DNA of 64,000 bases from contig JACPDN010000011.1 in assembly GCA_016183985.1 (NCBI GenBank), positions 124,001 to 188,000 of the forward strand, given 5' to 3'. The DNA comes from Pseudomonadota bacterium (lineage in GTDB: Bacteria; Pseudomonadota; Alphaproteobacteria; Dongiales; Dongiaceae). Both the position numbers and the translations under genes were made by a program. A model generated the notes under the pieces. That model made no database searches, had not been told where the DNA came from, and saw only the letters and a program-made list of their open reading frames with translations. The stretch's first letter is position 1; the number at the start of each line of letters is the position of its first letter. This document shows positions 1 through 64,000 of this stretch, piece by piece.

Positions 1-1
1 C

Positions 2-778
2 GAGATCACGGCCGATCTCGTCATCAATGCCGCCGGCAATCAGGGCGACATCATCGAAGCCATCAATCGGCCGGCACCGTTCAAGATCACACCGCGCAAG
101 GGCCAGTTCGTCGTCTTCGACAAGCCGGCGGCGCGATTGGTGAAAGCCATCATTCTTCCTGTGCCGACCGAACGGACCAAGGGCGTCGTCATCTGCCGCA
201 CGGCCTTCGGCAATCTGCTGGTGGGCCCCACGGCCGAGGATCAGGAAGACCGCATCCACGCCGCCGTCGATGAAGCGGCGCTCCGCCAACTCGTCGCACG
301 TGGTGTCGAGATGCTGCCGGGCCTCGCCAATGTCGACGTCAGCGCGGTCTATGCGGGCCTGCGTCCCGCGACCGAGTTCAAGGACTACCAAATCACGGCG
401 CAACCGGATCGACGCTGGATCACGGTCGCCGGTATCCGCTCGACCGGCCTCACCGGCGCGCTCGGCATCGCTCAGCATGTGGCAGGTCTTTACGCGGCGA
501 GCTTTGGGCGCCTCAACGAAATGGAGCCGATCTGGACGCCGGTCCCCAATCTTTGCGAGGAGAATACGCGCCCCTATCAAAGCCCACTCGGCGCCGACAT
601 CGTCTGTCATTGCGAATGGGTGACCCGCGGTGAAATCGTGGCGGCGCTGGCGGGCGATTTTCCAGCCGGCGATGTCGGGGGGCTGAAGCGCCGCACGCGT
701 GCCATGATGGGTCGCTGCCAGGGTTTCTATTGCAGCGCCCATGTCATGGCCTTGGCTGAAGGGAAGATCGCGTCATGA
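2..778 (+). CDS. GlpA-like FAD-dependent dehydrogenase with BFD [2Fe-2S] domain (5' truncated)
   Basis: The reading frame is open from the first bases of the window, so the N-terminus and its FAD-binding fold lie outside; 258 residues remain. What is visible is the C-terminal half of a DAO-type FAD oxidoreductase of the anaerobic glycerol-3-phosphate dehydrogenase (GlpA) type, ending in a BFD-like [2Fe-2S] domain with four cysteine codons at 605, 611, 716 and 731 (pattern C-H-C ... C-x4-C). Members of this family oxidise sn-glycerol-3-phosphate or similar polyol phosphates. The stop overlaps the next start in an ATGA (775-778), so the two flavoproteins are translationally coupled and probably form one complex. 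The exact substrate is inferred from the neighbouring kinase. Confidence 0.8.
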   Translation, partial: EITADLVINAAGNQGDIIEAINRPAPFKITPRKGQFVVFDKPAARLVKAIILPVPTERTKGVVICRTAFGNLLVGPTAEDQEDRIHAAVDEAALRQLVARGVEMLPGLANVDVSAVYAGLRPATEFKDYQITAQPDRRWITVAGIRSTGLTGALGIAQHVAGLYAASFGRLNEMEPIWTPVPNLCEENTRPYQSPLGADIVCHCEWVTRGEIVAALAGDFPAGDVGGLKRRTRAMMGRCQGFYCSAHVMALAEGKIAS

Positions 779-1992
779 AGACCCATGACGTCGTCATCCT
801 CGGCGCCGGCCCGGCCGGCCTTTCCGCTGCGGCCGAACTGAAGCGGCTCGGCCACCGTGATATCGTCATCCTCGACCGCGAAAGCCAGGGCGGCGGCATC
901 CCGCGTCATTGCGGTCACACGGGTTATGGCCTGCTGCAATTCGGTCGCCTGATGACCGGTCCCGATTTTGCCAAGCGCCTCGTTGATCAAGTCTCCGATC
1001 TCGATCTGCGCCTCGGCCATACAGTGCTGAAGCTGGAGCCTAACGGCCGCATCCAGACCACCGGACCCAACGGACCGGAGACCTTCCAGGCGCAAAAAAT
1101 CCTGCTCGCCATGGGTGCCCGCGAAACGCCGCGCAGCGCGCGGCTCGTCTCCGGCACGCGTCCCTGGGGTGTCATGAATACCGGGGCCTTGCAGCAATTC
1201 GCCTATCTGCATGGCAAGGCGCCATTCCAGCACCCGATCGTTATCGGCACTGAACTCGTTTCCTTTTCGACCCTGCTGACTCTCGGTCATGTCGGTGTGA
1301 AGGCTGTCGCGATGCTGGAAGCGCACGCGCGCATCACGGCGCGGCGCCCCGCCGATTGGGTGGCACGCATTGCCTTCGGCGTGCCGGTCCTCACCGGCTG
1401 CAGCGAATTCACCATTCGCGGGCAAGGCAAAGTCGAAGGCGTCACTTTCAGGCGTCACGGTCGCGAACGCGTCCTGGAGGGTGACGGCATCATCTTCACG
1501 GGCCAATTCCGGCCCGAAACCGGTTTGCTGACGCAAAGCCATCTGGAGCTTGATCCCGGTACCCGCGGCCCGGTGATCGACCAGCTGTATCGCTGCACCG
1601 ATGCCAGCTATTTTGCCGCCGGCAACCTGCTGCGCGGCATTGAGACCGCCGGCCAATGCTATCGCGAAGGCAAATCGGCAGCCCATGCGATTCACGCGGC
1701 ATTGGACGATACCTTGCCGGCGTCGGCCGCACCAATCCGCATCGAGGCGACCGGTGCCCTGAGCTATGTCTATCCACAGCGCCTCACCGGTCGCGGCCCC
1801 TACGACCCGCTGCTCTTCAAGGCCCGTGTCGGTGAGGCCGTCAAAGGCACCTTGCGAGTCCTGGCCGACGGACGCGAGATCTGGTCCCGCCCCATCAACG
1901 CCCTGCCCGAGCGGCGCATCGCCTGGCGCGTGCCGGCCGTCGACCTCAGCAACACGCACCACCTCACCATCGATCTCACGCCGCGCAGCTAG
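775..1992 (+). CDS. NAD(P)/FAD-dependent oxidoreductase, partner of GlpA-like subunit
   Basis: A 405-residue flavoprotein with an N-terminal dinucleotide-binding motif, GAGPAG at residues 10-15, and a C-terminal stretch shared with pyridine-nucleotide-disulphide oxidoreductases. Proteins of this kind are commonly found directly after GlpA/BFD proteins and before a glycerol or FGGY kinase, and probably pass electrons from the dehydrogenase to another carrier. The start codon lies inside the ATGA overlap with the upstream gene, which fixes it well. Alternative: the beta-type subunit of an opine- or sarcosine-oxidase-like enzyme, which shares the same fold. Function beyond an electron-transfer flavoprotein is inference. 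Confidence 0.72.
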   Translation: MKTHDVVILGAGPAGLSAAAELKRLGHRDIVILDRESQGGGIPRHCGHTGYGLLQFGRLMTGPDFAKRLVDQVSDLDLRLGHTVLKLEPNGRIQTTGPNGPETFQAQKILLAMGARETPRSARLVSGTRPWGVMNTGALQQFAYLHGKAPFQHPIVIGTELVSFSTLLTLGHVGVKAVAMLEAHARITARRPADWVARIAFGVPVLTGCSEFTIRGQGKVEGVTFRRHGRERVLEGDGIIFTGQFRPETGLLTQSHLELDPGTRGPVIDQLYRCTDASYFAAGNLLRGIETAGQCYREGKSAAHAIHAALDDTLPASAAPIRIEATGALSYVYPQRLTGRGPYDPLLFKARVGEAVKGTLRVLADGREIWSRPINALPERRIAWRVPAVDLSNTHHLTIDLTPRS

Positions 1993-2005
1993 CTCCCGAG
2001 CCACC

Positions 2006-3433
2006 ATGTCCGATTTCGTTCTCGCCATCGATCAAGGCACTACCGGCACCAAACCGCATCGCCTCCACAAAGACGGCCACTTCGAGACGCTCCGCGGCTT
2101 CGAGCATCAGCAGATTCTGCCTCGGTCCGGCTGGGTCGAGCATGACACGGAAGAACTCATCACGCATCTCACAAGCTGCATTGAGAATGCCGGCGATGCT
2201 TGCGCCATCGGCATCGCCAATCAAGGCGAGACGGTCATCGCCTGGGATGCACAAAGCAAGCGCGCCATCTATAACGCCATCGTCTGGCAAGATGCGCGCA
2301 CCAATGACGCGATTGCAGCACTCAAAGACGCGGGCCACGAGGAAACAACGCTGGCCCGCGCCGGCCTGCCGCTCGATCCCTATTTCTCAGCGAGCAAATT
2401 GCGTTGGCTGCTCGACAATGCCGACGAAGCAAAGCCGCTGCTGAAACAAGGACGCTTGCGGCTTGGCACCAGCGACGCCTTCTTCCTCGATCGTCTCACG
2501 GGCACTTTCGCGACCGACGTCACCACCGCCTCGCGCACCAGCCTGATGAATCTCGAGACCCTCGCCTGGGATCCCGTACTGTGCGACCTCTTCGGCGTGC
2601 CGCTTGAATGCCTGCCGGAGATCCGTTCGACGGCCGACGATTTCGGCACGATCGGCAAAATTCCAGTTACAGCCAGCGCGGTCGATCAGCAGGCAGCGCT
2701 CTTCGGCCATGGTTGCCGCCGTGCTGGTGACGCCAAGATCACTTTCGGCACTGGCGCCTTCGCGCTATGTGTTGCTGGCAATAGACCTTTGCGCGACGTG
2801 GCAAGTGGTCTTCTGCCCACCATCGCTTGGCGCCTCAAGGGTGCCGCACCGGCTTACGCGTTGGACGGCGGCGTCTACAACGCGGCCTCCGCGGTCAATT
2901 GGGCGAAGAGCCTTGGTCTCTTTGCCGATTATGGCGAGATCGACAGCTTCGCCGCCGCCAACGCCATCTCGCGCGACCTCGCCTTCGTACCGGCCCTGAG
3001 TGGCCTGGGTTGCCCCTATTGGGATAGGTCGGCCGCCGGCATGTGGCTCGGCCTCGGCCTCGACACGACCAAGGCCGACATGATGCAAGCGCTGCTGGAA
3101 GGGGTCGCCTTGCGCGCTGGCGAGGTGATCAGCGCCATGTCGCACCTCGCCCCCATCGGTAGCCGCATCTCCATCGATGGCGGGCTCGCCAAGAACAGCT
3201 ATTTCGGCCGCTTCGTGGCAGATGTTTTGGGCCGCGAGATCGTCATCCCCGCGAGCACCGAACTGACCGGCCTCGGCACGGCGCAGCTGGCGCTCATCGG
3301 CGCGGGTCTAGCAACCATTGACACCCTACCGCCGCCGCCTGAGCCCAAGGCACGCCTGGAAGCAGGCAAGCTCGCCGACGAACACCGGATGAAGTTCCAT
3401 ACCGCGGTGACGCGCAGCCGCAACTGGCGCTGA
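2006..3433 (+). CDS. FGGY-family carbohydrate kinase (glycerol kinase-like)
   Basis: The protein has 475 residues from the ATG at 2006; a longer in-frame extension back to 1766 lies inside the previous gene and is not used. It is an FGGY kinase: the phosphate-1 loop DQGTT is at residues 9-13, a VDQQAALFG segment carries the catalytic Asp region, and SGLGCPYW and a GGLAKN motif follow. Classical glycerol kinases (about 500 residues) have NQRET, whose Arg and Glu bind glycerol. Here the motif is NQGET at residues 72-76, so the Arg is gone. The gene follows the two flavoproteins by 13 bp, which suggests one operon that phosphorylates and then oxidises glycerol or a related polyol. Calling it glpK outright would overstate the evidence. 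Confidence 0.75.
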   Translation: MSDFVLAIDQGTTGTKPHRLHKDGHFETLRGFEHQQILPRSGWVEHDTEELITHLTSCIENAGDACAIGIANQGETVIAWDAQSKRAIYNAIVWQDARTNDAIAALKDAGHEETTLARAGLPLDPYFSASKLRWLLDNADEAKPLLKQGRLRLGTSDAFFLDRLTGTFATDVTTASRTSLMNLETLAWDPVLCDLFGVPLECLPEIRSTADDFGTIGKIPVTASAVDQQAALFGHGCRRAGDAKITFGTGAFALCVAGNRPLRDVASGLLPTIAWRLKGAAPAYALDGGVYNAASAVNWAKSLGLFADYGEIDSFAAANAISRDLAFVPALSGLGCPYWDRSAAGMWLGLGLDTTKADMMQALLEGVALRAGEVISAMSHLAPIGSRISIDGGLAKNSYFGRFVADVLGREIVIPASTELTGLGTAQLALIGAGLATIDTLPPPPEPKARLEAGKLADEHRMKFHTAVTRSRNWR

Positions 3434-3544
3434 CCACAATCTGCCCCGGCACGACCCCAACTTCGCCACAATCCGGTCCTGCTTTCGCCCATCTGGCCGC
3501 CGATCCTCACCATCCAGGGGACAATCAGCAACAGGGGCGCCGTC

Positions 3545-5260
3545 ATGCGCAGGCAAATTCTCATCACGCACATTCTTTTGTCGGCCTCGCTTATCCTCAG
3601 CGCTTGCGGCGCCGAGAATAAGGAGACGGACGCTCAACAATCGCTCAAATCCAAGATCGTTGCCGAGACGGATATGCGAAAGGTCGAAGCCAACCCGCCT
3701 GCCGCAGCGAGCGAAACCACTGATGCGAATGCCATGGCCGGCACCATGTCCTCAGGCCTGACGGCCCAGGCGGTGCCGGGGCAGCCAGAGAACTTCACTG
3801 CGAACATCTATCCGGTGCCACCGCAGAATACCGAGAATTACGCGCATAGCGACGACAACCCGATCAAGCGCACGGCGGAAGAAGCTGTCTCGACTTTCTC
3901 CATCGATGTCGATACCGGGTCTTATGCCAATGTCAGGCGCTTCCTGATGAACGGGCAGAAGCCGCCGGCTGACGCCGTGCGCGTCGAAGAGATGCTCAAT
4001 TACTTCAGCTATGATTATAAAGGTCCACGCGATTCGAGCATTCCATTCCGCGCCGATGCGGATGTGATGACGACGCCCTGGAATCCCAATACCAGGCTGC
4101 TACGCCTCGCCATCAAAGGCTATCAGACGGCTTTTGACCGTCGCCCGGCCGCCAATCTGGTCTTCCTGATTGACGTCTCTGGTTCCATGCAGGATCAGAA
4201 CAAGCTTCCGCTGCTGAAAGCCGGCATGAAGATGCTGGTCGACCAACTGACGGCCGATGACAGGGTCACCATCGTCACTTATGCGGGGTCCGCCGGCCTA
4301 GTTCTGGCTCCTACCGCTGGCAATGAGAAGGAAGCGATCCGCGCCGCGATCGATGGGCTTGAGGCCGGTGGCAGCACAGCAGGCGGTGAAGGCATCGCGC
4401 TTGCCTATGCCAAGGCACGCGAGGCCAAGGTCGATGGCGGTATCAATCGCATCCTTTTGGCAACCGATGGCGACTTCAATGTCGGCGTCACGGATATCGA
4501 TGCGCTGAAAGAGATGGTCGAGGAGAATCGCAAATCCGGTATCGCGCTCTCCTCCCTCGGTTTCGGTGAAGGCAATTACAACGATGCGCTGATGGAGCAG
4601 ATTGCCGATGTGGGCAATGGGAGCTACGGCTATATCGACTCTCTCAACGAGGCCAAGCGGCAGCTCGTTGACGGGCTGCAGGCCAATATCGAGACCATCG
4701 CCAAGGACGTGAAGGTCCAGATCGAGTTTAACCCGGCGGTCGTGGCCGAATATCGCCTCATCGGCTATGAGAACCGCGCCCTCAATCGCGAGGATTTCAA
4801 CAACGACAAGAAGGATGCCGGCGAAATCGGTGCCGGCCACGATGTAACGGCCCTCTACGAAATTGCCCTGGTGGGTTCGAAAGGGCTCAGCATCGACCCG
4901 CTACGCTACCAGGCTGAGGGCGCGACAGCGCAAGGCGCGTCTAACGCCGAGGAATTCGCCTTCTTGCGCATTCGCTACAAGGCACCCGATGGCGACGCCT
5001 CGAAGCTCATCGAAACGCCTTTGCCGACGGCTTGGCTGGCCCGCGACAAGGAGCCGAACCCGGACGACAATTTTGCTGCCGCCGTCGCCGCTTTCGGTCA
5101 ATATCTCAAGGGCGGCGAGCGTATCGGCAATTACGATCTCCGCCAGATCGCGAGCCTCGCCCGAGCCGGCCGTGGCGAGGACGCGAGTGGCGAGCGCGCC
5201 GAATTCATCAATCTGGTCGAGCTGACCAACGCCATGGCGGGAACGGCCACGGCTGAATGA
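3545..5260 (+). CDS. YfbK-type von Willebrand factor A lipoprotein
   Basis: A 571-residue protein with a lipoprotein signal peptide; the lipobox LSAC places the lipidated Cys at residue 21. After a low-complexity linker comes the YfbK-type N-terminal domain (TFSIDVDTGSYANVRRF region), then a vWA domain with an intact metal-ion adhesion site D210-x-S212-x-S214, and a C-terminal DUF3520-like region. Family members are envelope proteins thought to bind partners through the metal site; their precise role is not settled. The gene stands alone between the kinase and the aspartic protease, with about 110 bp upstream. Length and domain order match the family, so it looks intact. Confidence 0.85.
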   Translation: MRRQILITHILLSASLILSACGAENKETDAQQSLKSKIVAETDMRKVEANPPAAASETTDANAMAGTMSSGLTAQAVPGQPENFTANIYPVPPQNTENYAHSDDNPIKRTAEEAVSTFSIDVDTGSYANVRRFLMNGQKPPADAVRVEEMLNYFSYDYKGPRDSSIPFRADADVMTTPWNPNTRLLRLAIKGYQTAFDRRPAANLVFLIDVSGSMQDQNKLPLLKAGMKMLVDQLTADDRVTIVTYAGSAGLVLAPTAGNEKEAIRAAIDGLEAGGSTAGGEGIALAYAKAREAKVDGGINRILLATDGDFNVGVTDIDALKEMVEENRKSGIALSSLGFGEGNYNDALMEQIADVGNGSYGYIDSLNEAKRQLVDGLQANIETIAKDVKVQIEFNPAVVAEYRLIGYENRALNREDFNNDKKDAGEIGAGHDVTALYEIALVGSKGLSIDPLRYQAEGATAQGASNAEEFAFLRIRYKAPDGDASKLIETPLPTAWLARDKEPNPDDNFAAAVAAFGQYLKGGERIGNYDLRQIASLARAGRGEDASGERAEFINLVELTNAMAGTATAE

Positions 5261-5356
5261 TGGGCGTTTGAATTGCACTGGACATTCCCCACCCATTAGA
5301 TCATAAGGAGAACAAATGCACCTATAACGCGCAACTCTTGTGGGGATCAATTCGTC

Positions 5357-6049
5357 ATGGAAGGCAGACGCTGGTCGCTATGGCTCCTCCTGATTTTGGC
5401 CGGCATTGTTGCCCTTGCATTGGTCGGACAACGGATCACCAGCATCGACGAAGTGGATGGATCATCCCGTCTGCTCTATCTCGTCCTGCTGCTCTCGGCC
5501 GTCGGCGGTGGTGTGCTCTATCGCTTCAAGGCCGAGACGCGGACGGCGCTGGCACAGCTCGGCATATGGATCGCGCTCCTCGCCGGCCTCACCCTCGCCT
5601 ATTCATTCAAGGACGATGTCAAAGCGCTGGGCCAGCGTTTCACGCGCCAGCTTGACGCCCGTAGCGGCACGATCAGCGGCGACCATGCCGTCAGCTTCTC
5701 CCGCGCCGAATCTGGCCACTTCGAAGTCACTGCGGCGCTCGACGGCGTGCCCACCACCTTCTACGTCGACACCGGCGCTACCGCCATCGTGCTCACACCG
5801 CAGGCCGCCGAACGTCTCGGCTATGATGTCAACGCGTTGACCTACGATATTCTGAGCGAGACGGCGAATGGTCTTGGCCGCTCCGCCGCCATCCGCATCA
5901 ATGAACTGGTCATGGGGCCGATCGTGATGCATGACGTCGCCGCCCACGTGAACCAGTCACAGATGTCACGGTCTCTGCTCGGAATGCAATTTGTCTCGCA
6001 ACTGAGGTCGATGCATATCGACGGCGATACACTGACCTTCGCGCAATAG
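5357..6049 (+). CDS. TIGR02281-type retropepsin-like aspartic protease, membrane anchored
   Basis: A 230-residue protein. Residues about 7-25 and 35-55 are hydrophobic and a third hydrophobic segment follows near 68-85, so the N-terminus is membrane embedded. The C-terminal domain contains the single aspartic protease motif D138-T-G-A within FYVDTGATA, followed by the hydrophobic strand LTPQAAERLGY. This is the arrangement of the clan AA retroviral-type proteases of alphaproteobacteria, which act as dimers with one Asp from each chain; natural substrates are unknown. It starts at ATG 5357. About 40 bp upstream lies a strong AAGGAG followed by the three-codon ORF 5316-5327. Confidence 0.85.
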   Translation: MEGRRWSLWLLLILAGIVALALVGQRITSIDEVDGSSRLLYLVLLLSAVGGGVLYRFKAETRTALAQLGIWIALLAGLTLAYSFKDDVKALGQRFTRQLDARSGTISGDHAVSFSRAESGHFEVTAALDGVPTTFYVDTGATAIVLTPQAAERLGYDVNALTYDILSETANGLGRSAAIRINELVMGPIVMHDVAAHVNQSQMSRSLLGMQFVSQLRSMHIDGDTLTFAQ

Positions 6050-6054
6050 TGCTG

Positions 6055-6693
6055 TCAGCGCTGCAGCACCTGGCGACAAGCCTTCTCGCGCGCTTGCCAG
6101 CCCTTGCGCTGCAGCTCCGGCTCAACGTGATCTTCCGCCGGATAGCCCAAGCACAGATAAGCGACGAAGCGCCAGCCTGCTGGCACATCGAGCGCCGCCA
6201 CTGCAGCCTCGGGGTCGATGATCGACACCCAGCCGAGGCCTAGCCCTTGCGTCCGCGCTGCCAGCCACAACGTGTGGATGGCAAGCACGGTCGAATAGCG
6301 CAGGGTCTCCGGCATGGTCTGGCGACCGAGGCCGGCACCTTGCAGCGTGGCCTCGTCGCAAAACACGGCGAGGTGACGCGGGGCTTCGCGAAGGCCGGCC
6401 AGTTTCAGCTTGGCATAGAGCTCGGCCTTCTCACCTTCATAGCAGGAAAGGGCCGCCTCGTTGGCGCGCTGGAAATTGGCGATGATCGCCGCCCGGCACT
6501 CGGGCGCGTCCACGCTGACGAAGCGCCACGGCTGGGCATTGCCAACCGAGGGCGACAGCGAGGTGAGATCGAGCAAATGCTCGACCACCTCCGCCGGAAT
6601 GGGATCACTCCTGAAATGGCGCACATCACGGCGCCAGGCCAGCAATTCCTCGAATTCGTGTTGGAAATCAGGTCCGAATGAGCGTTGCGTCAT
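6055..6693 (-). CDS. bluB: 5,6-dimethylbenzimidazole synthase
   Basis: A 212-residue nitroreductase-fold flavoprotein of the BluB family, which fragments reduced FMN with oxygen to give 5,6-dimethylbenzimidazole, the lower ligand of vitamin B12. Diagnostic stretches are the RRDVRHF segment near residue 20, SPSVGNAQPWRFV near 48, the NFQRANEAAL helix and the LKLAGLREAP block, all in family order and at family length. Its ATG lies in an ATGA overlap with the stop of the upstream ethylmalonyl-CoA mutase gene (6690-6693), so the two are translationally coupled. This makes sense because the mutase needs adenosylcobalamin. Confidence 0.92.
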   Translation of the reverse strand: MTQRSFGPDFQHEFEELLAWRRDVRHFRSDPIPAEVVEHLLDLTSLSPSVGNAQPWRFVSVDAPECRAAIIANFQRANEAALSCYEGEKAELYAKLKLAGLREAPRHLAVFCDEATLQGAGLGRQTMPETLRYSTVLAIHTLWLAARTQGLGLGWVSIIDPEAAVAALDVPAGWRFVAYLCLGYPAEDHVEPELQRKGWQAREKACRQVLQR

Positions 6694-8675
6694 GCCGCCT
6701 GCGAGCGTTGGTCCACCAGGGCTACGATCCCCGCCATGATGGCGTTGAGGTCGTAATCCTTGGGCGTATAGACCCGCGCCACGCCGAATTCCAATAACCT
6801 TTTTTCATCCTCGGCCGGAATGATGCCGCCCACCACGACCGGGACATCGGAAAGTCCCGCCGCCCGCATGCGGTTCATAACATCACCCACCAGGGCGATA
6901 TGGGAGCCGGACAAGATGGAAAGTCCCACCACATGGACGCTTTCCTCCAGTGCCGCGTTGACGATTTGCGCCGGGGTAAGACGGATTCCCTCATAGACCA
7001 CTTCCATCCCGGCATCCCGGGCCCGCACCGCAATCTGCTCGGCGCCATTGGAATGGCCATCGAGGCCGGGTTTGCCGACCAGGATCTTGATGCGCCGGCC
7101 CAGGCGCTGGCTTGCGGAACCCACCTGCTTGCGCACCTCTTCGATGGCGACGCTGCCCTGGTCGATCGCCGCCCGGGCGACTCCGGTGGGCGCCCGGAAC
7201 TCGCCAAAGACCTTGCGCAAGACCTCGCCCCACTCGCCCGTCGTCACGCCGGCATGGGCACACGCGATGGAGGCCTCCATGATATTCTTGCCCGAGCGCG
7301 CATCGGCTTCGAGGGCTGCCAGCGCCTTTGCCGTGGCGGCGTTATCACGTGCCGCGCGCCAGGCTTTCAAGGCTGCGACCTGCTCGGCTTCAGCCTTGTC
7401 ATCGACCGCCATGAAGCCGCCATCGCCGCCGGAAAGCAAAGGCGACGGCGCGCTCTCGGTGTATTTGTTGACGCCGACCACGACCTGATCGCCGCTTTCG
7501 ATAGCCGAAAGGCGCCGCGCATTGGATTCGACCAGGCGCTGCTTCATATAGCTCGATTCAACGGCGGCGACCGCGCCGCCCATCTGCTCGAGGCGCGCCA
7601 GTTCCTCGCGCGCTTCTGCTTTGAGCGCCTCGACCTTCTTGGTGATCTCGGTCGAACCGTCGAAGATGTCGCCGAACTCGAGGAGATCGGTCTCGAACGC
7701 CACGATCTGCTGCAGGCGCAGCGACCATTGCTGATCCCAGGGACGCGGCAGGCCCAAGGCCTCATTCCAGGCCGGCAATTGCACCGCACGGGCGCGCGCG
7801 TTCTTGGAGAGCGTCACTGCCAGCATCTCGAGAAGAATGCGATAGACGTTGTTTTCCGGCTGCTGCTCGGTCAAACCGAGAGAATTCACCTGCACGCCAT
7901 AGCGGAAACGGCGGAGCTTCGCATCCTCGACACCGTAGCGCTCGCGGGCGATCTCGTCCCACAATTCCGTGAAGGCGCGCATTTTGCAGATCTCGGTAAC
8001 GAACCGGAGACCGGCATTCACAAAGAAGCTGATGCGCCCCACGACCTGCGGGAAATCGGCCGCCGGCACCTGGCCGCTCGCTTTCACATGATCCAGCACG
8101 GCAATGGCGGTCGCCAGTGCATAGGCTAGTTCCTGTACCGGTGTCGCCCCCGCTTCCTGCAGATGATAGGAGCAGACATTGGTCGGGTTCCATTTCGGAA
8201 CCTCGCGATAGGTAAAACTGATCACGTCGGTAATCAGCCGCAATGACGGCTCGGGCGGGAAGATATACGTTCCGCGCGACAGATATTCCTTGATGATGTC
8301 GTTCTGCACCGTGCCCTGCAGCGATGCACGCGGCGCCCCTTGGCGTTCGGCCGCGGCGATATAAAGCGCCAGCAGCCAGGGCGCCGTCGCATTGATGGTC
8401 ATCGAGGTGTTCATCTCAGCGAGCGGCAGACCGTCGAAGAGCGCCGTCATGTCGCCGAGATGGCTGATCGGCACGCCCACCTTGCCCACTTCGCCTTTGG
8501 CGAGCGGATGATCGGCATCGTAGCCGGTCTGGGTCGGCAGATCGAAAGCGACGCTGAGGCCCGTCTGCCCCCGCTTCAGATTGGTGCGGTAAAGTTCGTT
8601 CGAGGCCTTGGCCGACGAGTGGCCGGAATAGGTTCTAAATAGCCAGGGCTGCTCTTTTTTTGGCGCCGCACTCAT
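6690..8675 (-). CDS. ecm: Ethylmalonyl-CoA mutase (MeaA family), B12-dependent
   Basis: A 661-residue acyl-CoA mutase that converts (2R)-ethylmalonyl-CoA to (2S)-methylsuccinyl-CoA in the ethylmalonyl-CoA pathway. The N-terminal TIM-barrel half contains FRTYSGHSSAKASNELY and GQTGLSVAFDLPTQTGYD, typical of the MeaA/Ecm subfamily rather than methylmalonyl-CoA mutase. The C-terminal cobalamin-binding domain carries D539-x-H541-x-x-G followed by SILSGSH and VVVGG. ATG 8675 is preferred over the in-frame GTG at 8687, because GGGAG sits six bases before the ATG and related proteins start there. Pathway partners ccr and mcd lie 6 kb away. The stop is coupled to bluB by ATGA. Confidence 0.93.
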   Translation of the reverse strand: MSAAPKKEQPWLFRTYSGHSSAKASNELYRTNLKRGQTGLSVAFDLPTQTGYDADHPLAKGEVGKVGVPISHLGDMTALFDGLPLAEMNTSMTINATAPWLLALYIAAAERQGAPRASLQGTVQNDIIKEYLSRGTYIFPPEPSLRLITDVISFTYREVPKWNPTNVCSYHLQEAGATPVQELAYALATAIAVLDHVKASGQVPAADFPQVVGRISFFVNAGLRFVTEICKMRAFTELWDEIARERYGVEDAKLRRFRYGVQVNSLGLTEQQPENNVYRILLEMLAVTLSKNARARAVQLPAWNEALGLPRPWDQQWSLRLQQIVAFETDLLEFGDIFDGSTEITKKVEALKAEAREELARLEQMGGAVAAVESSYMKQRLVESNARRLSAIESGDQVVVGVNKYTESAPSPLLSGGDGGFMAVDDKAEAEQVAALKAWRAARDNAATAKALAALEADARSGKNIMEASIACAHAGVTTGEWGEVLRKVFGEFRAPTGVARAAIDQGSVAIEEVRKQVGSASQRLGRRIKILVGKPGLDGHSNGAEQIAVRARDAGMEVVYEGIRLTPAQIVNAALEESVHVVGLSILSGSHIALVGDVMNRMRAAGLSDVPVVVGGIIPAEDEKRLLEFGVARVYTPKDYDLNAIMAGIVALVDQRSQAA

Positions 8676-8776
8676 GGTCACTCCCACCCGAACTTGTTTT
8701 TGTGCGATGCAATATAGAAGGGTTTCGCGGCACCGCGCAAGATCAGGCCCAAACAGGCCACAGATTTATAATATTA

Positions 8777-9187
8777 TTAGTGGTCGTACGGCGCGTCCCG
8801 TTCCCAGCGCGGCAGGTGATCGTCGGTTTTGAACCAGGAAATCTGGTCGCTGACCCAGCCATGGCCTGTCGGGGCAAGCCCATCGGGGTTGTCGACCGCG
8901 CCCAGCATGATACCGATCTGGGCGCCTTCGGGATCGGTCATGAACACGGTCGAGCCGCATTCGGCGCAGAAATGCCGGATGCCGCGCGGCGAGGAACGGT
9001 ATGCCTTCGCAGTACCTTTGAGAATCTCGAATTGGTCGGCGGGCACCCCAGCCCAGGCCGTGACTGGCGCCCCGCTCCAGCGCTGGCACATCTTGCAATG
9101 ACAATAGTCGGTATTGGCGCCCTTGGGATCGAAATGGAAGCGGAGCGCCCCGCACAGGCATTGGCCGGTAAGCATCACCATCGTCAC
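8777..9187 (-). CDS. GFA family zinc protein (CENP-V/GFA domain)
   Basis: A 136-residue single-domain protein with the zinc-binding cysteine pattern of the glutathione-dependent formaldehyde-activating (GFA) fold: CLCG near residue 10, CHCKMC near 29 and FCAECG near 72. Few members have proven activity; most are annotated only by fold, and formaldehyde or S-hydroxymethylglutathione chemistry should not be assumed. Several near-adjacent Met codons (9187, 9181, 9175) could serve as start; the family normally begins shortly before the first Cys. It lies downstream of metZ on the same strand, separated by a perfect hairpin at 9202-9237. A second GFA gene occurs at 22.4 kb. Confidence 0.85.
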   Translation of the reverse strand: MTMVMLTGQCLCGALRFHFDPKGANTDYCHCKMCQRWSGAPVTAWAGVPADQFEILKGTAKAYRSSPRGIRHFCAECGSTVFMTDPEGAQIGIMLGAVDNPDGLAPTGHGWVSDQISWFKTDDHLPRWERDAPYDH

Positions 9188-9201
9188 TGCCTTTCGTGCT
9201 G

Positions 9202-9237
9202 ATTGTCATCCCTGCCCGCATAGACAGGGATGACAAT
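9202..9237. terminator. Perfect 13-bp inverted repeat after metZ, probable terminator
   Basis: Arms ATTGTCATCCCTG and CAGGGATGACAAT are fully complementary across a 10-base loop. It sits between the end of metZ and the GFA gene. It resembles the GTCAT-flanked dispersed hairpins elsewhere in the window but is symmetrical. There is no clear T-run, so termination is inferred. Confidence 0.55.
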
Positions 9238-9250
9238 AGCACAAGACAGC

Positions 9251-10447
9251 TCAGATCGCCTTCAGGGCCCCCAGCACATCGTCAATGAGATCGTCCGGAT
9301 GTTCCAGCCCGACCGAGAAGCGGATGAGCCCTTCGGTGATGCCTTGGTTCGCCTTCTGCTCCGGCGTCAGGCGCTGATGCGTGGTCGTCGCCGGATGCGT
9401 GGCGAGCGATTTGGAATCGCCGAGATTGTTGGAGATCAGCACCAGTTCCAGCGCATTCAGGAACTTGAACGCCTCTTTCTTGCCACCGGCGATGGTGAGC
9501 GACAGCATGGTGCCGCCGGCACTCATCTGCTTCCTGGCGAGGTCCACTTGGGCAAAGCCTTCCAGCGTCGGATAGCTGACGTCGGCGAGCTTGTTATGGC
9601 CTTTCAGGGCTTGCGCGATTTTCAAGGCACTGTCGCATTGCTTCGAGACACGCAGATCCAGCGTCTCCAAGCCTTTCAGCAGGATCCACGCATTCATCGG
9701 GCTGAGGCTGGGGCCGGTATGCCGGATGAAGGGCTGCAGCGTCTCGTTGATGTATTTCTCCGTGCCCAGAATGACGCCGCCGAGGCACCGTCCCTGCCCG
9801 TCAATATGCTTGGTCGCCGAATAGACGACGACATCGGCGCCCAGCGCCAGCGGCTGCTGCAGCAAGGGTGTCGCGAACACGTTGTCGACCACCACGGTCG
9901 CCCCGGCCACATGGGCAAGATCGCACACGGCTTTGAGATCCACGAGGCGCAGGCCCGGGTTGCTCGGGCTTTCCAGGAATACAGCCTTGGTCGGCTTGGA
10001 AAGCGCCTGCTTCCACTGCTCGATCTCGCGCCCATCGACGAACACCGTCTCGACACCCCATTTCGTCAGGATGTCGTTGAGGATGAAGTGACAGGAGCCG
10101 AACAGCGCATCCGATGCCACAATCCGGTCGCCCGACTTCACGAGGCTGGCGATCGCCGCGAACACGGCCGCCATGCCGGAGGACGTGGCCCGCGCGGCCT
10201 CAGCACCCTCGAGGGCGGCCATGCGGCCTTCGAACATCGAGACGGTGGGGTTGCCGAAGCGCGAATAGACGAAGCGCGGCTTGCTGTTGTCGAACGCCGC
10301 CTCGGCCTCTTCGGCACTTTCATAGACATAGCCCGACGACATATAAATCGTCTCGGCCGTTTCCTTGAACTGGCTGCGGAGCTGGCCGGCATGGACCAGC
10401 TTCGTGGCCGCCCGCCAACTCTTCTTGATATCCCGTTTCACCGTCAT
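9251..10447 (-). CDS. metZ: O-succinylhomoserine sulfhydrylase
   Basis: A 398-residue Cys/Met-metabolism PLP enzyme that forms homocysteine from O-succinylhomoserine and sulfide in methionine synthesis. Family blocks are YSRFGNPTV, the ATSSGMAAVFA segment, DNVFATPLLQQPL, and SATKHIDGQGR, where Lys213 should carry the PLP. Closest by eye to MetZ rather than to cystathionine gamma-synthase or beta-lyase. The start is placed at ATG 10447, preceded by GAGG; the longer frame from GTG 10477 begins directly after the attenuator T-run and is unlikely. Upstream lie an intrinsic terminator (10478-10507) and a SAM-II riboswitch (10531-10581), so expression should fall when S-adenosylmethionine is plentiful. 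Confidence 0.93.
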   Translation of the reverse strand: MTVKRDIKKSWRAATKLVHAGQLRSQFKETAETIYMSSGYVYESAEEAEAAFDNSKPRFVYSRFGNPTVSMFEGRMAALEGAEAARATSSGMAAVFAAIASLVKSGDRIVASDALFGSCHFILNDILTKWGVETVFVDGREIEQWKQALSKPTKAVFLESPSNPGLRLVDLKAVCDLAHVAGATVVVDNVFATPLLQQPLALGADVVVYSATKHIDGQGRCLGGVILGTEKYINETLQPFIRHTGPSLSPMNAWILLKGLETLDLRVSKQCDSALKIAQALKGHNKLADVSYPTLEGFAQVDLARKQMSAGGTMLSLTIAGGKKEAFKFLNALELVLISNNLGDSKSLATHPATTTHQRLTPEQKANQGITEGLIRFSVGLEHPDDLIDDVLGALKAI

Positions 10448-10477
10448 AATCGCCTCGCTTTGGCCTCGTTCAGGCAC

Positions 10478-10507
10478 AAAAAAACCTCGACCGACAAGGC
10501 CGAGGTT
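10478..10507 (-). terminator. Intrinsic terminator/attenuator in the metZ leader
   Basis: On the minus strand the stem AACCTCGGCC pairs with GGTCGAGGTT (10 bp including one G-T pair) around the loop TTGTC and is followed by seven Ts. It lies between the SAM-II aptamer and the metZ start codon, the position expected for a riboswitch-controlled transcription terminator. Confidence 0.85.
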
Positions 10508-10530
10508 GGGCGAATGATCGCTTTCCTGGA

Positions 10531-10581
10531 CCTTTTAGCGTTTGATTTAACGTGGCCGCAATCCGGCACAAATCACCACGG
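10531..10581 (-). promoter_or_regulatory. SAM-II riboswitch (metA element) upstream of metZ
   Basis: The 51-base minus-strand segment aligns block by block with the SAM-II consensus. The P1 arm CGTGG (10580-10576) pairs with CCACG (10555-10551). The internal blocks TGATTTG, CCGGATTGC, TTAAATC and the 3' GCTAAAAGG pseudoknot strand are in the right order and spacing. SAM-II aptamers of about this size precede methionine-synthesis genes in alphaproteobacteria and bind S-adenosylmethionine. A terminator hairpin follows 24 bases downstream, which suggests transcriptional rather than purely translational control here. Confidence 0.92.
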
Positions 10582-10749
10582 AGCCCCAGCCGAAGCCGTT
10601 GCGTCGGCGCCTGTTAAGCCATGGCTGGCCCCAGCCTGTCAAGCGGGGCCTGTCAAGCGGCCGACTCTCCCCTCTCGCTAGACCTATCCTTGAGTTGGCT
10701 GGGAGGTCTTGCTATCTTTCGCTGTAGCAAAGGCAGATAGGGGCAAGGC

Positions 10750-11892
10750 GTGCTCGCTGACAGTTCGATGCGGCTGACGCCGTCGGTGATTCATGGTTCC
10801 GCCCAGCATATATCCCTGGAACAACAGCTTAAGGTCGAGGCCCTGCCAGTCCGTTATCATGGCGAATTGGGTAGGCTCGCCAAGCTGTTCTACGTCAATC
10901 TCCTGTTCAGCTTGCTGACGCTCGGCATCTACCGCTTCTGGGGCAAGACCCATATCCGGCGCTATGTCTGGTCTCAATTCGAGGTGCTGGGCGACAGGCT
11001 CGAATATCTCGGTACCGGCCGCGAATTGCTGCTGGGTTTCCTGAAGACAGCCGCCTTCGTCGTCGTGCTGATCATCCTGCGCGAACTGCTGCCGGAACTC
11101 CTCGACCCGACCAGCCTCTGGGGCATCGCCGCAACACTGATCGGCAGCGCCGGCTTCGGCCTGCTCTTTCTCGCCGCCCAGTTCGCGGCACAGCGCTATC
11201 GGCTGACCCGCACCTCCTGGCGCGGCATTCGCGGCGGCATGGACGGCTCGGCCTGGGCCTACGCCTTTCGGACCGGCGGCCTGTTTGTCATCTCGGCCCT
11301 GCTCGCGGGTCTCCTCATTCCGTGGTGGCGCATGATGTGCCTCGAGCTGCGCATCAGCGCCAGCCGTTTGGGAACCATGCGCGCCAATCTGGAGCCCGGT
11401 CGCGCCATCTGCTTCTGGTCCTTCATGCTGGGCTCGCTGCTGCTCGGTGTCGCCAATTCGGCCGCCGGCTACGTCGTCATCGACCTTGCGGACAAGATCT
11501 CCGACCCGCGGATGACGCAGGCGCTCTCGATCGGCCTCACCCTTCTCAGCATCCTGGTCGTGCTGCCTTTCGCCTTCGCGCCCTATGTCGCCAACGTCCA
11601 GCACGAGGTCTTCAATCACCTGACCCTGTTCGACAAGCATGCCGGCCACCTGCGTTTCTTCAGCTCGGTCACGGCAGGTGGCGTCTTCTGGCAGTTCTTC
11701 ACTGCGTTCGTCCTGCTCGTGCCGACCTTGGGTCTTGCCTTCCCCGTGGTCATGCATCGCTGGCTGTGCTTCACTGCCAGCAACTTACGGATCGGCGGTA
11801 AGCTCGATGCCGCAGCCTTGAAGCAGGCGAGCGACGCGATACCCAGGGCGAGTGAAGGATTGCTCGAAGCGCTCGACCCCGGCATTCTCTAA
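10750..11892 (+). CDS. DUF898 (YjgN-family) integral membrane protein, copy 1
   Basis: A 380-residue polytopic membrane protein. It has the family hallmark LTLGIYRFWGKT-x-IRRYVWS near residue 58, repeated hydrophobic helices, and the RYRLTRTSWRGIRGGMDGSAW segment. The C-terminus ends EGLLEALDPGIL, almost the same as in the next gene. The frame opens at GTG 10750; ATG 10768 is a plausible alternative. The molecular function of DUF898/YjgN is unknown. It is followed after 22 bp by a paralogue and then by an M48 metallopeptidase, suggesting an operon of envelope proteins. Confidence 0.82.
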   Translation: MLADSSMRLTPSVIHGSAQHISLEQQLKVEALPVRYHGELGRLAKLFYVNLLFSLLTLGIYRFWGKTHIRRYVWSQFEVLGDRLEYLGTGRELLLGFLKTAAFVVVLIILRELLPELLDPTSLWGIAATLIGSAGFGLLFLAAQFAAQRYRLTRTSWRGIRGGMDGSAWAYAFRTGGLFVISALLAGLLIPWWRMMCLELRISASRLGTMRANLEPGRAICFWSFMLGSLLLGVANSAAGYVVIDLADKISDPRMTQALSIGLTLLSILVVLPFAFAPYVANVQHEVFNHLTLFDKHAGHLRFFSSVTAGGVFWQFFTAFVLLVPTLGLAFPVVMHRWLCFTASNLRIGGKLDAAALKQASDAIPRASEGLLEALDPGIL

Positions 11893-11914
11893 TCCACCCA
11901 GACCAGAGGATCAG

Positions 11915-13081
11915 ATGGACCAGATCGATACGCCCCAACCCGCCGGCTTCGGCCGTCGCCCGGCCGAGCCGCTGCGCAGCCACTTCGAATATGACGGGCG
12001 CCTTGGCGAGCTCTATTGGATCTTCATCAAGAACGTGCTGCTCTCGTTCATCACGCTCGGCATCTTCCGCTTCTGGGGCAAGACCCGCATCCGTCGCTAT
12101 CTATGGTCCCATACCAGCCTCGCCGGCGACCGTTTTGAGTATACCGGCACTGGCGGCGAGCTCTTCGTTGGCTTCATCATCGTGATGATCGCCTATGTGG
12201 TCGGCTCGATCGGCATCAACATCCTCGCCGTGTTTCTCGAGCCAGGTTCGCCGCTGCTCTTCATCGTCCAGGCGAGCCTTGGCTTCGTCATCCTCTACCT
12301 GACCTTCGTCGCTCAATATGCGGCGCAGCGCTATCGCCTGACCCGCACGCTTTGGCGCGGCATCAGCGGCGGCATGACCGGTTCGGCCTGGAAATGGGGA
12401 TTCAAGGGTATGTGGTTCGCGATTCTGTCGCTGATCTCGCTGACCCTCGCCTGGCCCTGGGCGCAGATGCGGCTTATCGACGACCGGCTCAACAACTCTT
12501 ATTTCGGCGATGCCAAGGCCAGCATCTCATCGAGTTCGAAGCCGCTCTATCTCTCCTACATTATCGGCAATTTCGGCTCTTTGATCTTGACCGGCCTCAT
12601 CGCTTACGGCGTCTATCAGTTCATGATGACGAATTACGGCCCAGTCCTCGAGGAACTCTTCTCGCAGACACCGGCGGAAGACCGCCAGTATGGTGCCGAA
12701 TACGGCCGCGTCTTCGCGATCCTCTACGGCACAGTGGTCGCTGCCTATCTCGCCATCATCGTCATCTCCATTCTCTCCTTCGCGGCATTCTATACCGCCA
12801 TGGCGCGCGAGATCGCGTCGAAACTGTCGCTGGGCACGCTGCGCTTCGCGACGCCTATTACGCCCGGCGCCATCATTGGCCGCTATCTCGGCAATCTGCT
12901 GATCATCGTCCTCACTTTGGGCTTAGGTTTCCCCATCGCCGTTCACCGGACCATGCGCTTCCTGGTGCGCAACACCGAAGTCCTGGGCGAGATTGATGGT
13001 TCCGAGATCACCCGCGCCGAACTGCCGCGGCCGAAATTCGGCGAAGGCCTGCTGGAAGCCTTCGACCCCGGCATCATGTGA
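11915..13081 (+). CDS. DUF898 (YjgN-family) integral membrane protein, copy 2
   Basis: A 388-residue paralogue of the preceding gene with the same blocks: ITLGIFRFWGKTRIRRYLWSH near residue 48, RYRLTRTLWRGISGGMTGSAW, and the C-terminal EGLLEAFDPGIM. It starts at ATG 11915, eight bases after AGAGGA; an in-frame extension to 11852 overlaps copy 1 and is rejected. Sequence divergence outside the conserved blocks shows an old duplication rather than a recent one. Function is unknown; two copies side by side suggest a heteromeric complex. Confidence 0.83.
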   Translation: MDQIDTPQPAGFGRRPAEPLRSHFEYDGRLGELYWIFIKNVLLSFITLGIFRFWGKTRIRRYLWSHTSLAGDRFEYTGTGGELFVGFIIVMIAYVVGSIGINILAVFLEPGSPLLFIVQASLGFVILYLTFVAQYAAQRYRLTRTLWRGISGGMTGSAWKWGFKGMWFAILSLISLTLAWPWAQMRLIDDRLNNSYFGDAKASISSSSKPLYLSYIIGNFGSLILTGLIAYGVYQFMMTNYGPVLEELFSQTPAEDRQYGAEYGRVFAILYGTVVAAYLAIIVISILSFAAFYTAMAREIASKLSLGTLRFATPITPGAIIGRYLGNLLIIVLTLGLGFPIAVHRTMRFLVRNTEVLGEIDGSEITRAELPRPKFGEGLLEAFDPGIM

Positions 13082-13100
13082 AGACAACTTGTTTTTCTCC

Positions 13101-13177
13101 GTCATCCCCGGGCAAAGTCCCGGGGATCCACTAGTGCAGTTCAGAGACTGGATGCCCGGAACCAGTCCGGGCATGAC
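13101..13177. repeat. Pair of GTCAT...ATCCAC dispersed hairpins, head to head
   Basis: Two members of the window's dispersed hairpin family in opposite orientation: 13101-13131 (stem core CCCCGGG/CCCGGGG between GTCAT and ATCCAC) and 13148-13177 (stem core GCCCGG/CCGGGC, reversed). They fill the gap between the second DUF898 gene and the M48 gene. Confidence 0.75.
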
Positions 13178-13201
13178 GACGTAAAGAGTACGAGGACAAC
13201 T

Positions 13202-14281
13202 TTGCCCAAAGACCGCTATTACGACGGACTGACCGCCACCGCCCATCGCGTCACCGTGACGCCGTTGGGTGGCACGCTGATCATCGCCACCGACGAAAAT
13301 CCGCAGCTCGCCCACTGGCAGACGGCGGATATGCGTGTGATCGACGACAACAAGGTGACGGGAGCGATCAATTTCGGTCGCGTCAGCGATCCCGCACCAC
13401 GCCTGGTGCTGCATGACTCGCCCGCACGCACGACACTCCTTGCCAACACCCCGCATCTCAAGGAATGGAAATCGCGCGCGGCCAAGCGCGGCTGGTCCGT
13501 GGGCCTTGCTTGGACGCTGGCCGGCCTCGTCATCGCCACCGGCTTCTATTTCGCGTGGCGCGACGGCAGCGCCTATCTCGCCCGCTTTGTGCCCAAGACC
13601 TGGGAGCAGAAGCTCGGCGCCCATATCTATGCCGCACTCAACAAGAATCTCACCATCTGCAGGACCCCGGCCGGTAATACCGCCTTGCGCAAGCTGGTCG
13701 ACCGCTTGGCGCCGCCCGAACTGCAGCGCGACGCCACGAAGCAGCAGGATGGCATCACCGTTGACGTGGTTGACATCAAGCTACCCAATGCCTTCGCCCT
13801 CCCCGGCGACCACATCATGGTGACCAGCGGCCTCATCGACCTCGCCACCTCGCCTGACATGGTCTCCGGCGTCGTGGCGCATGAGATCGGCCATCTGGAT
13901 CTCCGCCACCCGACGCAAAGCGCCATCAGCAATCTCGGCATCAGCGCCACGGTCAGCATCATCCTCGGCGGCTCGTCGGTAGGCGATATCGCGACCCTCC
14001 TCACCGTCATGTCCTATTCCAGGAAGATGGAACACGAGGCCGACATTCGCGGCCTGGAACTCCTCAAGGCTGCAGGCCTGCGCGCCGATGGCATGGCCGA
14101 GTTCTTCAAGGTGATGAAGGACAAGTTCGATAAGGACGCCGACAGCATCATCCCCGATTGGTTGCAAAGCCACCCCGGCCTCAAGGATCGCGCCGATTAC
14201 ACCAAGGCCGAGGCAACCGGCACCACCGCCATGACCGACGCCGAATGGCAATCGCTGAAGGACGTCTGCAAGGTGAAATAA
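13202..14281 (+). CDS. M48 family zinc metallopeptidase, membrane anchored
   Basis: A 359-residue protein starting at TTG 13202, preceded by GAGG. Residues 1-85 form a beta-rich region followed by one transmembrane helix near residue 100 (LAWTLAGLVIATGFYFAW). The protease domain has the zinc motif H227-E-I-G-H231 and the downstream Glu ligand in MEHEADIRG. M48 proteases such as HtpX and BepA/LoiP degrade misfolded envelope proteins. The combination of an N-terminal sugar/beta domain, one helix and M48 downstream of yjgN-type genes recurs in proteobacteria, so quality control linked to the two DUF898 proteins is a reasonable inference. Confidence 0.87.
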   Translation: MPKDRYYDGLTATAHRVTVTPLGGTLIIATDENPQLAHWQTADMRVIDDNKVTGAINFGRVSDPAPRLVLHDSPARTTLLANTPHLKEWKSRAAKRGWSVGLAWTLAGLVIATGFYFAWRDGSAYLARFVPKTWEQKLGAHIYAALNKNLTICRTPAGNTALRKLVDRLAPPELQRDATKQQDGITVDVVDIKLPNAFALPGDHIMVTSGLIDLATSPDMVSGVVAHEIGHLDLRHPTQSAISNLGISATVSIILGGSSVGDIATLLTVMSYSRKMEHEADIRGLELLKAAGLRADGMAEFFKVMKDKFDKDADSIIPDWLQSHPGLKDRADYTKAEATGTTAMTDAEWQSLKDVCKVK

Positions 14282-14565
14282 GGCCGGAAAATCAACTCGT
14301 GGATGGTCAGCCCGCCCCCGAAAAACCCAACCCTTCCAAAGCCTTCTCTTTCGCGCCGCACCGCTGCAATTAGTAATATAATTCCATGATATTTCGGTGA
14401 ACTGGGCATATTCGTGCCGATTCTCCGCCATTGGCGACTTTTTCTATCATCCGACTATTGACTATGCTGCAACTGCGAATGCAGGATGCTATACATGTTG
14501 CAATGGCTAAACCGCCCACAAAAGAGGCAGAGCCGGCAGCGCCAGCAAGGATGGGAAGACGAATC

Positions 14566-15888
14566 ATGAGTGAGACGGCGAAGATCGTGGCGATTGAACC
14601 CAAAGCCGGTGACGGCAAGGCGGCGGCCCCAAAGGCTGCTCCGGTTACCGGCAAGAACATCTACGAGATCGGCGAGATTCCGCCGCTCGGCTACCTGCCG
14701 CCGCAGATGTATGCCTGGGCGATCCGTCGCGATCGCCATGGTCCGCCCGAAACCGCGATGCAGGTCGAAGCCGTCGAGACGCCGCATCCCGACCAGGATG
14801 AAGTCATCGTCATGGTGATGGCGGCGGGCGTGAACTACAACGGCGTCTGGGCGGCCCTCGGCAAGCCCATCTCCACCTTCGATGTGCATAAGGCCGAGTA
14901 CCACATCGCCGGGTCGGATGCCGCCGGCATCGTCTGGGCCGTCGGCTCCAAGGTGAAGCGCTGGAAGGTCGGCGACGAGGTCGTCGTTCATTGCAATCAG
15001 GACGACGGCGACGACGAGGAATGCAACGGCGGCGATCCGATGTTCTCCCCCAGCCAGCGCATCTGGGGCTATGAGACGCCGGACGGATCCTTCGCACAGT
15101 TCTGCAAGGTCCAGGGCCGCCAGCTGATGCAGCGCCCCAAGCATCTCACCTGGGAAGAAAGTGCCTGCTACACGCTGACACTTGCCACCGCCTATCGCAT
15201 GCTGTTCGGCCATCGCCCGCACATCCTGCGCCCGGGCCACAATGTGCTCATCTGGGGCGCCTCGGGTGGCCTCGGCTCCATGGCGGTGCAGCTTTGCGCC
15301 ACGGCGGGTGCTAACCCGATCGGCATCATCTCGGATGAATCGAAGCGCGAATTCGTCATGTCCTTGGGGGCCAAGGGCGTCATCAACCGCAATGATTTCG
15401 ATTGCTGGGGCCAGCTCCCCGATGTCGACGACACCGCCGGCTATAACGACTACATGAAGAAGTGCCGCGCCTTCGGCAAGGCGATCTGGGATGTGACCGG
15501 CAAGGGTGTCGATGTCGATTTCGTCTTCGAACATCCGGGTGAGCAGACCTTCCCGGTCTCTTGCTTCGTGGTGAAGCGCGGCGGCATGGTGGTCTTCTGC
15601 GCCGGCACCACCGGCTACAACCTCACCTTCGATGCGCGCTTCGTCTGGATGCGCCAGAAGCGCATCCAGGGCAGCCATTTCGCCAATCTGCTGCAGGCGA
15701 GCCAGGCCAACAATCTGGTGGTCGAGCGCCGCATCGATCCCTGCATGTCAGAGGTGTTCGGCTGGGAGGACATCCCCGCCGCCCATACCAAGATGTGGAA
15801 GAACCAGCACAAGCCCGGCAACATGGCCGTGCTGGTGCAAGCCAAGCGCCCGGGTCGCCGCACGCTCGAAGACTGCGTGGAGGAGTAA
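14566..15888 (+). CDS. ccr: Crotonyl-CoA carboxylase/reductase
   Basis: A 440-residue member of the medium-chain dehydrogenase superfamily that reductively carboxylates crotonyl-CoA to (2S)-ethylmalonyl-CoA with NADPH and CO2, the key step of the ethylmalonyl-CoA pathway. Landmarks are AAGVNYNGVWAALG, the nucleotide-binding WGASGGLGSMAVQL, and the long CNGGDPMFSPSQRIWGYET insert typical of Ccr. ATG 14566 follows GGAAGA; a 45-codon in-frame extension upstream is not supported. The 284-bp upstream gap is AT-richer than its surroundings and holds TTGCAA and a CTGCA-N8-TGCAG symmetry near 14469, possibly regulator sites. The stop overlaps mcd as TAATG. Confidence 0.95.
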   Translation: MSETAKIVAIEPKAGDGKAAAPKAAPVTGKNIYEIGEIPPLGYLPPQMYAWAIRRDRHGPPETAMQVEAVETPHPDQDEVIVMVMAAGVNYNGVWAALGKPISTFDVHKAEYHIAGSDAAGIVWAVGSKVKRWKVGDEVVVHCNQDDGDDEECNGGDPMFSPSQRIWGYETPDGSFAQFCKVQGRQLMQRPKHLTWEESACYTLTLATAYRMLFGHRPHILRPGHNVLIWGASGGLGSMAVQLCATAGANPIGIISDESKREFVMSLGAKGVINRNDFDCWGQLPDVDDTAGYNDYMKKCRAFGKAIWDVTGKGVDVDFVFEHPGEQTFPVSCFVVKRGGMVVFCAGTTGYNLTFDARFVWMRQKRIQGSHFANLLQASQANNLVVERRIDPCMSEVFGWEDIPAAHTKMWKNQHKPGNMAVLVQAKRPGRRTLEDCVEE

Positions 15889-17555
15889 TGTCCGCCATGT
15901 TGCGTGAAGAAGGAGCGGCGGCCACGCCGCTCCTCACCGATCTGCTTGCCCGTGCAGGCAAGAGTCTCACGGCCGCGCAAGCCATTCTCGACGATGTGCG
16001 TGGCCGCCTCATCGGCCGCGTCACCGCCGGCGGCAAGGTGGATGCCAAGGCACTCGATGCCCAGCAATTCATCGCCCACGGGCTTTCCTGGCTCGCCACC
16101 TATGTGACGGGTCTCGAACAGATGCTGGCGTGGGGCGAACGCCTCGAGAGCTCCGGCCGCTTTGCCGAGCGCGAACAGCTGATCCTGCAGATCGCCTTTG
16201 GCGAATATCTCTCGCAGATCAAAGGCGGCTGGCCGATGAGCCAGGGTGAGATCGTGCGCCTCGCCGATTTCGGCCTCGACGCCGCCGCCGGAAAATTCGA
16301 CGAAACATTGCTCGGTGACGGCAACTCCGCCGCCGCGCGCGCGCGCCTCGCCGATCTCATTGTCGAAGGCGAATTCGGCGAAGCGGCACTCGACGACGAA
16401 TCTCTCGCCATCGTCCGCGACCAGTTTCACGCCTTCGCCAGCGATCATGTGGAAGATGCACATCAGTGGCATTTGAAGGACGAGCTCATTCCGCTGGAGA
16501 TCATTCAGCAACTGGCTGAAATGGGTGTCTTCGGCCTCACTGTCCCGGAGGAATTCGGCGGTTCCGGCATGGGCAAGCTTGCCATGTGCGTCGTGACAGA
16601 AGAACTCTCGCGGGGCTATATCGGCTTGGGCTCGCTCGGCACGCGCTCCGAGATCGCGGCCGAACTCATCCGCCTCGGCGGCACCGAGGCGCAGAAACAG
16701 AAATGGCTGCCGAAGATCGCCAGCGGCGAGATCCTGCCGACTGCTGTCTTCACCGAACCCAATACCGGCTCAGATCTCGGGAGCCTGCGCACACGCGCGG
16801 TCAAGGATGGCGACGTCTATCGCGTCACCGGCAACAAGACCTGGATCACCCATGCCAGCCGCACCGATGTGATGACCTTGCTGGCCCGCACCGATGCCAG
16901 CACGAACGACTATCGCGGCCTCTCCATGTTCCTCGCCGAAAAGCCGCGTGGTACCGCTACCGATCCCTTCCCGGCCAAGGGCATGAGCGGCGGCGAGATC
17001 GGCGTGCTCGGCTATCGTGGCATGAAGGAATACGAGCTTGGCTTCGACGGCTTCGAGGTGAAGGCCGAGAATCTGCTGGGCGGCGTCGAGGGTCAGGGCT
17101 TCAAGCAGCTGATGGCGACCTTTGAATCCGCCCGCATCCAGACGGCCGCCCGCGCCGTCGGCGTCGCACAATGCGCCATGGAGCTTGGCCTCAAATACGC
17201 AAAGGAACGCGTGCAGTTCGGGGCACCGATCTACAGCTTCCCGCGCATCCACGGTAAGCTCGCCTGGATGGCGGTTGAAACCATGATCGCCCGCCAGCTC
17301 ACCTATTTCGCCGCGCGCGAGAAGGACAGCGACCGCCGCTGCGACATCCCCGCCGGCATGGCGAAACTGCTGGGCGCCCGCGTCGCCTGGTCGAACGCCG
17401 ACAACGCGTTGCAGATCCATGGCGGCAACGGCTACGCCCAGGAATACAAGATCAGCCGCGTCCTGTGCGATGCCCGCATCCTGAACATCTTCGAAGGTGC
17501 AGCAGAGATCCAAGCGCAGGTCGTCGCGCGCGGATTGCTCAGCGGGCGGAACTAA
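15888..17555 (+). CDS. mcd: (2S)-Methylsuccinyl-CoA dehydrogenase
   Basis: A 555-residue flavoprotein of the acyl-CoA dehydrogenase family with an extra N-terminal domain of about 160 residues, which distinguishes Mcd from ordinary acyl-CoA dehydrogenases of about 380-400. It oxidises (2S)-methylsuccinyl-CoA to mesaconyl-CoA. The core shows the FGLTVPEEFGGSGMG segment, TEPNTGSDLGSLRTRA, and NALQIHGGNGYAQEY near the C-terminus. The start is the ATG in TAATG, where the ccr stop overlaps by one base, so the two enzymes are coupled. Together with ecm this gives three of the pathway's signature enzymes within 11 kb. Confidence 0.93.
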   Translation: MSAMLREEGAAATPLLTDLLARAGKSLTAAQAILDDVRGRLIGRVTAGGKVDAKALDAQQFIAHGLSWLATYVTGLEQMLAWGERLESSGRFAEREQLILQIAFGEYLSQIKGGWPMSQGEIVRLADFGLDAAAGKFDETLLGDGNSAAARARLADLIVEGEFGEAALDDESLAIVRDQFHAFASDHVEDAHQWHLKDELIPLEIIQQLAEMGVFGLTVPEEFGGSGMGKLAMCVVTEELSRGYIGLGSLGTRSEIAAELIRLGGTEAQKQKWLPKIASGEILPTAVFTEPNTGSDLGSLRTRAVKDGDVYRVTGNKTWITHASRTDVMTLLARTDASTNDYRGLSMFLAEKPRGTATDPFPAKGMSGGEIGVLGYRGMKEYELGFDGFEVKAENLLGGVEGQGFKQLMATFESARIQTAARAVGVAQCAMELGLKYAKERVQFGAPIYSFPRIHGKLAWMAVETMIARQLTYFAAREKDSDRRCDIPAGMAKLLGARVAWSNADNALQIHGGNGYAQEYKISRVLCDARILNIFEGAAEIQAQVVARGLLSGRN

Positions 17556-17581
17556 TCGCGTCCCAAACCCCATCCTCACTT

Positions 17582-17671
17582 GTCATGGCCCGCTTCAGGC
17601 GGGCCATCCACGAGTTTGCCGGCAACATAAAGAAAGTAACTCGTGGATCCTCCGCCTTCGCGGAGGATGAC
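17582..17671. repeat. Pair of GTCAT...ATCCAC(GAG) dispersed hairpins
   Basis: 17582-17614 has the stem GGCCCGC/GCGGGCC between GTCAT and ATCCACGAG. 17640-17671 has the stem TCCTCCGC/GCGGAGGA in the opposite orientation with the flank CTCGTGGAT. The pair sits after mcd and could end its transcript, but neither hairpin has a T-run. Confidence 0.72.
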
Positions 17672-17710
17672 ACTCGAGCATATATGGAGAGGGGCGGCCT
17701 ATAGCGGCCG

Positions 17711-17968
17711 TTACGCCGACTGCATCTCGGCCGAGGGCGCCTCAACCGGCTTCGCAGCGTGGCGCATGCGATTCACCACCATGCGGTCATGAAGCTCGGT
17801 GATGGTCTTGCTGCCGGTCTTCACGCAGAGGCCGGGGATCAGGGCATGGATGAAACAGGCGACGGCGCCGAACAGCATCCGGCCGCTGAAGCAGCTCGCC
17901 ATATAAAGGTGTTCCCAATAGCTCTCGCCGACCGATTTCGGATGGTCCAGGAACAGCTTGTCGATCAT
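17711..17968 (-). CDS. DUF6356 family small protein
   Basis: An 85-residue protein beginning MIDKLFLDHPKSVGESYWEHL, the pattern of the small DUF6356 family, with one hydrophobic segment (GRMLFGAVACFIHALIPGL, about residues 29-47) and a polar C-terminal tail. The function is unknown; the family is widespread in alphaproteobacteria and probably membrane associated. It is transcribed away from the Lrp regulator and convergently to mcd. Confidence 0.7.
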   Translation of the reverse strand: MIDKLFLDHPKSVGESYWEHLYMASCFSGRMLFGAVACFIHALIPGLCVKTGSKTITELHDRMVVNRMRHAAKPVEAPSAEMQSA

Positions 17969-18093
17969 GACGCAGGCTCCACAGGGCGCATTTTCAATGA
18001 AGCCATGATACGTGAAGGTCTTTAGATATTTTTCCCATTTTTTGCGTCAATATGCTATTTTGTCGCGATTATATCCCACGAAGTGATCAAAAA

Positions 18094-18576
18094 ATGGAAA
18101 AAGGCACCGCCATAGAGCTGGATCGCATTGACGCCCGGATCCTGACCGCGCTGCAGGCAGATGCGAATCAGGCAATCGCCGACCTCTCTGAATCCGTGGG
18201 ACTTTCAGCCAACGCCTGCTGGCGCCGGATCAAGCGGCTGGAGGAGCTCGGCATCATCCGCGGGCGTGTCGCCCTGCTCGATCCGATGAAGCTAGATCTA
18301 GGCGTCACCGTCTTCGTCGCCATCCGCACCAATGAGCACAACGATGCCTGGCTGCAGAAATTCAACGATGCAGTCGAGCAGATCCCCGAGATCGTCGAGC
18401 TTTATCGGATGAGTGGTGAGATCGACTACCTGATGAAGGTCGTTGTCGCCGACATCGCCCATTACGACCGCGTCTACAAACGGCTCATCCAACTGGTGAA
18501 GCTCACCGATGTCAGTTCCACCTTTGCGATGGAGCAGATGAAATACACCACCGCCCTGCCGGTGCACCCCTCCTGA
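18094..18576 (+). CDS. Lrp/AsnC family transcriptional regulator
   Basis: A 160-residue regulator. The N-terminal helix-turn-helix (LDRIDARILTALQADANQAI ... LSANACWRRIKRLEELGII) is followed by an RAM ligand-binding domain with the ending TTALPV typical of Lrp proteins. The start is set at ATG 18094; the upstream in-frame extension begins in AT-rich intergenic DNA. Family members respond to amino acids and often control adjacent catabolic genes. The next gene, a TMADH-like flavoenzyme on the same strand 91 bp downstream, is the obvious candidate target. Confidence 0.88.
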   Translation: MEKGTAIELDRIDARILTALQADANQAIADLSESVGLSANACWRRIKRLEELGIIRGRVALLDPMKLDLGVTVFVAIRTNEHNDAWLQKFNDAVEQIPEIVELYRMSGEIDYLMKVVVADIAHYDRVYKRLIQLVKLTDVSSTFAMEQMKYTTALPVHPS

Positions 18577-18624
18577 CCCGTCGCCGCGCGCTTGGATTGA
18601 CAGCTGGCCTCAGACTGAACGATC

Positions 18625-18639
18625 ATTCAATTCTTGAAT
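18625..18639. promoter_or_regulatory. ATTCAA-TTC-TTGAAT inverted repeat upstream of flavoenzyme gene
   Basis: A perfect 6-bp inverted repeat with a 3-base spacer, 28 bp before the start of the TMADH-like gene and within an AT-richer stretch. It may be an operator for the neighbouring Lrp-type protein; this rests on position only. Confidence 0.4.
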
Positions 18640-18667
18640 AGACATTCAGCCGTAAGAGCCAGAATCT

Positions 18668-20710
18668 ATGTCCAGCGACGCCCGTTTCGACCTCCTTTTC
18701 GCACCCTTCAAACTCGGCCCCGTCACGGCCCCCAATCGCTTCTACCAGGTGCCGCATTGTTCCGGCATGGGGCATGAGCGACCGCATATCCTGGCGGCGA
18801 TGCGGGGCATGAAGGCCGAGGGCGGCTGGGGCATCGTCAACACGGAATACTGCACGATCCATCCGAGCTCGGACGACACGCCCTTCCCCATCCAGACTCT
18901 GTGGGATGATGAAGACATCCGCCAGCATGCGATGATGACCGATGCCGTGCACAGCCACGGGTCGCTGGCCGGCGTCGAATTGTTCCTGGGCGGGCAGCGC
19001 ATGGCGAATTTGAATTCCCGCCTGGCGCCGATGGGGATCGAGAGCATGCCTGTGCTCTCCGGCGATCCGCTGCAGACCAAGGCGCTCGACGCCCGGGATA
19101 TCGCCGACATTCGGAAGTGGCACATCGAGGCCGCCAAGCGCGCGGTGACGGCAGGCTTCGATATCGTCTATGTTTACGCCTGCCATCATTACCTGCTGCA
19201 CTCATTTCTGAGCGGGCATGAAAATGCGCGGCGTGATGACTATGGCGGCTCGCCGCTCAACCGCGTGCGCATCGTGCGCGAACTGCTGGAGGCGGTGAAG
19301 GATGCGGTCGGCCACAAATGCGCAATCGCCTTACGCTGGGCATCGAATGCGCAAGATCCACAAGAACAGGATGAATGGCTGGAGATGACGCAGAGCCTCA
19401 GCGGCCTGCCGGATCTGTGGGATCTGACGGTCAATGACTATAGTCTGGAGATGGGCCCGTCGCGCTTCGTCAAGGAAGGAGCACTCGAGGAACAGGTCGG
19501 CGCCATCCGCAAGATTGTGAGCGGCGGCGTCGTGACGGTCGGCCGCTACACCTCGCCGGAATCGATGCTGCGGCTCGTCAAATCGGGCGTCGCCGATTTC
19601 ATCGGCGCGGCGCGGCCCTCGATCGCCGATCCGTTCCTGCCCAACAAGATCAAGGAAAGCCGCTTCGACGACATCCGCGAGTGCATCGGCTGCAACATCT
19701 GCTATGCGCATAATTCGCGCGGGGCGCCGATCCGCTGCACCCAGAATGCGACGATGGGCGAGGAATGGCGCGCCAATTGGCATCCCGAAATCATCACGCG
19801 CGACGCGCCTGGCGAACGCGTGCTGGTGATCGGCGCCGGGCCTGCCGGTTTGGAAGCGGCGCGCGTGTTGGGTGCCCGCGGCTATGATGTCGCATTGGCC
19901 GAGACGTCGCGCGCGGCCGGCGGACGCGTCAATCTGGAGAGCAAGCTACCGGGCCTCACCGAATGGGCCCGCGTGTGCGACTGGCGCCTCACGCAGATTG
20001 CCAAGATGCCCAATATCGAGCTGTTCCTGGAAAGCGCGATGACTGTCGATGATGTGCTGGATTTCGGCGCACAGCATGTGATCTGCGCTACCGGGAGCCA
20101 TTGGCGGCTGGATGGTCGCGGGCGAACGTCGCATCTGCCCGTGCTCGCACCGCACGCGGACGTCCTTGCGCCCGAAGACGTCATGCGTGGCGTCGTGCCC
20201 AAGGGACTGGTAGCGGTCTACGACGATGACGGCTTCTATCTGGCACCGGCCTTGGCCGACAAATTGCGGCAGGCCGGTTGCGAGGTGCATTTCATCAGCA
20301 GCGCCGGCGTGGTGGCGCCGTGGTCGGAATTTACCGGGGACCAGGCGGAGACCCACGCGCATATCGTCGCGCTGGGTATTCCTTGTCATTTCAACAAGTC
20401 GCTATCCGCCTTCGCACCCGGCAAACTGGAACTCGGCTGTGTCTATGGCGGTGCCGGCCTGACGCTCGATGTCGCGACACTGGTCCCCGTCACCTCGCGC
20501 CAGCCGAACAATGATCTCTATGAAGCGCTGGCGGCACGCGACCACGGCCTTGCCAGCCTCACGCGGATCGGCGATGCCGAGGCACCCGGCCTCATCGCCC
20601 ATGCCGTCTATGCCGGCCATCGCGCCGGCCGACTGCTTGGCACTGCGGGAAAAGGCACCGCGCCCTTGCGGGATCGCGGTGCCGGAACATTGCCACTTGC
20701 TGCGGAATAG
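18668..20710 (+). CDS. Trimethylamine dehydrogenase-like FMN/[4Fe-4S]/FAD oxidoreductase
   Basis: A 680-residue protein colinear with trimethylamine dehydrogenase: an N-terminal old-yellow-enzyme barrel, a [4Fe-4S] cluster motif (CIGCNIC with a fourth Cys 13 residues on), and two C-terminal nucleotide-binding domains (VIGAGPAGLEAARVLGARG). Cys31 in FYQVPHC matches the Cys that binds FMN covalently in TMADH, and Tyr61 matches its Tyr60. The two tryptophans of the TMADH amine cage (Trp264, Trp355) have no counterpart in DLTVNDYSLEMGPSRF or in CYAHNSRGAP, so trimethylamine is an unlikely substrate. A demethylase of another methylated amine, or an enoate reductase, is possible. Confidence 0.85.
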   Translation: MSSDARFDLLFAPFKLGPVTAPNRFYQVPHCSGMGHERPHILAAMRGMKAEGGWGIVNTEYCTIHPSSDDTPFPIQTLWDDEDIRQHAMMTDAVHSHGSLAGVELFLGGQRMANLNSRLAPMGIESMPVLSGDPLQTKALDARDIADIRKWHIEAAKRAVTAGFDIVYVYACHHYLLHSFLSGHENARRDDYGGSPLNRVRIVRELLEAVKDAVGHKCAIALRWASNAQDPQEQDEWLEMTQSLSGLPDLWDLTVNDYSLEMGPSRFVKEGALEEQVGAIRKIVSGGVVTVGRYTSPESMLRLVKSGVADFIGAARPSIADPFLPNKIKESRFDDIRECIGCNICYAHNSRGAPIRCTQNATMGEEWRANWHPEIITRDAPGERVLVIGAGPAGLEAARVLGARGYDVALAETSRAAGGRVNLESKLPGLTEWARVCDWRLTQIAKMPNIELFLESAMTVDDVLDFGAQHVICATGSHWRLDGRGRTSHLPVLAPHADVLAPEDVMRGVVPKGLVAVYDDDGFYLAPALADKLRQAGCEVHFISSAGVVAPWSEFTGDQAETHAHIVALGIPCHFNKSLSAFAPGKLELGCVYGGAGLTLDVATLVPVTSRQPNNDLYEALAARDHGLASLTRIGDAEAPGLIAHAVYAGHRAGRLLGTAGKGTAPLRDRGAGTLPLAAE

Positions 20711-20716
20711 ACGCGC

Positions 20717-21355
20717 CTATGCGGCCACCGCTTCGAAACGGTCGGCGATCTGCTGGCGAGCCTTGGCAATCGATTGCTCGCGCGAGGCCGGGGAGAGGCC
20801 GAGGCCTTCGGCACGCACGACCTCGACATCGGTAACGCCCAGGAAGCCGAGCACGCGCTTCAGATAATCCTCCTGGAAATCCATCGCGTGGCGCCAGCCA
20901 TCTTCATGCGCCGCATCGCCGGCTAGGACGCTGCCGCGTGACGACGCGATGACGACACGCTTGCCGGTGACGAGTCCGACCGGGCCGGTCTCGGTGTAGC
21001 GGAAGGTGCGGCCGGCACGGGCGACGCGATCGATCCAGGCCTTCAACTGGCTGGGGATCGAGAAATTGTACATCGGCGCGCCGATGACGATGACGTCAGC
21101 AGCGAGGAACTCGGTGATCAGTTCTTCGCCCAGCGCCACTTGCTTCTGCAACTCGGCATTGCCCGACGTATCGGCGCCGCCGAGGGCAGCAAGGATCTCG
21201 CCGGAGAGATGGGCCGGCGTGGTGACGCTGAGATCACGCAAGGTGAGCGATGCGGCAGAATTGGCCCGCAGCAAGCCGGCGGCGATGGCGGCGGTCAGTT
21301 GGCGGGAGGCCGAGGCCTCGCCTAAGGGGCTGGAATCGATCTGCAGGACTTTCAT
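20717..21355 (-). CDS. azoR: FMN-dependent NADH:quinone oxidoreductase / azoreductase
   Basis: A 212-residue flavodoxin-fold enzyme that reduces quinones and azo dyes with NADH. The N-terminus MKVLQIDSSPLGEASASRQLT and the FMN-binding blocks GAPMYNFSIPSQLKAWIDRVARAGRTFRY and SSRGSV are diagnostic. The start is ATG 21355; the longer frame to 21385 runs into the regulatory gap. It is divergent from a LysR-type gene with a palindromic operator candidate between them, a layout typical of quinone- or electrophile-induced azoreductases. Confidence 0.9.
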   Translation of the reverse strand: MKVLQIDSSPLGEASASRQLTAAIAAGLLRANSAASLTLRDLSVTTPAHLSGEILAALGGADTSGNAELQKQVALGEELITEFLAADVIVIGAPMYNFSIPSQLKAWIDRVARAGRTFRYTETGPVGLVTGKRVVIASSRGSVLAGDAAHEDGWRHAMDFQEDYLKRVLGFLGVTDVEVVRAEGLGLSPASREQSIAKARQQIADRFEAVAA

Positions 21356-21438
21356 GGCGATCTCCGTGATGTGTCGATCGCCCATAGCGATCTATCGCCA
21401 TTAGAGTTAGAATAGGACCAATTAATGGATTAGACGGC

Positions 21439-21465
21439 AAAAATGGACTTCATTGTTCCATTTTT
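21439..21465. promoter_or_regulatory. LysR-type operator: perfect 9-bp inverted repeat
   Basis: AAAAATGGA (21439-21447) and TCCATTTTT (21457-21465) flank a 9-base spacer. The repeat lies in the 121-bp divergent gap, 11 bp before the LysR start and 84 bp from azoR, as expected for an autoregulatory LTTR binding site. Confidence 0.6.
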
Positions 21466-21476
21466 AGGACGATGAG

Positions 21477-22448
21477 ATGCAAAACCTCAATGATCTCTAC
21501 TACTTCGCCCAGGTGGTCGAGCAAGGCGGCTTTGCCGCCGCCGGCCGGGCGCTGGGCATCCCCAAATCGAAGTTGTCGCGCCGGATCGCCGATCTGGAGA
21601 AAGCCCTGGCGACACAACTGCTGCAACGCTCGACGCGCAAACTAGCGCTGACGCAGATGGGTGAGGTCTATCTGCGGCACTGCCAGGCGATGATCGAGGA
21701 GGCCAAGGCCGCCCAGGAAGCGATCGAACGCGCCCATGCCGAACCGCAAGGTCTGGTGAGGCTGAGTTCGCCTACGGCCATGACGCAGGCTGTGCTGGCG
21801 CCGCTGTTGCCCAAATTCCTGGCGCGCTTTCCCAAGGTGCGCTTGTCCATCATGTCCACCAACCGCCGGGTCGATATCATCCGCGAAGGTCTCGACATTG
21901 CGTTGCGCGTGCGGCGGCCGCCGCTGGAGGAATCCAACCTCATCGTGCATCGCTTCGGCGCCAAATCGGCGATCCTCGTTGCGGCACCCAGCCTGCTCGA
22001 TTGCCTGGGGCGGCCAACATCCATCGCCGATCTGGCGAAATTCCCGGCCATGTCGCATTCGCCCGAGGAGGGCCGGCAATATTGGGAATTGGTGACACCC
22101 CAAAGCACGCCGGAGCAGATCGACATGCAGCCCCGCCTGATGATCGACGATTTCGAGGCGCTGAAGGCAGCGGCGGTCGCCGGCACCGGCATCGCCCTGA
22201 TCCCGGAATATTTCTGCCGGCAGGAAATGAATTCAGGGCTGCTCGAAGCGGTCCTGCCGGATCACGCCCCGCCCATCGGCGATTTCCATGCCGTCTTCTC
22301 GTCGCGCCGCGGGCAACTGCCGGCCGTGCGGGCGTTCCTCGACTTCCTCGATGCGGAGATCCTAGTCCTGGCGCGGCAATGTGTCGGCGGTCTCGAACCA
22401 AGCCAGGCGGCTGCGACACCAGACATGCTGGCGCGGCGGAAAGGCTGA
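21477..22448 (+). CDS. LysR family transcriptional regulator
   Basis: A 323-residue LTTR. Residues 1-60 form the winged helix-turn-helix (LNDLYYFAQVVEQGGFAAAGRALGIPKSKLSRRIADLEKAL), and the rest is the two-lobed effector domain. It is divergent from azoR and likely its regulator. The C-terminal tail of about 29 residues is encoded within the convergent GFA gene (overlap 22362-22448) and is longer than the usual LTTR end, which suggests the stop was extended into the neighbour. Confidence 0.9.
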   Translation: MQNLNDLYYFAQVVEQGGFAAAGRALGIPKSKLSRRIADLEKALATQLLQRSTRKLALTQMGEVYLRHCQAMIEEAKAAQEAIERAHAEPQGLVRLSSPTAMTQAVLAPLLPKFLARFPKVRLSIMSTNRRVDIIREGLDIALRVRRPPLEESNLIVHRFGAKSAILVAAPSLLDCLGRPTSIADLAKFPAMSHSPEEGRQYWELVTPQSTPEQIDMQPRLMIDDFEALKAAAVAGTGIALIPEYFCRQEMNSGLLEAVLPDHAPPIGDFHAVFSSRRGQLPAVRAFLDFLDAEILVLARQCVGGLEPSQAAATPDMLARRKG

Positions 22449-22751
22449 GGGATCGTCGAGCGTCGGTGTGTTGAAGGCCACATCGAACGGTGCCTGCCGC
22501 CCGCGATAGAGCAACTGGCTGCCGCAGGCCGCGCAGAATTCACGCTGGCCATGTTCGCTGGAAAAATAGATGACGGGCGTGCCTTTGGTATAGGCGAACT
22601 GATCCGCCTTGATGCGGGCAAAGGCCTGCAAGGGTGCACCGCTGGTGCGCTGGCAGATACGGCAATGGCAATAGCCGGTGTCGTAAGCCTCGCCCATCAC
22701 CCGGTAGCGTAAAGCCCCGCACTCGCAGCCACCTTCATGATTGCCGGACAT
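22362..22751 (-). CDS. GFA family zinc protein, second copy
   Basis: A 129-residue GFA-fold protein with the cysteine pattern CECG (residue 9 onward), CHCRIC near 28 and FCAACG near 71. It is related to but clearly different from the copy at 8.8 kb. The start is ATG 22751 (MSGNHEGG); the extra 102 codons upstream overlap the next gene's leader and are not credible. The 3' end overlaps the LysR gene by 87 bp in convergent orientation. Biochemical activity is not predictable from the fold. Confidence 0.83.
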   Translation of the reverse strand: MSGNHEGGCECGALRYRVMGEAYDTGYCHCRICQRTSGAPLQAFARIKADQFAYTKGTPVIYFSSEHGQREFCAACGSQLLYRGRQAPFDVAFNTPTLDDPSAFPPRQHVWCRSRLAWFETADTLPRQD

Positions 22752-22887
22752 ATCCCATCTCCTCTTTCGCGTTGCCGCATGCCGCCGTCGCAGATCTGGA
22801 TTGCGCGGGACGTCTTCCGCTCGGCCTCGACAAGCAGCGGGCCGGCGGTCCATCCTAACCGCGAAAGACGAGATCAGGGAGTGTGCG

Positions 22888-23895
22888 ATGGGTGCGGCGA
22901 CGCGTCGGCCAATCGAGGGGCCGGCGGCCTGGAAGGGCAGCGATTTCAAGACCAAGGATGACGTCGCCTTCGATCTGGAGCCGCGGCATCTGGCGTCCTT
23001 CGACGCCGCCATCATGGAAGCGCGGCGCCAGGGGCTCGGCATCTCCGCCATCGGCAAGTCGCGTTACGATTTTGCGGCCATCGCCGACGATATCGCTGCG
23101 CTGAAGCGTGAGTTGATGCAGGGCCGGGGCATGGTCATCCTGCGCGGCTGGCCGGTCGACAAATACGCCTTGGATGAAATCGGCCTGCTCTATGGCTGGC
23201 TGGGGCAGTATTTCGGCAAACCCGTGATCCAGAGCGGCAAAGGCGATCGCCTCGGCTATGTCGCCGACATACCGCAGCCGGGCAAGATCAATCGCGGCTA
23301 TCGCTCCAATGCAGAACTCCGGATGCATACGGATTCCGACGACATCGTCGGCCTGCTGTGCGTGCGCCGGGCGCGGACCGGTGGATTGAGCCGCATCGTC
23401 AGCGCCATCGCCGTCTATAACGAGATCCTCGCCACCAAGCCGCATCTGCTCGAACCGCTGTTCGACGGCTTCCGCGTGCATTGGAACGGTGAGGAAGCAC
23501 CAGGCGAGCCGCCGGTCACGGCATATCGCGTGCCCGTCTTCAGCGAGACGCAGGGATTCTTGAGCATCTGCTTCGGCTACAAGTATATCGAGGATGCCTT
23601 TCAGGCGTTGGGAATCGAACCGAGCGCGTTGGAGAAGGAAGCTCTCGCCTATCTCGACGAGACCGCGAGCCGCAACGACCTAGTCTACGAGTTCCAGCTG
23701 GAACCGGGCGAATGCTCCTTCATCAACAACTACACCACCCTGCATTCGCGCACATCCTTCGAGGACTGGCCCGACGACGACCGCCGCCGCCTGCTGCTGC
23801 GCCTCTGGCTGCAGGCCCACGAGTCGCGACCGATCCATGCGAACTTACGCCGCTATTACGGCGTCGATGGCATGCACGCGGAGCAGGTGGCGTGA
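22888..23895 (+). CDS. TauD/TfdA-type 2-oxoglutarate-dependent dioxygenase
   Basis: A 335-residue non-haem iron oxygenase. The facial triad is H147-T-D149 (in MHTDSDD) with the distal His286 in TTLHSRTSF, and the 2-oxoglutarate-binding Arg lies in the RRRLLLRLWL segment about 15 residues later. ATG 22888 follows AGGGAG; an upstream in-frame stretch from 22741 is non-coding leader. Family members hydroxylate sulfonates, carnitine precursors, aryloxy acids and more, so the substrate is open. The protein lacks an obvious pathway neighbour; the following genes encode membrane proteins. Confidence 0.85.
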   Translation: MGAATRRPIEGPAAWKGSDFKTKDDVAFDLEPRHLASFDAAIMEARRQGLGISAIGKSRYDFAAIADDIAALKRELMQGRGMVILRGWPVDKYALDEIGLLYGWLGQYFGKPVIQSGKGDRLGYVADIPQPGKINRGYRSNAELRMHTDSDDIVGLLCVRRARTGGLSRIVSAIAVYNEILATKPHLLEPLFDGFRVHWNGEEAPGEPPVTAYRVPVFSETQGFLSICFGYKYIEDAFQALGIEPSALEKEALAYLDETASRNDLVYEFQLEPGECSFINNYTTLHSRTSFEDWPDDDRRRLLLRLWLQAHESRPIHANLRRYYGVDGMHAEQVA

Positions 23896-23908
23896 GGATG
23901 GTAGAAGC

Positions 23909-24304
23909 TTGAAGTACGGGCGGCGCAATGGTGGCCTCATCGGTTCGCTTTTCATGATTCCGACGCTCGCTGGGCTGCTGGCATACGAACAACGCGAAAA
24001 GGCCGTTCGCTGGAACGAGTGGACCGATTTACGTGATCTAATCGGATCGGTGATCTTGTGCTATGTTACGCTCGCGATCGTGCTCAAGATTTTCTACTAC
24101 CTCATTGGCGGGTTTCGCAGGCCTCCAAAACTGCGGCATGCATTCGTTGACGCTGGCGTCATTGTTGCACCGCTCGCACTGGTCGTTTCATCGTATTTTC
24201 AGCGGAACTTCGCCGACATCAGCGACGGAATCGTGATTGGCGGCACGTTCCTCGCCATGGGCGTTGTTGTCATGATCTACGTCTTTCGCAATAACGCCGC
24301 ATAA
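23909..24304 (+). CDS. Hypothetical three-helix membrane protein
   Basis: About 131 residues from TTG 23909, or 116 from ATG 23954. Three or four hydrophobic segments are visible (LIGSLFMIPTLAGLLA, LIGSVILCYVTLAIVLKIFYYL, AGVIVAPLALVVSS, IVIGGTFLAMGVVVMIYVF). I do not recognise a family. It lies in the short gap between the dioxygenase and the DMT transporter, on the same strand with no competing frame, and its codon use is less GC-extreme than its neighbours. Confidence 0.5.
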   Translation: MKYGRRNGGLIGSLFMIPTLAGLLAYEQREKAVRWNEWTDLRDLIGSVILCYVTLAIVLKIFYYLIGGFRRPPKLRHAFVDAGVIVAPLALVVSSYFQRNFADISDGIVIGGTFLAMGVVVMIYVFRNNAA

Positions 24305-24309
24305 CCAGA

Positions 24310-25212
24310 TTGGGCTCAATCTTGTCCCTCGCCACCAACACCAAGCTGACCGACAACACGCAATGGGGCGTCTTTCTGGCGATTGCTGGATATGCCGTCT
24401 TTTCTGGACAGGACGCCATCGTCAAATGGCTGGTGATGCATGATTACGCGATCTTCCAGATCCTGTTCGTGCGCTCGCTGACTATTTCGATCATCACGCT
24501 GTTCATCGGCGGCAAGACGGGTGTCGTCAATGTGATGCGCAGCCGGAACAAGGGTGGGCTCGCCTTGCGGGCCGGGCTGCTGCTGAGCGCGTGGCTCTGC
24601 TATTTCAACGCCGCGAAACACCTGACCCTGCCCGATCTGGTGACGCTCTATTACGCGGCACCGGTGATCGTCACGATCCTTTCCATCTTCATCTTGCGTG
24701 AGAAGGTGAATGCCTGGCGCTGGGCTTCGGTGATCATCGGCTTTGTCGGGGTCGTCGTCGCCGCCAATCCCGCCGGCCGCGCGGAGCTGCAATGGGCATT
24801 GCTGGTGCTGGTTGCGGCGACGTTGTGGGCCTTCGCCACCATGCTGGTCCGCAAGATCATGCATGCCGAGCCGACCATCAACCAGATGATCTTCACCAAT
24901 GGCGGTTTCACCCTGCTGTGCGGCGCCACCATGCCGTGGTGGTGGCATCAGCCGGGCCTGCTGGAGCTTGGCCTGATGATCGGCCTGGGCCTCATTTCGG
25001 GTACCGGACAGTACCTGCTCTATGAGAGCTTCCGCCATGCCCCGGCATCGGTCATCGCGCCCACGGAATACACGGCCCTCGTCTGGTCGGTGATCCTTGG
25101 CTATCTGGTCTGGAAGGACTTGCCGACCCATACCGGCATCATCGGCGCGGTGATGATCGTGACATCGAGCCTCATTGTGATGTGGGGCGAGCGGAAGAAG
25201 GGGGTGGGATGA
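24310..25212 (+). CDS. EamA/DMT family transporter
   Basis: A 300-residue protein with ten predicted hydrophobic helices in two EamA repeats; the GQDAIVKWL, YYAAPVIVTILSIFILREKV and PTEYTALVWSVILGYLVWKD stretches are characteristic of drug/metabolite exporters. Translation probably begins at TTG 24310. The stop overlaps the next start as ATGA (25209-25212). The substrate cannot be told from sequence. Confidence 0.83.
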   Translation: MGSILSLATNTKLTDNTQWGVFLAIAGYAVFSGQDAIVKWLVMHDYAIFQILFVRSLTISIITLFIGGKTGVVNVMRSRNKGGLALRAGLLLSAWLCYFNAAKHLTLPDLVTLYYAAPVIVTILSIFILREKVNAWRWASVIIGFVGVVVAANPAGRAELQWALLVLVAATLWAFATMLVRKIMHAEPTINQMIFTNGGFTLLCGATMPWWWHQPGLLELGLMIGLGLISGTGQYLLYESFRHAPASVIAPTEYTALVWSVILGYLVWKDLPTHTGIIGAVMIVTSSLIVMWGERKKGVG

Positions 25213-25427
25213 CGAGCGCTTTCAACTGGCATGGCGCCAAGATCACGCGGGCGACACCCGTCACGTCCAGCTATCGCAACACGCAGAATGTGCGTCGCTT
25301 CCTCGTCGCGCAATGTGGCACCGGTTTCAAATTCGACCGCCCCTTCATGGCCTGGATCAAGGACGGTGTGCCCAAGACCATGGGCGACGTCGCGGATGAG
25401 TGGACGCGGCGGCGCAATCCGAAATAA
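25209..25427 (+). CDS. DUF6434 small protein
   Basis: A 72-residue protein matching the compact DUF6434 pattern: FNWHGAKI at the start, SYRNTQNVRRF in the middle, then CGTGFKFDRPFMAWIK and DVADEW. In other bacteria this domain is often fused to a SAP-type nucleic-acid-binding domain; here it is free-standing. The ATG lies in the ATGA overlap with the transporter, so it is translated as the second gene of that pair. The function is unknown. Confidence 0.75.
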   Translation: MTSAFNWHGAKITRATPVTSSYRNTQNVRRFLVAQCGTGFKFDRPFMAWIKDGVPKTMGDVADEWTRRRNPK

Positions 25428-25429
25428 GA

Positions 25430-25610
25430 GGGGCTTCGCCTCCCCCTCTCCCCGCCCCTCCCCCACCGCCGACGAGTGTCGGCATGCGCCGACTGCGGGG
25501 GGAGGGAGTTCCACCGAGTTCGCGATGACGATCGCATTCAAACTGGGTCAAGTTCCCTCCCCTCAACGTGGGGGAGGGTTAGGGAGAGAGAGCGGCAGGC
25601 GCGATTCATC
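25430..25610. repeat. C-rich/G-rich palindromic intergenic repeat
   Basis: The 293-bp gap before the Fe-ADH gene contains C-rich runs (CCTCCCCCTCTCC and CCCTCCCC) matched by G-rich partners (GGGGGGAGGG, GTGGGGGAGGG), and an internal GCCGAC/GTCGGC symmetry around a GCATGC. It looks like one of the mosaic hairpin repeats common between alphaproteobacterial genes. No coding frame is convincing. Confidence 0.5.
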
Positions 25611-25720
25611 AGACTTATCAACACCCTTCCCCACGACCCAATTCCCCCTTTCCCCGCCGTGAAACGCGGCTAGAATGCCGCCGAATTCGTCACCCAACTC
25701 AGCCAAGGATCACGAAGGCC

Positions 25721-26902
25721 ATGAGCCAGGATGCTGCCGCCCTGAAGGGCAACTGGAACTACCCCACTTCGGTTAAATTCGGCGTCGGCCGGATCAAGGA
25801 ATTGCCGGACCATTGCAAGGCGCTGGGGCTGAAGCGGCCGCTGCTGGTGACCGATCCGGGCCTCGCCAATCTGCCGATGATCAAGAACGCCATCGCCGCC
25901 AATGAAGCGGCCGGCATCCCCACTGGCCTGTTCTCGGAAGTGCAAGGCAATCCGGTCGGCAAGAATGTCGAGGACGGCCTCAAGGTCTATCGCGACGGCG
26001 GCCACGATGGCGTCATCGCCTTCGGCGGCGGCTCGGCGCTCGATGCCGCCAAGGCCATTGCGCTGATGACCGGCCAGACCCGTCCGATCTGGGACTTCGA
26101 GGACATCGGCGATTGGTGGACCCGCGTCGACCCGAAGGGCATCGCCCCGATCATCGCCGTGCCGACGACCTCGGGCACCGGTTCGGAAGTGGGCCGCGCC
26201 TCGGTCATCACCGATGAAGCGACTCATACCAAGAAGATCATCTTCCACCCGAAGATGCTGCCGACCATCGTCATCGACGATCCGGAACTGACGGTAGGCC
26301 TCCCCGCCCACGTGACGGCCGCGACCGGCATGGATGCGCTGTCGCATTGCCTCGAAGCCTATTGCGCGCCGGGCTTCCACCCGATGGCGGACGGCATCGC
26401 CCTCGAAGGCATGCGCCTGGTGCAGGAGAACCTGCCCAAGGCGGTGAAGGATGGCAAGGATCTGGTGGCGCGCGCTAACATGATGATCGCCGCGACCATG
26501 GGTGCGACCGCCTTCCAGAAGGGCCTGGGCGGCATGCATGCGATCGCGCATCCGCTGGGTGCCCTTTACAACACGCATCACGGCCTCACCAACGCGGTGA
26601 TCATGCCCTACGTGCTGGACTTCAACCGCAAGGCCATCGACGAGCGCATGACGCGCCTCGCCCGCTTCCTCAACCTGCCGAACCCGAGCTTCGCGGCCGT
26701 GCAGAAGTGGATCCTCGATCTTCGCACCGAGATCAAGATTCCGCACACGCTGAAGGAGATCGGCGTCGACGACAAGCGCGTCGACGAAGTGGCGAAGATG
26801 GCCGAGGCCGATCCGTCGGCCGGTGGCAACCCGATCAAGGTCGGCGCCAAGGAGCTGGGGCAGATCTTCGTTGCCGGCCTCAACGGCACGCTCGCCGCTT
26901 AA
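25721..26902 (+). CDS. Iron-containing alcohol dehydrogenase
   Basis: A 393-residue group III (Fe-dependent) alcohol dehydrogenase. NAD-binding blocks are FGGGSALDAAKAIALM and PTTSGTGSEVG; metal ligands lie in the DALSHCLEAYCAPGFHP and GGMHAIAHPLGALYNTHHG segments. Related enzymes oxidise 1,3-propanediol, ethanol, or gamma-hydroxybutyrate, so the substrate is open. It is a single gene ending in a strong intrinsic terminator (26925-26958), with an upstream repeat region. The tandem aldehyde dehydrogenases at 31-34 kb are possible functional partners but are not linked. Confidence 0.88.
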   Translation: MSQDAAALKGNWNYPTSVKFGVGRIKELPDHCKALGLKRPLLVTDPGLANLPMIKNAIAANEAAGIPTGLFSEVQGNPVGKNVEDGLKVYRDGGHDGVIAFGGGSALDAAKAIALMTGQTRPIWDFEDIGDWWTRVDPKGIAPIIAVPTTSGTGSEVGRASVITDEATHTKKIIFHPKMLPTIVIDDPELTVGLPAHVTAATGMDALSHCLEAYCAPGFHPMADGIALEGMRLVQENLPKAVKDGKDLVARANMMIAATMGATAFQKGLGGMHAIAHPLGALYNTHHGLTNAVIMPYVLDFNRKAIDERMTRLARFLNLPNPSFAAVQKWILDLRTEIKIPHTLKEIGVDDKRVDEVAKMAEADPSAGGNPIKVGAKELGQIFVAGLNGTLAA

Positions 26903-26924
26903 GACTGGATTGTCTTCCAAGGAT

Positions 26925-26958
26925 GGCGGCCGGACTCGTTTCCGGCCGCCTTTCTTTT
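26925..26958 (+). terminator. Intrinsic terminator after Fe-ADH
   Basis: A perfect 10-bp stem GGCGGCCGGA/TCCGGCCGCC with a 6-base loop is followed by TTTCTTTT. Confidence 0.9.
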
Positions 26959-27102
26959 GGCCCATTGCCAGGGTGTGAGGATCTCGCTAGAAACCTCGCG
27001 TGGCCTCGTTCGAGGTCGTCCGTAAGCGTTAACGTGATGCAACGCTCACTTGCCGAGCGACTCTTTCTTGGAGCCTCCCGGCCGGCTTACGGAGCCATGT
27101 CC

Positions 27103-27339
27103 ATGAGACTGCGCAAACTTCCCAAAAACTATGCTGGCATTGTCATGCCGCTCATCCTGTCGTTGCTGATGACCTCTGTCGTCTCGGCGATCAGCGTGCT
27201 GAAGACCAGCGGTCTGCAGCACGACTTTCCCCATATCTGGCTGCATGCCTGGGGATTGTCATGGCTCGTCGCCTTTCCTGTCCTGCTTTGCGTCCTGCCG
27301 CTAGTGCGGCGCATCGTCATGGCATTGGTGCAGAATTAG
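27103..27339 (+). CDS. DUF2798 membrane protein
   Basis: A 78-residue protein with two hydrophobic helices (VMPLILSLLMTSVVSAISVL and the LHAWGLSWLVAFPVLLCVLPLVRRIV region), the layout of the DUF2798 family. ATG 27103 is eight bases after GGAG; the Met codon two codons upstream is too close to it. Longer frames into the Fe-ADH 3' region are shadows. The function is unknown. Confidence 0.75.
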   Translation: MRLRKLPKNYAGIVMPLILSLLMTSVVSAISVLKTSGLQHDFPHIWLHAWGLSWLVAFPVLLCVLPLVRRIVMALVQN

Positions 27340-27345
27340 AAGGCG

Positions 27346-27376
27346 TTGCGGAAGCCGTCATGCACGGCTTCCGCAA
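27346..27376. terminator. 13-bp perfect hairpin between convergent genes
   Basis: TTGCGGAAGCCGT (27346-27358) and ACGGCTTCCGCAA (27364-27376) pair completely around CATGC, seven bases after the DUF2798 stop and just before the end of the convergent gene. It probably acts as a bidirectional terminator, although no T-run follows. Confidence 0.55.
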
Positions 27377-27389
27377 TAGCTATGTGTGG

Positions 27390-27983
27390 TCATAGGCGGG
27401 CTGGTGAGCCTAATCGAAGGCCGCGCCACAGGCGTCTCCACAGGCGTCTCCACAGGCGTCTCCACAGGCGTCTCCACGGGCCCATATGGCCCAAGCGCTG
27501 TTTTGCCAGCGACGCGTAGCGGTCGATCTCGCGATCGATCGCGGCCTTTGTCCAACGCGATGCCAGATCACGGTCGCCGGCATAGGCGTCAGCGGCATCG
27601 GCCAGTGCCATCGCCTCGGCCAAATCGATGCGGCCGCCGCGGAGATAGGCCATGACGAGGGCGACCGGTTCCTCGGCGGCAGCCGCTATCTCCGCAACCC
27701 GTTCCGGCCTGGCGCCGAGCGCCAGCGCCCAATCGGCGACGAGGCGCGCCGGCGGCACGTTCTCGCGTCCGAAGGTATCCGCTGCAGCGATGAGGCGCGC
27801 GCAATCGTCGGCAATGGCAGCACGAATGAGATATTGGAGCAGACGAACACGGTCCCGGTCGTTGATGCCCTCGGTCGCCGCCGCGACATCGGCGGGTCCG
27901 AGACGCAGCAAGTCTCCACCCGACCTATCACGCAAATCGTCGATCGCGGTGGCGAGTTCACGCCTGCTGGCGGATCCGAACAT
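27390..27983 (-). CDS. Hypothetical alanine-rich helical protein with C-terminal WRRL repeats
   Basis: A 197-residue protein from ATG 27983 (preceded by AGGA). It is almost entirely helix-forming, rich in Ala, Arg, Asp and Leu, and may be a HEAT-like or DUF2336-like fold, but I do not recognise it with certainty. Its C-terminus is altered by a 12-bp tandem repeat (27429-27476) that adds four copies of Trp-Arg-Arg-Leu, giving a strongly basic, aromatic tail before the stop. It is 65 bp downstream of panE on the same strand. Confidence 0.6.
   Translation of the reverse strand: MFGSASRRELATAIDDLRDRSGGDLLRLGPADVAAATEGINDRDRVRLLQYLIRAAIADDCARLIAAADTFGRENVPPARLVADWALALGARPERVAEIAAAAEEPVALVMAYLRGGRIDLAEAMALADAADAYAGDRDLASRWTKAAIDREIDRYASLAKQRLGHMGPWRRLWRRLWRRLWRRLWRGLRLGSPARL
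27429..27476. repeat. 12-bp tandem repeat, four exact units
   Basis: CAGGCGTCTCCA occurs four times without change. On the minus strand each unit reads TGGAGACGCCTG, encoding WRRL in frame in the gene at 27390-27983. Unit length is a multiple of three, so copy-number change would not shift the frame. Confidence 0.95.
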
Positions 27984-28048
27984 TGAGGTTCCTACCGGCC
28001 GTCCCTGAACTCCATATGGGGTGGCCGGATCGCCACGACAAGATGCTC

Positions 28049-28993
28049 CTATAGGCCGCCACGAGCGCGGCGCGCTTCGTAGGCCTGGAGATGGCAATAG
28101 ACCATGCGCAGCACATTGGCATCGTGGCCGGCTTCATGGGCGCGGCGGTACATATCGCCGACGATGTGATCGGCTTCGATCGCATTCCCCTTCTCGATGT
28201 CGCGCAGCATGGAGGCCATGAAGGCCGAACCCGGCGCCATCAGAAGCTTCCTGGCATTGGTGAGGTAGTCGGCGCTGGGCGGATAGCCGCCTTCGGTCGC
28301 GACCGAGATCGCTTCCTGCAGCAATTCCTCGATGAGTTCGCGCCCTTCGCGCGCCGCCATGACATCGCCTGTCGCGCCGCGCATCAGGCAGGTGATGCCG
28401 GCCAGCGTGCCGATCATCACCCATTTGTCCCACAACGCCTGGTCGACGGGATCGAGGAGCTTGGAGGAGAAATTTGCGCTGCCGCAGATCGTCGCAAAAT
28501 CGCTCAATACCTGCTGCGCGCGCTCGGTCGGCGGGTAATCGTCGAGCGAGCCGAAGACGATGCGGGCAAAGTCGCTCTTATGCAAGATCTCGCCTGAGGG
28601 AGAGAGGGTGGCCTCGATCTGCGCGATGCCGGCAATGAGCTGCTCCGGGCCGAAGCGCGCACGCAGATCGTCGTGATGGCGCATACCGTTGAGAAGCGGC
28701 AGGACGACGGCGCCGGCAGCGACATGGGGTGCCACAGCTCCGACGGCGTGATCGAGGTCATAGGCCTTGCAACTCAGCACCACCAGATCGAAGGGGCCGC
28801 TGCCACGGGCTTCTTCGATGGTCTTCACCTTGAGCACGGCATCGCCCTGGGAGCTTTTGATGACCAAGCCGGTTTCCGCCAGCTTGCGCGCCCGGGCGGG
28901 GCGCACCTGGAAGGTCACGTCGGCTCCGGTTTCGATCAGCCGCCCGCCGAAATAACCACCCACGCCGCCGGCACCGAGAATCAGGATCTTCAT
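28049..28993 (-). CDS. panE: 2-Dehydropantoate 2-reductase
   Basis: A 314-residue NADPH-dependent ketopantoate reductase (ApbA/PanE) of coenzyme A synthesis. The N-terminus MKILILGAGGVGGYFGGRL is the Rossmann motif; the catalytic Lys region CKAYDL and the C-terminal ApbA_C helices (KWVMIGTLAGITCLMRG, SSMLRDIEKG-like SMLRDIEKGNAIEADHIVGD) follow in order. Several paralogues of this family have uncertain substrates, so panE is likely but not certain. It is divergent from the DUF2167 gene. Confidence 0.85.
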   Translation of the reverse strand: MKILILGAGGVGGYFGGRLIETGADVTFQVRPARARKLAETGLVIKSSQGDAVLKVKTIEEARGSGPFDLVVLSCKAYDLDHAVGAVAPHVAAGAVVLPLLNGMRHHDDLRARFGPEQLIAGIAQIEATLSPSGEILHKSDFARIVFGSLDDYPPTERAQQVLSDFATICGSANFSSKLLDPVDQALWDKWVMIGTLAGITCLMRGATGDVMAAREGRELIEELLQEAISVATEGGYPPSADYLTNARKLLMAPGSAFMASMLRDIEKGNAIEADHIVGDMYRRAHEAGHDANVLRMVYCHLQAYEARRARGGL

Positions 28994-29108
28994 GTCGCAT
29001 CTCTCCTTTTAAGGAATCTTACCTTTTGCGACACGGCAACGCCAAGGCTTGGCAATATTCTCTTTTTATTGTATTTTGCTAATAGAATTACAACTTATGA
29101 GGATAACT

Positions 29109-29993
29109 ATGAAACGCGCACTTTTGCGTGCCGCGCTGGCGGGGATGTTGTGCCTGGCGGCGGGCGCGGCCTTGGCAGAGCAAGCGCCCTATCCCAAGGA
29201 CGAGGCGGCGCTGCGCAAGGAGTTGAGCGAGATGAACTGGCTGTTCGGCCCGGACGGCTTTCAGATCGAGGCGTCGCACAGCACGGTCAAGCCGCCGGCA
29301 GGATTTTCGACCTTGTTGGGCAAAGAAGCGCAGCGCTACGAGTACCTGATCAACGGCGTTGAGTTCCCACTCACAGAGTTCGTTGTCTACAACCCCGACG
29401 ACCATGTCGAGGTCGCCATCGAATTTCGCCGCGAAGGCTTCGTTAAGGACGATGACTGGTCGGACGTCGATCCCGACGATTTTCTCAAACAGCTCATCGA
29501 AGGTCAGCAGGAAGCCAATAAGGAGCGGGCGGCTAACGGTCAGGAGCCCTTCGACGTCATCGGCTGGATTGAAAAGCCAAGTTACGATGCAACAACGCAT
29601 GTCGCACACTATGTGCTGGAACTGGGTGACGATCAGCAGCGCTGGCCCAACGCCGTCGCGGTGAAGCTGGGGCGCGAAGGCTATCACAAGTTCATCTGGG
29701 TCGGGGACATGGAGCAATACCGAGAGAACGGCAAGCAAGTGCTTGCATCAGTCCTTGACGGCCATAGCTACGACGAAGGCTATCGCTATGTCGATTACAA
29801 GGGCGGCGACAAGGTCGCGGCCTATGGCATTGCCGGACTGGTGGCGGCCGTTGCCGGCGTGAAACTCGGCAAGGGATTGTTGGCGGGTGGCCTTGCCTTC
29901 CTGGCGATCGCGGGCAAGAAGTTCGCCATTTTGATCGTGCCACTGGCGGCAGGGCTCTGGGCGGCGGTGAAGCGGTTCTTCCGCCGCTCCTGA
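29109..29993 (+). CDS. DUF2167 secreted/membrane protein
   Basis: A 294-residue protein with a clear signal peptide (cleavage after ALA at about residue 23), a globular DUF2167 region (WLFGPDGFQIEASHS, VVYNPDDHVEV, WIEKPSYDATTHVAHYVLEL), and two hydrophobic helices at the C-terminus (AAYGIAGLVAAVAGVKLG and the FAILIVPLAAGLWAAV segment) before a basic end. Family members are inner-membrane proteins of unknown function. The start is ATG 29109 after GAGGA; the in-frame ATG at 29049 has no ribosome site. Confidence 0.82.
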   Translation: MKRALLRAALAGMLCLAAGAALAEQAPYPKDEAALRKELSEMNWLFGPDGFQIEASHSTVKPPAGFSTLLGKEAQRYEYLINGVEFPLTEFVVYNPDDHVEVAIEFRREGFVKDDDWSDVDPDDFLKQLIEGQQEANKERAANGQEPFDVIGWIEKPSYDATTHVAHYVLELGDDQQRWPNAVAVKLGREGYHKFIWVGDMEQYRENGKQVLASVLDGHSYDEGYRYVDYKGGDKVAAYGIAGLVAAVAGVKLGKGLLAGGLAFLAIAGKKFAILIVPLAAGLWAAVKRFFRRS

Positions 29994-30010
29994 TCTTACA
30001 AGCGCCAGCC

Positions 30011-30643
30011 TTAGAACCTCTTGGCCATCAGATCGGCAACGGCCTTGTCGGCGATATCGCCCTCGGCGTTGAGGCCGGCGATGACACCGCGCTGGTCGGC
30101 CTCGGAGCGGTTCTGGGTGAGCTTCCATTTGCCGTCGATCTTGGCGATCGGCAGGCGGAAGCCGACGATCGCCTTCAGGAAACCGTCGATGAAATCGGCA
30201 GGCGCGTCGCTCACTGCCCAAGGGTCGGCGCGCCTGCCCTCGTGGCGGTCGGTCAGCTTGGTGACGAGTGGCAGCAGGCGGTCTCGGTCATCGAAAAACT
30301 CGACGGTCCCGCGCGCATGCACGGTGACGAAGTTCCAGGTCGGCACGACCTTGCCGTGCTCGGCCTTGGCGGCATACCAGGCGGGCGAGATATAGGCGTC
30401 AGCACCGAGGAAGATCGCCAGGGCCTCGACGCCCCTGTCGGTCTGTTTCCATTGCGGATTGCCGCGGGCGAGGTGGCCATAGAGCGTGCCGTTCGGCCCC
30501 TCCCCTGCTTCCAGCAAGACCGGAATGTGACTGGCGTCCAACCCGTCGCTGCCCAAGGTCACGAGCGAGCAAAGGCGCGCTTGGGCGATCGTCTGATGCA
30601 GGACGTCCAGGCGCTCTTCGCGAAAATGCGACGGGTTATACAT
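30011..30643 (-). CDS. PaiB-type FMN-binding negative regulator / FMN-binding split-barrel protein
   Basis: A 210-residue protein with the PaiB signature: MYNPSHF at the start, LYGHLARGNPQW, the SPAWYAAK motif, and VPTWNFVTVHARGTVEFF. PaiB proteins are FMN-binding split-barrel domains first described as transcriptional repressors in Bacillus; many proteobacterial members may be enzymes instead. It ends 17 bp from the convergent DUF2167 gene and follows an aldehyde dehydrogenase by 26 bp, so it may be the last gene of that transcript. Confidence 0.85.
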   Translation of the reverse strand: MYNPSHFREERLDVLHQTIAQARLCSLVTLGSDGLDASHIPVLLEAGEGPNGTLYGHLARGNPQWKQTDRGVEALAIFLGADAYISPAWYAAKAEHGKVVPTWNFVTVHARGTVEFFDDRDRLLPLVTKLTDRHEGRRADPWAVSDAPADFIDGFLKAIVGFRLPIAKIDGKWKLTQNRSEADQRGVIAGLNAEGDIADKAVADLMAKRF

Positions 30644-30669
30644 CGGTCTCGTCTCAAGCCTCGGCGCGG

Positions 30670-32100
30670 TTAGACCTCACCATAGCCGCCGATGCCCTTG
30701 GTTTCCAGGAAGTCATGGATACCGAAATCGGCATATTCGCGGCCATTGCCCGACTGTTTGTAGCCGCCGAAAGGCGTGAAGGCATTCCAGGCCGGGTAGT
30801 TGATCTTGACTTGGCCGGCACGGAGACGCCGCGCCACGTCGCGGGCCTTGTTCACGTCCTTCGCCTGAACATAGGCGGCAAGGCCATAGACCGTGTCGTT
30901 GGCGATGGCGATGGCCTGCTCTTCATTCTCATAGGGCATGATGGCGATCACGGGGCCGAAGATTTCCTCGCGGGCGATGGTCATGTCGTTCTTCACATTG
31001 CCAAAGACCGTCGGGCGCACATAGTAGCCGCGGTTGAGACCATCGGGGCGACCTGTGCCTCCCGTGACGAGTGTCGCCCCTTCGGCGATACCCTTTTCGA
31101 TGAGGCCCTGGATCTTGGTGTACTGGATCTCGCTCACCACGGGCCCCAGGACCGTGTCATCCGATTTCGGATCGCCGACCTTGTGGGCCTCGGCGGCCTT
31201 CTTGGCGATCTTCAGCGCCTCGTCGTGGCGGCTGGCGGGGACCAGCATGCGCGTCGGCGCATTGCAGGACTGGCCGCTATTGCCGAAGCAATTCTGGATT
31301 CCCTTGGCGACTGCGGTTTCGAGATCGGCATCGGGGAGAATGATGTTGGGCGACTTGCCGCCCAGTTCCTGGCTGACGCGCTTCACGGTATCGGCCGCCG
31401 TCTTGGCGACGATGATGCCGGCCCGGGTCGAACCGGTGAACGACACCATGTCGACATCCGGATGGCCGGCGATGACCTGGCCTACATTCGGGCCGTCACC
31501 ATTCACCAGGTTGAAGACGCCGGCCGGCACGCCAGCGGCATGCATCACTTCGGCAAAGATGATGGCATTGATCGGCGCCACTTCGGAGGGCTTCAGCACC
31601 ATGGTGCAGCCGGCGGCGATGGCAGGCGCCACCTTGCAGACGATCTGGTTCAAGGGCCAGTTCCACGGCGTGATCAGGCCGACGACGCCGATCCCTTCCC
31701 TGACGATGCGCGTTTCGCCGCGCTGTTCCTCGAAGGTGAATTCCTCCAGCGACTTGATGGTGGCTTCGAGATGCGCGCGGCCGATCCAGGCTTGCGAATT
31801 CGTCGCCAGCGACATCGGGGCGCCCATCTCGTCCGAGACCGCCTTGGCGATGTCGTCGAAACGCTTGTTATATTCCTCGAGGATGCGCTTCAGCAGCGCG
31901 AGACGCTCGGCCTTGGTCGTCTGGGTGAATTTCGGGAAAGCGGCCTTGGCGGCAGCAACGGCCTTGTTCACGTCGACGGCGGAGCCCATGGAGATCTTGG
32001 TGAAGGCTTCCTCGGTCGCCGGATTGATGACATCGATGGTCGCCGGCTTCACCGGATCGACCCACTGGCCATTGATATAGAATTTGAGATTGTTCGACAT
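30670..32100 (-). CDS. NAD(P)-dependent aldehyde dehydrogenase, tandem copy 1
   Basis: A 476-residue ALDH superfamily enzyme. Cofactor block TPWNWPLNQ, the general-base Glu in QELGGKSPNII, and the catalytic Cys in GQSCNAPTR are all present. It starts at ATG 32100 (MSNNLKFYINGQWVDP). It is the same length as the next upstream gene and close to it throughout, so it is a tandem duplicate. The substrate cannot be fixed; betaine-aldehyde, 4-aminobutyraldehyde and 3-hydroxypropionaldehyde-type enzymes all share these motifs. Confidence 0.88.
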   Translation of the reverse strand: MSNNLKFYINGQWVDPVKPATIDVINPATEEAFTKISMGSAVDVNKAVAAAKAAFPKFTQTTKAERLALLKRILEEYNKRFDDIAKAVSDEMGAPMSLATNSQAWIGRAHLEATIKSLEEFTFEEQRGETRIVREGIGVVGLITPWNWPLNQIVCKVAPAIAAGCTMVLKPSEVAPINAIIFAEVMHAAGVPAGVFNLVNGDGPNVGQVIAGHPDVDMVSFTGSTRAGIIVAKTAADTVKRVSQELGGKSPNIILPDADLETAVAKGIQNCFGNSGQSCNAPTRMLVPASRHDEALKIAKKAAEAHKVGDPKSDDTVLGPVVSEIQYTKIQGLIEKGIAEGATLVTGGTGRPDGLNRGYYVRPTVFGNVKNDMTIAREEIFGPVIAIMPYENEEQAIAIANDTVYGLAAYVQAKDVNKARDVARRLRAGQVKINYPAWNAFTPFGGYKQSGNGREYADFGIHDFLETKGIGGYGEV

Positions 32101-32219
32101 GATAGCGCTTTCCTTGAGAAACCCGCGAGATGGCAGTGGAATACAGCATTCGCCGCCACGGCCAAAGTCCCGAAATATCATGACGGCTATGTGACGCGTT
32201 GTGGTCGGTCATCTAAAGC

Positions 32220-32277
32220 GTCATGCCCGGGCCCTGTCGGCGCATGCCGACATGCGTCGGCGGGCCCCGGGCATGAC
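32220..32277. repeat. Long GTCAT hairpin between tandem aldehyde dehydrogenases
   Basis: The outer arms GTCATGCCCGG(G)GCCC pair with one bulge, and an inner GCCGAC-ATGC-GTCGGC hairpin caps the structure. This is a larger member of the window's GTCAT hairpin family and probably slows or ends transcription between the two genes. Confidence 0.7.
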
Positions 32278-32299
32278 GAAAGAATAAGACAGAGTTGCG

Positions 32300-33730
32300 T
32301 CAGGGCTTTCCGTAACCGACGACGCCCTTGGTTTCGAGGAAGTCGTGAATGGCCCAATCGGCATATTCACGGCCATTGCCGGACTGCTTGTATCCGCCAA
32401 AGGGCGCGGTAGTGTCCCAGTCCGGATAGTTGATATTGACCGTGCCGGCGCGCAGTTCGCGCGCGATCCGGCGGGCGTGGTCGATGTCCTTCGAAGCCAC
32501 ATAGGCTGCAAGGCCATAAACCGTATCATTGGCGATCTCGACCGCCTGGTCTTCGCTCTCGTAGGGCATGATGGCGAGGACCGGACCAAAGATTTCCTCG
32601 CGCGCAATCGTCATGTCGCGCGTGACGTTGCCGAAGATTGTGGGGCGCACATAGTAGCCGCGATTGAGCCCCTCCGGCCGGCCGAGACCGCCAGTCACCA
32701 GCGTCGCCCCTTCCTTGATGCCGGTTTCGATGAGGCGTTGCACCTTGCCGAATTGGATCTCGCTCACCACCGGGCCAAGCACGGTGTCATCGGCCTTCGG
32801 GTCGCCGACCTTGTGGGCCTCTGCCGCCGCCTTGGCAATCTTCAGCACTTCCTCATGACGCGTGCGCGGGACCAGCATGCGGGTCGGTGCATCGCAGGAT
32901 TGGCCGGTGTTACCGAAGCAGCCTTCGACACCCTTCTTCACGGCGACGGTGAAATCGGCATCGTCGAGAATGATGTTGGGCGACTTGCCGCCCAGTTCCT
33001 GTGCCACACGCTTCACGGTATCGGCCGCGGTCTTTGCGACGATGATGCCGGCGCGGGTCGACCCGGTGAAGGACACCATGTCGACATCCTTATGACCCGA
33101 CATGATCTGACCGACATTCGGACCATCGCCATTGATCATGTTGTAGACGCCGGCCGGTGTGCCGGCTTCATGCATCACTTCCGAGAAGATGATTCCGCTG
33201 ATCGGCGCGATTTCCGAGGGCTTCAACACCATGGTGCAGCCGGCGGCGATGGCGGGCGCCACCTTGCAGACGATTTGGTTCAGCGGCCAGTTCCACGGCG
33301 TGATGAGGGCCGCAACACCGATACCCTCTTTCACGATGCGGCTGGTGCCGCGTTGATGCTCGAACTCGAAGTCTTCGAGCGCCTTGATCGTCGCCTCGAG
33401 ATGCACGCGGCCGGCCCAGACTTGAGCCTCGCGCGCCCAGGACATCGGCGCGCCCATTTCGTCGGAGACGGCCTTGGCAATATCTTCGCCGCGCTTGTTG
33501 TAGACCTCGAGGATTTTCTTCAGCAGCGCCAGGCGTTCCGCCTTGCTGGTCTTGGTGAATTTCGGGAAGGCGGCCCTGGCGGCAGCCACGGCCTTCTCGA
33601 CATCGGCAGCGCTGCCGACCGAGATCTTCACATAGGCCTCTTCCGTCGCCGGATTGATGACGTCGAGGGTCGCCGGCTTCACCGGATCGACCCACTGACC
33701 GTTGATATAGAACTTAAGTTCGTTAGACAT
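32300..33730 (-). CDS. NAD(P)-dependent aldehyde dehydrogenase, tandem copy 2
   Basis: A 476-residue paralogue of the gene at 30670, with the same start (MSNELKFYINGQWVDP), ITPWNWPLNQIVCKVAPAIAAG, QELGGKSPNII and catalytic Cys in GQSCDAPTR. The change Asn to Asp after the catalytic Cys and scattered differences show that the copies have diverged and may differ in substrate. ATG 33730 is preceded by GAGAGTCGCC; upstream lies the broken DUF2325 gene, and a long in-frame N-terminal extension through it is an artefact. Confidence 0.88.
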   Translation of the reverse strand: MSNELKFYINGQWVDPVKPATLDVINPATEEAYVKISVGSAADVEKAVAAARAAFPKFTKTSKAERLALLKKILEVYNKRGEDIAKAVSDEMGAPMSWAREAQVWAGRVHLEATIKALEDFEFEHQRGTSRIVKEGIGVAALITPWNWPLNQIVCKVAPAIAAGCTMVLKPSEIAPISGIIFSEVMHEAGTPAGVYNMINGDGPNVGQIMSGHKDVDMVSFTGSTRAGIIVAKTAADTVKRVAQELGGKSPNIILDDADFTVAVKKGVEGCFGNTGQSCDAPTRMLVPRTRHEEVLKIAKAAAEAHKVGDPKADDTVLGPVVSEIQFGKVQRLIETGIKEGATLVTGGLGRPEGLNRGYYVRPTIFGNVTRDMTIAREEIFGPVLAIMPYESEDQAVEIANDTVYGLAAYVASKDIDHARRIARELRAGTVNINYPDWDTTAPFGGYKQSGNGREYADWAIHDFLETKGVVGYGKP

Positions 33731-33795
33731 GGCGACTCTCTCGTCTTTCTGATGATGATGAGGGGAGATTAGGGAAGAAGCGGGCGCGGAAGTCG

Positions 33796-34047
33796 TCAGA
33801 AAGCGGCGTCGACCTCGACGGAACGCGCAGTGCGCAAGGCTGCAAAGAAGGTTGTCAGCCCGGCGCTGCGCAATGGCTGATATCGCTTGCCAGCCTGACG
33901 GCAAAGGCGTTTCAGGCCACACATGGCCTCATGGCTGATGCAATTGACCGGAAAGAAGACATGCTCGGCTTGCGCGATGAGGCCCGCGGCTCACCTTGGC
34001 CTCGGCGACTTGTCCCTGAAGCGGATCGCGGAAGATCTGCAGCGTCA
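33796..34047 (-). pseudogene. DUF2325 protein, truncated and frameshifted
   Basis: Read on the minus strand, one frame from ATG 34047 runs to ...QGQVAEAKVSRG, and a second frame continues GLIAQAEHVFFPVNC, then ISHEAMCGLKRLCRQAGKR and PLRSAGLTTFFAAL, to a stop at 33798-33796. The second part matches the DUF2325 C-terminus (FFPVDCISHDA-type, KRLCRQAGKP, PLRS). Deleting one G in the run at 33983-33985 joins the frames. The N-terminal half of the domain is also missing, so this is a decayed gene. Confidence 0.7.
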
Positions 34048-34173
34048 TGATTATTGATCTATTCGTTATGCCCATATGACTATAACGTTGCCAACAAGAC
34101 GATGGCAAGCGATTGGATTTGCCGCTCAATAAGATTGCAAGCTATTGAGATGTCGTGATTTATTTGCCGGACT

Positions 34174-34428
34174 ATGAAACAAGATCTCACCCGGCTCAAA
34201 AATCTCGGGCCGACTTCGACGCGACAGTTGAAAGAAGTGGGCATCGAAACCGAGGCCGATCTGCGGCAGCTCGGAGCAGTCGCGGCTTACCGCCGGCTGA
34301 AGCATGCCTTTCCGCGGCAAATCTCACTGGTCATGCTTTATGCCCTGGCAGGCGCGCTCCACGATTGCCATTGGAACGACCTGCCACCGGGCATGAAGGA
34401 GAGCCTGAAGGCGGATGCGAAAAGCTAG
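34174..34428 (+). CDS. TfoX C-terminal domain protein
   Basis: An 84-residue stand-alone TfoX_C domain: LTRLKNLGPTSTRQLKEVGI is the helix-hairpin-helix-like start, LRQLGAVAAYRRLK follows, and LVMLYALAGALHDCHWNDLP closes the fold. TfoX/Sxy proteins regulate competence in gammaproteobacteria; in alphaproteobacteria the domain often stands alone with unknown role. The stop overlaps the convergent oxidase stop in CTAG (34425-34428). Confidence 0.83.
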   Translation: MKQDLTRLKNLGPTSTRQLKEVGIETEADLRQLGAVAAYRRLKHAFPRQISLVMLYALAGALHDCHWNDLPPGMKESLKADAKS

Positions 34429-35705
34429 ATCCGGTCCCGGAGTGCGTACCACAGCATGGCGGCGACCAGGAGCGGATGGCGCAGCAACGTACCGCCAGGG
34501 AAGGTCTGGTGGCGAACCGATGAAAACACATCGAAACGCTCGGCCGTGCCCGCAACCGCCTCGGCGATGAGCTTGCCAGCAAGACCAGTGGTCGCAACCC
34601 CCTGCCCCGAATAGCCATGGGCGAAGAAGATGTTGCCCATGCGCCCGAACTGCGGCAGGCGCGAAGCCGTGATGGCCAGCATGCCGCCCCAGCCGAAATC
34701 GATGCGCTTGTGGGCGTATTGCGGATAAACGCGGGCGAGATAGGGCTGCACGAACGCGCCGATATCGGCAGGCGGCTGCGTGTTGTAACGCTCGCCGCCG
34801 CCGAAAAGAATGCGCCGGTCGGCCGAGAGGCGCCAATAACTCACCACGAATTTGGTGTCGCAGACGCAGACGTCATTGGTGATGGCGTCCTTGGCCTCGT
34901 TCTCGTTGAGCGGCTCCGTGCCGACGATGAAATTGGCAATCGGCATGATCTTGCCGGCGATGCGCGGTTCCAAATCACCGAGATAGGCGTTGCAGCCCAA
35001 TACCACATATTTCGCCTGCACCTCGCCCTGTGTTGTGACGACACGATTGATGGCGCCCTTGTCGATGCGCACGACATGGCTCTGCTCGTGTATCACCGCG
35101 CCGGCCGTCATCGCCGCCTCGGCGAGGCCTTGCGCATAATTCAAAGGATGGAGGTGGCCGCCGCCCGAGTCCTTGACGCCGCAATGGAAGATTTCGGAGC
35201 CGAGTTCGGCACGCGTCAGCTGCTTGTCCAGGAACTTTGTGCCCTTGTAACCATAGACACGCTCAAGGCAGGCGACTTCGTCCTCCATCCATTGCTGGTC
35301 ACGCGCCTTGCTGGCGACATGGAGCGTGCCGGATTTCAGATCGCAGGCGATATTATGCTTGGCGACGCGGTCGACGATGATCTGCCGCGCCTCCTCGCTC
35401 ATATTGAAGAGAAGCTTGGCGCGTTCTTGACCGAAGGCCGTGATGAGTTCTTCTGGCCCCTTGCGCAGGCCGAGATTGATCTGCCCGCCATTGCGGCCAG
35501 AGGCGCCCCAACCGACGCGCGCCTGTTCGAGCAACACCACCTTGTAACCGCGCTCAGCCAAATGCAGCGCTGCGGACAAACCGGTGAAGCCGCCGCCGAT
35601 CACGCAGACATCCGCCGTGACACTGCCGGAGAGCGGTTCCAGACGCCGGAACGCATTGGCAGTGGCAGCGTAATAGGAATTCTGCGGATGTTCGAACGGC
35701 CCCAT
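34425..35705 (-). CDS. FAD-dependent amine oxidase, gamma-glutamylputrescine oxidase-like
   Basis: A 426-residue DAO-fold flavoenzyme. VIGGGFTGLSAALHLAERG near residue 36 binds FAD. The RVGWGASGRNGGQI block, GCNAYLGDLEP, and FFAHGYSGQGVATTGLAGKL near the C-terminus are typical of the PuuB/OrdL group that oxidises gamma-glutamylputrescine or related amines. It is the last gene of a minus-strand run (alpha/beta hydrolase, EamA exporter, ChaC-like cyclotransferase, this oxidase) with a 30-bp gap before it. Other amine or amino-acid substrates are possible. Confidence 0.83.
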   Translation of the reverse strand: MGPFEHPQNSYYAATANAFRRLEPLSGSVTADVCVIGGGFTGLSAALHLAERGYKVVLLEQARVGWGASGRNGGQINLGLRKGPEELITAFGQERAKLLFNMSEEARQIIVDRVAKHNIACDLKSGTLHVASKARDQQWMEDEVACLERVYGYKGTKFLDKQLTRAELGSEIFHCGVKDSGGGHLHPLNYAQGLAEAAMTAGAVIHEQSHVVRIDKGAINRVVTTQGEVQAKYVVLGCNAYLGDLEPRIAGKIMPIANFIVGTEPLNENEAKDAITNDVCVCDTKFVVSYWRLSADRRILFGGGERYNTQPPADIGAFVQPYLARVYPQYAHKRIDFGWGGMLAITASRLPQFGRMGNIFFAHGYSGQGVATTGLAGKLIAEAVAGTAERFDVFSSVRHQTFPGGTLLRHPLLVAAMLWYALRDRI

Positions 35706-35735
35706 GATGTCCCCGACCTTGTGACAGATGGGGGT

Positions 35736-36317
35736 CTATTTAGCCGCTTTATCGCCGTCGAGCATGCGTAAAATACGGTGCAATGCACAATCGCCGATGC
35801 CCATCTCGTCAAGGTGCTGCACGGTATTGCGCAGGTAATCGATGTTCGGCCCGGCAATGCCGACGGCATCGCGGATTTTCGAGACCACATCTTCCGCCGA
35901 CAGCTTGCCCGCATATTGCGGATGTTGGCGATCGGCAATGAAAGTTAGCGCTGTCAGATCCGTCGCATCGGCAAGACGCACATTGACGATACGCGGGATA
36001 TAAACACCGGTCACCATTTCTCGCCGATGCAGGTAGTCGGCAGCCTTTTCAGCATCGAGCGGCGAGACGCGATAGAGGCGCCCCAGGCACTGCCCGCCGC
36101 GATCGAGGCCAAGGACCAAGCCCGGATGCGCGTCCGATCCGCGATAATGGGTGGAGGTGATGCAGAAGGCGCGATGATAGCCGTAGAGCGTCGCTGGCTT
36201 TAGATCGATGAAGGGAAAGTCCGGGCGCCACATCAGCGAACCATAGGCGAAGACGCGCAACTCCGCACCCGGCTCCGGCCGATAGCGGCGCCGCTCGATC
36301 ATCTCCGCCTCGGTCAT
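35736..36317 (-). CDS. ChaC-like gamma-glutamylcyclotransferase
   Basis: A 193-residue protein with the GGCT fold: FAYGSLMWRPDF is the substrate-binding loop, followed by LYGYHRAFCITSTHYRG and GLVLGLDRGGQCLGRLYRV. The ChaC subgroup cleaves glutathione to 5-oxoproline and Cys-Gly. ATG 36317 overlaps the stop of the upstream EamA gene as ATGA, with AGGAA just before it. The link between a gamma-glutamyl-cleaving enzyme and a PuuB-like oxidase hints at shared gamma-glutamyl metabolism, but this is inference. Confidence 0.83.
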   Translation of the reverse strand: MTEAEMIERRRYRPEPGAELRVFAYGSLMWRPDFPFIDLKPATLYGYHRAFCITSTHYRGSDAHPGLVLGLDRGGQCLGRLYRVSPLDAEKAADYLHRREMVTGVYIPRIVNVRLADATDLTALTFIADRQHPQYAGKLSAEDVVSKIRDAVGIAGPNIDYLRNTVQHLDEMGIGDCALHRILRMLDGDKAAK

Positions 36318-37225
36318 TTCCTGTTCACCAGAAAAACGCCGAATGCCACTACGCCCATACCGCAAAGGGCCAGGGCATCAAGCCGCTCATCGAACCAGAA
36401 GAAGGCACCGAGGGCGGCGACGGGTGGCGTCAGGTAGAAGAGGCTCGCCACTTTCGAAGCAGCACCGCGCTGGATCATCCAGGTGAGGAGTGCGATGGAA
36501 ATGCCCGACAGCACGATGACGATCCACGCCATCGCCGCAATGAATTGTGGCTGCCAATCTACAGCGCCGACGCCGACCCAGAACATGACGGGCAACAGCA
36601 CCAGCGTCGCCGCTGCATATTGGATCGCAGCACCGGCTTTGAGGTCGGCATTGGGACTGAAGCGCTTCTGGTAGAGGGTCGCCGCGGTGATACCGAAAAG
36701 CTGAACGAAGGCGAAGAGCAACGCCCAGAGATGGTTGCCGTCGAAGGCAAGCTTGTTCCAGATCACCATGGTGAGGCCGACGAAACCCAAGGCGGCACCC
36801 AGCCATTGTAGGGGTTTCAGTCGTTCGCCGAGCAATGGACCCGCAAGTGCGGCCGTGACGATCGGCTGCAGACCGGCGATGAGCGCCACCATGCCAGCAG
36901 GCAAACCGGCATAGATCGCGGCATAGCAGCCACCGAGATAGACCGCCTGCAAAAGAATGCCGGTGACGGCGATATGGGAGAACTCTTTCAGCGTCCTCGG
37001 CCAGCGTGCGCCGAAAATGAGACCGAGTGTCCCCATCATCGCTGATGCGACGGCGAACCGGATCACCAGCAGGGTGAAAGGCGGTGCGTAAGGGATGGCG
37101 TAGCGCGCCACCAGAAAGCCAGTCGCCCAGAGCAGGACGAAGAGCACGGGCACGCCACGCAGCAGATAGCTGTCGGGCGACGCTGCTGGCGAGTTTGTCA
37201 CGATAGGCCTTGTGCCGTCAGCCAT
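36314..37225 (-). CDS. EamA/DMT family transporter
   Basis: A 303-residue protein of ten hydrophobic segments in two EamA repeats (VLFVLLWATGFLVARYAIPY; AGLQPIVTAALAGPLLGERL; SLFYLTPPVAALGAFFWFDERL). ATG 37225 overlaps the upstream hydrolase stop by eight bases, and its own stop overlaps the ChaC-like start. Annotation as a metabolite exporter is secure; the substrate is unknown. Confidence 0.83.
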   Translation of the reverse strand: MADGTRPIVTNSPAASPDSYLLRGVPVLFVLLWATGFLVARYAIPYAPPFTLLVIRFAVASAMMGTLGLIFGARWPRTLKEFSHIAVTGILLQAVYLGGCYAAIYAGLPAGMVALIAGLQPIVTAALAGPLLGERLKPLQWLGAALGFVGLTMVIWNKLAFDGNHLWALLFAFVQLFGITAATLYQKRFSPNADLKAGAAIQYAAATLVLLPVMFWVGVGAVDWQPQFIAAMAWIVIVLSGISIALLTWMIQRGAASKVASLFYLTPPVAALGAFFWFDERLDALALCGMGVVAFGVFLVNRK

Positions 37226-38021
37226 GGTCCCGGCCGAGCAGGAAATCCAGCACCTGCTCATTGAAGATATGCGGAAATTCGATATTGCACAGGTGATAGC
37301 CGGCAGGCAGGACAAAGCTCTTGGCGCCCGGAACGGCCGCCGCGATCTTGGCGCCTTCCGAGGGTGGCGAGCCCGGATCCTTTTCACCTGCGACGACAAA
37401 AGTCGGCAGCTTGATTGTCGCAAGCTTTTCGGGGGGAAGGCTCATCGTCTTGATGGCCACCCCGCATCCGGCGAAGCCATCGATCGGGGTTGCGGTGATG
37501 AGATCGCGGATCCACTGTGCCGTGACGGGTGCCGCCTTCTGGAAATCGGCAGAGAGCCAGCGCGACATGGTGCCGTCAACCTGGCTTCCCATCCCCCGCT
37601 CGCGCGCTGTCGCGATGCGGTCGTCCCACATCTTGGCGGCATCCGCGCCAGGCGTTCCCGTACCGGTGCTGGAGAGCACGAGCTTTTCGAGGCGCGCGCC
37701 ATGGCGGAAGCCGAGATTCTGCCCGATCATGCCGCCGATAGAGAGGCCGAGGAAACTGAAGCGCTTCAGCCCCAGGTGATCGGCAACGCCCACGACATCA
37801 TCGGCCAGTTGGTCCATCGAATAGGCGCCCTGCATCGCAGCGCTCGCCCCATGCCCGCGCATATCGAAAGCAACGACACGGAAATGCCGCGCGAAGAGCG
37901 GCAGCTGGAAGCCCCACATTTCATGGCTGGTGGCCAGCGAGTGATTGAGGATGAGGGCTGGCTTTCCCTCCTGCCCGGCGACCGTAATGAAAAGCTCGGT
38001 GCCGTTGATCTTCGCGCGCAT
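37218..38021 (-). CDS. Alpha/beta hydrolase, 3-oxoadipate enol-lactonase-like
   Basis: A 267-residue hydrolase with the oxyanion region NHSLATSHEMW, the nucleophile elbow GLSIGGMIGQ (Ser in G-x-S-x-G), the acid Asp in AGEKDPGSPP and the catalytic His in LPAGYHLCNIE. It resembles PcaD, but no other beta-ketoadipate genes are nearby, so lactonase activity is uncertain. It heads the minus-strand operon that continues with EamA, ChaC-like and oxidase genes. Confidence 0.82.
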   Translation of the reverse strand: MRAKINGTELFITVAGQEGKPALILNHSLATSHEMWGFQLPLFARHFRVVAFDMRGHGASAAMQGAYSMDQLADDVVGVADHLGLKRFSFLGLSIGGMIGQNLGFRHGARLEKLVLSSTGTGTPGADAAKMWDDRIATARERGMGSQVDGTMSRWLSADFQKAAPVTAQWIRDLITATPIDGFAGCGVAIKTMSLPPEKLATIKLPTFVVAGEKDPGSPPSEGAKIAAAVPGAKSFVLPAGYHLCNIEFPHIFNEQVLDFLLGRDHG

Positions 38022-38043
38022 TCTTTCGCCTTGCTCTCAATTC

Positions 38044-38071
38044 GTCATGGTCGGAGCGGGCCGACCATGAC
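38044..38071. repeat. GTCAT hairpin between phaR and hydrolase
   Basis: GTCATGGTCGG and CCGACCATGAC are fully complementary over 11 bp around AGCGGG. It belongs to the dispersed GTCAT family and lies 22 bp after the phaR stop, where it may act as terminator. Confidence 0.65.
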
Positions 38072-38092
38072 GATAGAAAATGCCATTACGAC

Positions 38093-38737
38093 TTAATCCG
38101 CCTTCTGTCCCGCCTTGGTGAGCTGTTCCAATTGGCGCTGCAAGGCCTGCATCTGGGCCTTCAAATCGGAGAGTTCCTCACCGCCGCGGGCGGGCGCTTC
38201 GGATTTCGCATCCATGGCGGGCGCCGCCGGGCCGGTCGAGCCGACCTTGAACGGGTTCCACATGCTCATCGCCTGCTGGAAGAAGGCCATGTTCTGCTTC
38301 GACATCTCTTCGAGACGGTCGAGCGGCAGGACGTTGGCGAAGTTCTCCTTCATGTACTGGCGGATCTGATCCTGATTGGTGGCAAAGCTCTCCATGCTCT
38401 TTTCCAGATAGCCTGGAACCAGGAATTGAAGATTGTCGCCATAGAGGCTGATGAGCTGGCGCAGGAAATTGATGGGCAGCATGTTCTGCCCCTTCGATTC
38501 CTCTTCGACGATGATCTGCGTCAGAACCGAGCGGGTGATGTCCTCGCCCGATTTCGCATCCTCGACCGTGAAATCCAAGCCCTCGCGCACCATCTGCGCG
38601 AGATAGTCCAGCGTCACGTAGGAACTGGTGGCCGTGTTATAGAGACGGCGGTTGGCGTATTTCTTGATGCGGACTGGCGCCTGCTTGTCGCCGGCTTTCG
38701 CTTGGTCGCCCTGTTTCTGGTCACCTGGCACAGCCAT
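38093..38737 (-). CDS. phaR: Polyhydroxyalkanoate synthesis repressor PhaR
   Basis: A 214-residue regulator. The N-terminal DNA-binding/PHB accumulation domain reads VRIKKYANRRLYNTATSSYVTLDYLAQMVREG near residue 25, then two PHB_acc repeats including LLPINFLRQLISLYGD-like NMLPINFLRQLISLYGD, and a coiled-coil tail (LKAQMQALQRQLEQLTKAG). PhaR binds both DNA and PHB and represses phasin and synthase genes until polymer forms. ATG 38737 is six bases after GGGGAG; the Met codon just before it is too close. It is divergent from the PhaE-like/PhaC-like pair across a 232-bp gap with TGC-rich symmetry. Confidence 0.93.
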   Translation of the reverse strand: MAVPGDQKQGDQAKAGDKQAPVRIKKYANRRLYNTATSSYVTLDYLAQMVREGLDFTVEDAKSGEDITRSVLTQIIVEEESKGQNMLPINFLRQLISLYGDNLQFLVPGYLEKSMESFATNQDQIRQYMKENFANVLPLDRLEEMSKQNMAFFQQAMSMWNPFKVGSTGPAAPAMDAKSEAPARGGEELSDLKAQMQALQRQLEQLTKAGQKAD

Positions 38738-38800
38738 CATGTACTCCCCTGCGGTAAAACCTTTTGGCACTGGCTTTTTGGCGCGGTGCAGCAACATTTT

Positions 38801-38827
38801 TGCGGAATTCATTCCGCAGCATGCTGC
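38801..38827. promoter_or_regulatory. TGC-rich palindromes, candidate PhaR operator
   Basis: TGCGGAAT-TC-ATTCCGCA (38801-38818) is a perfect inverted repeat, directly overlapped by the palindrome GCAGCATGCTGC (38816-38827). More GCAGCA/TGCAGC words lie from 38788 to 38846. PhaR of Paracoccus is known to bind TGC-rich sites, and this cluster is in the divergent phaR/pha gap. Confidence 0.55.
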
Positions 38828-38969
38828 AGCATGGCAGGTGCAGCATAGCATTAGTAGAGGGGCATATGGCAATGCGGTCGCTGCAACGCGAAACAGCTAC
38901 CCACGCAGGTGTTAGCATCAGCAGCATGGCCGGGTTTCCAGCCCCTGCCCGACCGGCTATAGTCCCTAA

Positions 38970-39551
38970 ATGACTGATGAAACGGGAAAGCAGGGCGCGG
39001 GCTCCGAAAAGCCCGACAACGCGCCCGATCTAGATGAATTGGCGCGGCGCCTGCTCGATCTGTGGCAGGACCAGCTCTCGGCCGTTGCCGCCAATCCGGA
39101 TCTCGCCGCCCAGGCCGCGCGCCTGATGGCGGCGATGCCGCTTCCCGGCATGTGGCTGAGCCAGCTTGGCCAGATGGGCCAGGCGGGGGGTTCGGGCGAT
39201 GACCTCACCAAGGCCTGGACCCGGATGACGCAGAATTGGATGACACAGGATTGGTGGAAGGGAGCCCCGCATGGCGGCGCAAACGGAGCCCAAGAAGGGC
39301 GAGAAGCATCGCCAGATTTATCGGCTGGGGCCACGCCCACTGCCACAGCATCTCAGCCTCGCGGCAGCGACCTGGACGAACTCGGCCGCCGCCTTGCCGG
39401 CATTGAACAGCGCCTTGCAGAATTGGCGCAGCCCAAGCCCAAACGTGCCGCCGCAGCCAAACCTCGCGCAGTTGCAGCAAAGCCTCGCCGCACTCGCACC
39501 GCAGATCGCCCAAGCGGATCCGGCGGAACTGATGAGGGCTCTGCAGGCTGA
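38970..39551 (+). CDS. PhaE/PhaM-like PHA synthase accessory protein
   Basis: A 193-residue protein. Residues 20-100 are helical and amphipathic (DLDELARRLLDLWQDQL ... WTRMTQNWMTQDWWKG), similar in type to small PhaE-like partners. A disordered linker follows, then a short coiled coil (DLDELGRRLAGIEQRLAELAQ, about 135-153) and a basic Ala-Lys-Pro-Arg tail (about 154-179) like the nucleoid-binding tails of PhaM and PhaF. From residue 101 on, its DNA is shared in another frame with the phaC-like gene (39271-39551). The role as synthase activator or granule-nucleoid linker is inferred from position and composition. Confidence 0.65.
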   Translation: MTDETGKQGAGSEKPDNAPDLDELARRLLDLWQDQLSAVAANPDLAAQAARLMAAMPLPGMWLSQLGQMGQAGGSGDDLTKAWTRMTQNWMTQDWWKGAPHGGANGAQEGREASPDLSAGATPTATASQPRGSDLDELGRRLAGIEQRLAELAQPKPKRAAAAKPRAVAAKPRRTRTADRPSGSGGTDEGSAG

Positions 39552-40569
39552 AGGCCGCCGCCGCTTCGGCCAATTGCTGACCGGCATCGAGGCCTATCGC
39601 CAGCATCCATACCAGCGCGACCTGCCGCTGGGCCCGGTCCTCTGGGATCAAGGCACGACTAAGCTGCGCGATTATCGCAGCGCGCGGGAAAAGGCGAAGG
39701 CACCACGGCCGCGCGTCCTGGTCGTCCCGTCGCTGGTCAATCGCTATTACGTGCTGGATCTCGAACCCCAGGCTTCGTTCCTGCGCTGGCTCGATGCCAA
39801 TGGCTTTGACCCCTTTGTCGTCGATTGGGAGGCGCCGGGTTATGTCGAGCGTAGCTTCAACCTCACCGACTACATCGCCGGCCGGTTGGAAGATGCGCTC
39901 GACGCCGTAAAGCGTGAACCGGGTGGGCCGATCTTCGTCATCGGCTATTGCATGGGCGGCAATCTGGCCCTGGGCCTGGCGCTGCGCCGGCAAGCCGATC
40001 TCGCCGGGCTGATATTACTGGCGACACCCTGGGATTTTCATGCCGAGAACCCGTCACACGCGCAGATGATGGGCCAGATCGGACGCCAGCTGGAACCGGT
40101 CCTGCAGATTCTGGGCGAGTTGCCGGTCGACATGCTGCAGGCCTTCTTCTCCGGTCTCGATCCCTTCCAGGTGCTCAAAAAATTCCAGTATTTCGGTACG
40201 CTCGATCCCACAAGCGGTGGCGCCCGGCGCTTCGTGGCGCTGGAGGATTGGCTGAACGACGGCATCAGCCTGGCGGCACCCGTGGCGCGCGAATGCCTGA
40301 CCGGCTGGTATGGCGAGAACAGCCCGCAAAAGCTTGCCTGGAAGATCGCCGACAAGCCGGTCGATCCGGCCGGCTTCGACCGCCCGACGCTCAACGTCAT
40401 ACCGAGCGCCGACCGCATCGTACCGCCCGGCAGTTCCCGCGCCCTCACCCGCCGCTTCCGCTTGGTCGACGAAATGGTGCCCAATGCCGGGCATATCGGC
40501 ATGATGGTCGGCCGATCGGCCGCGCGCGACGTGTGGGAGCCGCTCGCGGCCTGGATGCGGCAACGATGA
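39271..40569 (+). CDS. phaC: PhaC-like polyhydroxyalkanoate synthase (class III-like)
   Basis: A 432-residue alpha/beta-hydrolase-fold protein with the PHA synthase lipase-like box G-Y-C-M-G-G (nucleophilic Cys in place of Ser), the Asp in SADRIVPPGS, and the catalytic His in NAGHIGMMVG. The length is nearer class III (about 355) than class I (about 590), plus an N-terminal region. ATG 39271 has AAGGGAG six bases upstream, and the N-terminal RPLPQHLSLAAATWTNSAAALP segment looks like that of alphaproteobacterial homologues. So the first 94 residues overlap the PhaE-like frame; a shorter start at ATG 39532 is the alternative. The gene ends in a bidirectional terminator. Confidence 0.78.
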   Translation: MAAQTEPKKGEKHRQIYRLGPRPLPQHLSLAAATWTNSAAALPALNSALQNWRSPSPNVPPQPNLAQLQQSLAALAPQIAQADPAELMRALQAEGRRRFGQLLTGIEAYRQHPYQRDLPLGPVLWDQGTTKLRDYRSAREKAKAPRPRVLVVPSLVNRYYVLDLEPQASFLRWLDANGFDPFVVDWEAPGYVERSFNLTDYIAGRLEDALDAVKREPGGPIFVIGYCMGGNLALGLALRRQADLAGLILLATPWDFHAENPSHAQMMGQIGRQLEPVLQILGELPVDMLQAFFSGLDPFQVLKKFQYFGTLDPTSGGARRFVALEDWLNDGISLAAPVARECLTGWYGENSPQKLAWKIADKPVDPAGFDRPTLNVIPSADRIVPPGSSRALTRRFRLVDEMVPNAGHIGMMVGRSAARDVWEPLAAWMRQR

Positions 40570-40570
40570 C

Positions 40571-40606
40571 AAAAAAAGCCCGCACCCTTTCGGGTGCAGG
40601 CCTTTT
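40571..40606. terminator. Bidirectional intrinsic terminator after phaC
   Basis: An A7 run, stem GCC-c-GCACCC/GGGTGC-a-GGC with loop TTTC, then CTTTT. It lies between the convergent phaC-like gene and the Gln-rich protein gene and can serve both strands. Confidence 0.85.
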
Positions 40607-40632
40607 GCATCACTTGGTGAATTTGCCGCGCG

Positions 40633-40932
40633 CTAGCGCTTCTGATCCGGTTTAATCCCGGTGCCGTGGCTCTGGCCTGGCTTCTGACCCGGCTGGACGA
40701 CCTTACCGTCGCCATCGGTATCCTTGCCGACCATGTCCCGGTCGCGTTCGCTACCTTGCTGGGATTGCTGGCGCTGACGATCCGCGTCAGGTTTCTGACC
40801 TGGCTGGCCCGGTTGGCGCTGCGGGTTACCCTGCTGCTGCTGGTTCTGCCGCTCGCGCTCATTCGGATTCTGCTGATTCTGCTGGTTCTGCTGAGCCGCG
40901 CGCGGGTTTTCGGGGTTCGGCTGATTGGCCAT
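40633..40932 (-). CDS. Low-complexity Gln/Asn/Pro-rich disordered protein
   Basis: A 99-residue protein from ATG 40932 (AAGGA eight bases upstream), made of Q, N, P, R, G and K with runs such as QQNQQNQQNP and QPGQPGQKP and no hydrophobic core. It is intrinsically disordered and hydrophilic, like stress-induced hydrophilins or glutamine-rich spacer proteins. It contains one DTDGDGK stretch that resembles a Ca-binding loop. The opposite strand is open but encodes only leucine runs, the antisense of CAG codons, and is rejected. Confidence 0.6.
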   Translation of the reverse strand: MANQPNPENPRAAQQNQQNQQNPNERERQNQQQQGNPQRQPGQPGQKPDADRQRQQSQQGSERDRDMVGKDTDGDGKVVQPGQKPGQSHGTGIKPDQKR

Positions 40933-41106
40933 AACGTCATCCTTTCCTTGGCTTTGGAAATTGGACGGCCGGCAGGACGCCGACTGCACCGACTCAACGG
41001 CGCTGCCACAGAAATGTTTCTCCGATAACGGCCCCGAAGGCCGTGACATTATGCCCGTGGATGAGCTAAGCCTGAGGCCCTTTCGCATCCGCAGCAAAGC
41101 TCCTCC

Positions 41107-41922
41107 ATGGATCTCATCACAGCGCTTCAGGCCGCCCTTCTGGGCCTCGTCGAGGGCCTTACCGAATTCCTGCCGGTTTCATCGACCGGCCACCTCATCC
41201 TGGTCATCGATCTTCTGGGCTTTGCCGGTCCCAGCGGCAAGCTGTTTGAAATCGTCATTCAGTTAGGCGCCATCCTCGCGGTCTGCTGGGTCTATCGGCA
41301 GAAGCTCCTGGCGACGGCATTGCATCTTCATGACAGGCGGTCCGATACGGGTCGGGCCGCACGGCACTTCACCTCCGTGATCCTGGCAGCCTTCCTGCCG
41401 TCGATGATCGTCGGCGTGCTGGCCTATAAGACCATCAAGACCGTGCTGTTCTCGCCCTATGTCGTCTCGGTCATGCTGATCGTCGGCGGCATCGGCATGC
41501 TGCTGATCGAACGCTTCCGCCCGACCCCGCGCTTCCACGCCGCCGAGGAAGTGACATTGAAGCGGGCGCTGGCCGTTGGGCTCTTCCAATGCGTCGCCAT
41601 GATCCCCGGCGTCAGCCGCGCCGGCGCCACGATCATGGGCGGTATGCTGATGGGCATCGACCGCAAGACAGCGACGGAATTCTCGTTCTTCCTCGCCATC
41701 CCGACCATGATCGCCGCCACGGTCTACGACCTCTATAAGAACTGGCACGACCTCAGTGCCGACGGCGCCGCCGTCATCGGGATCGGCTTTGCCTGCGCCT
41801 TCGTGACGGCGCTGATCGTGGTCCGGACAGCGATCGGCTTCGTCAGCCGGCACGGTTTTGCTCCCTTTGCGGTCTATCGCATCATTCTGGGGACCGTGAT
41901 GCTGGGGCTGCTGCTCCGCTGA
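41107..41922 (+). CDS. uppP: Undecaprenyl-diphosphate phosphatase
   Basis: A 271-residue BacA/UppP integral membrane enzyme that recycles the C55 lipid carrier of cell-wall synthesis. Both catalytic motifs are intact: EGLTEFLPVSSTGHL near residue 17 and PGVSRAGATIMGG near 176. About seven hydrophobic helices and the expected length support a functional protein. Family members also confer bacitracin resistance when overexpressed. Confidence 0.95.
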   Translation: MDLITALQAALLGLVEGLTEFLPVSSTGHLILVIDLLGFAGPSGKLFEIVIQLGAILAVCWVYRQKLLATALHLHDRRSDTGRAARHFTSVILAAFLPSMIVGVLAYKTIKTVLFSPYVVSVMLIVGGIGMLLIERFRPTPRFHAAEEVTLKRALAVGLFQCVAMIPGVSRAGATIMGGMLMGIDRKTATEFSFFLAIPTMIAATVYDLYKNWHDLSADGAAVIGIGFACAFVTALIVVRTAIGFVSRHGFAPFAVYRIILGTVMLGLLLR

Positions 41923-42016
41923 CCAGCAATTCCCCTTTTCACCTTATGGTGGATGAGCGTCGCAAAGGCGGTCTAAGCTCCTGTCCGAAATTTCCGGACA
42001 TGGAAGGATATGCCAT

Positions 42017-43048
42017 ATGGAATTCCGTCAGCTCGGCCGCTCCGGCCTCAAAGTTCCGGCCTTGAGTTTCGGCACCGCCACCTTCGGCGGCGGCAATGAA
42101 TTCTTCGACAAATGGGGCGGCGTCGACCAGAAGGTCGGCAACCGCCAGGTCGACATGTGCCTCGACCACGGCCTTAATTTCTTCGACACGGCCGATGTCT
42201 ATTCGGCAGGGCTGGCCGAGACGATCCTGGGCACCGCCTTGCACGGCAAGCGCGACAAGGCGCTGATCTCGACCAAGGCGACCTTCGCCATGGGCGACGG
42301 GCCCAATGAAAAGGGTTCATCGCGCTTCCACCTGATCCAGGCGGCGGAAGCGAGCCTGAAGCGCCTCGGCACCGATTATATCGACGTCTATTTCATGCAC
42401 GGCTTCGACGCGCTGACGCCGGTCGAGGAGACGCTCTCCGCCCTCGACAATCTCGTTTCCAGTGGCAAGGTCCGTTACATCGGCTGCTCGAATTTCAGCG
42501 GCTGGCATGTGATGAAGTCGCTGGCCACCTCCGAGAAATACGGCCTCGCGCGCTATGTCGTCTATCAGGGCTATTACTCGCTGATCGGCCGCGATTACGA
42601 GGAAGAGATCATGCCGCTCTGCATCGACCAGGGTGTCGGCACCATGGTGTGGAGCCCGCTGGGTTGGGGGCGCCTTACCGGTAAGATCCGGCGCGGATCG
42701 GCGGACAAATCCGGCCGCATCGCCAGCGGCGGCGCCGAGGGCGGCCCGCCGGTCGATGACAATTTTCTCTATGACGTGGTCGATGCCCTCGACGCGGTCG
42801 CCAAGGAGACCGGCAAGACCGTGGCCCAGGTGTCGCTCAACTGGCTGCTCTCCCGTCCGACCGTGTGCAATCTGGTGCTGGGTGCGCGCAACGAGGAACA
42901 GCTGGAGCAGAATCTGGGGGCCATCGGCTGGACCCTCTCGCCCGACCAGATCGCGCGCCTTGACAAGGTGAGCGACAAGACCCCCGCCTATCCCTATTGG
43001 CACCAGCGCGACTTCCAGGAACGCAACCCGCGACCGGTGGGGAAGTAA
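42017..43048 (+). CDS. Aldo/keto reductase
   Basis: A 343-residue AKR with the (alpha/beta)8 blocks: LSFGTATFGG, FFDTADVYSAGLAETILG (catalytic Asp and Tyr), the STKATF strand with Lys, and YIDVYFMHGFD with His. The C-terminus LVLGARNEEQLEQNLGAIGW binds NADPH. The specific carbonyl substrate is unknown. It is a single gene ending in an intrinsic terminator (43069-43103). Confidence 0.9.
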   Translation: MEFRQLGRSGLKVPALSFGTATFGGGNEFFDKWGGVDQKVGNRQVDMCLDHGLNFFDTADVYSAGLAETILGTALHGKRDKALISTKATFAMGDGPNEKGSSRFHLIQAAEASLKRLGTDYIDVYFMHGFDALTPVEETLSALDNLVSSGKVRYIGCSNFSGWHVMKSLATSEKYGLARYVVYQGYYSLIGRDYEEEIMPLCIDQGVGTMVWSPLGWGRLTGKIRRGSADKSGRIASGGAEGGPPVDDNFLYDVVDALDAVAKETGKTVAQVSLNWLLSRPTVCNLVLGARNEEQLEQNLGAIGWTLSPDQIARLDKVSDKTPAYPYWHQRDFQERNPRPVGK

Positions 43049-43068
43049 GGCGGCAAAGTTACGGAAAG

Positions 43069-43103
43069 CGCGCAGCCCCCATCAGGGCTTGCGCGATTTT
43101 TTT
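43069..43103 (+). terminator. Intrinsic terminator after aldo/keto reductase
   Basis: CGCGCA-GCCC pairs with GGGC-t-TGCGCG and is followed by A and seven Ts. Confidence 0.85.
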
Positions 43104-43179
43104 GTCGCGTTGAATGCAACTTTCGTTTGCCTATAATATCGCCGCGCAATCAGCGCAGTATTTCAGATCGGAACGGCAG

Positions 43180-43593
43180 ATGACGCTCAAATCCTGGCTC
43201 GCCACTTTCCTCGTCGCAGCCAGCCTTGGCACCGGCGCCGCCTTCGCCCAGGATGCTTCCGTCATCGACCCCGTGAAGAACCCCGCCAAGGCCCGCTTCA
43301 TGGCGCTGGCGCAGGAGAAGTTCAACAAGGACCCGAACGCGATGTTCAACACAACGCGCGTCGCCCCAGGCGATCGCCAGGCCGTGTTCGAATGCGGCAT
43401 GAAATCGGTCCTCGCCGACATCCCGGAGCCGGACGTCCAACGCCTCGTCGACATGATCGAAGGCCGCGCGCCATCGGACCCGAAACTCGCCAAATGGTTC
43501 CAGCTCGAAGCCAGCTCAAACCCCGCCCGCCACGATCAGGTGGCCGGCCGCGCAAAGACGATCTGCCCGCAGTTTGCTGGGTTAATGAAGTAA
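43180..43593 (+). CDS. Hypothetical secreted protein with two cysteines
   Basis: A 137-residue protein with a good signal peptide (cleavage AFA-Q after residue 23). The mature part is helical with two Cys residues (FECGMK and TICPQF) that could form a disulphide in the periplasm. The in-frame extension to 43114 lacks a ribosome site. No family recognised. It is followed after 27 bp by a lipoprotein gene, so the two may be co-transcribed. Confidence 0.7.
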   Translation: MTLKSWLATFLVAASLGTGAAFAQDASVIDPVKNPAKARFMALAQEKFNKDPNAMFNTTRVAPGDRQAVFECGMKSVLADIPEPDVQRLVDMIEGRAPSDPKLAKWFQLEASSNPARHDQVAGRAKTICPQFAGLMK

Positions 43594-43620
43594 ACGTGCT
43601 GAATCAAGCAGGGACAGCCA

Positions 43621-44523
43621 GTGAACAGTTGCACACGTAGCTTCCAGAGAGTTTTCTGGATATTTGCAGTTTGTGCCCTGACAGCTTGCTCTGCGCCGTC
43701 CGGTACTTCCGGCGCGACCAGTGCAGCGCCGGTCATGGTGGAAAGCTCCGCCAAATCCGCCACGCCAGATATTCTCCCATTCGCATTTCCCACGGCTTTA
43801 ATCACAAGCCCCCTAAAGTCCCTTTATATTGGTGCTGGCACAGGGAAAGACGCGCTTGATACTTGGTCTACCTGGGCACCAGAAGATGGTACTGACCTCA
43901 GCCTTTCGTACACTTCACAGCCTCTCGGTCTGCCACTCCCCATCCGTGAAGCTTCGGAAGCCTTTGAGGCCTTCGTTAAAGACGGGACGATTCTGGATCA
44001 GGGAAGAACTCCAGCTTGGGATGGCGTGGTTGGTTGGATTCTGTCGGAAGGCTCACGCGGTTATTGTCTGAGCTTTAGCTGGATATCAATGACGCCCAGT
44101 CCTGACCTATCGATAAACCTTGGCGGTGCGTATTGTCGCCGCGACCTTACAAGGCCTACAGCCCAAACTCTTATCAATTTGCTCGATCTCGACGTCTATA
44201 TGATGGTCGGAAAAGGGCGGTACGCCAATTACCGCGAAAGATTGGCCGCTCGCGTCGCCTTGGATGGCTCGGTCAAGGTAGCTGCCGATTTGCAAGCGGA
44301 GATGAACGCGTGTTTTGTCGATGCGCTAATGAAGGTATACACCAGGGAAGAGATCATCCTGCTTGATGATTTTTCGCGCGGTAACATCCGAGTCAAGCGC
44401 GAAGAAATGACAAACCTCGACAGGCTCGTGACGGCGCGTATTACCGGTCTAGGCGGATCGATGTCACTCTACCAACGAACCTGCCCGGATACGATCGCGA
44501 AGGTTAACGCGCAGCAACTTTAG
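43621..44523 (+). CDS. Hypothetical lipoprotein
   Basis: A 300-residue protein starting at GTG 43621 with a lipobox LTAC (Cys23). The mature region shows no repeats or catalytic motif that I recognise; two Cys pairs (GYCLSF/YCRRD and ACF/RTCPD) may form disulphides. Its base composition is less GC-rich than its neighbours, with more AT-ending codons, which could mean transfer. Nothing definite can be said about function. Confidence 0.65.
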   Translation: MNSCTRSFQRVFWIFAVCALTACSAPSGTSGATSAAPVMVESSAKSATPDILPFAFPTALITSPLKSLYIGAGTGKDALDTWSTWAPEDGTDLSLSYTSQPLGLPLPIREASEAFEAFVKDGTILDQGRTPAWDGVVGWILSEGSRGYCLSFSWISMTPSPDLSINLGGAYCRRDLTRPTAQTLINLLDLDVYMMVGKGRYANYRERLAARVALDGSVKVAADLQAEMNACFVDALMKVYTREEIILLDDFSRGNIRVKREEMTNLDRLVTARITGLGGSMSLYQRTCPDTIAKVNAQQL

Positions 44524-44532
44524 GGACAGCGT

Positions 44533-44841
44533 TCAGTCGCTCGGCAATCGCTCGAACCTCTCCCTTAAGCTCTCCCCTGCCCCCTCGCCGTAATCGATGT
44601 CGACGATTTGCCAGTTGTAAGCCTCGGCGGGGTATTTGCCTTTGAGTGTGAGGTTGCTTTCGTTGTTGTTGATGGTGATCGTGACCAAGGCGAGGTTCTG
44701 GGTCATGAGGCCCTGCCACCAGGGCGCCGCAGTGACGCCGAGCAGCTTGATTTCGCGATTGGGGAGCGCGCCCCAGCCAAGATGTAGCCGTGTGCCCGCC
44801 GGGGCGTCCCCTGCGTCCCAGCTGGATGCACCAACATGCAA
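44533..44841 (-). CDS. Hypothetical small protein, possibly 5'-truncated
   Basis: A minus-strand frame of about 102 residues from TTG 44841. It contains LHLGWGALPNREIKLLGVTAAPWWQGLMTQ-type segments, ITINNNESNLTLKGKYPAEAYNW and a charged end. There is no gene on the other strand here, so the open frame is not an antisense shadow, and its composition is protein-like. Upstream of 44841 lies a dispersed hairpin and then phaA's leader, so the 5' part of a longer gene may have been lost. Confidence 0.4.
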   Translation of the reverse strand: MHVGASSWDAGDAPAGTRLHLGWGALPNREIKLLGVTAAPWWQGLMTQNLALVTITINNNESNLTLKGKYPAEAYNWQIVDIDYGEGAGESLRERFERLPSD

Positions 44842-44872
44842 TCCGCGACTTTCACCGGAACTGATGAAAGAA

Positions 44873-44905
44873 ACTCGTGGGTGGTACGCCTTCGCGTACC
44901 ATGAC
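44873..44905. repeat. GTCAT hairpin with GGTACGC stem, plus short direct repeat
   Basis: ACTCGTGGGT-GGTACGC-CTTC-GCGTACC-ATGAC is a family member with a different but perfectly paired stem. Just after it, TGGAATACATGGCCC is repeated twice in direct order (about 44909-44942). Confidence 0.6.
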
Positions 44906-45102
44906 AATGGAATACATGGCCCCGTGGAATACATGGCCCTGCCGCATCCCGAACTTGTCGCTTGACCGGATGGCGGTCGACCGCGTCCGATGGTTGCTGA
45001 TCTGTCGCAGGACCAAAGGACACTTGCGAGCGACCCGTCCCATCCCTTAGGGTTCTCGCTGCAATGCAACAAGCCTAGAAAATGCCGCTGGAGGATAATC
45101 CC

Positions 45103-46290
45103 ATGGCCAATGCCACAGACGTCGTCATCACCGCCGCCGCGCGTACCGCGATCGGCGCCTTCAACGGCGCGCTCTCTTCCGTCCCGGCCCACACGCTGGG
45201 CCAGATCGTGATCAAGGATCTGCTCAGCCGGTCGAAGGTCGAGGCCGGCGAAATCGACGAGGTGATCCTGGGTCAGGTGCTGGCCGCCGCCGCGGGCCAG
45301 AACCCGGCGCGCCAGGCCGCCATCAATGCCGGCATCCCCAAGGAGAAGACGGCCTATAACATCAACCAGCTGTGCGGTTCGGGCCTGCGCGCCGTGGCGC
45401 TCGGCTTCCAGGCGATCCGCAACGGCGATTCCAACATCGTCATCGCCGGCGGCCAGGAAAGCATGAGCCAGGCGCCCCATGCCATGCATCTGCGCAATGG
45501 CACGAAGATGGGCGATGCCGCGATGATCGACACCATGATCAAGGACGGGTTGTGGGATGCCTTCAACGGCTATCACATGGGCAACACGGCGGAGAACGTG
45601 GCGCAGAAATGGCAGATCACCCGCGACCAGCAGGATGCCTTCGCCGCTGCCAGCCAGCAGAAGGCCGAGGCGGCGATGAAGGCCGGCAAGTTCAAGGACG
45701 AGATCACGCCCGTCACCATCGCCGGCCGCAAGGGCGACACCATCGTCACGGAAGACGAATACCCCAAGCACGGCACGACCATCGAGACGCTGGCCAAACT
45801 GCGCCCGGCATTCGTCCGCGGCGACAACGGCACGGTGACGGCGGGCAATGCGTCGGGCATCAATGACGGTGCCGCCGGCACGGTGTTGATGAGTGCCGCT
45901 GAAGCCGCGAAGCGCGGCCTCACCCCCTTGGCCCGCATCGTCAGCTGGGCCACCGTCGGCGTCGATCCGGCGATCATGGGCTCGGGCCCGATCCCGGCAA
46001 GCCAAGCGGCACTCGCCAAGGCCGGCTGGAAGGCCAGCGACCTCGACCTCATCGAGGCCAATGAGGCCTTTGCGGCGCAAGCCTGCGCGGTCAACAAGGA
46101 GCTCGGCTGGGACACAGCCAAGGTCAATGTCAATGGCGGCGCCATCGCGCTCGGCCATCCCATCGGCGCCTCGGGTGCCCGCGTGCTGGTGACCTTGCTG
46201 CACGAAATGCAGAAGCGCAATGCAAAGAAGGGCCTCGCCACGCTGTGCATCGGCGGCGGCATGGGCATTGCCATGTGCGTGGAACGCTGA
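45103..46290 (+). CDS. phaA: Acetyl-CoA C-acetyltransferase (beta-ketothiolase)
   Basis: A 395-residue biosynthetic thiolase condensing two acetyl-CoA to acetoacetyl-CoA. Cys91 in [11 protein letters not shown] is the nucleophile; the [11 protein letters not shown] His and the CIGGGMGIA Cys complete the active site. ATG 45103 has GGAGG nine bases upstream; the in-frame ATG 45082 precedes that site and is not used. phaB follows on the same strand after 134 bp containing a hairpin (46341-46373), so the pair may be partly uncoupled. Confidence 0.95.
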
Positions 46291-46340
46291 CGCTTAGGGT
46301 GCGTGGAGCGGTAACAACAACGTCGTTGCGGGACCAAATA

Positions 46341-46373
46341 CCGTCATTCCCGGGCTCGCCCCGGGAATGACGG
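46341..46373. repeat. Symmetrical CCGTCATTCCCGGG hairpin between phaA and phaB
   Basis: CCGTCATTCCCGGG and CCCGGGAATGACGG pair over 14 bp around a 5-base loop. It belongs to the GTCAT hairpin family and could modulate the phaA:phaB ratio by partial termination or 3'-end protection. Confidence 0.7.
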
Positions 46374-46424
46374 CGGCGAGACTAAGAAAGAGCACCAAAC
46401 AAAAAACAAACCAGGGAGGAATGC

Positions 46425-47147
46425 ATGCAAAGAGTGGCGGTGGTGACGGGCGGAACCCGTGGCATCGGTGAGGCCATCAGCCTGGCGTTGAAAGACGCTG
46501 GTTACAAAGTGGCTGCGGTCTATGGCGGCGACGAAGCGAAGGCCAAGGCCTTCACCCATGAGACCGGCATTCCTGCCTATAAGATCGACGTGTCCGACTT
46601 CAAACAGGTGAAGGACGGCATCGACAAGATCGCGGCGGATCTGGGGCCGGTCGATATTGTCGTCAACAATGCCGGCATCACCCGCGACGGCACCATGCAC
46701 AAGATGTCGCCGGAGCAGTGGGAGGCCGTCATTCACACCAATCTCTCCTCCTGCTTCAACATGTGCCGCTCCGTCATCGACAGCATGCGCGAGCGCAGTT
46801 TCGGGCGCATCGTCAATATCGGCTCGATCAACGGCCAGGCCGGGCAGTACGGCCAGGTGAACTATGCCGCCGCCAAATCCGGCATTCACGGCTTCACCAA
46901 GGCGCTGGCGCAAGAAGGTGCCGCGAAGAACATCACGGTGAACGCGATCGCGCCCGGCTATATCGATACCGACATGGTGCGCGCGGTGCCGCCGCAGGTC
47001 TTGGAGAAGATCGTCGCCAAGATCCCCGTTGGCCGCCTCGGTCAGGCTTCGGAAATTGCCCGTGGCGTGCTTTTCCTGGTGGCGGATGACGCCGGATTCA
47101 TCACCGGCTCGACCCTTTCCATCAATGGCGGCCAGCATATGTATTGA
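46425..47147 (+). CDS. phaB: Acetoacetyl-CoA reductase
   Basis: A 240-residue short-chain dehydrogenase of the PhaB type, giving (R)-3-hydroxybutyryl-CoA with NADPH. TGGTRGIGEAI at residues 8-18 binds cofactor, NNAGITRDGTMHKM is the family block, INGQAGQYGQVNYAAAK supplies the Ser/Tyr/Lys region, and the C-terminus FITGSTLSINGGQHMY is typical. It is preceded by AGGGAGG. It works directly after PhaA. Confidence 0.95.
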   Translation: MQRVAVVTGGTRGIGEAISLALKDAGYKVAAVYGGDEAKAKAFTHETGIPAYKIDVSDFKQVKDGIDKIAADLGPVDIVVNNAGITRDGTMHKMSPEQWEAVIHTNLSSCFNMCRSVIDSMRERSFGRIVNIGSINGQAGQYGQVNYAAAKSGIHGFTKALAQEGAAKNITVNAIAPGYIDTDMVRAVPPQVLEKIVAKIPVGRLGQASEIARGVLFLVADDAGFITGSTLSINGGQHMY

Positions 47148-47208
47148 CGGTTTTCCTAAGATAAGCTGCTGATTCAAATTCGGAAATAAGTTATCCACTG
47201 CTTGTTAA

Positions 47209-47241
47209 CCATTACCTGCCTAGAATGCGGGCAGGTAATGG
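47209..47241. promoter_or_regulatory. Perfect 12-bp inverted repeat upstream of a membrane-protein gene
   Basis: CCATTACCTGCC (47209-47220) and GGCAGGTAATGG (47230-47241) flank a 9-base spacer, 14 bp before the ATG at 47255. It overlaps TTAACCAT, the half-site of the alphaproteobacterial cell-cycle regulator CtrA. It could be an operator or an RNA hairpin hiding the ribosome site. Confidence 0.5.
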
Positions 47242-47254
47242 AAGCGGTGACGAC

Positions 47255-47746
47255 ATGGCCAAAGCTGCCAAGGAAGAAAGTGCGGAGACCGAGACGGAGC
47301 GCCTGACGGTCGAGCCATCCGATCTCGATGAGCTGACGCATGCCGAAATGTTGGAGCTCTATCGCAGTTCCTCCGACACGATCCGCTTCGCCAAGCATCA
47401 GCAATGGGGCACACTGCTGAGCTCGTTCGGCCTCTTTGTGCTGCTGGGCCTTACCGGCGACTATGCCGCCAAGACCGGATTTCTCTTCAAGCTCTGCATC
47501 ATCATCAGCCTGGTACTCTCTGTCGGCGCCATCTATTCGCTGGTGATCTACCAGTTCTGGCAGAATGCGGAGCGCGAGAAGATGAACCTCATCGCCGAGC
47601 GCTTCTCCAATCTCACCCGCATGATCCGCGGCCTGGTGACCGAGCGCGAGCGGAATTTCCACCGCTATGTGCTGCTCTTCTTCATGGTCGCCTCGATCGT
47701 GCTGGCAAACTGGCTGCTGATCGTCTTCCTGGCGCCGCGGACCTAG
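47255..47746 (+). CDS. Hypothetical three-helix membrane protein
   Basis: A 163-residue protein with a charged, acidic N-terminus (about 50 residues), two hydrophobic helices (LLSSFGLFVLLGLTG; LCIIISLVLSVGAIYSLVIY), an amphipathic stretch with many charged residues, and a C-terminal helix (VLLFFMVASIVLANWLLIVFL). No family recognised. An upstream perfect inverted repeat suggests specific regulation. It is followed by an EamA exporter. Confidence 0.65.
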   Translation: MAKAAKEESAETETERLTVEPSDLDELTHAEMLELYRSSSDTIRFAKHQQWGTLLSSFGLFVLLGLTGDYAAKTGFLFKLCIIISLVLSVGAIYSLVIYQFWQNAEREKMNLIAERFSNLTRMIRGLVTERERNFHRYVLLFFMVASIVLANWLLIVFLAPRT

Positions 47747-47793
47747 CCGGCCAACTTGACGCGGACGGCGCGGCTTGCCATAGCAGGCGGGCC

Positions 47794-48717
47794 ATGACCG
47801 ACACAGCTCTCAGCCCCGACCGCCAATCCACCACCCGCCGTGCCACGATGATCGGCGCCATCGCCGTTTTGTTGTGGGCGACGCTGGCCCTGTTCACGTC
47901 CTCGACCGGCGCAGTGCCGCCCTTTCAGCTGATGGCGATGACCTTCAGCATCGCCTTCCTGTTCGCCTGCCTGAAATGGGCAAAGGATGCGCTGACCATC
48001 GGGCGCGGCGCCTTTGCCTTCTTCCGCCAGCCCTGGCCGGTTTACGCCATCGGCATCGGCGGCTTGTTCCTTTATCACCTCTTCTATTTCGTGGCGCTCG
48101 ACCATGCGCCGGCAGTCGAAGCGAGCCTCATCGCCTATCTGTGGCCGCTGCTCATCGTGCTCTTTTCCGCCCTGCTGCCGGGAGAGAAACTCTATTGGCA
48201 GCATGTGGCAGGTGCCCTTATCGGCATGGGCGGCGCCGTCATCCTGCTGCTGGCGCGGGGGGCGCCGACAGCCGATCAACCTGCCGGCGAATTCATCGGC
48301 TACGTCGCGGCCTTTGCCTGCGCCTTCACCTGGTCGATCTATTCCGTCCTTTCGCGCCGCTTCGGCTCGGCGCCGACGGACCTAGTCGGCGCCTTCTGCG
48401 GTGTCACCGCTGTGCTCGGCTTCGTCAGCCACGGCCTGGTCGAGGAAACAGTCTGGCCGGCGGATTCCTGGCAGTGGATCGCCATCGTGGCCCTCGGCAC
48501 CGGCCCCGTGGGGGCCGCCTTCTTCGTTTGGGATTACGGCGTCAAGAAAGGCGACATCAAGGCGCTGGGCGCCATCTCCTATGCCTCGCCGCTCATTTCG
48601 ACGCTGCTCCTTATCGCCACGGGCAAGGCCACGGCCAGCATGGCCGTCCTGCTTGGCTGCCTTGCCATCGTCGGCGGCGCCGTGCTCGCGGCGCGCGATC
48701 TCTATATGAAGAAGTAG
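47794..48717 (+). CDS. EamA/DMT family exporter, YddG-like
   Basis: A 307-residue transporter with ten helices; IGAIAVLLWATLALFTSSTG at the start and ISYASPLISTLLLIATG near the end resemble the aromatic amino-acid exporter YddG group. ATG 47794 is the first start after the upstream stop. The substrate is inferred from the weak YddG resemblance only. Confidence 0.82.
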   Translation: MTDTALSPDRQSTTRRATMIGAIAVLLWATLALFTSSTGAVPPFQLMAMTFSIAFLFACLKWAKDALTIGRGAFAFFRQPWPVYAIGIGGLFLYHLFYFVALDHAPAVEASLIAYLWPLLIVLFSALLPGEKLYWQHVAGALIGMGGAVILLLARGAPTADQPAGEFIGYVAAFACAFTWSIYSVLSRRFGSAPTDLVGAFCGVTAVLGFVSHGLVEETVWPADSWQWIAIVALGTGPVGAAFFVWDYGVKKGDIKALGAISYASPLISTLLLIATGKATASMAVLLGCLAIVGGAVLAARDLYMKK

Positions 48718-48724
48718 GCTTCGC

Positions 48725-49330
48725 TTACTCGAACGGCAGCGTGCTTTTGAGTGATGGGCGCGCCGAGATCGCCTCATGCCATTTGGCAAGGTTCGGCCGG
48801 CCATTGCGCCAGCCTTCCGACTTGAAGCGGAAGTCGAAATAATCGAGCACAATGGCGATGGTCATGAGCCCGATATCGAAGCCCTGGGCAAGGCCCGGCG
48901 CTTCCTTTTCAAGCTGATCGAGGCCCTGGTCCATTTTAAGCTTCTGACGCGCGATCCAGGCCGACGATTGCTCACCCGCAGGTCGGCGCGTTTCCATCAT
49001 GCGCAACACGCCCGCATCGGCCATGCCATTCGCCAGCGCCTCCTGGCGCAGGGCCGTCCAGCGTGCATTGCCGGCGGCGGGAAAAAGCTTGGCACCGCTA
49101 TGCCGTGAATCGAGGAACTCGCAGATGACGTGGGAATCGTAAAGCGACGAACCGTCCTCAAGCACCAACGCCGGCACCTTGTTCAGCGGGTTGTCCTTGC
49201 CGATATCGCAAGTGGGATCGGCGGTCATGGTCTTGATGAGCTCGATGTCCTTCTCCTGGCCGGTCTCGATAGAGACGACGCGCACTTTGCGCACGAAGGG
49301 GCTGGTCGAGGAATAACGCAGCTTGAACAT
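48725..49330 (-). CDS. Glutathione S-transferase family protein
   Basis: A 201-residue GST. The N-terminal thioredoxin-like domain has SSTSPFVRKVRV (with Ser in the catalytic position), NPLNKVPALVLEDG with the cis-Pro, and the DSHVICEFLDS block. The C-terminal helical domain includes FDIGLMTIAIVLDYFDFR. Eight bases separate its end from the convergent exporter. It lies just upstream of purD on the other side, with only 12 bp between them on the same strand, but no functional link is obvious. Confidence 0.88.
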   Translation of the reverse strand: MFKLRYSSTSPFVRKVRVVSIETGQEKDIELIKTMTADPTCDIGKDNPLNKVPALVLEDGSSLYDSHVICEFLDSRHSGAKLFPAAGNARWTALRQEALANGMADAGVLRMMETRRPAGEQSSAWIARQKLKMDQGLDQLEKEAPGLAQGFDIGLMTIAIVLDYFDFRFKSEGWRNGRPNLAKWHEAISARPSLKSTLPFE

Positions 49331-49342
49331 CAGTTTTGCTCC

Positions 49343-50623
49343 TTAAGAGAGGCGCGCGATGGCGCGGTGAGCGATGTCGCGACGGCAGAATCCGCCAGGC
49401 CAGTCGATCTTATCGACAGCTTCGTAGGCAAGCTTCTGTGCCGTCTTCACGTCCGCGGCGACAGCGGAGACGGCAAGCACGCGCCCGCCGGCTGCCACGA
49501 CTTCACCCGCCGCATTGCGCTTGGTGCCGGCATGGAAGACAGCCGCATCCGCAACCTCGGCAGCGGCATCGAGGCCCTTGATCACCGTGCCAGCTTCGGG
49601 CTTACCCGGATAGCCTTTCGCCGCCATGATGACGGTGACGGCCGCCTTGTCATGCCAGCGCAGATCAAAACTGCCGAGGCCGCCGTCGCGGGAAGCCATC
49701 AAGGCCGGCAGCAGATCGGATTTGAGGCGCAGCATCAGCACCTCGCATTCCGGATCGCCGAAACGCACGTTGAACTCGATGAGTTTGGGGCCGCCCTTCG
49801 TCACCATGATGCCGGCAAAGAGCACGCCCTTGAACGGCCTGCCTTCCGCCGCCATGCCGGCGACCGTCGGGCGGATGATCTCGTCCATGATCTGCCGCTC
49901 GACCTCAGGCGTCGCCACCGGTGCCGGTGAATAGGCTCCCATCCCGCCGGTGTTGAGACCGGTATCGCCATCGCCGACTCGCTTATGGTCCTGAGCCGAA
50001 GCCAGCGGCAAGGCATGTGCGCCGTCGCAGAGGGCGAAGAAGGAAAGCTCCTCTCCATGCAGGAATTCCTCGACCACAAGTTCGAGGCCGGCGGCACCAA
50101 ATTGCTTGTCGCGCATCATGGCATCGATCGCGGCGTCGGCCTCGGCATGGCTCTCGGCGATGATGACGCCCTTCCCCGCCGCAAGTCCGTCTGCCTTGAC
50201 GACAACCGGTAGGGGCAGCGACCGCGCAAACGCCTTGGCCGGTTCTGGCGCCGTGAAGCGCTGGTAGCGGGCCGTCGGCACGTTGTACCTGGCGGCGATA
50301 TCTTTCATGAAGCCCTTGGAGCCCTCGAGCTCGGCCGCTGCCTTGCTCGGGCCGAAGGTTGCGATGCCGGCAGCTTCGAGCGCATCGGCAAGGCCTGCGA
50401 CCAGCGGCGCCTCAGGCCCGACGACGACGAAATCCGCCGCCTTTTCCTTGGCCAGCGCCACGAGGCCCGGAATATCCTCAGCCCCCACGGGGACACATTC
50501 GGCCACAGCGGCGATGCCGGCATTGCCGGGGGCGCAGAAAATCTTGTCACAGAGCGGCGAGGCCGCAATTTTCCAGCACAAGGCGTGTTCGCGCCCACCC
50601 GATCCGACCACCAGAATCCGCAT
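49343..50623 (-). CDS. purD: Phosphoribosylamine-glycine ligase
   Basis: A 426-residue ATP-grasp enzyme of purine synthesis making glycinamide ribonucleotide. [19 protein letters not shown] at the N-terminus, [43 protein letters not shown] and [12 protein letters not shown] are all diagnostic. The very long open frame reaching 52174 is the antisense of xseA; the real start is ATG 50623. It is divergent from xseA across 60 bp. Confidence 0.96.
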
Positions 50624-50683
50624 GCGTTTTCGACCCAAATTCACGTACCAGAGGGAGCCTGCGATACCATAGAATGGCGCGTC

Positions 50684-52189
50684 ATGACAGATTTCGATTC
50701 TCTCCCTCCCAGCCCACCGCAACCCGGCCACAATGCTGGGGAACTGACCGTTTCCGAGCTTTCCCAGGCGATCAAGCGCACGCTGGAAGGCCGGTTTGAC
50801 CGCGTCCGCGTGAAGGGTGAGATTTCCGGCTTCAAGCGCGCCGCCTCCGGCCATCTCTATTTGATGCTCAAGGACGAGAACGCGGCCCTGAAATCGGTCT
50901 GCTGGAAAGGGAATGCCGCGCGCCTCGGCATCATTCCGGAAGACGGGATGGAGGTTATCGCCACCGGCCGCATCACCACCTATGGCGACCGGTCGGAATA
51001 CCAGCTGGTCATCGAGCGGCTGGAACTGGCTGGAATCGGCGCCCTCCTCAAGATGATCGAGGAGCGCAAGAAGAAGCTCGCCGCCGAGGGCCTGTTCGAT
51101 CCGGAGCGCAAGCGCCGCCTCCCTACCCTGCCTGCCGTCATCGGTATCGTCACCTCGCCGACCGGCGCCGTCATCCGCGATATTCTGCATCGCCTCGCCG
51201 ACCGATTCCCGCGCCATGTGCTGCTGTGGCCGGTGCTGGTCCAGGGCGAAGGCGCCGCCGCGCAAGTGGCCGCCGCCATTCGCGGCTTCAATGCCTTGGA
51301 ACCCGGTGGCGCGGTGCCACGCCCAGACCTCCTCATCGTCGCCCGCGGTGGCGGCAGCATCGAAGATCTGATGGCCTTCAACGAGGAGATCGTCGTCCGG
51401 GCGGCAGCCGAAAGCGCCATCCCGCTCATCTCCGCCGTCGGCCATGAAACCGACACGACGCTGATCGACTTTGCGTCCGACCGCCGGGCGCCAACGCCGA
51501 CGGCCGCCGCCGAAATGGCCGTGCCTGTGCGAGCCGAACTCATCACCATGCTGGGCGAGATCGGCCATCGCCTCGCCAGCACCATGAACCGTCGGCTCGG
51601 CGAAGCGCGCCTCGCGGTCGAAGGTCTGGCACGCGGGATCCCTGAGCCGATGCGCCTCATCCAAGAAAAGTCGCAATCGCTCGACGGTTGGCTGGAGCGC
51701 TGGGCCAATGCGCGCCTGCCCTATTTCCGCCGTCGCACCGATCGGCTGGCGCAACTCCGTGCCGAGCTGAAGACGCCGCATCAGCAACTGTCCGAGGCGC
51801 GCAATGCGATCGACCTGGCCACGAACCGGCTGGGTGCTGCCTTCAATTTGGCCCTGGAACGCCAGCACCGGGGCCTGGAGCGTGTCGGCAACGGCCTCAA
51901 TCCGCGCCTCCTTGCTGAACTGGTCACCAGGAAGCGCACGGCGCTCGACCATCTCGGCCAATTGCTCGACAGCTATTCCTACGAGAAAGTATTGGAGCGC
52001 GGCTTCGCTTTGGTACGCGATGCCGACGGCAAACCGGTCCTTACCGCTGCGTCTGTGGGTGGCGGTGATGCCCTGACCCTGCAATTCCGCGACGGCACGG
52101 TCGACGCGGTGGCGGGCGGCAAGCCGGCCGACAAGCCGAAGCGGGGAAAGGCACCAACGCCCACGGGGCCGCAAGGATCCCTGTTGTGA
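50684..52189 (+). CDS. xseA: Exodeoxyribonuclease VII large subunit
   Basis: A 501-residue nuclease subunit: N-terminal OB-fold ([32 protein letters not shown]), catalytic domain with [35 protein letters not shown] and [28 protein letters not shown], then a helical C-terminal region. It forms the ExoVII complex with many XseB subunits; xseB is not in the window. ATG 50684 is the start. The stop overlaps the next gene in GTGA. Confidence 0.95.
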
Positions 52190-53001
52190 AACGTTGCGTC
52201 CTTCTCTGCATCGCCATTGCCTTCGGCGCCAATCCGGTATTCGCCCTCGATCTCAAGGGTCATCTCGAACCCGGCGGCTTTGCCATCGGCCAAGTCGAAC
52301 CTGGCGCCACGGTGCTGCTGGGTGACGATCCGGTGATGGTGGGGGCCGATGGCACCTTCGTCATCGGCTTTGGCCGCGACCAGGGGAGCGACGCGCAACT
52401 CACCGTCATTCACGCCGACGGCAAGCCTGAGCAGCAGGTCATCGCCGTCGCCCCACGTGCCTATGAGATCCAGCGTATCGACAAGCTGGACCAGAACATG
52501 GTGACGCCGGATCCTGCGACCGAGGCGCGCATCAAAGCGGACCAGGCCAAGGTGAAGGCGGCGCGTGCCACCCCGTCCGATCGGCGCGATTTCCTCGGGT
52601 CGTTCATCTGGCCGGTCAAGGGGCCGATCAGCGGTGTCTATGGCAGTCAGCGCATCTTGAACGGCACGCCCAAGGCGCCGCATTTCGGCACCGATATCGC
52701 GGCCCCCGAAGGTAGCCCGGTCGTGGCCCCCGCTGCGGGCCAGGTGCGGTTTGCCGAGACGGACCTCTACCTCACCGGCGGCACCGTCATCATCGACCAT
52801 GGTTTCGGCATCTATTCGAGCTATCTGCATATGAGCCGGGTCGACGTGCGCCCGGGCCAGGACGTGCAGCAGGGCGAGATCATCGGCGCCGTCGGCAAGA
52901 CCGGCAGGGCGACCGGGCCGCACCTCCATTGGGGGCTCAACTGGAACGAGATTCGGCTCGACCCCGCTTTGCTCGTCCCACCCATGCCCGCCGGACAATA
53001 G
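52186..53001 (+). CDS. M23 family peptidoglycan endopeptidase
   Basis: A 271-residue LytM-type metallopeptidase with a signal peptide (cleavage after VFA near residue 20), an N-terminal Ig-like region, and the M23 zinc residues in HFGTD and HLHWGL, all present, so it is probably active. GTG 52186 overlaps the xseA stop as GTGA, which implies translational coupling. It likely cleaves peptide cross-links in the periplasm. Confidence 0.92.
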
Positions 53002-53075
53002 GGCAAATGACTCCTTCTTGACGACTCGGGGGTTGGCCGCATACTGGCCGCCTGCAATACACAGGTATCCGCGCC

Positions 53076-54275
53076 ATGAACGAAATCGATGAACTGGTGG
53101 ACTGGATCAGCAATCCGCCGATCAATCGCGGCATGGTGCCCTATGTCCTGGTGCTCAATCTGGAAGAATTCACCCGGACCAAGGAAGGTATCGAGTTCCT
53201 CAAAGCCTTTGCCGACCGGCTCGATGAATATTTCACCGGGCGCGGCTGCAGGCTTTATCGGCTGAGCCTTGCCAGCCTGGTGATGACGGTCGCCGACCAG
53301 GAGGTGCTGGTTTCCGGCATCCTCTCCGATACCAAGCTGCAGCTTCTGCGCATGATCGGCCGACAGCTGCCGGATTATTTCGGCGCGGTCGACGTCAACC
53401 GCATCACCCAGATCATCGATCTGCGGCGCGATCGGCCGCGTGCGCTCGACACGGTGAAGCGCCTGGCCGCGCAGGCGGCCAATGTCGACCAAGTTTCGCA
53501 TATGATGGATATGCTACTCCTCGAGCACATCACCAAGATCGAGAGCGCCTATCGCCAGCTGGGCGATGCGCGCTTTGCCGATCTTTTTCTGCGCAGCCAG
53601 CAGATTGCGATTCATGAAGAGGGCAAGCCGCTTCACCCCGTGATGAGCGAGTTCTTTGCCAGCATGGCGGCCTTGCGCCAGCATCTGCTGGTCGGTGTCG
53701 ACATGCGCCACAACAAGAACGTATTCAACCAGATGACCGTGACGCTCGATCGGATCATTCTCAAAGCCATCGAAGGCATCAAGCGGCCGGAGCAACGCGC
53801 CTCGCTCAACATCAATATCGAAAGTGTGTTCTCGAGCGATTTCGAGGTCTTCGAGAAACGCTCGCTGAATTCCCTGCGCCGCTTCAATTTCGAGTTCCGC
53901 ATGGGCGATATCATGCAGAACTTCAGCGAATTCCTGGCGGCGCGCGACCTTATCCAGGGTCGCGGCGGCACCGTGGCGATCGACGGCATCATCCCATCGC
54001 TGATCAACGTGATCGATCTGGCACAGCTCAATCCCAACATGGTGAAGGTCTTCTGGCAGCCCGGAATCGGCCCGGAACTGCTGCGCCGCCGTACCTATTT
54101 TGACCGGCTGCGGCAATCAGGCGTGGTTCTTGCCTTGGCCCGCGTTGATGATGAAGACGGTTACATGACCGGCCGCGATCTCGGCTTCGGCATGTTCCAG
54201 GGTTATCATATCGACAAGCTCCTGAGCACGCCGACACCGGTCCCACTCTCGGAATATCGCGGCGTCGGGAGATAG
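53076..54275 (+). CDS. Degenerate EAL-domain-like protein
   Basis: A 399-residue cytosolic protein. Residues 1-110 look like an eroded GGDEF-type alpha/beta domain (YVLVLNLEEFTRTKEG and YRLSLASLVMTVAD). The C-terminal part resembles an EAL phosphodiesterase barrel ending GRDLGFGMFQGYHIDKLL, parallel to the conserved GCDxxQGY-F end of EAL domains. The E-A/V-L-x-R motif and the DDFGTG loop are missing, so c-di-GMP hydrolysis is unlikely; it may be a c-di-GMP receptor or a protein-interaction scaffold. It stands alone between M23 and a repeat pair. Confidence 0.6.
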   Translation: MNEIDELVDWISNPPINRGMVPYVLVLNLEEFTRTKEGIEFLKAFADRLDEYFTGRGCRLYRLSLASLVMTVADQEVLVSGILSDTKLQLLRMIGRQLPDYFGAVDVNRITQIIDLRRDRPRALDTVKRLAAQAANVDQVSHMMDMLLLEHITKIESAYRQLGDARFADLFLRSQQIAIHEEGKPLHPVMSEFFASMAALRQHLLVGVDMRHNKNVFNQMTVTLDRIILKAIEGIKRPEQRASLNINIESVFSSDFEVFEKRSLNSLRRFNFEFRMGDIMQNFSEFLAARDLIQGRGGTVAIDGIIPSLINVIDLAQLNPNMVKVFWQPGIGPELLRRRTYFDRLRQSGVVLALARVDDEDGYMTGRDLGFGMFQGYHIDKLLSTPTPVPLSEYRGVGR

Positions 54276-54285
54276 GTGCTGCGCC

Positions 54286-54370
54286 AGTGGATCCCCGGGG
54301 ACTTCGCCCGGGGATGACGGCCTGAGATACGAAATAATTCGTCATGCCCGGGCTTGACCCGGGCATCCAC
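54286..54370. repeat. Pair of GTCAT...ATCCAC dispersed hairpins, opposed
   Basis: 54286-54318 (AGTGGAT, stem CCCCGGGG/CCCGGGG, GAC end) and 54341-54370 (GTCAT, stem GCCCGGG/CCCGGGC, ATCCAC) lie in opposite orientation, forming a potential cruciform between convergent genes. Confidence 0.75.
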
Positions 54371-54379
54371 TGCAGCCAG

Positions 54380-55090
54380 CTAGCCGACCATATTGGCGCT
54401 CAGCATTTCGTCAAAACGTGCCCCATCCCGGTAACCGGCAAGTCCCACCGGAAACGCAACGCCAGCCTTGAGCAACGGATCGGCGATCGGTGTCCCCACG
54501 GTCTGGCGGATCGGGATGACCCCAGCCCAGCAATCCAGCGCGTAATCGGCCTCATCATCTTTGGGCGGCCCCGAACGGCTCTTGGCCGACGCTTCCTCGA
54601 TCTCCATGGCGATGACCGTGGTGCCTTTCAGCTCTTGGGCTTCATTCGGCCGCAGGTTGGCGCGGCGTCCGGGATAGAGACGGTCGACGAAGAGGTCGAG
54701 CTGCGCCGCTTCCTCGCGCGGGTCGGTGACGAGCTTTGCCGTGCCAAAGGCCATGACGGAGCGGTAATTGATCGAATGATGGAAGCCCGAGCGCGCCAGC
54801 ACCAAGCCATCGAGATGCGTGACGGTGACACAGGCGGGCACGCCCGCTTCCTGGAAGCGCAGCATGCGCGAGGCAGCAGATCCATGCCAATAGAGCGTGC
54901 GGCCCTGGCGCCAATAGGCGGTCGGCGTGACGTATGGTTGACCATCCATGACATAGCCGACATGGGCGATGAAGGCGGCGTCAAGAATGGCGAATACGGA
55001 CGCCTCATCATACTTCCCGCGCTCATGCAGGCGTTTGACGCGGCTGCGGCCGGTCGGGTTGAAGCTGGCGCTTTCGGCTGAATCGGGCAT
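54380..55090 (-). CDS. Pyridoxamine 5'-phosphate oxidase-family flavin-binding protein
   Basis: A 236-residue split-barrel FMN-binding protein (KRLHERGKYDEASVFAILDAAFIAHVGYV, PTAYWRQGRTLYWHGSAASRM, GLVLARSGFHHSINYRSVMAFG). It is not the classical PdxH. It is divergent from a MocR/PdxR-type regulator with an inverted-repeat operator between them, the usual arrangement for MocR targets, so it may take part in B6 or amine metabolism. Confidence 0.83.
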   Translation of the reverse strand: MPDSAESASFNPTGRSRVKRLHERGKYDEASVFAILDAAFIAHVGYVMDGQPYVTPTAYWRQGRTLYWHGSAASRMLRFQEAGVPACVTVTHLDGLVLARSGFHHSINYRSVMAFGTAKLVTDPREEAAQLDLFVDRLYPGRRANLRPNEAQELKGTTVIAMEIEEASAKSRSGPPKDDEADYALDCWAGVIPIRQTVGTPIADPLLKAGVAFPVGLAGYRDGARFDEMLSANMVG

Positions 55091-55139
55091 GGCGGATGGC
55101 TCGGCTTTTGCTGTCTGTCGATGCGCTCAGCATCTCTCT

Positions 55140-55192
55140 AAAAGCGGTTCTATCTAAAGATCCAAAATGCCATAATATTTAGAACCACTTTT
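55140..55192. promoter_or_regulatory. MocR-type operator: 13-bp inverted repeat
   Basis: AAAAGCGGTTCTA (55140-55152) and TAGAACCACTTTT (55180-55192) match at 12 of 13 positions as an inverted repeat, with centres 40 bp apart (about four DNA turns). It lies in the divergent gap 11 bp before the MocR gene, with a CATAAT -10-like box inside. Paired sites suit a dimeric GntR-headed MocR regulator. Confidence 0.65.
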
Positions 55193-55203
55193 GGAGACCC
55201 TTC

Positions 55204-56706
55204 ATGGCGCGTACTGCCGGCCTCGGTTCGCTGCTCGATGTCACCCTGGATGAAAACTCCGAGGAGCCTCTTTTTCGGCAACTTTACAATGAGTTACGTC
55301 AAGCGATCTTGACCGGCCGCCTGCATCCCGGCGATCGCCTGCCCGCCAGCCGGTCCCTGGCAGGCGAACTCGCAATTTCCCGCAACACCGTGCTGGGGGC
55401 CTTCGAACAATTGCTCAGCGAAGGCTATCTGGTGATGCGTGGCGGTTCAGGCACTTATGTCGCGGGCGACTTGCCAGACCTGACGCCCGAACGCATGGCA
55501 CCGCGCGGCAGCACAGCAGCCGCCCCCGAACTGGCGAAGCGAAGCACGATCCTGCTGGCACCGCGCACGCGGGGACCGACGCCGACCGGCGCGCTTGCCC
55601 CCTGCTTCATGCCCGGTTTCATCGACAGCACGTCCTTTCCCTTCACCTTATGGTCGCGATCGCTGGCCAAGAGCTGGCGGCACCCGTCGCGCCAGATCGT
55701 CGAGGGCGGTGATCCCGGGGGCTATCCGCCCTTGCGCACCGCCATCGCCGATTATCTGCGGCAGGCGCGCGGCATCGATTGCTCGGCTGACGATGTGCTG
55801 ATTGTCAGCGGCATCCGGCAAGCCGTCGACCTCACCTGCCGCCTGCTGCTTGATCCCGGCGACAAGGTCTGGGTGGAGCGACCCGGCTTTCCCGGCATCG
55901 GGGCCGCCATCGCGGCTTCGGGCGGCAAGCTCGCTCACGTGACCGTCGATGAAGAAGGTCTCGATGTGGCCGAAGGGCTCCGGCACGCGCCGAAAGCGCG
56001 CCTCGCCTGTGTCGCTCCCTCGCATCAATATCCGCTGGGGGTCGTCATGTCGCTGCAGCGGCGCCTTGCTCTGCTCGCCTGGGCGCGCGAGGCCAAGGCC
56101 TGGGTGTTGGAAGACGATTACGACAGCGAGTTCCGTTATGCCGGGAGGCCGCTTGCCGCCTTGCGCAGCCTCGATGAGGACGGGCGCGTCATCTATGTGG
56201 GTACACTCTCGAAACTGCTTTTTCCGTCCTTGCGTGTCGGCTATCTCGTAGCGCCGCGATCCCTCGCCGCGGCCTTCCGTAGCGCCCGCGCCGTGGTCGA
56301 CGATCAGCCGGCCATGGCGACCCAACCGGCTTTGGCGGAATTTTTCACCAGCGGCCATCTCGCCGCCCATGTCCGGCGCATGCGCCAGCATTATGCGCGG
56401 CGACAGCAATTGCTGGTGGAGGCGGCCGTTCGGTATTTCGGTGGCAAGATCTCCCTGCGCCCCGACGATGCCGGCCTGCATCTGGTCGGGCAATTGACCG
56501 ATCCGGCCCTGGCGCGCCTGGGCGACGCCAAGGTCGCCGAAAAAATCGCCGCAGCAGGCGTGACGGTGTCGCCCCTCTCCGCCTATGATGCGGGCGAGAC
56601 TGGAACGCGGCCGATCCGGCAGGGTTTGATGTTCGGCTATGCCGCCGTGCCGGATACGAAATTTCAACCGGGCGCACGCGCCATCGCTGCGGCCTTGAAG
56701 CTCTAG
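55204..56706 (+). CDS. MocR/GabR-type PLP-dependent transcriptional regulator
   Basis: A 500-residue fusion. Residues 1-90 are a GntR winged helix (LFRQLYNELRQAILTGRLHPGDRLPASRSLA ... ISRNTVLGAFEQLLSEGYL). The remainder is a fold-type I aminotransferase-like domain with the PLP lysine in VGTLSKLLFPSLRVGY. These proteins sense PLP, GABA or taurine. It probably controls the divergent PNPOx-family gene; identity with PdxR rather than GabR or TauR is undecided. Confidence 0.9.
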   Translation: MARTAGLGSLLDVTLDENSEEPLFRQLYNELRQAILTGRLHPGDRLPASRSLAGELAISRNTVLGAFEQLLSEGYLVMRGGSGTYVAGDLPDLTPERMAPRGSTAAAPELAKRSTILLAPRTRGPTPTGALAPCFMPGFIDSTSFPFTLWSRSLAKSWRHPSRQIVEGGDPGGYPPLRTAIADYLRQARGIDCSADDVLIVSGIRQAVDLTCRLLLDPGDKVWVERPGFPGIGAAIAASGGKLAHVTVDEEGLDVAEGLRHAPKARLACVAPSHQYPLGVVMSLQRRLALLAWAREAKAWVLEDDYDSEFRYAGRPLAALRSLDEDGRVIYVGTLSKLLFPSLRVGYLVAPRSLAAAFRSARAVVDDQPAMATQPALAEFFTSGHLAAHVRRMRQHYARRQQLLVEAAVRYFGGKISLRPDDAGLHLVGQLTDPALARLGDAKVAEKIAAAGVTVSPLSAYDAGETGTRPIRQGLMFGYAAVPDTKFQPGARAIAAALKL

Positions 56707-56722
56707 AAGGGTGACGAACACG

Positions 56723-57562
56723 ATGGTTGTGAAAAGACTGGCTCTCAGCTTGGCTCTCCTGCTGCCGCTGGCCGGCTGTTTCGGTTCCGGCGAACCGACG
56801 GCAGCACCGCAGCCGGTTACAGCCGCTGCGCCTGCAGAAACAACGCCCGTCGAACCGGCTCCCGCCCAGACGACCCATGCAACGGCGGCCATCGCCACCA
56901 CCCCACAGAAGCCCGCCGATTGGGGGGCACTCTTCATCGCCGGCGACAATTCGATCAAGGCCTTCGACAACGCCACGCGCCGCTTCTATGCGATCATCGA
57001 AAGGAAGCCTGGCGTCACCCTGCGCCGCCTCACCTCAGACCCCAGCATCGCGCCCTCGCATGAGGATGTCGCCGATGTCGACACGATCGATTCGGCGCTC
57101 AGCTATGTGACCAAGAATGAGCGCGAGAAATGCCTTGTCTTCATGACCTCGCATGGCACCAAGGACGGCTTCTATCTCGCCCAAGCCAGCGGCACCGGCG
57201 GCCTCTTGCCGCCACGCGTCCTCGATCAATGGCTCGACAATCACTGCGGCGCGCGCCCCACGGTGGTAATCGTTTCGGCCTGCTATAGCGGCATCTTTTT
57301 GAAAGAAGGCATGGAGCGACCGAACCGCATCATCCTCACCGCGGCACGCGCGGATCGCCCCTCTTTCGGCTGCGGCGCGGGTGAGGTCTATACCTATTAT
57401 GACAAGTGCCTGCTGGATTCCTGGACCTGGGTCTATACCTGGGCCGAGCTCTACGACCGCACGAAGGCTTGCGTGGCCGAGCGGGAAGCGGCACTGGGCG
57501 CCAACCCGTCTGAGCCCCAGGCCTTCTTCGGCGCCGATGTCGCCAATCTCGAAATGCCGTAA
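56723..57562 (+). CDS. C13 (legumain-type) cysteine peptidase lipoprotein
   Basis: A 279-residue protein with a lipobox LAGC (Cys19), a Pro/Ala/Thr-rich linker of about 45 residues, and a caspase-like C13 domain. The catalytic pair is His144 in MTSHGTKDGF and Cys187 in VSACYSGIF. Eukaryotic relatives are legumain and the GPI transamidase subunit; bacterial members are surface or periplasmic with mostly unknown targets. ATG 56723 gives the best signal peptide; GTG 56711 is an in-frame alternative. Both residues are intact, so activity is expected. Confidence 0.83.
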   Translation: MVVKRLALSLALLLPLAGCFGSGEPTAAPQPVTAAAPAETTPVEPAPAQTTHATAAIATTPQKPADWGALFIAGDNSIKAFDNATRRFYAIIERKPGVTLRRLTSDPSIAPSHEDVADVDTIDSALSYVTKNEREKCLVFMTSHGTKDGFYLAQASGTGGLLPPRVLDQWLDNHCGARPTVVIVSACYSGIFLKEGMERPNRIILTAARADRPSFGCGAGEVYTYYDKCLLDSWTWVYTWAELYDRTKACVAEREAALGANPSEPQAFFGADVANLEMP

Positions 57563-57735
57563 CGGCAAGGGCGACCTGCGCCAAGGTCACCACGCCCTGC
57601 GCTTTTCCCGCTTTCAATCGGCGGAACTATCTCTACATGGGTGGCATCGCTGTAGATTTAAGGAAGTCGTCACCATGTATATCTCAGCGGCGGTCATCGG
57701 GATGACGAGATAATATTGTCAGCACTTTCATGACT

Positions 57736-57765
57736 GTCATGCCCGGGCTTGACCTGGGCATCCAC
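57736..57765. repeat. GTCAT...ATCCAC dispersed hairpin
   Basis: Stem core GCCCGGG/CCTGGGC, with a single mismatch-type change, between GTCAT and ATCCAC. The rest of the 218-bp gap (57563-57780) holds no credible gene; a 12-codon ORF at 57675 follows AAGGAAG but is not supported. Confidence 0.7.
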
Positions 57766-57780
57766 GCTCGCCAGCTACGC

Positions 57781-58257
57781 TCACGCCCGTTCAATCCGGC
57801 ACTGGAAGCAGTTGTTGTAAGCCGAGCGCGCGTGGATATAGGCCACGTCGTCGCGCGCCAGGATCCCCGAGGCAATTGCCGCCAGATCCTGCGGCGTCAC
57901 CAGTGAGCCGGTGCCGTAGACGATGCGATCCTGCGCGTTATAACCTTTGATCAGAATCAGCTTGCGTGCGGCAAGCACCGGCGGCAGATCGGCAATTTCG
58001 GGATAGCGCGGACACGCATCGGCATGAAGAAAGATCGGTCCGCTTTCTGCATAGGGCTGGGCGGACGGGAATGGGCGGTGATGCAGGATGAGATAGGCCT
58101 CACCGGCAGCGACATCCTGCTGGCAATGCCGGCAAGGAACACCGTCACCATCCGAGATATGCCGTTCCGGCACCTGGCCATTGGCGTCGGGCCCGCCGGC
58201 CTGCAGCGCCTGGACGGTCGCCGTCGGCATGGACACGAATTTGATACTTGCAGTCAT
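57781..58257 (-). CDS. DUF1203 family protein
   Basis: A 158-residue protein with the DUF1203 pattern: a PCRHCQQDVAAGEAYLILHHRPF segment, PYAESGPIFLHADAC, and a C-terminal CFQCRIERA-type end. Cysteine spacing (PCRHC and FQC) may bind metal, though classical members have fewer Cys. ATG 58257 is chosen over the upstream in-frame start. The function is unknown. It is divergent from an AraC regulator. Confidence 0.8.
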   Translation of the reverse strand: MTASIKFVSMPTATVQALQAGGPDANGQVPERHISDGDGVPCRHCQQDVAAGEAYLILHHRPFPSAQPYAESGPIFLHADACPRYPEIADLPPVLAARKLILIKGYNAQDRIVYGTGSLVTPQDLAAIASGILARDDVAYIHARSAYNNCFQCRIERA

Positions 58258-58422
58258 GATTTGGCTCCAGATCATGGGATAGTGAATGACTTGGCCCGAT
58301 CATGGCTGAGGCGGCCCGGGGCGAGCTATCCGGGGCTTGCGCTTTCCCCAAAAGAGCAAGATCGATCAAACGAAGGCGCGGCTACCTTGGCATAACGGCA
58401 GAAGGCCAATGTGAGAGTGACA

Positions 58423-59256
58423 ATGAAGCCTGTCGACAAGGCCCTTTGGTATATCGAAAGCCATTTCCGTGATGACATCAGCCTTGATGACATCGCCAAG
58501 AATGGCGGCGTGTCCCGTTTCCATCTGTCGCGCGCCTTCGCGGCAGCGACGGACCATTCGGTGATCGGCTATTTGCGCGGTCGCCGCTTGACGGAAGCCG
58601 GGCGGCGCCTGGCGCAAGGTGCGCCCGATATTCTCGATGTGGCGTTGGAAGCCGGCTACAACTCGCACGAGGCCTTCACGCGCGCGTTTCGCGATCTCTT
58701 CGGTGTGACCCCGGAGCAGGTGCGAGCGCGCGGTTCCCTCGACGAGCTTATATGCGTGGAGCCCATCCGCATGGACGAGATCAAGACCATCACCCTCAAA
58801 GAACCGCGTTTCGAAGAAAAATCGGCACGCCTCTTCGCCGGCCTCAACGACAAGTTCAACAACAAGAACCCGGCCGGCATCCCCGCTTTGTGGCAGCGCT
58901 TCAACAGCTATTGGGAAGCGATCCCGCATATGGTGCCGGGCGCCGCCTATGGCATCTGCCACACCTATGACGACAACGGGAATTTCGATTACATCGCCGG
59001 TGTCGAGGTGACCGAGTTCACCGATGTGCCATCAGAAATGTTCCGCCTGCGCGTGCCGGCGCAGCGTTATGCCGTCTTTAATCATGACGGCCATGTCTCG
59101 GATATCCGCAGCGTCTGCCACACGATCTGGAACAAATGGCTGCCGGAATCCGGCTTCAAGGTCGCCGACACGCCGGCGCAGGAGCGCTATCATGCGCGCT
59201 TCGATCCGCGCACGGGCCATGGCGGTTTTGAAATCTGGCTGCCGATCAAGGAGTGA
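58423..59256 (+). CDS. AraC family regulator with GyrI-like sensor domain
   Basis: A 277-residue protein. An N-terminal AraC double helix-turn-helix (ALWYIESHFRDDISLDDIAK to GVTPEQVRARG, residues 5-105) is followed by a GyrI/Rob-type ligand-binding domain with YGICHTYDDNGNFDYIAGVEV. Such proteins sense drugs or hydrophobic compounds. ATG 58423 fits better than the GTG at 58411. Its stop overlaps the GTG that opens the next frame, so the serine hydrolase downstream is probably in the same transcript. Confidence 0.88.
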   Translation: MKPVDKALWYIESHFRDDISLDDIAKNGGVSRFHLSRAFAAATDHSVIGYLRGRRLTEAGRRLAQGAPDILDVALEAGYNSHEAFTRAFRDLFGVTPEQVRARGSLDELICVEPIRMDEIKTITLKEPRFEEKSARLFAGLNDKFNNKNPAGIPALWQRFNSYWEAIPHMVPGAAYGICHTYDDNGNFDYIAGVEVTEFTDVPSEMFRLRVPAQRYAVFNHDGHVSDIRSVCHTIWNKWLPESGFKVADTPAQERYHARFDPRTGHGGFEIWLPIKE

Positions 59257-59264
59257 GACCTGCG

Positions 59265-60305
59265 ATGCCGTTCGATTGGAACACAGGCTGGCCGGAGGAT
59301 CACGGCTTCAATGCCGGCTTTGTCGGCAAGCTGGACGCAGCGATTGCCGGCGGCGCGCTTCACGGCATGCACGGACTTATCATCATTGCCGACGGCAAGC
59401 TGGTGCTCGAACGCTATGTCGCCGGCGAGGACGAAAGCTGGGGCCGGCCATTGGGCCGCGTGAATTTTGCGCCGGATACACTCCATGACCTGCGCTCGGT
59501 CAGCAAATCCATTGTCGGCCTGCTCTATGGCATCGCACTGAAATCGGGTCAGGTGCCGTTCCCGGACGCTTCACTGATCGCACAGTTTCCGGATTACCCC
59601 GACCTCGCCCACGATCCGCAACTCGCCAAGCGCAAGATCTTCCACGTCCTCACCATGACCTTGGGCCAGGAATGGAATGAGGATCTGCCCTATACCGATC
59701 CCGCCAATAGCGAGATCGCGATGGAAATGGCGCCCGACCGCTATCGCTTCATTCTGGAACGGCCGGCATTGCTGGAACCTGGCACAAGCTGGACCTATAC
59801 CGGCGGGGCTTCGGCCTTGCTGGGGAGATTCATCGAGAAGGGCAGCGGCCTGTCCCTCCTCGACTTTGCACATAAGCATCTCTTTGCACCACTCGGCATC
59901 AAGGCCGTGGAATGGATCTCCGGTGCCGACGGCACCTATTCCGCCGCGTCAGGTTTGCGTTTGCGGCCACGCGATCTTGCCAAGATCGGTCACTGCGTCT
60001 TGCAGAATGGCGTTTGGAACGGCCGCGAGATCATCCCCGCAGATTGGCTAAAGGAAGCCTTCACGCCACGCATCGCCTGCTTCGACGATGTCGCGTACGG
60101 CTATCAATGGTATCTGCGCGCATCGACCGACGGCAATGGCCCCCGCCGCTTCGCCATGGGCAATGGCGGCCAGCGCTTGATCCTGATCCCGGAACGCAAA
60201 CTGTCGATCGCCATCATGTGTGGGCAGTATAACCAGCCCGACCAATGGAGAGCACCGGCAACGGTCATGCTGGAGCATGTACTGCCAGGGTTGGTGGCCA
60301 TGTGA
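59265..60305 (+). CDS. Serine hydrolase, class C beta-lactamase-like
   Basis: A 346-residue penicillin-binding-fold hydrolase with S78-V-S-K81 as nucleophile and base, the YTGGASALLG segment as likely second motif (Tyr), and the GNGGQRLILIPE block near the C-terminus. No signal peptide is visible, so it is probably cytosolic and more likely an esterase than a beta-lactamase. ATG 59265 has AAGGAG about ten bases upstream. It follows the AraC regulator by 8 bp. Confidence 0.85.
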   Translation: MPFDWNTGWPEDHGFNAGFVGKLDAAIAGGALHGMHGLIIIADGKLVLERYVAGEDESWGRPLGRVNFAPDTLHDLRSVSKSIVGLLYGIALKSGQVPFPDASLIAQFPDYPDLAHDPQLAKRKIFHVLTMTLGQEWNEDLPYTDPANSEIAMEMAPDRYRFILERPALLEPGTSWTYTGGASALLGRFIEKGSGLSLLDFAHKHLFAPLGIKAVEWISGADGTYSAASGLRLRPRDLAKIGHCVLQNGVWNGREIIPADWLKEAFTPRIACFDDVAYGYQWYLRASTDGNGPRRFAMGNGGQRLILIPERKLSIAIMCGQYNQPDQWRAPATVMLEHVLPGLVAM

Positions 60306-60308
60306 CCC

Positions 60309-60332
60309 GTCATGGTCGGCGCAAGCCGACCA
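60309..60332. repeat. Partial GTCAT hairpin
   Basis: GTCAT-GGTCGGC-GCAA-GCCGACC: the stem is intact, but the ATCCAC flank is replaced. It lies just after the serine hydrolase stop. Confidence 0.5.
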
Positions 60333-60386
60333 ACGGTGAGGGCGTAAGGGGTCGGGCGCAAGGGGTCAGAGGGCGATTTTAGATGG

Positions 60387-61103
60387 TCATAGCAGCTTTG
60401 CCTGTCGCTGATCGTCTGGCACGTTGCGCGGGCGGCCGGCGGGGAGCGGATCTGCACGGCGGCCGGCTATGCGCGCGATCTTTGCCTTGAACTTATCGCT
60501 ACCCAAGGCCCAGCCACCCTGCGTGGCATGGCGCAAAGCCGCCACCGTTTCACCCGGCAAGGCGGCGCGGAACAGCGCACGATAGGCCCTGGTACGCGCA
60601 GCGGTCTCCGCACCCAGCCCGAGATAAAGTGGATGGTCACTGAGCAGCGCATCGGACTCGCCGTCCCCATGCGCGCCATAGCTCGACCAGGGATAGTCGC
60701 CAGGGCGCCGCGTCATGCGCGCGCGCACCGGGTTGAGTTCGATGTAGCGCTGGCAGGCCAGCAGATAGCTATCGGCCTCGATCGGCGCGGCGCGATAGCG
60801 CCCCTCCCACAACGTGCCAGTGCGGCAGTAGGCGCGGTTGACATGCCCGACATAGCGCCGCCCTAGGCTCTGCATCATGCGCGGCAGGCCATCGGCATCC
60901 GACGGGCTGAGCAGCAAGTGGACATGATTGGTCATCAACACATAGGCATGGATGCGCACCGCATTTGCCACCGCCGCCTCGCCCAGCCAGCCGAGATAGA
61001 GCTGATATCCCTCGTCATCGAAGAAGATCGGTTCCCGATTGTTGCCCCGCTGAATGACATGCAACGGCACGCCCTTCAGAAAATACCGACCCAATCTCGC
61101 CAT
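60387..61103 (-). CDS. REP-associated tyrosine transposase (RAYT, Y1 family)
   Basis: A 238-residue HUH-superfamily enzyme: H60-V-H62 in TNHVHLLL is the metal site and Tyr120 in RYIELNPVRA the nucleophile, with IQRGNNREPIFF near the N-terminus. All catalytic residues are present and length is full, so it appears intact. RAYTs mobilise or maintain REP/REPIN sequences; an array of REP-like units starts 54 bp upstream of its start codon (61157-61283) and more lie up to 63.6 kb. A decayed second copy is at 62154-62303. Confidence 0.9.
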   Translation of the reverse strand: MARLGRYFLKGVPLHVIQRGNNREPIFFDDEGYQLYLGWLGEAAVANAVRIHAYVLMTNHVHLLLSPSDADGLPRMMQSLGRRYVGHVNRAYCRTGTLWEGRYRAAPIEADSYLLACQRYIELNPVRARMTRRPGDYPWSSYGAHGDGESDALLSDHPLYLGLGAETAARTRAYRALFRAALPGETVAALRHATQGGWALGSDKFKAKIARIAGRRADPLPAGRPRNVPDDQRQAKLL

Positions 61104-61156
61104 CCTCCGCTCCCGATCGATTTCACATCACTCATCAGGCAAGTCCAACATCGGAT

Positions 61157-61283
61157 AATCTCACTCTGACCCCGATTCTTCCTACTGACCCCGATTCTTC
61201 CTACCCCGATTCTTCCTCTATCCTGACCCCGATTCTTCCTCTCACTCTGACCCCGATTCTTCCTCTGACCCCGATTCTTCCCC
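61157..61283. repeat. Cluster of six REP-like units next to RAYT
   Basis: CTGACCCCGATTCTTCC or its truncated form occurs six times (near 61167, 61185, 61203, 61223, 61247 and 61265), twice preceded by CTCACT. Spacing is irregular, so it is not a CRISPR. The remaining 61284-61380 stretch has no gene. Confidence 0.85.
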
Positions 61284-61380
61284 CGTCGTAAAGGCCATTG
61301 CCAACCTTAACGCCATCCACCATGTCTCCGAGCTTGTCTAGCCACTTACCCAGCGTTTCGAGCGTGCTCATGATGCCCTC

Positions 61381-61995
61381 TTAGTTGCGCAACTGCGGTT
61401 CTGAACTGTAGAAGTTGCCGGTGCACGAAAATCTGAATCCACCGCTTTCGCCCATGACGCGAACGATTATTGTCATTGTGGCACACGGATCTGTCTGCGG
61501 CATGGCATTGAGCATGACCGCGCTGTACTGCCCTGATGCAGGTGCGAATGAGCTTGCAATTCGATTGCACGCATTGGGCGTATGTGTATTCGCGAGGTAA
61601 TCCTCGCTAAAGCCGGCAACAAAAGAGCGAAGTCTTAGCCATCCCAATCGACACTCACTCTCCTGAGCTGCGTCTGACGAGGTTATGGCTTCGAGTACGA
61701 TCGTTCGACCTCTTACTGAAACATCCGTCAAAGTGTCTGAGCTCTTGTCAAACAATCCCGCCTTTACCAACCTCTGTTGCACTCGATTTTGGAGGCGAGT
61801 TACCCCCAGATCTAACATTGTGGCGGGCACTTCGGACAACTCTTGGACAAATGTGCTTTCTGGATTCTCGGTTCCGGATACGTAGGGAGCGGCGGAATCT
61901 TCCGCTTGGACAGCATACGAAACGCCTACAAGCGCGGCTGCCAGAGCGATGATCTTGCCCCAGCCACCCAGACAAGTGCTTCCAGTGTACTTCAA
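61381..61995 (-). CDS. Hypothetical secreted protein downstream of former hlyD
   Basis: About 204 residues from TTG 61995, which is preceded by GGGAGAGG and begins two bases after the hlyD-remnant stop. An N-terminal hydrophobic segment (IIALAAALVGVSYAVQA) looks like a signal peptide; the mature part has Cys residues (SECRLGW, NACNRIA, DPCATM, FSCTGN) that may form disulphides. No family recognised. The base composition is less GC-rich than in the core region. It was probably the gene following hlyD in the ancestral operon. Confidence 0.6.
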   Translation of the reverse strand: MKYTGSTCLGGWGKIIALAAALVGVSYAVQAEDSAAPYVSGTENPESTFVQELSEVPATMLDLGVTRLQNRVQQRLVKAGLFDKSSDTLTDVSVRGRTIVLEAITSSDAAQESECRLGWLRLRSFVAGFSEDYLANTHTPNACNRIASSFAPASGQYSAVMLNAMPQTDPCATMTIIVRVMGESGGFRFSCTGNFYSSEPQLRN

Positions 61996-61996
61996 A

Positions 61997-62119
61997 TTAC
62001 CTCTCCCTCCCGGCCTCGTCACCCATGCGCATGAGCGGTGAGAGGACGTATTCGATGAGCTTTCTGGTTCCCGTCTTGATCTCGACCGCGGCGACCATGC
62101 CGGGGGTGAGTCGGAAATC
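61997..62119 (-). pseudogene. HlyD-type type I secretion adaptor, C-terminal remnant
   Basis: The minus frame reads DFRLTPGMVAAVEIKTG followed by TRKLIEYVLSPLMRMGDEAGRER and a stop, the hallmark C-terminus of HlyD/PrsE membrane-fusion proteins. It is cut at its 5' side by a REP-like unit (62124-62146). The matching N-terminal remnant lies at 63641-63769 in the same orientation; the central 300 or so residues are absent. Confidence 0.75.
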
Positions 62120-62123
62120 GGCG

Positions 62124-62146
62124 GAAATCGGGGTCAGAGTGAGATT
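62124..62146. repeat. Single REP-like unit at the hlyD remnant boundary
   Basis: GAAATCGGGG followed by TCAGAGTGAGATT is the reverse complement of the units near the RAYT gene. It marks the junction between the hlyD remnant and the decayed RAYT copy. A degenerate unit is also visible at 62352-62370. Confidence 0.8.
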
Positions 62147-62153
62147 TTCCATC

Positions 62154-62303
62154 GCGCGCGTCGTTTGCCGTCGCCGCCTCGCCCAGCCAACGGAGATCGG
62201 GCCGATAATCTCCATCTTCGAAGAGCCGCCCCCGATTGCTGCCGCGCTGGACTAGGTGCAGCGGCACATCCTTCGGAAAATAGCGCCCCAATCTCGCTAT
62301 CAT
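62154..62303 (-). pseudogene. Decayed RAYT transposase, N-terminal fragment
   Basis: From ATG 62303 the frame reads IARLGRYFPKDVPLHLVQRG, then SNRGRLFEDGDYRPDLRWLGEAATAND, clearly related to residues 2-46 of the intact RAYT at 60387-61103. It stops matching just before the metal-binding HVH motif, at the REP-like unit. It also lacks a few codons (FEDGDY versus FFDDEGY). Confidence 0.82.
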
Positions 62304-62398
62304 CAGCCCCCAAACGGCTCCGCGCCGTTCATCAGGCCGCGCTCCTTCAGCCAATCTCACTCTGCTCCCCATTAGACCACCACACGAAGAAAGCAACG

Positions 62399-62428
62399 CG
62401 TGGATCCTCCGCCTTCGCGGGGGATGAC
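62399..62428. repeat. GTCAT hairpin with TCCTCCGC stem
   Basis: CGTGGAT-CCTCCGC-CTTC-GCGGGGG-ATGAC, nearly the same as the unit at 17640-17671, with one G-T type change in the stem. Confidence 0.65.
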
Positions 62429-62456
62429 GACCGCGTGAGTGGTGACCGGTTCTACC

Positions 62457-62558
62457 TCACCCGCACTTGCTGTAGCCGCAGGAGGTGCACATGTCGCAGC
62501 CTTCCTGGCGGATGAGCGAGGGGGAGTTGCATTTGGGGCAATGGGCCAGCTTGGAGGA
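62457..62558 (-). pseudogene. Duplicated C-terminal tail of B12-dependent ribonucleotide reductase
   Basis: The minus frame encodes SSKLAHCPKC, then NSPSLIRQEGCDMCTSCG and YSKCG with a stop at 62459-62457: the Cys-rich zinc-binding tail of NrdJ. It is cut exactly at its 5' side by a REPIN beginning at 62559. The last 13 codons and stop are identical to the nrdJ end at 63959-64000, so this is a partial duplicate. Confidence 0.82.
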
Positions 62559-62672
62559 GAAATCGGGGTCAGAGTGCGATTCATGCATCAAAACCGCCTC
62601 GTCCTCTACCCGATTCGTCCGAATAATCTCACTCTGACCCCGCTTCTCTTTCGCTGACCCCGCTTCTCTTTC
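62559..62672. repeat. REPIN copy 1 with extra REP halves
   Basis: An inverted REP pair (GAAATCGGGGTCAGAGTG ... CACTCTGACCCCG) around a spacer of about 45 bp; 62559-62642 is identical to 63493-63576. It is followed by two CTGACCCCGCTTCTCTTTCG-type repeats. Confidence 0.88.
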
Positions 62673-62729
62673 GCTTTTTGAAGATAATACGACCGACATT
62701 TCTGAGCCTCGAATACCAGTATCCGTGCT

Positions 62730-63359
62730 CTAGCTTTCCTCAGATCGCAACGTTAGCAGGCCGAAAAGCCCGTACGTTATCGCAACGTTCTGTAGCGCTA
62801 AGATGATCGTGAAATAGCAACCGGCTCGGAACATCAAAAGTGGCGCGCTAATTGGCATGTCGTCAAAAAAACGATACTGCAGCAGATTCTCGGTAGTGCC
62901 AACGAACGCCAGATCAATTATTGCCGCCAACACAAAAGCTGAGCTGAATAACCAGACACCCCAAACTCGAGCCAGAAACGACGACATATCCTCACCGTAT
63001 TTGTACCGAATCCAACTCACTATGAACTTCCGGTAAAGAATGATGTTCAGACACTGAATAAGGGCCTGCGTCAGCATTGAGGCCAGACAGACGAATAGCA
63101 CCATCCCATACAGCGCATGGTTATCGAGCTTGATACTTTGACTGGCCTGCCCGATAGAGACGGGCAGATCAGTAACAAGCCTCGTAAGTGGTAAGACGCG
63201 CTCTGCGAAGCTACTCAAAGCACGACCGTTCAGCATGTACAGCAAAAGAAAAAAGAGCATCGCGAATGCTGGTGCTACAATGAATGTAATAGCCAGCCCG
63301 GTTCTTACCGGGGCAAATTGCATCATTGACAATGGTGTCTTGCCGAGGTTTTCCATCAC
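62730..63359 (-). CDS. Hypothetical membrane protein in repeat zone
   Basis: A 209-residue protein with four hydrophobic helices (LAITFIVAPAFAMLFFLLLYML; YGMVLFVCLASMLTQALIQC; VWLFSSAFVLAAIIDLAFV; CYFTIILALQNVAITYGLFGLL). Codon use and base composition are noticeably more AT-rich than the chromosomal genes, which suggests recent acquisition. It sits between the two REPIN copies as possible cargo. No family recognised. Confidence 0.6.
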   Translation of the reverse strand: MMENLGKTPLSMMQFAPVRTGLAITFIVAPAFAMLFFLLLYMLNGRALSSFAERVLPLTRLVTDLPVSIGQASQSIKLDNHALYGMVLFVCLASMLTQALIQCLNIILYRKFIVSWIRYKYGEDMSSFLARVWGVWLFSSAFVLAAIIDLAFVGTTENLLQYRFFDDMPISAPLLMFRAGCYFTIILALQNVAITYGLFGLLTLRSEES

Positions 63360-63492
63360 AGCAGATCACGGCCCCTCAGCTGAATCGCTGGGACGCCGAC
63401 TGAACCTAGGGTCGATGACAATTTTTCGGTTTTAAAAATGGTCATTATTTTTAGCGTTCTCTGAATTATTGAAAGGAAATCGGGGTCATAAG

Positions 63493-63638
63493 GAAATCGG
63501 GGTCAGAGTGCGATTCATGCATCAAAACCGCCTCGTCCTCTACCCGATTCGTCCGAATAATCTCACTCTGACCCCGATTCTTCTACCCCGATTCTTCTCG
63601 CTGACCCCGATTCTTCTTCAATCTCACTCTGACCCCGA
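63493..63638. repeat. REPIN copy 2 with extra REP halves
   Basis: 63493-63576 is identical to the REPIN at 62559-62642. Three further CTGACCCCGATTCTTC or ACCCCGATTCTTC units and another AATCTCACTCTGACCCCG follow. A lone GAAATCGGGGTCAT unit lies just before it (about 63476). Confidence 0.88.
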
Positions 63639-63640
63639 TT

Positions 63641-63769
63641 CTTCTTCACGGCAACGAAGGCGAAGATGGCCAGAGCGATGCCACGACCCAGCGGCGACGG
63701 TGGCGTTTCCAGCACCTCGACCGCGGCGGGGAGGAACTCCCAGGGCATCGCTCCAATGATCTGAAGTCC
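63641..63769 (-). pseudogene. HlyD-type adaptor, N-terminal remnant
   Basis: The minus frame reads GLQIIGAMPWEFLPAAVEV, then LETPPSPLGRGIALAIFAFVAV and runs into REP sequence. The FLPAAxEVxETPPSPxGR block and the following transmembrane helix are the standard start of type I secretion membrane-fusion proteins. An in-frame TAG a few codons upstream and the loss of everything after the helix show that it is a fragment, pairing with the C-terminal remnant at 61997-62119. Confidence 0.72.
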
Positions 63770-63958
63770 CCAAATCCAATACTATGGCCGGGACAACTTA
63801 TCAGAGATAATTGTGAATCATCAACATCTGATCGGAACGCATGATTCGGCTGGCCAGTTCACGGCATCGATGATGCGCGACACAGCGCGATTCACACATG
63901 TCTTCATTGGCGGCGTGCCCGCCTTGAACATGGCGGCAGGGAACGCAGCCCCTTCCCC

Positions 63959-64000
63959 TCACCCGCACTTGCTGTAGCCGCAGGAGGTGCACATGTCGCA
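63959..64000 (-). CDS. nrdJ: Vitamin B12-dependent ribonucleotide reductase, C-terminal end (cut by window)
   Basis: Only the last 13 codons and stop are in the window: C-D-M-C-T-S-C-G-Y-S-K-C-G. This is the zinc-finger-like end of class II ribonucleotide reductases. The gene runs beyond the right edge on the minus strand. The 189 bp between its stop and the hlyD N-terminal remnant hold no gene I can support. Whether this copy is complete cannot be judged here. Confidence 0.7.
   Translation of the reverse strand, partial: CDMCTSCGYSKCG

Follow-up and report, generated by a model that had tools for sequence, protein, structure and literature searches.

Two-subunit PHA synthases are the closest described counterparts of the locus reported here. 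In class III, a second protein, PhaE, stands alongside a short PhaC with a Cys-Asp-His triad; the C-terminal half of PhaE, judged by eye from 20 sequences, runs from a DLW-type helix through an ELD..HRRI..L coiled coil to a tail that is often rich in Ala, Lys and Pro. The class IV enzyme of Bacillus consists of a 22 kDa PhaR partner and a short 41.5 kDa PhaC, as given in the available text of PMC6403647. PhaM of Ralstonia eutropha, which partners a class I PhaC, carries a basic Lys/Ala/Pro-type C-terminus, and lysines in its C-terminal PAKKA motifs attach granules to the nucleoid (PMC9049629, available text). Several phbC copies have been described in Azospirillum brasilense and a plasmid-borne phbCAB operon in A. 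baldaniorum (PMC10383645, in part), and Rhodospirillum rubrum phaC1 (Rru_A0275) belongs to a phaC1-phaA-phaB operon (PMC4026134, in part).

Standard annotation omits long overlaps in bacteria, and few long overlapping genes are considered fully established in the abstract of a 2022 paper (PMC9927249). The titles and abstract openings of the open-licence papers listed on PhaC overlaps, on PhaE, PhaR and PhaM, on Azospirillum phaC and on bacterial overlapping genes contain no description of the overlap analysed here, and the main text of a paper on SAR11 phaCAB (PMC12113158) has no word beginning with 'overlap'.

Results

Layout of the locus

The locus lies in a 64,000-nucleotide stretch of DNA from a member of the Dongiaceae, which was analysed as a whole and is called the window; all positions refer to it. 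A sequence-only reading had proposed a 281-bp overlap between two genes of the window, and both open reading frames were found where it had placed them, on one strand and in different frames.

38093–38740 (start approximate), minus strand: phaR, PHA synthesis repressor, divergent neighbour (TIGR01848, 148.3 bits, cut-off 109.45)
38935–38963, plus strand: predicted sigma-70-like promoter, TTTCCA-17 nt-TATAGT, with TATAGT at 38958–38963
38970–39551, plus strand: ORF-A, proposed small PHA synthase subunit, ATG start, 193 aa, without known family
39030–39134, plus strand: N-terminal helices of ORF-A, motif LARRLLDLWQDQ..AxxANPDLA (34-member alignment; AlphaFold helices at residues 21–41 and 43–55)
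39258–39264, plus strand: candidate phaC ribosome-binding site AAGGGAG, from sequence, AAGG spacing 9
39271–40569, plus strand: phaC-like PHA synthase gene, ATG start, 432 aa, triad C227-D381-H408
39271–39551, plus strand: ORF-A/phaC overlap, read as dual-coding from redraw tests and substitution pattern
39322–39351, plus strand: N-terminal PhaC motif RLGPRPLPQH (R18–H27), within the overlap; R18, P21, P23 and H27 invariant in 15 sequences
39363–39428, plus strand: coiled-coil helix of ORF-A, residues 132–153, within the overlap (alignment; AlphaFold block with pLDDT 80–95)
39429–39548, plus strand: basic Ala/Lys/Pro/Arg tail of ORF-A (AlphaFold predicts no helix, at low confidence)

The overlap measures 281 nt from the phaC start at 39271, or 230 nt when counted from the R18 codon (39322), and its register places PhaC codon position 3 on ORF-A position 1 and PhaC position 2 on ORF-A position 3. 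The repressor gene phaR lies upstream of the pair in the opposite orientation. Between phaR and ORF-A, at 38782–38852, we observed TGCAGCA/TGCTGCA repeats and palindromes, for example TGCGGAAT-TC-ATTCCGCA at 38801–38818; given the binding preference of PhaR, these repeats are possible PhaR operator sites. Directly 3' of phaC, a minus-strand open reading frame (40633–40935) encodes a Gln/Asn/Pro-rich low-complexity protein with no Pfam match.

The product of 39271–40569 is a PHA synthase by its fold, its triad and its PDB relatives. C227, D381 and H408 are invariant in a 15-sequence PhaC alignment, giving the Cys-Asp-His triad and G-x-C-x-G-G nucleophile of an alpha/beta-hydrolase; the protein exceeds the Pfam cut-offs of Abhydrolase_1 and PhaC_N, and its best PDB matches are PhaC structures. 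It scores under the cut-offs of the class III model TIGR01836 (158.2 bits, cut-off 365.3) and the class I model TIGR01838 (90.7 bits, cut-off 622.65), and likewise under that of the class II model. A second PhaC-like match in the source genome lies in a 639-codon open frame (G000:C10), with 37% identity over query residues 121–246.

Occurrence in relatives

A protein search of relatives gave a PhaC match (E ≤ 0.001) in 46 of 61, with some matching other PhaC-type proteins only, and a search of 387 alphaproteobacterial genomes gave a match at E ≤ 1e-40 in 164. Named genome contigs were also scanned and the best 80 loci taken, which include Azospirillum, Magnetospirillum, Nitrospirillum, Inquilinus, Roseomonas, Acidisoma, Thalassospira and many MAGs. 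A first set of 132 loci was pooled from the searches, with duplicates present (e.g. L004/L053 and L017/L056). Using a profile of 34 ORF-A members, drawn from the window and the same loci and hence built partly from the loci it counts, we found the overlap layout in 144 of 168 loci, counting a match at E < 1e-3 in the +2 frame across the N-terminal region of PhaC: 130 from the first set of 132, 11 from a set of 20 chosen for their divergence and 3 from a further 16 (four fillers excluded). A strict DLWQ-type motif placed ORF-A in the +2 frame of phaC, extending past R18, in 115 of the 132 loci, and ORF-A was seen by eye in 15 of the remaining 17, the exceptions being L024 and L030. The ORF-A stop lies 155–240 nt 3' of the R18 codon in most loci, the overlap is kept at 40–45% GC (L139, L153, L142, L151), and an ORF-A match at E ≤ 1e-9 coincides with a phaC match in 28 of 28 genomes.

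The long overlap is absent from 24 of the 168 loci. In seven of these (L024, L030, L148, L150, L184, L185 and L190) a short ORF-A ends near the PhaC start, which makes the dual-coded module separable from the rest of the protein, and 17 have no significant ORF-A match, the nearest miss being L183 (E 0.0044); the coiled coil and tail are thus dispensable in some loci. Two genomes also have weak ORF-A profile matches (E about 1e-5) on the other strand, immediately upstream of the phaC locus (G010:C1:4975292-4975627 and G014:C1:5102675-5102935); these are perhaps the coiled-coil end of phaR. One locus (L129), titled Mycobacterium sp. KBS0706, has a PhaC core about 90% identical to that of Inquilinus limosus (L106), and the record may be misnamed.

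In three Azospirillum records, out of seven plasmid matches, phaC is named 'alpha/beta fold hydrolase' and begins upstream of R18, with phaR upstream of it and an acetyl-CoA acetyltransferase gene followed by phbB downstream. ORF-A is present in the DNA of all three and absent from their gene tables, which are stated to be incomplete; consecutive locus tags presumably leave it no slot. Standard annotation appears to miss ORF-A.

Selection on both frames

An overlap HMM built from 28 training loci was used to score 69 test loci, which remained of the 132 after removal of 4 lacking or broken loci, the 28 training loci, 10 too near to the training set and 21 near-duplicates. Synonymous codons were then redrawn from the same gene with one protein held fixed, and the other frame was scored. 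With PhaC fixed, the score of the ORF-A frame dropped from 53.3 to 17.0 bits, and the real score was reached by none of 200 redraws in 65 of the 69 loci; with ORF-A fixed, that of the PhaC frame dropped from 68.6 to 18.0 bits, and the real score was never reached in any of the 69. A control run of 100 redraws covered three phaC windows outside the overlap, each in two alternative frames, as well as the third frame of the overlap. The six window/frame combinations dropped by 3–13 bits (median z 0.5–1.7; real score never reached in 2–17 of 69 loci) and the third frame of the overlap from 56.2 to 37.0 bits (z 2.2; 27 of 69), compared to a fall from 56.9 to 18.4 bits for the ORF-A frame in the same run (median z 5.2; 65 of 69). 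Since the control frames drop too, the shared-ancestry background is not nil, yet the ORF-A signal stands well above it.

Substitutions were compared in 25 close pairs with 70–98.5% PhaC identity, each locus being used once. In the part of ORF-A upstream of the overlap, variation reached 0.286 at its own third positions versus 0.092 and 0.154 at the other two, indicating that ORF-A is coding outside the overlap too. Fourfold sites of PhaC differed at 0.215 (171/794) inside the overlap versus 0.333 (1519/4563) outside, and those of ORF-A at 0.082 (68/827) inside versus 0.294 (178/606) outside. The loose motif hits a chance match in a few loci (e.g. L034, L049, L072), which adds noise to the substitution, promoter and start-codon counts and leaves the count of 144 unaffected.

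The frames of the overlap are almost certainly both protein-coding and both kept by selection, as judged from these sequence comparisons. The sequence-only reading had taken both frames to be coding and had proposed an alignment of orthologues with a check for selection on each; with that check now run, each frame's score collapses on redrawing and fourfold sites are constrained, so that purifying selection, by which bacterial overlapping genes are judged, was found in both frames. The overlap recurs in relatives beyond chance in the profile and redraw tests, and the proposed link, by way of shared DNA, between the synthase and an accessory-type protein gains support from the selection tests together with the 144 loci. 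We also considered that only PhaC is real and that ORF-A is an open frame produced by high GC and PhaC codon bias, given that GC-rich genomes leave long spurious frames and that many such ORFs are listed for the window. This explanation was rejected on the redraw tests and substitution pattern and is also contradicted by the profile matches, by the placing of the promoter described below and by persistence at 40–45% GC; we consider it extremely unlikely.

Start signals

In the window, the phaC start is preceded by AAGG at a distance of 9 nt and by GGGAG at 6 nt. Across 127 loci, an ATG in the PhaC frame lies at most 20 codons upstream of R18 in 96, compared to 5 for the third frame (in-frame stops ignored). 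A Shine-Dalgarno match of at least 4 precedes 42% of the nearest in-frame ATGs (n = 106); the figure is 18% for out-of-frame ATGs (n = 186) and 23% for random positions (n = 2120), so that PhaC starts show a modest Shine-Dalgarno signal. From where the start codons fall, PhaC is predicted to start inside ORF-A, in agreement with the internal start that had been proposed for the window.

Two other accounts of PhaC translation bear on this point. If PhaC started only at 39532 or later, an outcome that the sequence-only reading had named as fatal to its claim, ORF-A alone would use the overlap; class III PhaC proteins of the outgroup do begin roughly 30–35 codons before the conserved core, near the end of ORF-A. 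We rejected such a late start, to which we give next to no credence, because R18, P21, P23 and H27 are conserved without exception in 15 sequences, the PhaC frame collapses on redrawing, and the ATGs are placed upstream of R18. Alternatively, PhaC could be made mainly as an ORF-A'-PhaC fusion through +1 ribosomal frameshifting within the overlap instead of internal initiation: the frames are related by +1, a start codon is absent within 45 codons of R18 in 3 of 127 loci, and a locus of GC 0.29 (L138) has a weakly ORF-A-like N-terminus in the PhaC frame (0.6 bits; 25 of 2000 shuffles as good), which weakly hints at a natural ORF-A/PhaC fusion. Against frameshifting, which we regard as improbable, start codons are enriched just upstream of R18, and 107 of 127 loci have a PhaC-frame stop 3' of the ORF-A motif.

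At the other end of the locus, 72 of 127 loci have a TATANT hexamer 5–8 nt ahead of an ORF-A start codon, versus 0 of 1599 control ATGs, and 84 of 127 have a looser -10 hexamer at the same spacing, versus 4 of 1599. This comparison somewhat favours the loci because several start codons were tried for each locus and one for each control; no hexamer was found in 32 of the 127. With a -10-like box at this distance, transcription would be expected to start at or next to the ATG, which suggests that the ORF-A mRNA is leaderless.

The ORF-A protein

In the alignment of 34 ORF-A members, an N-terminal helix (PDLxxLARRYLDLWQDQxxAxAADPxLA) is joined by a variable linker to a coiled coil (DLxxLxRRLAxLExRxAxLE), and most members end in a basic tail; this bears out the coiled coil and basic tail first noticed in the window. 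An AlphaFold model of ORF-A has a mean pLDDT of 69 and is confident only at the first helices and the coiled coil; a Foldseek search with this low-confidence model gave no match among PDB folds. The ORF-A of the window has no match in Pfam or NCBIfam at E ≤ 1, and at E ≤ 0.1 the 34 members match 14 Pfam and 10 NCBIfam families, none of them PHA-related. The class III PhaE model PF09712 is not among these families, nor does it match anywhere in the source genome, and the absence of any PHA-related family from the matches extends to the class IV PhaR subunit, whose model belongs to the library searched. The commonest weak Pfam match is the coiled-coil model DUF7310 (16 of 34 members, best E 0.0038), and among PDB sequences matching ORF-A, designed or generic coiled coils predominate (best E 0.00017). 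Assignment to a curated family was dropped, the family matches being weak and the commonest of them a coiled-coil model. Comparison of ORF-A with 20 PhaE sequences by hhalign was likewise weak (E 0.0049 local and 0.0032 global, with probabilities of 7.2% and 4.1%). Of the earlier label 'PhaE/PhaM-like', the resemblance in the layout of elements therefore stands, and homology to PhaE or PhaM is not established, given the weak PhaE profile comparison and the lack of PHA-related Pfam or NCBIfam matches.

The last 30 residues of ORF-A carry a net charge of at least +3 in 109 of 127 loci. The net charge of the tail averages +5.7 compared to the +2.9 expected from PhaC coding alone, with p < 0.05 in 40 of 91 loci, suggesting a tail only moderately more basic than PhaC coding would force. 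Such a tail would suit a granule/nucleoid adaptor, that is, a truly dual-coded ORF-A acting as a PhaM- or PhaF-like tether whose tail binds DNA and whose Trp helix binds the granule. The basic tail in most loci and the PAKKA lysines of PhaM favour a tether of this kind, but some loci have a short or weak tail (e.g. L018, L025, L037), and the excess basicity reaches significance in fewer than half of those scored; we regard a tether as a possible but doubtful role.

Discussion

We lean, with modest confidence, towards a single mRNA that yields two proteins from overlapping frames, with ORF-A as the small activating subunit of a two-subunit PHA synthase. Transcription would begin at the ORF-A ATG, so that ORF-A would be translated from a leaderless message, and ribosomes would initiate PhaC about 300 nt downstream at an internal start codon. 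By analogy with PhaE in class III and PhaR in class IV synthases, ORF-A would activate PhaC; its N-terminal Trp helix and coiled coil may bind or order PhaC, and its basic tail may touch an acidic partner, either DNA, as in PhaM, or a granule component. The overlap would couple both proteins in expression and inheritance. Since PhaM both activates PhaC and tethers granules, the subunit and tether roles are compatible.

A tree of PhaC cores, built with a quick method and SH-aLRT supports only, comprised 133 rows: 107 with the overlap, 23 without it and 3 from the class III outgroup (which includes L158), seven rows (L017, L056, L086, L101, L113, L124 and L153) having been set as overlapping by hand. 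The overlap label needs 7 changes on this tree, in which several rows are long and deep forks weak. One group of 32 rows (SH-aLRT 90, not starred) holds 21 of the 23 overlap-less rows along with 11 that have the overlap, and takes in families whose ORF-A is short (f41, f170, f173) as well as one lacking ORF-A (f13). In the simplest reading, the overlap arose early and was then lost several times. By codon usage, a test confounded by the wobble base of ORF-A being PhaC codon position 2, PhaC would be the older frame in 119 of 127 loci, and the class III outgroup, whose PhaC lacks the extra N-terminal segment, suggests the opposite, that the ORF-A frame is older.

The published work on R. rubrum may concern an orthologous synthase. 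On the coding strand, a reverse primer for R. rubrum phaC1, in the available part of PMC9999600, encodes VEDWLN. Of 132 PhaC proteins in the overlap family, 108 contain EDWLN and 1 contains VEDWLN; EDWLN is found in 0 of 20 class III loci, in which phaC may be truncated. From this primer-encoded motif, R. rubrum phaC1 is likely orthologous to the phaC of the window. The accessible text of PMC4026134 describes phaC1 as expressed between its annotated start and stop and, at least 50-fold overexpressed alone, as raising PHA about 1.4-fold, while still calling it a significant contributor. If the genes are orthologous, that expression was done without the ORF-A partner, and its absence could explain the weak effect. 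According to the same part of PMC9999600, the phaC1 transcript was undetectable under the conditions used and PhaC2 is less active than the other two synthases, which would make PhaC1 active in some assay, perhaps without a partner.

More broadly, we see it as an even call whether the locus represents a distinct and widespread alphaproteobacterial class of two-subunit PHA synthase, with an overlap that arose early and was kept across many families, and in which the subunit ratio is fixed by a first cistron on a leaderless message and by internal initiation of the synthase. The second subunit would then have been overlooked, its gene being overprinted on the beginning of phaC. If this holds, the overlap would be, to our knowledge, one of the long same-strand overlaps with the deepest conservation in bacteria. 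ORF-A/phaC is a long overlap for which many families support selection on each of the two frames, and it joins two proteins at one pathway's gene; it offers a natural model for two proteins evolving in one stretch of DNA, and ORF-A is a testable candidate for a missing subunit in bioplastic research.

Compared to the class III PhaE-PhaC system (TIGR01836, PF09712), the locus has the same combination of a short PhaC with a Cys-Asp-His triad and a second protein alongside it, and ORF-A repeats the order of elements seen in PhaE. It differs in the extra N-terminal PRPLPLHL segment of PhaC, in the overlap of the genes in two frames, in a PhaC score under the TIGR01836 cut-off and in the lack of ORF-A matches to PhaE models. 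With class IV PhaR-PhaC it shares a small partner and a short PhaC, but ORF-A has no PHA-related NCBIfam match. The likeness to PhaM, drawn from its description, lies in the basic C-terminus and the PhaC partner, which for PhaM is a class I enzyme. The rnpA and rpmH genes of Thermus are likewise long same-strand overlapping genes that encode two proteins in different frames, whereas ORF-A and PhaC look like two proteins of PHA synthesis, and their overlap is common to many alphaproteobacterial families.
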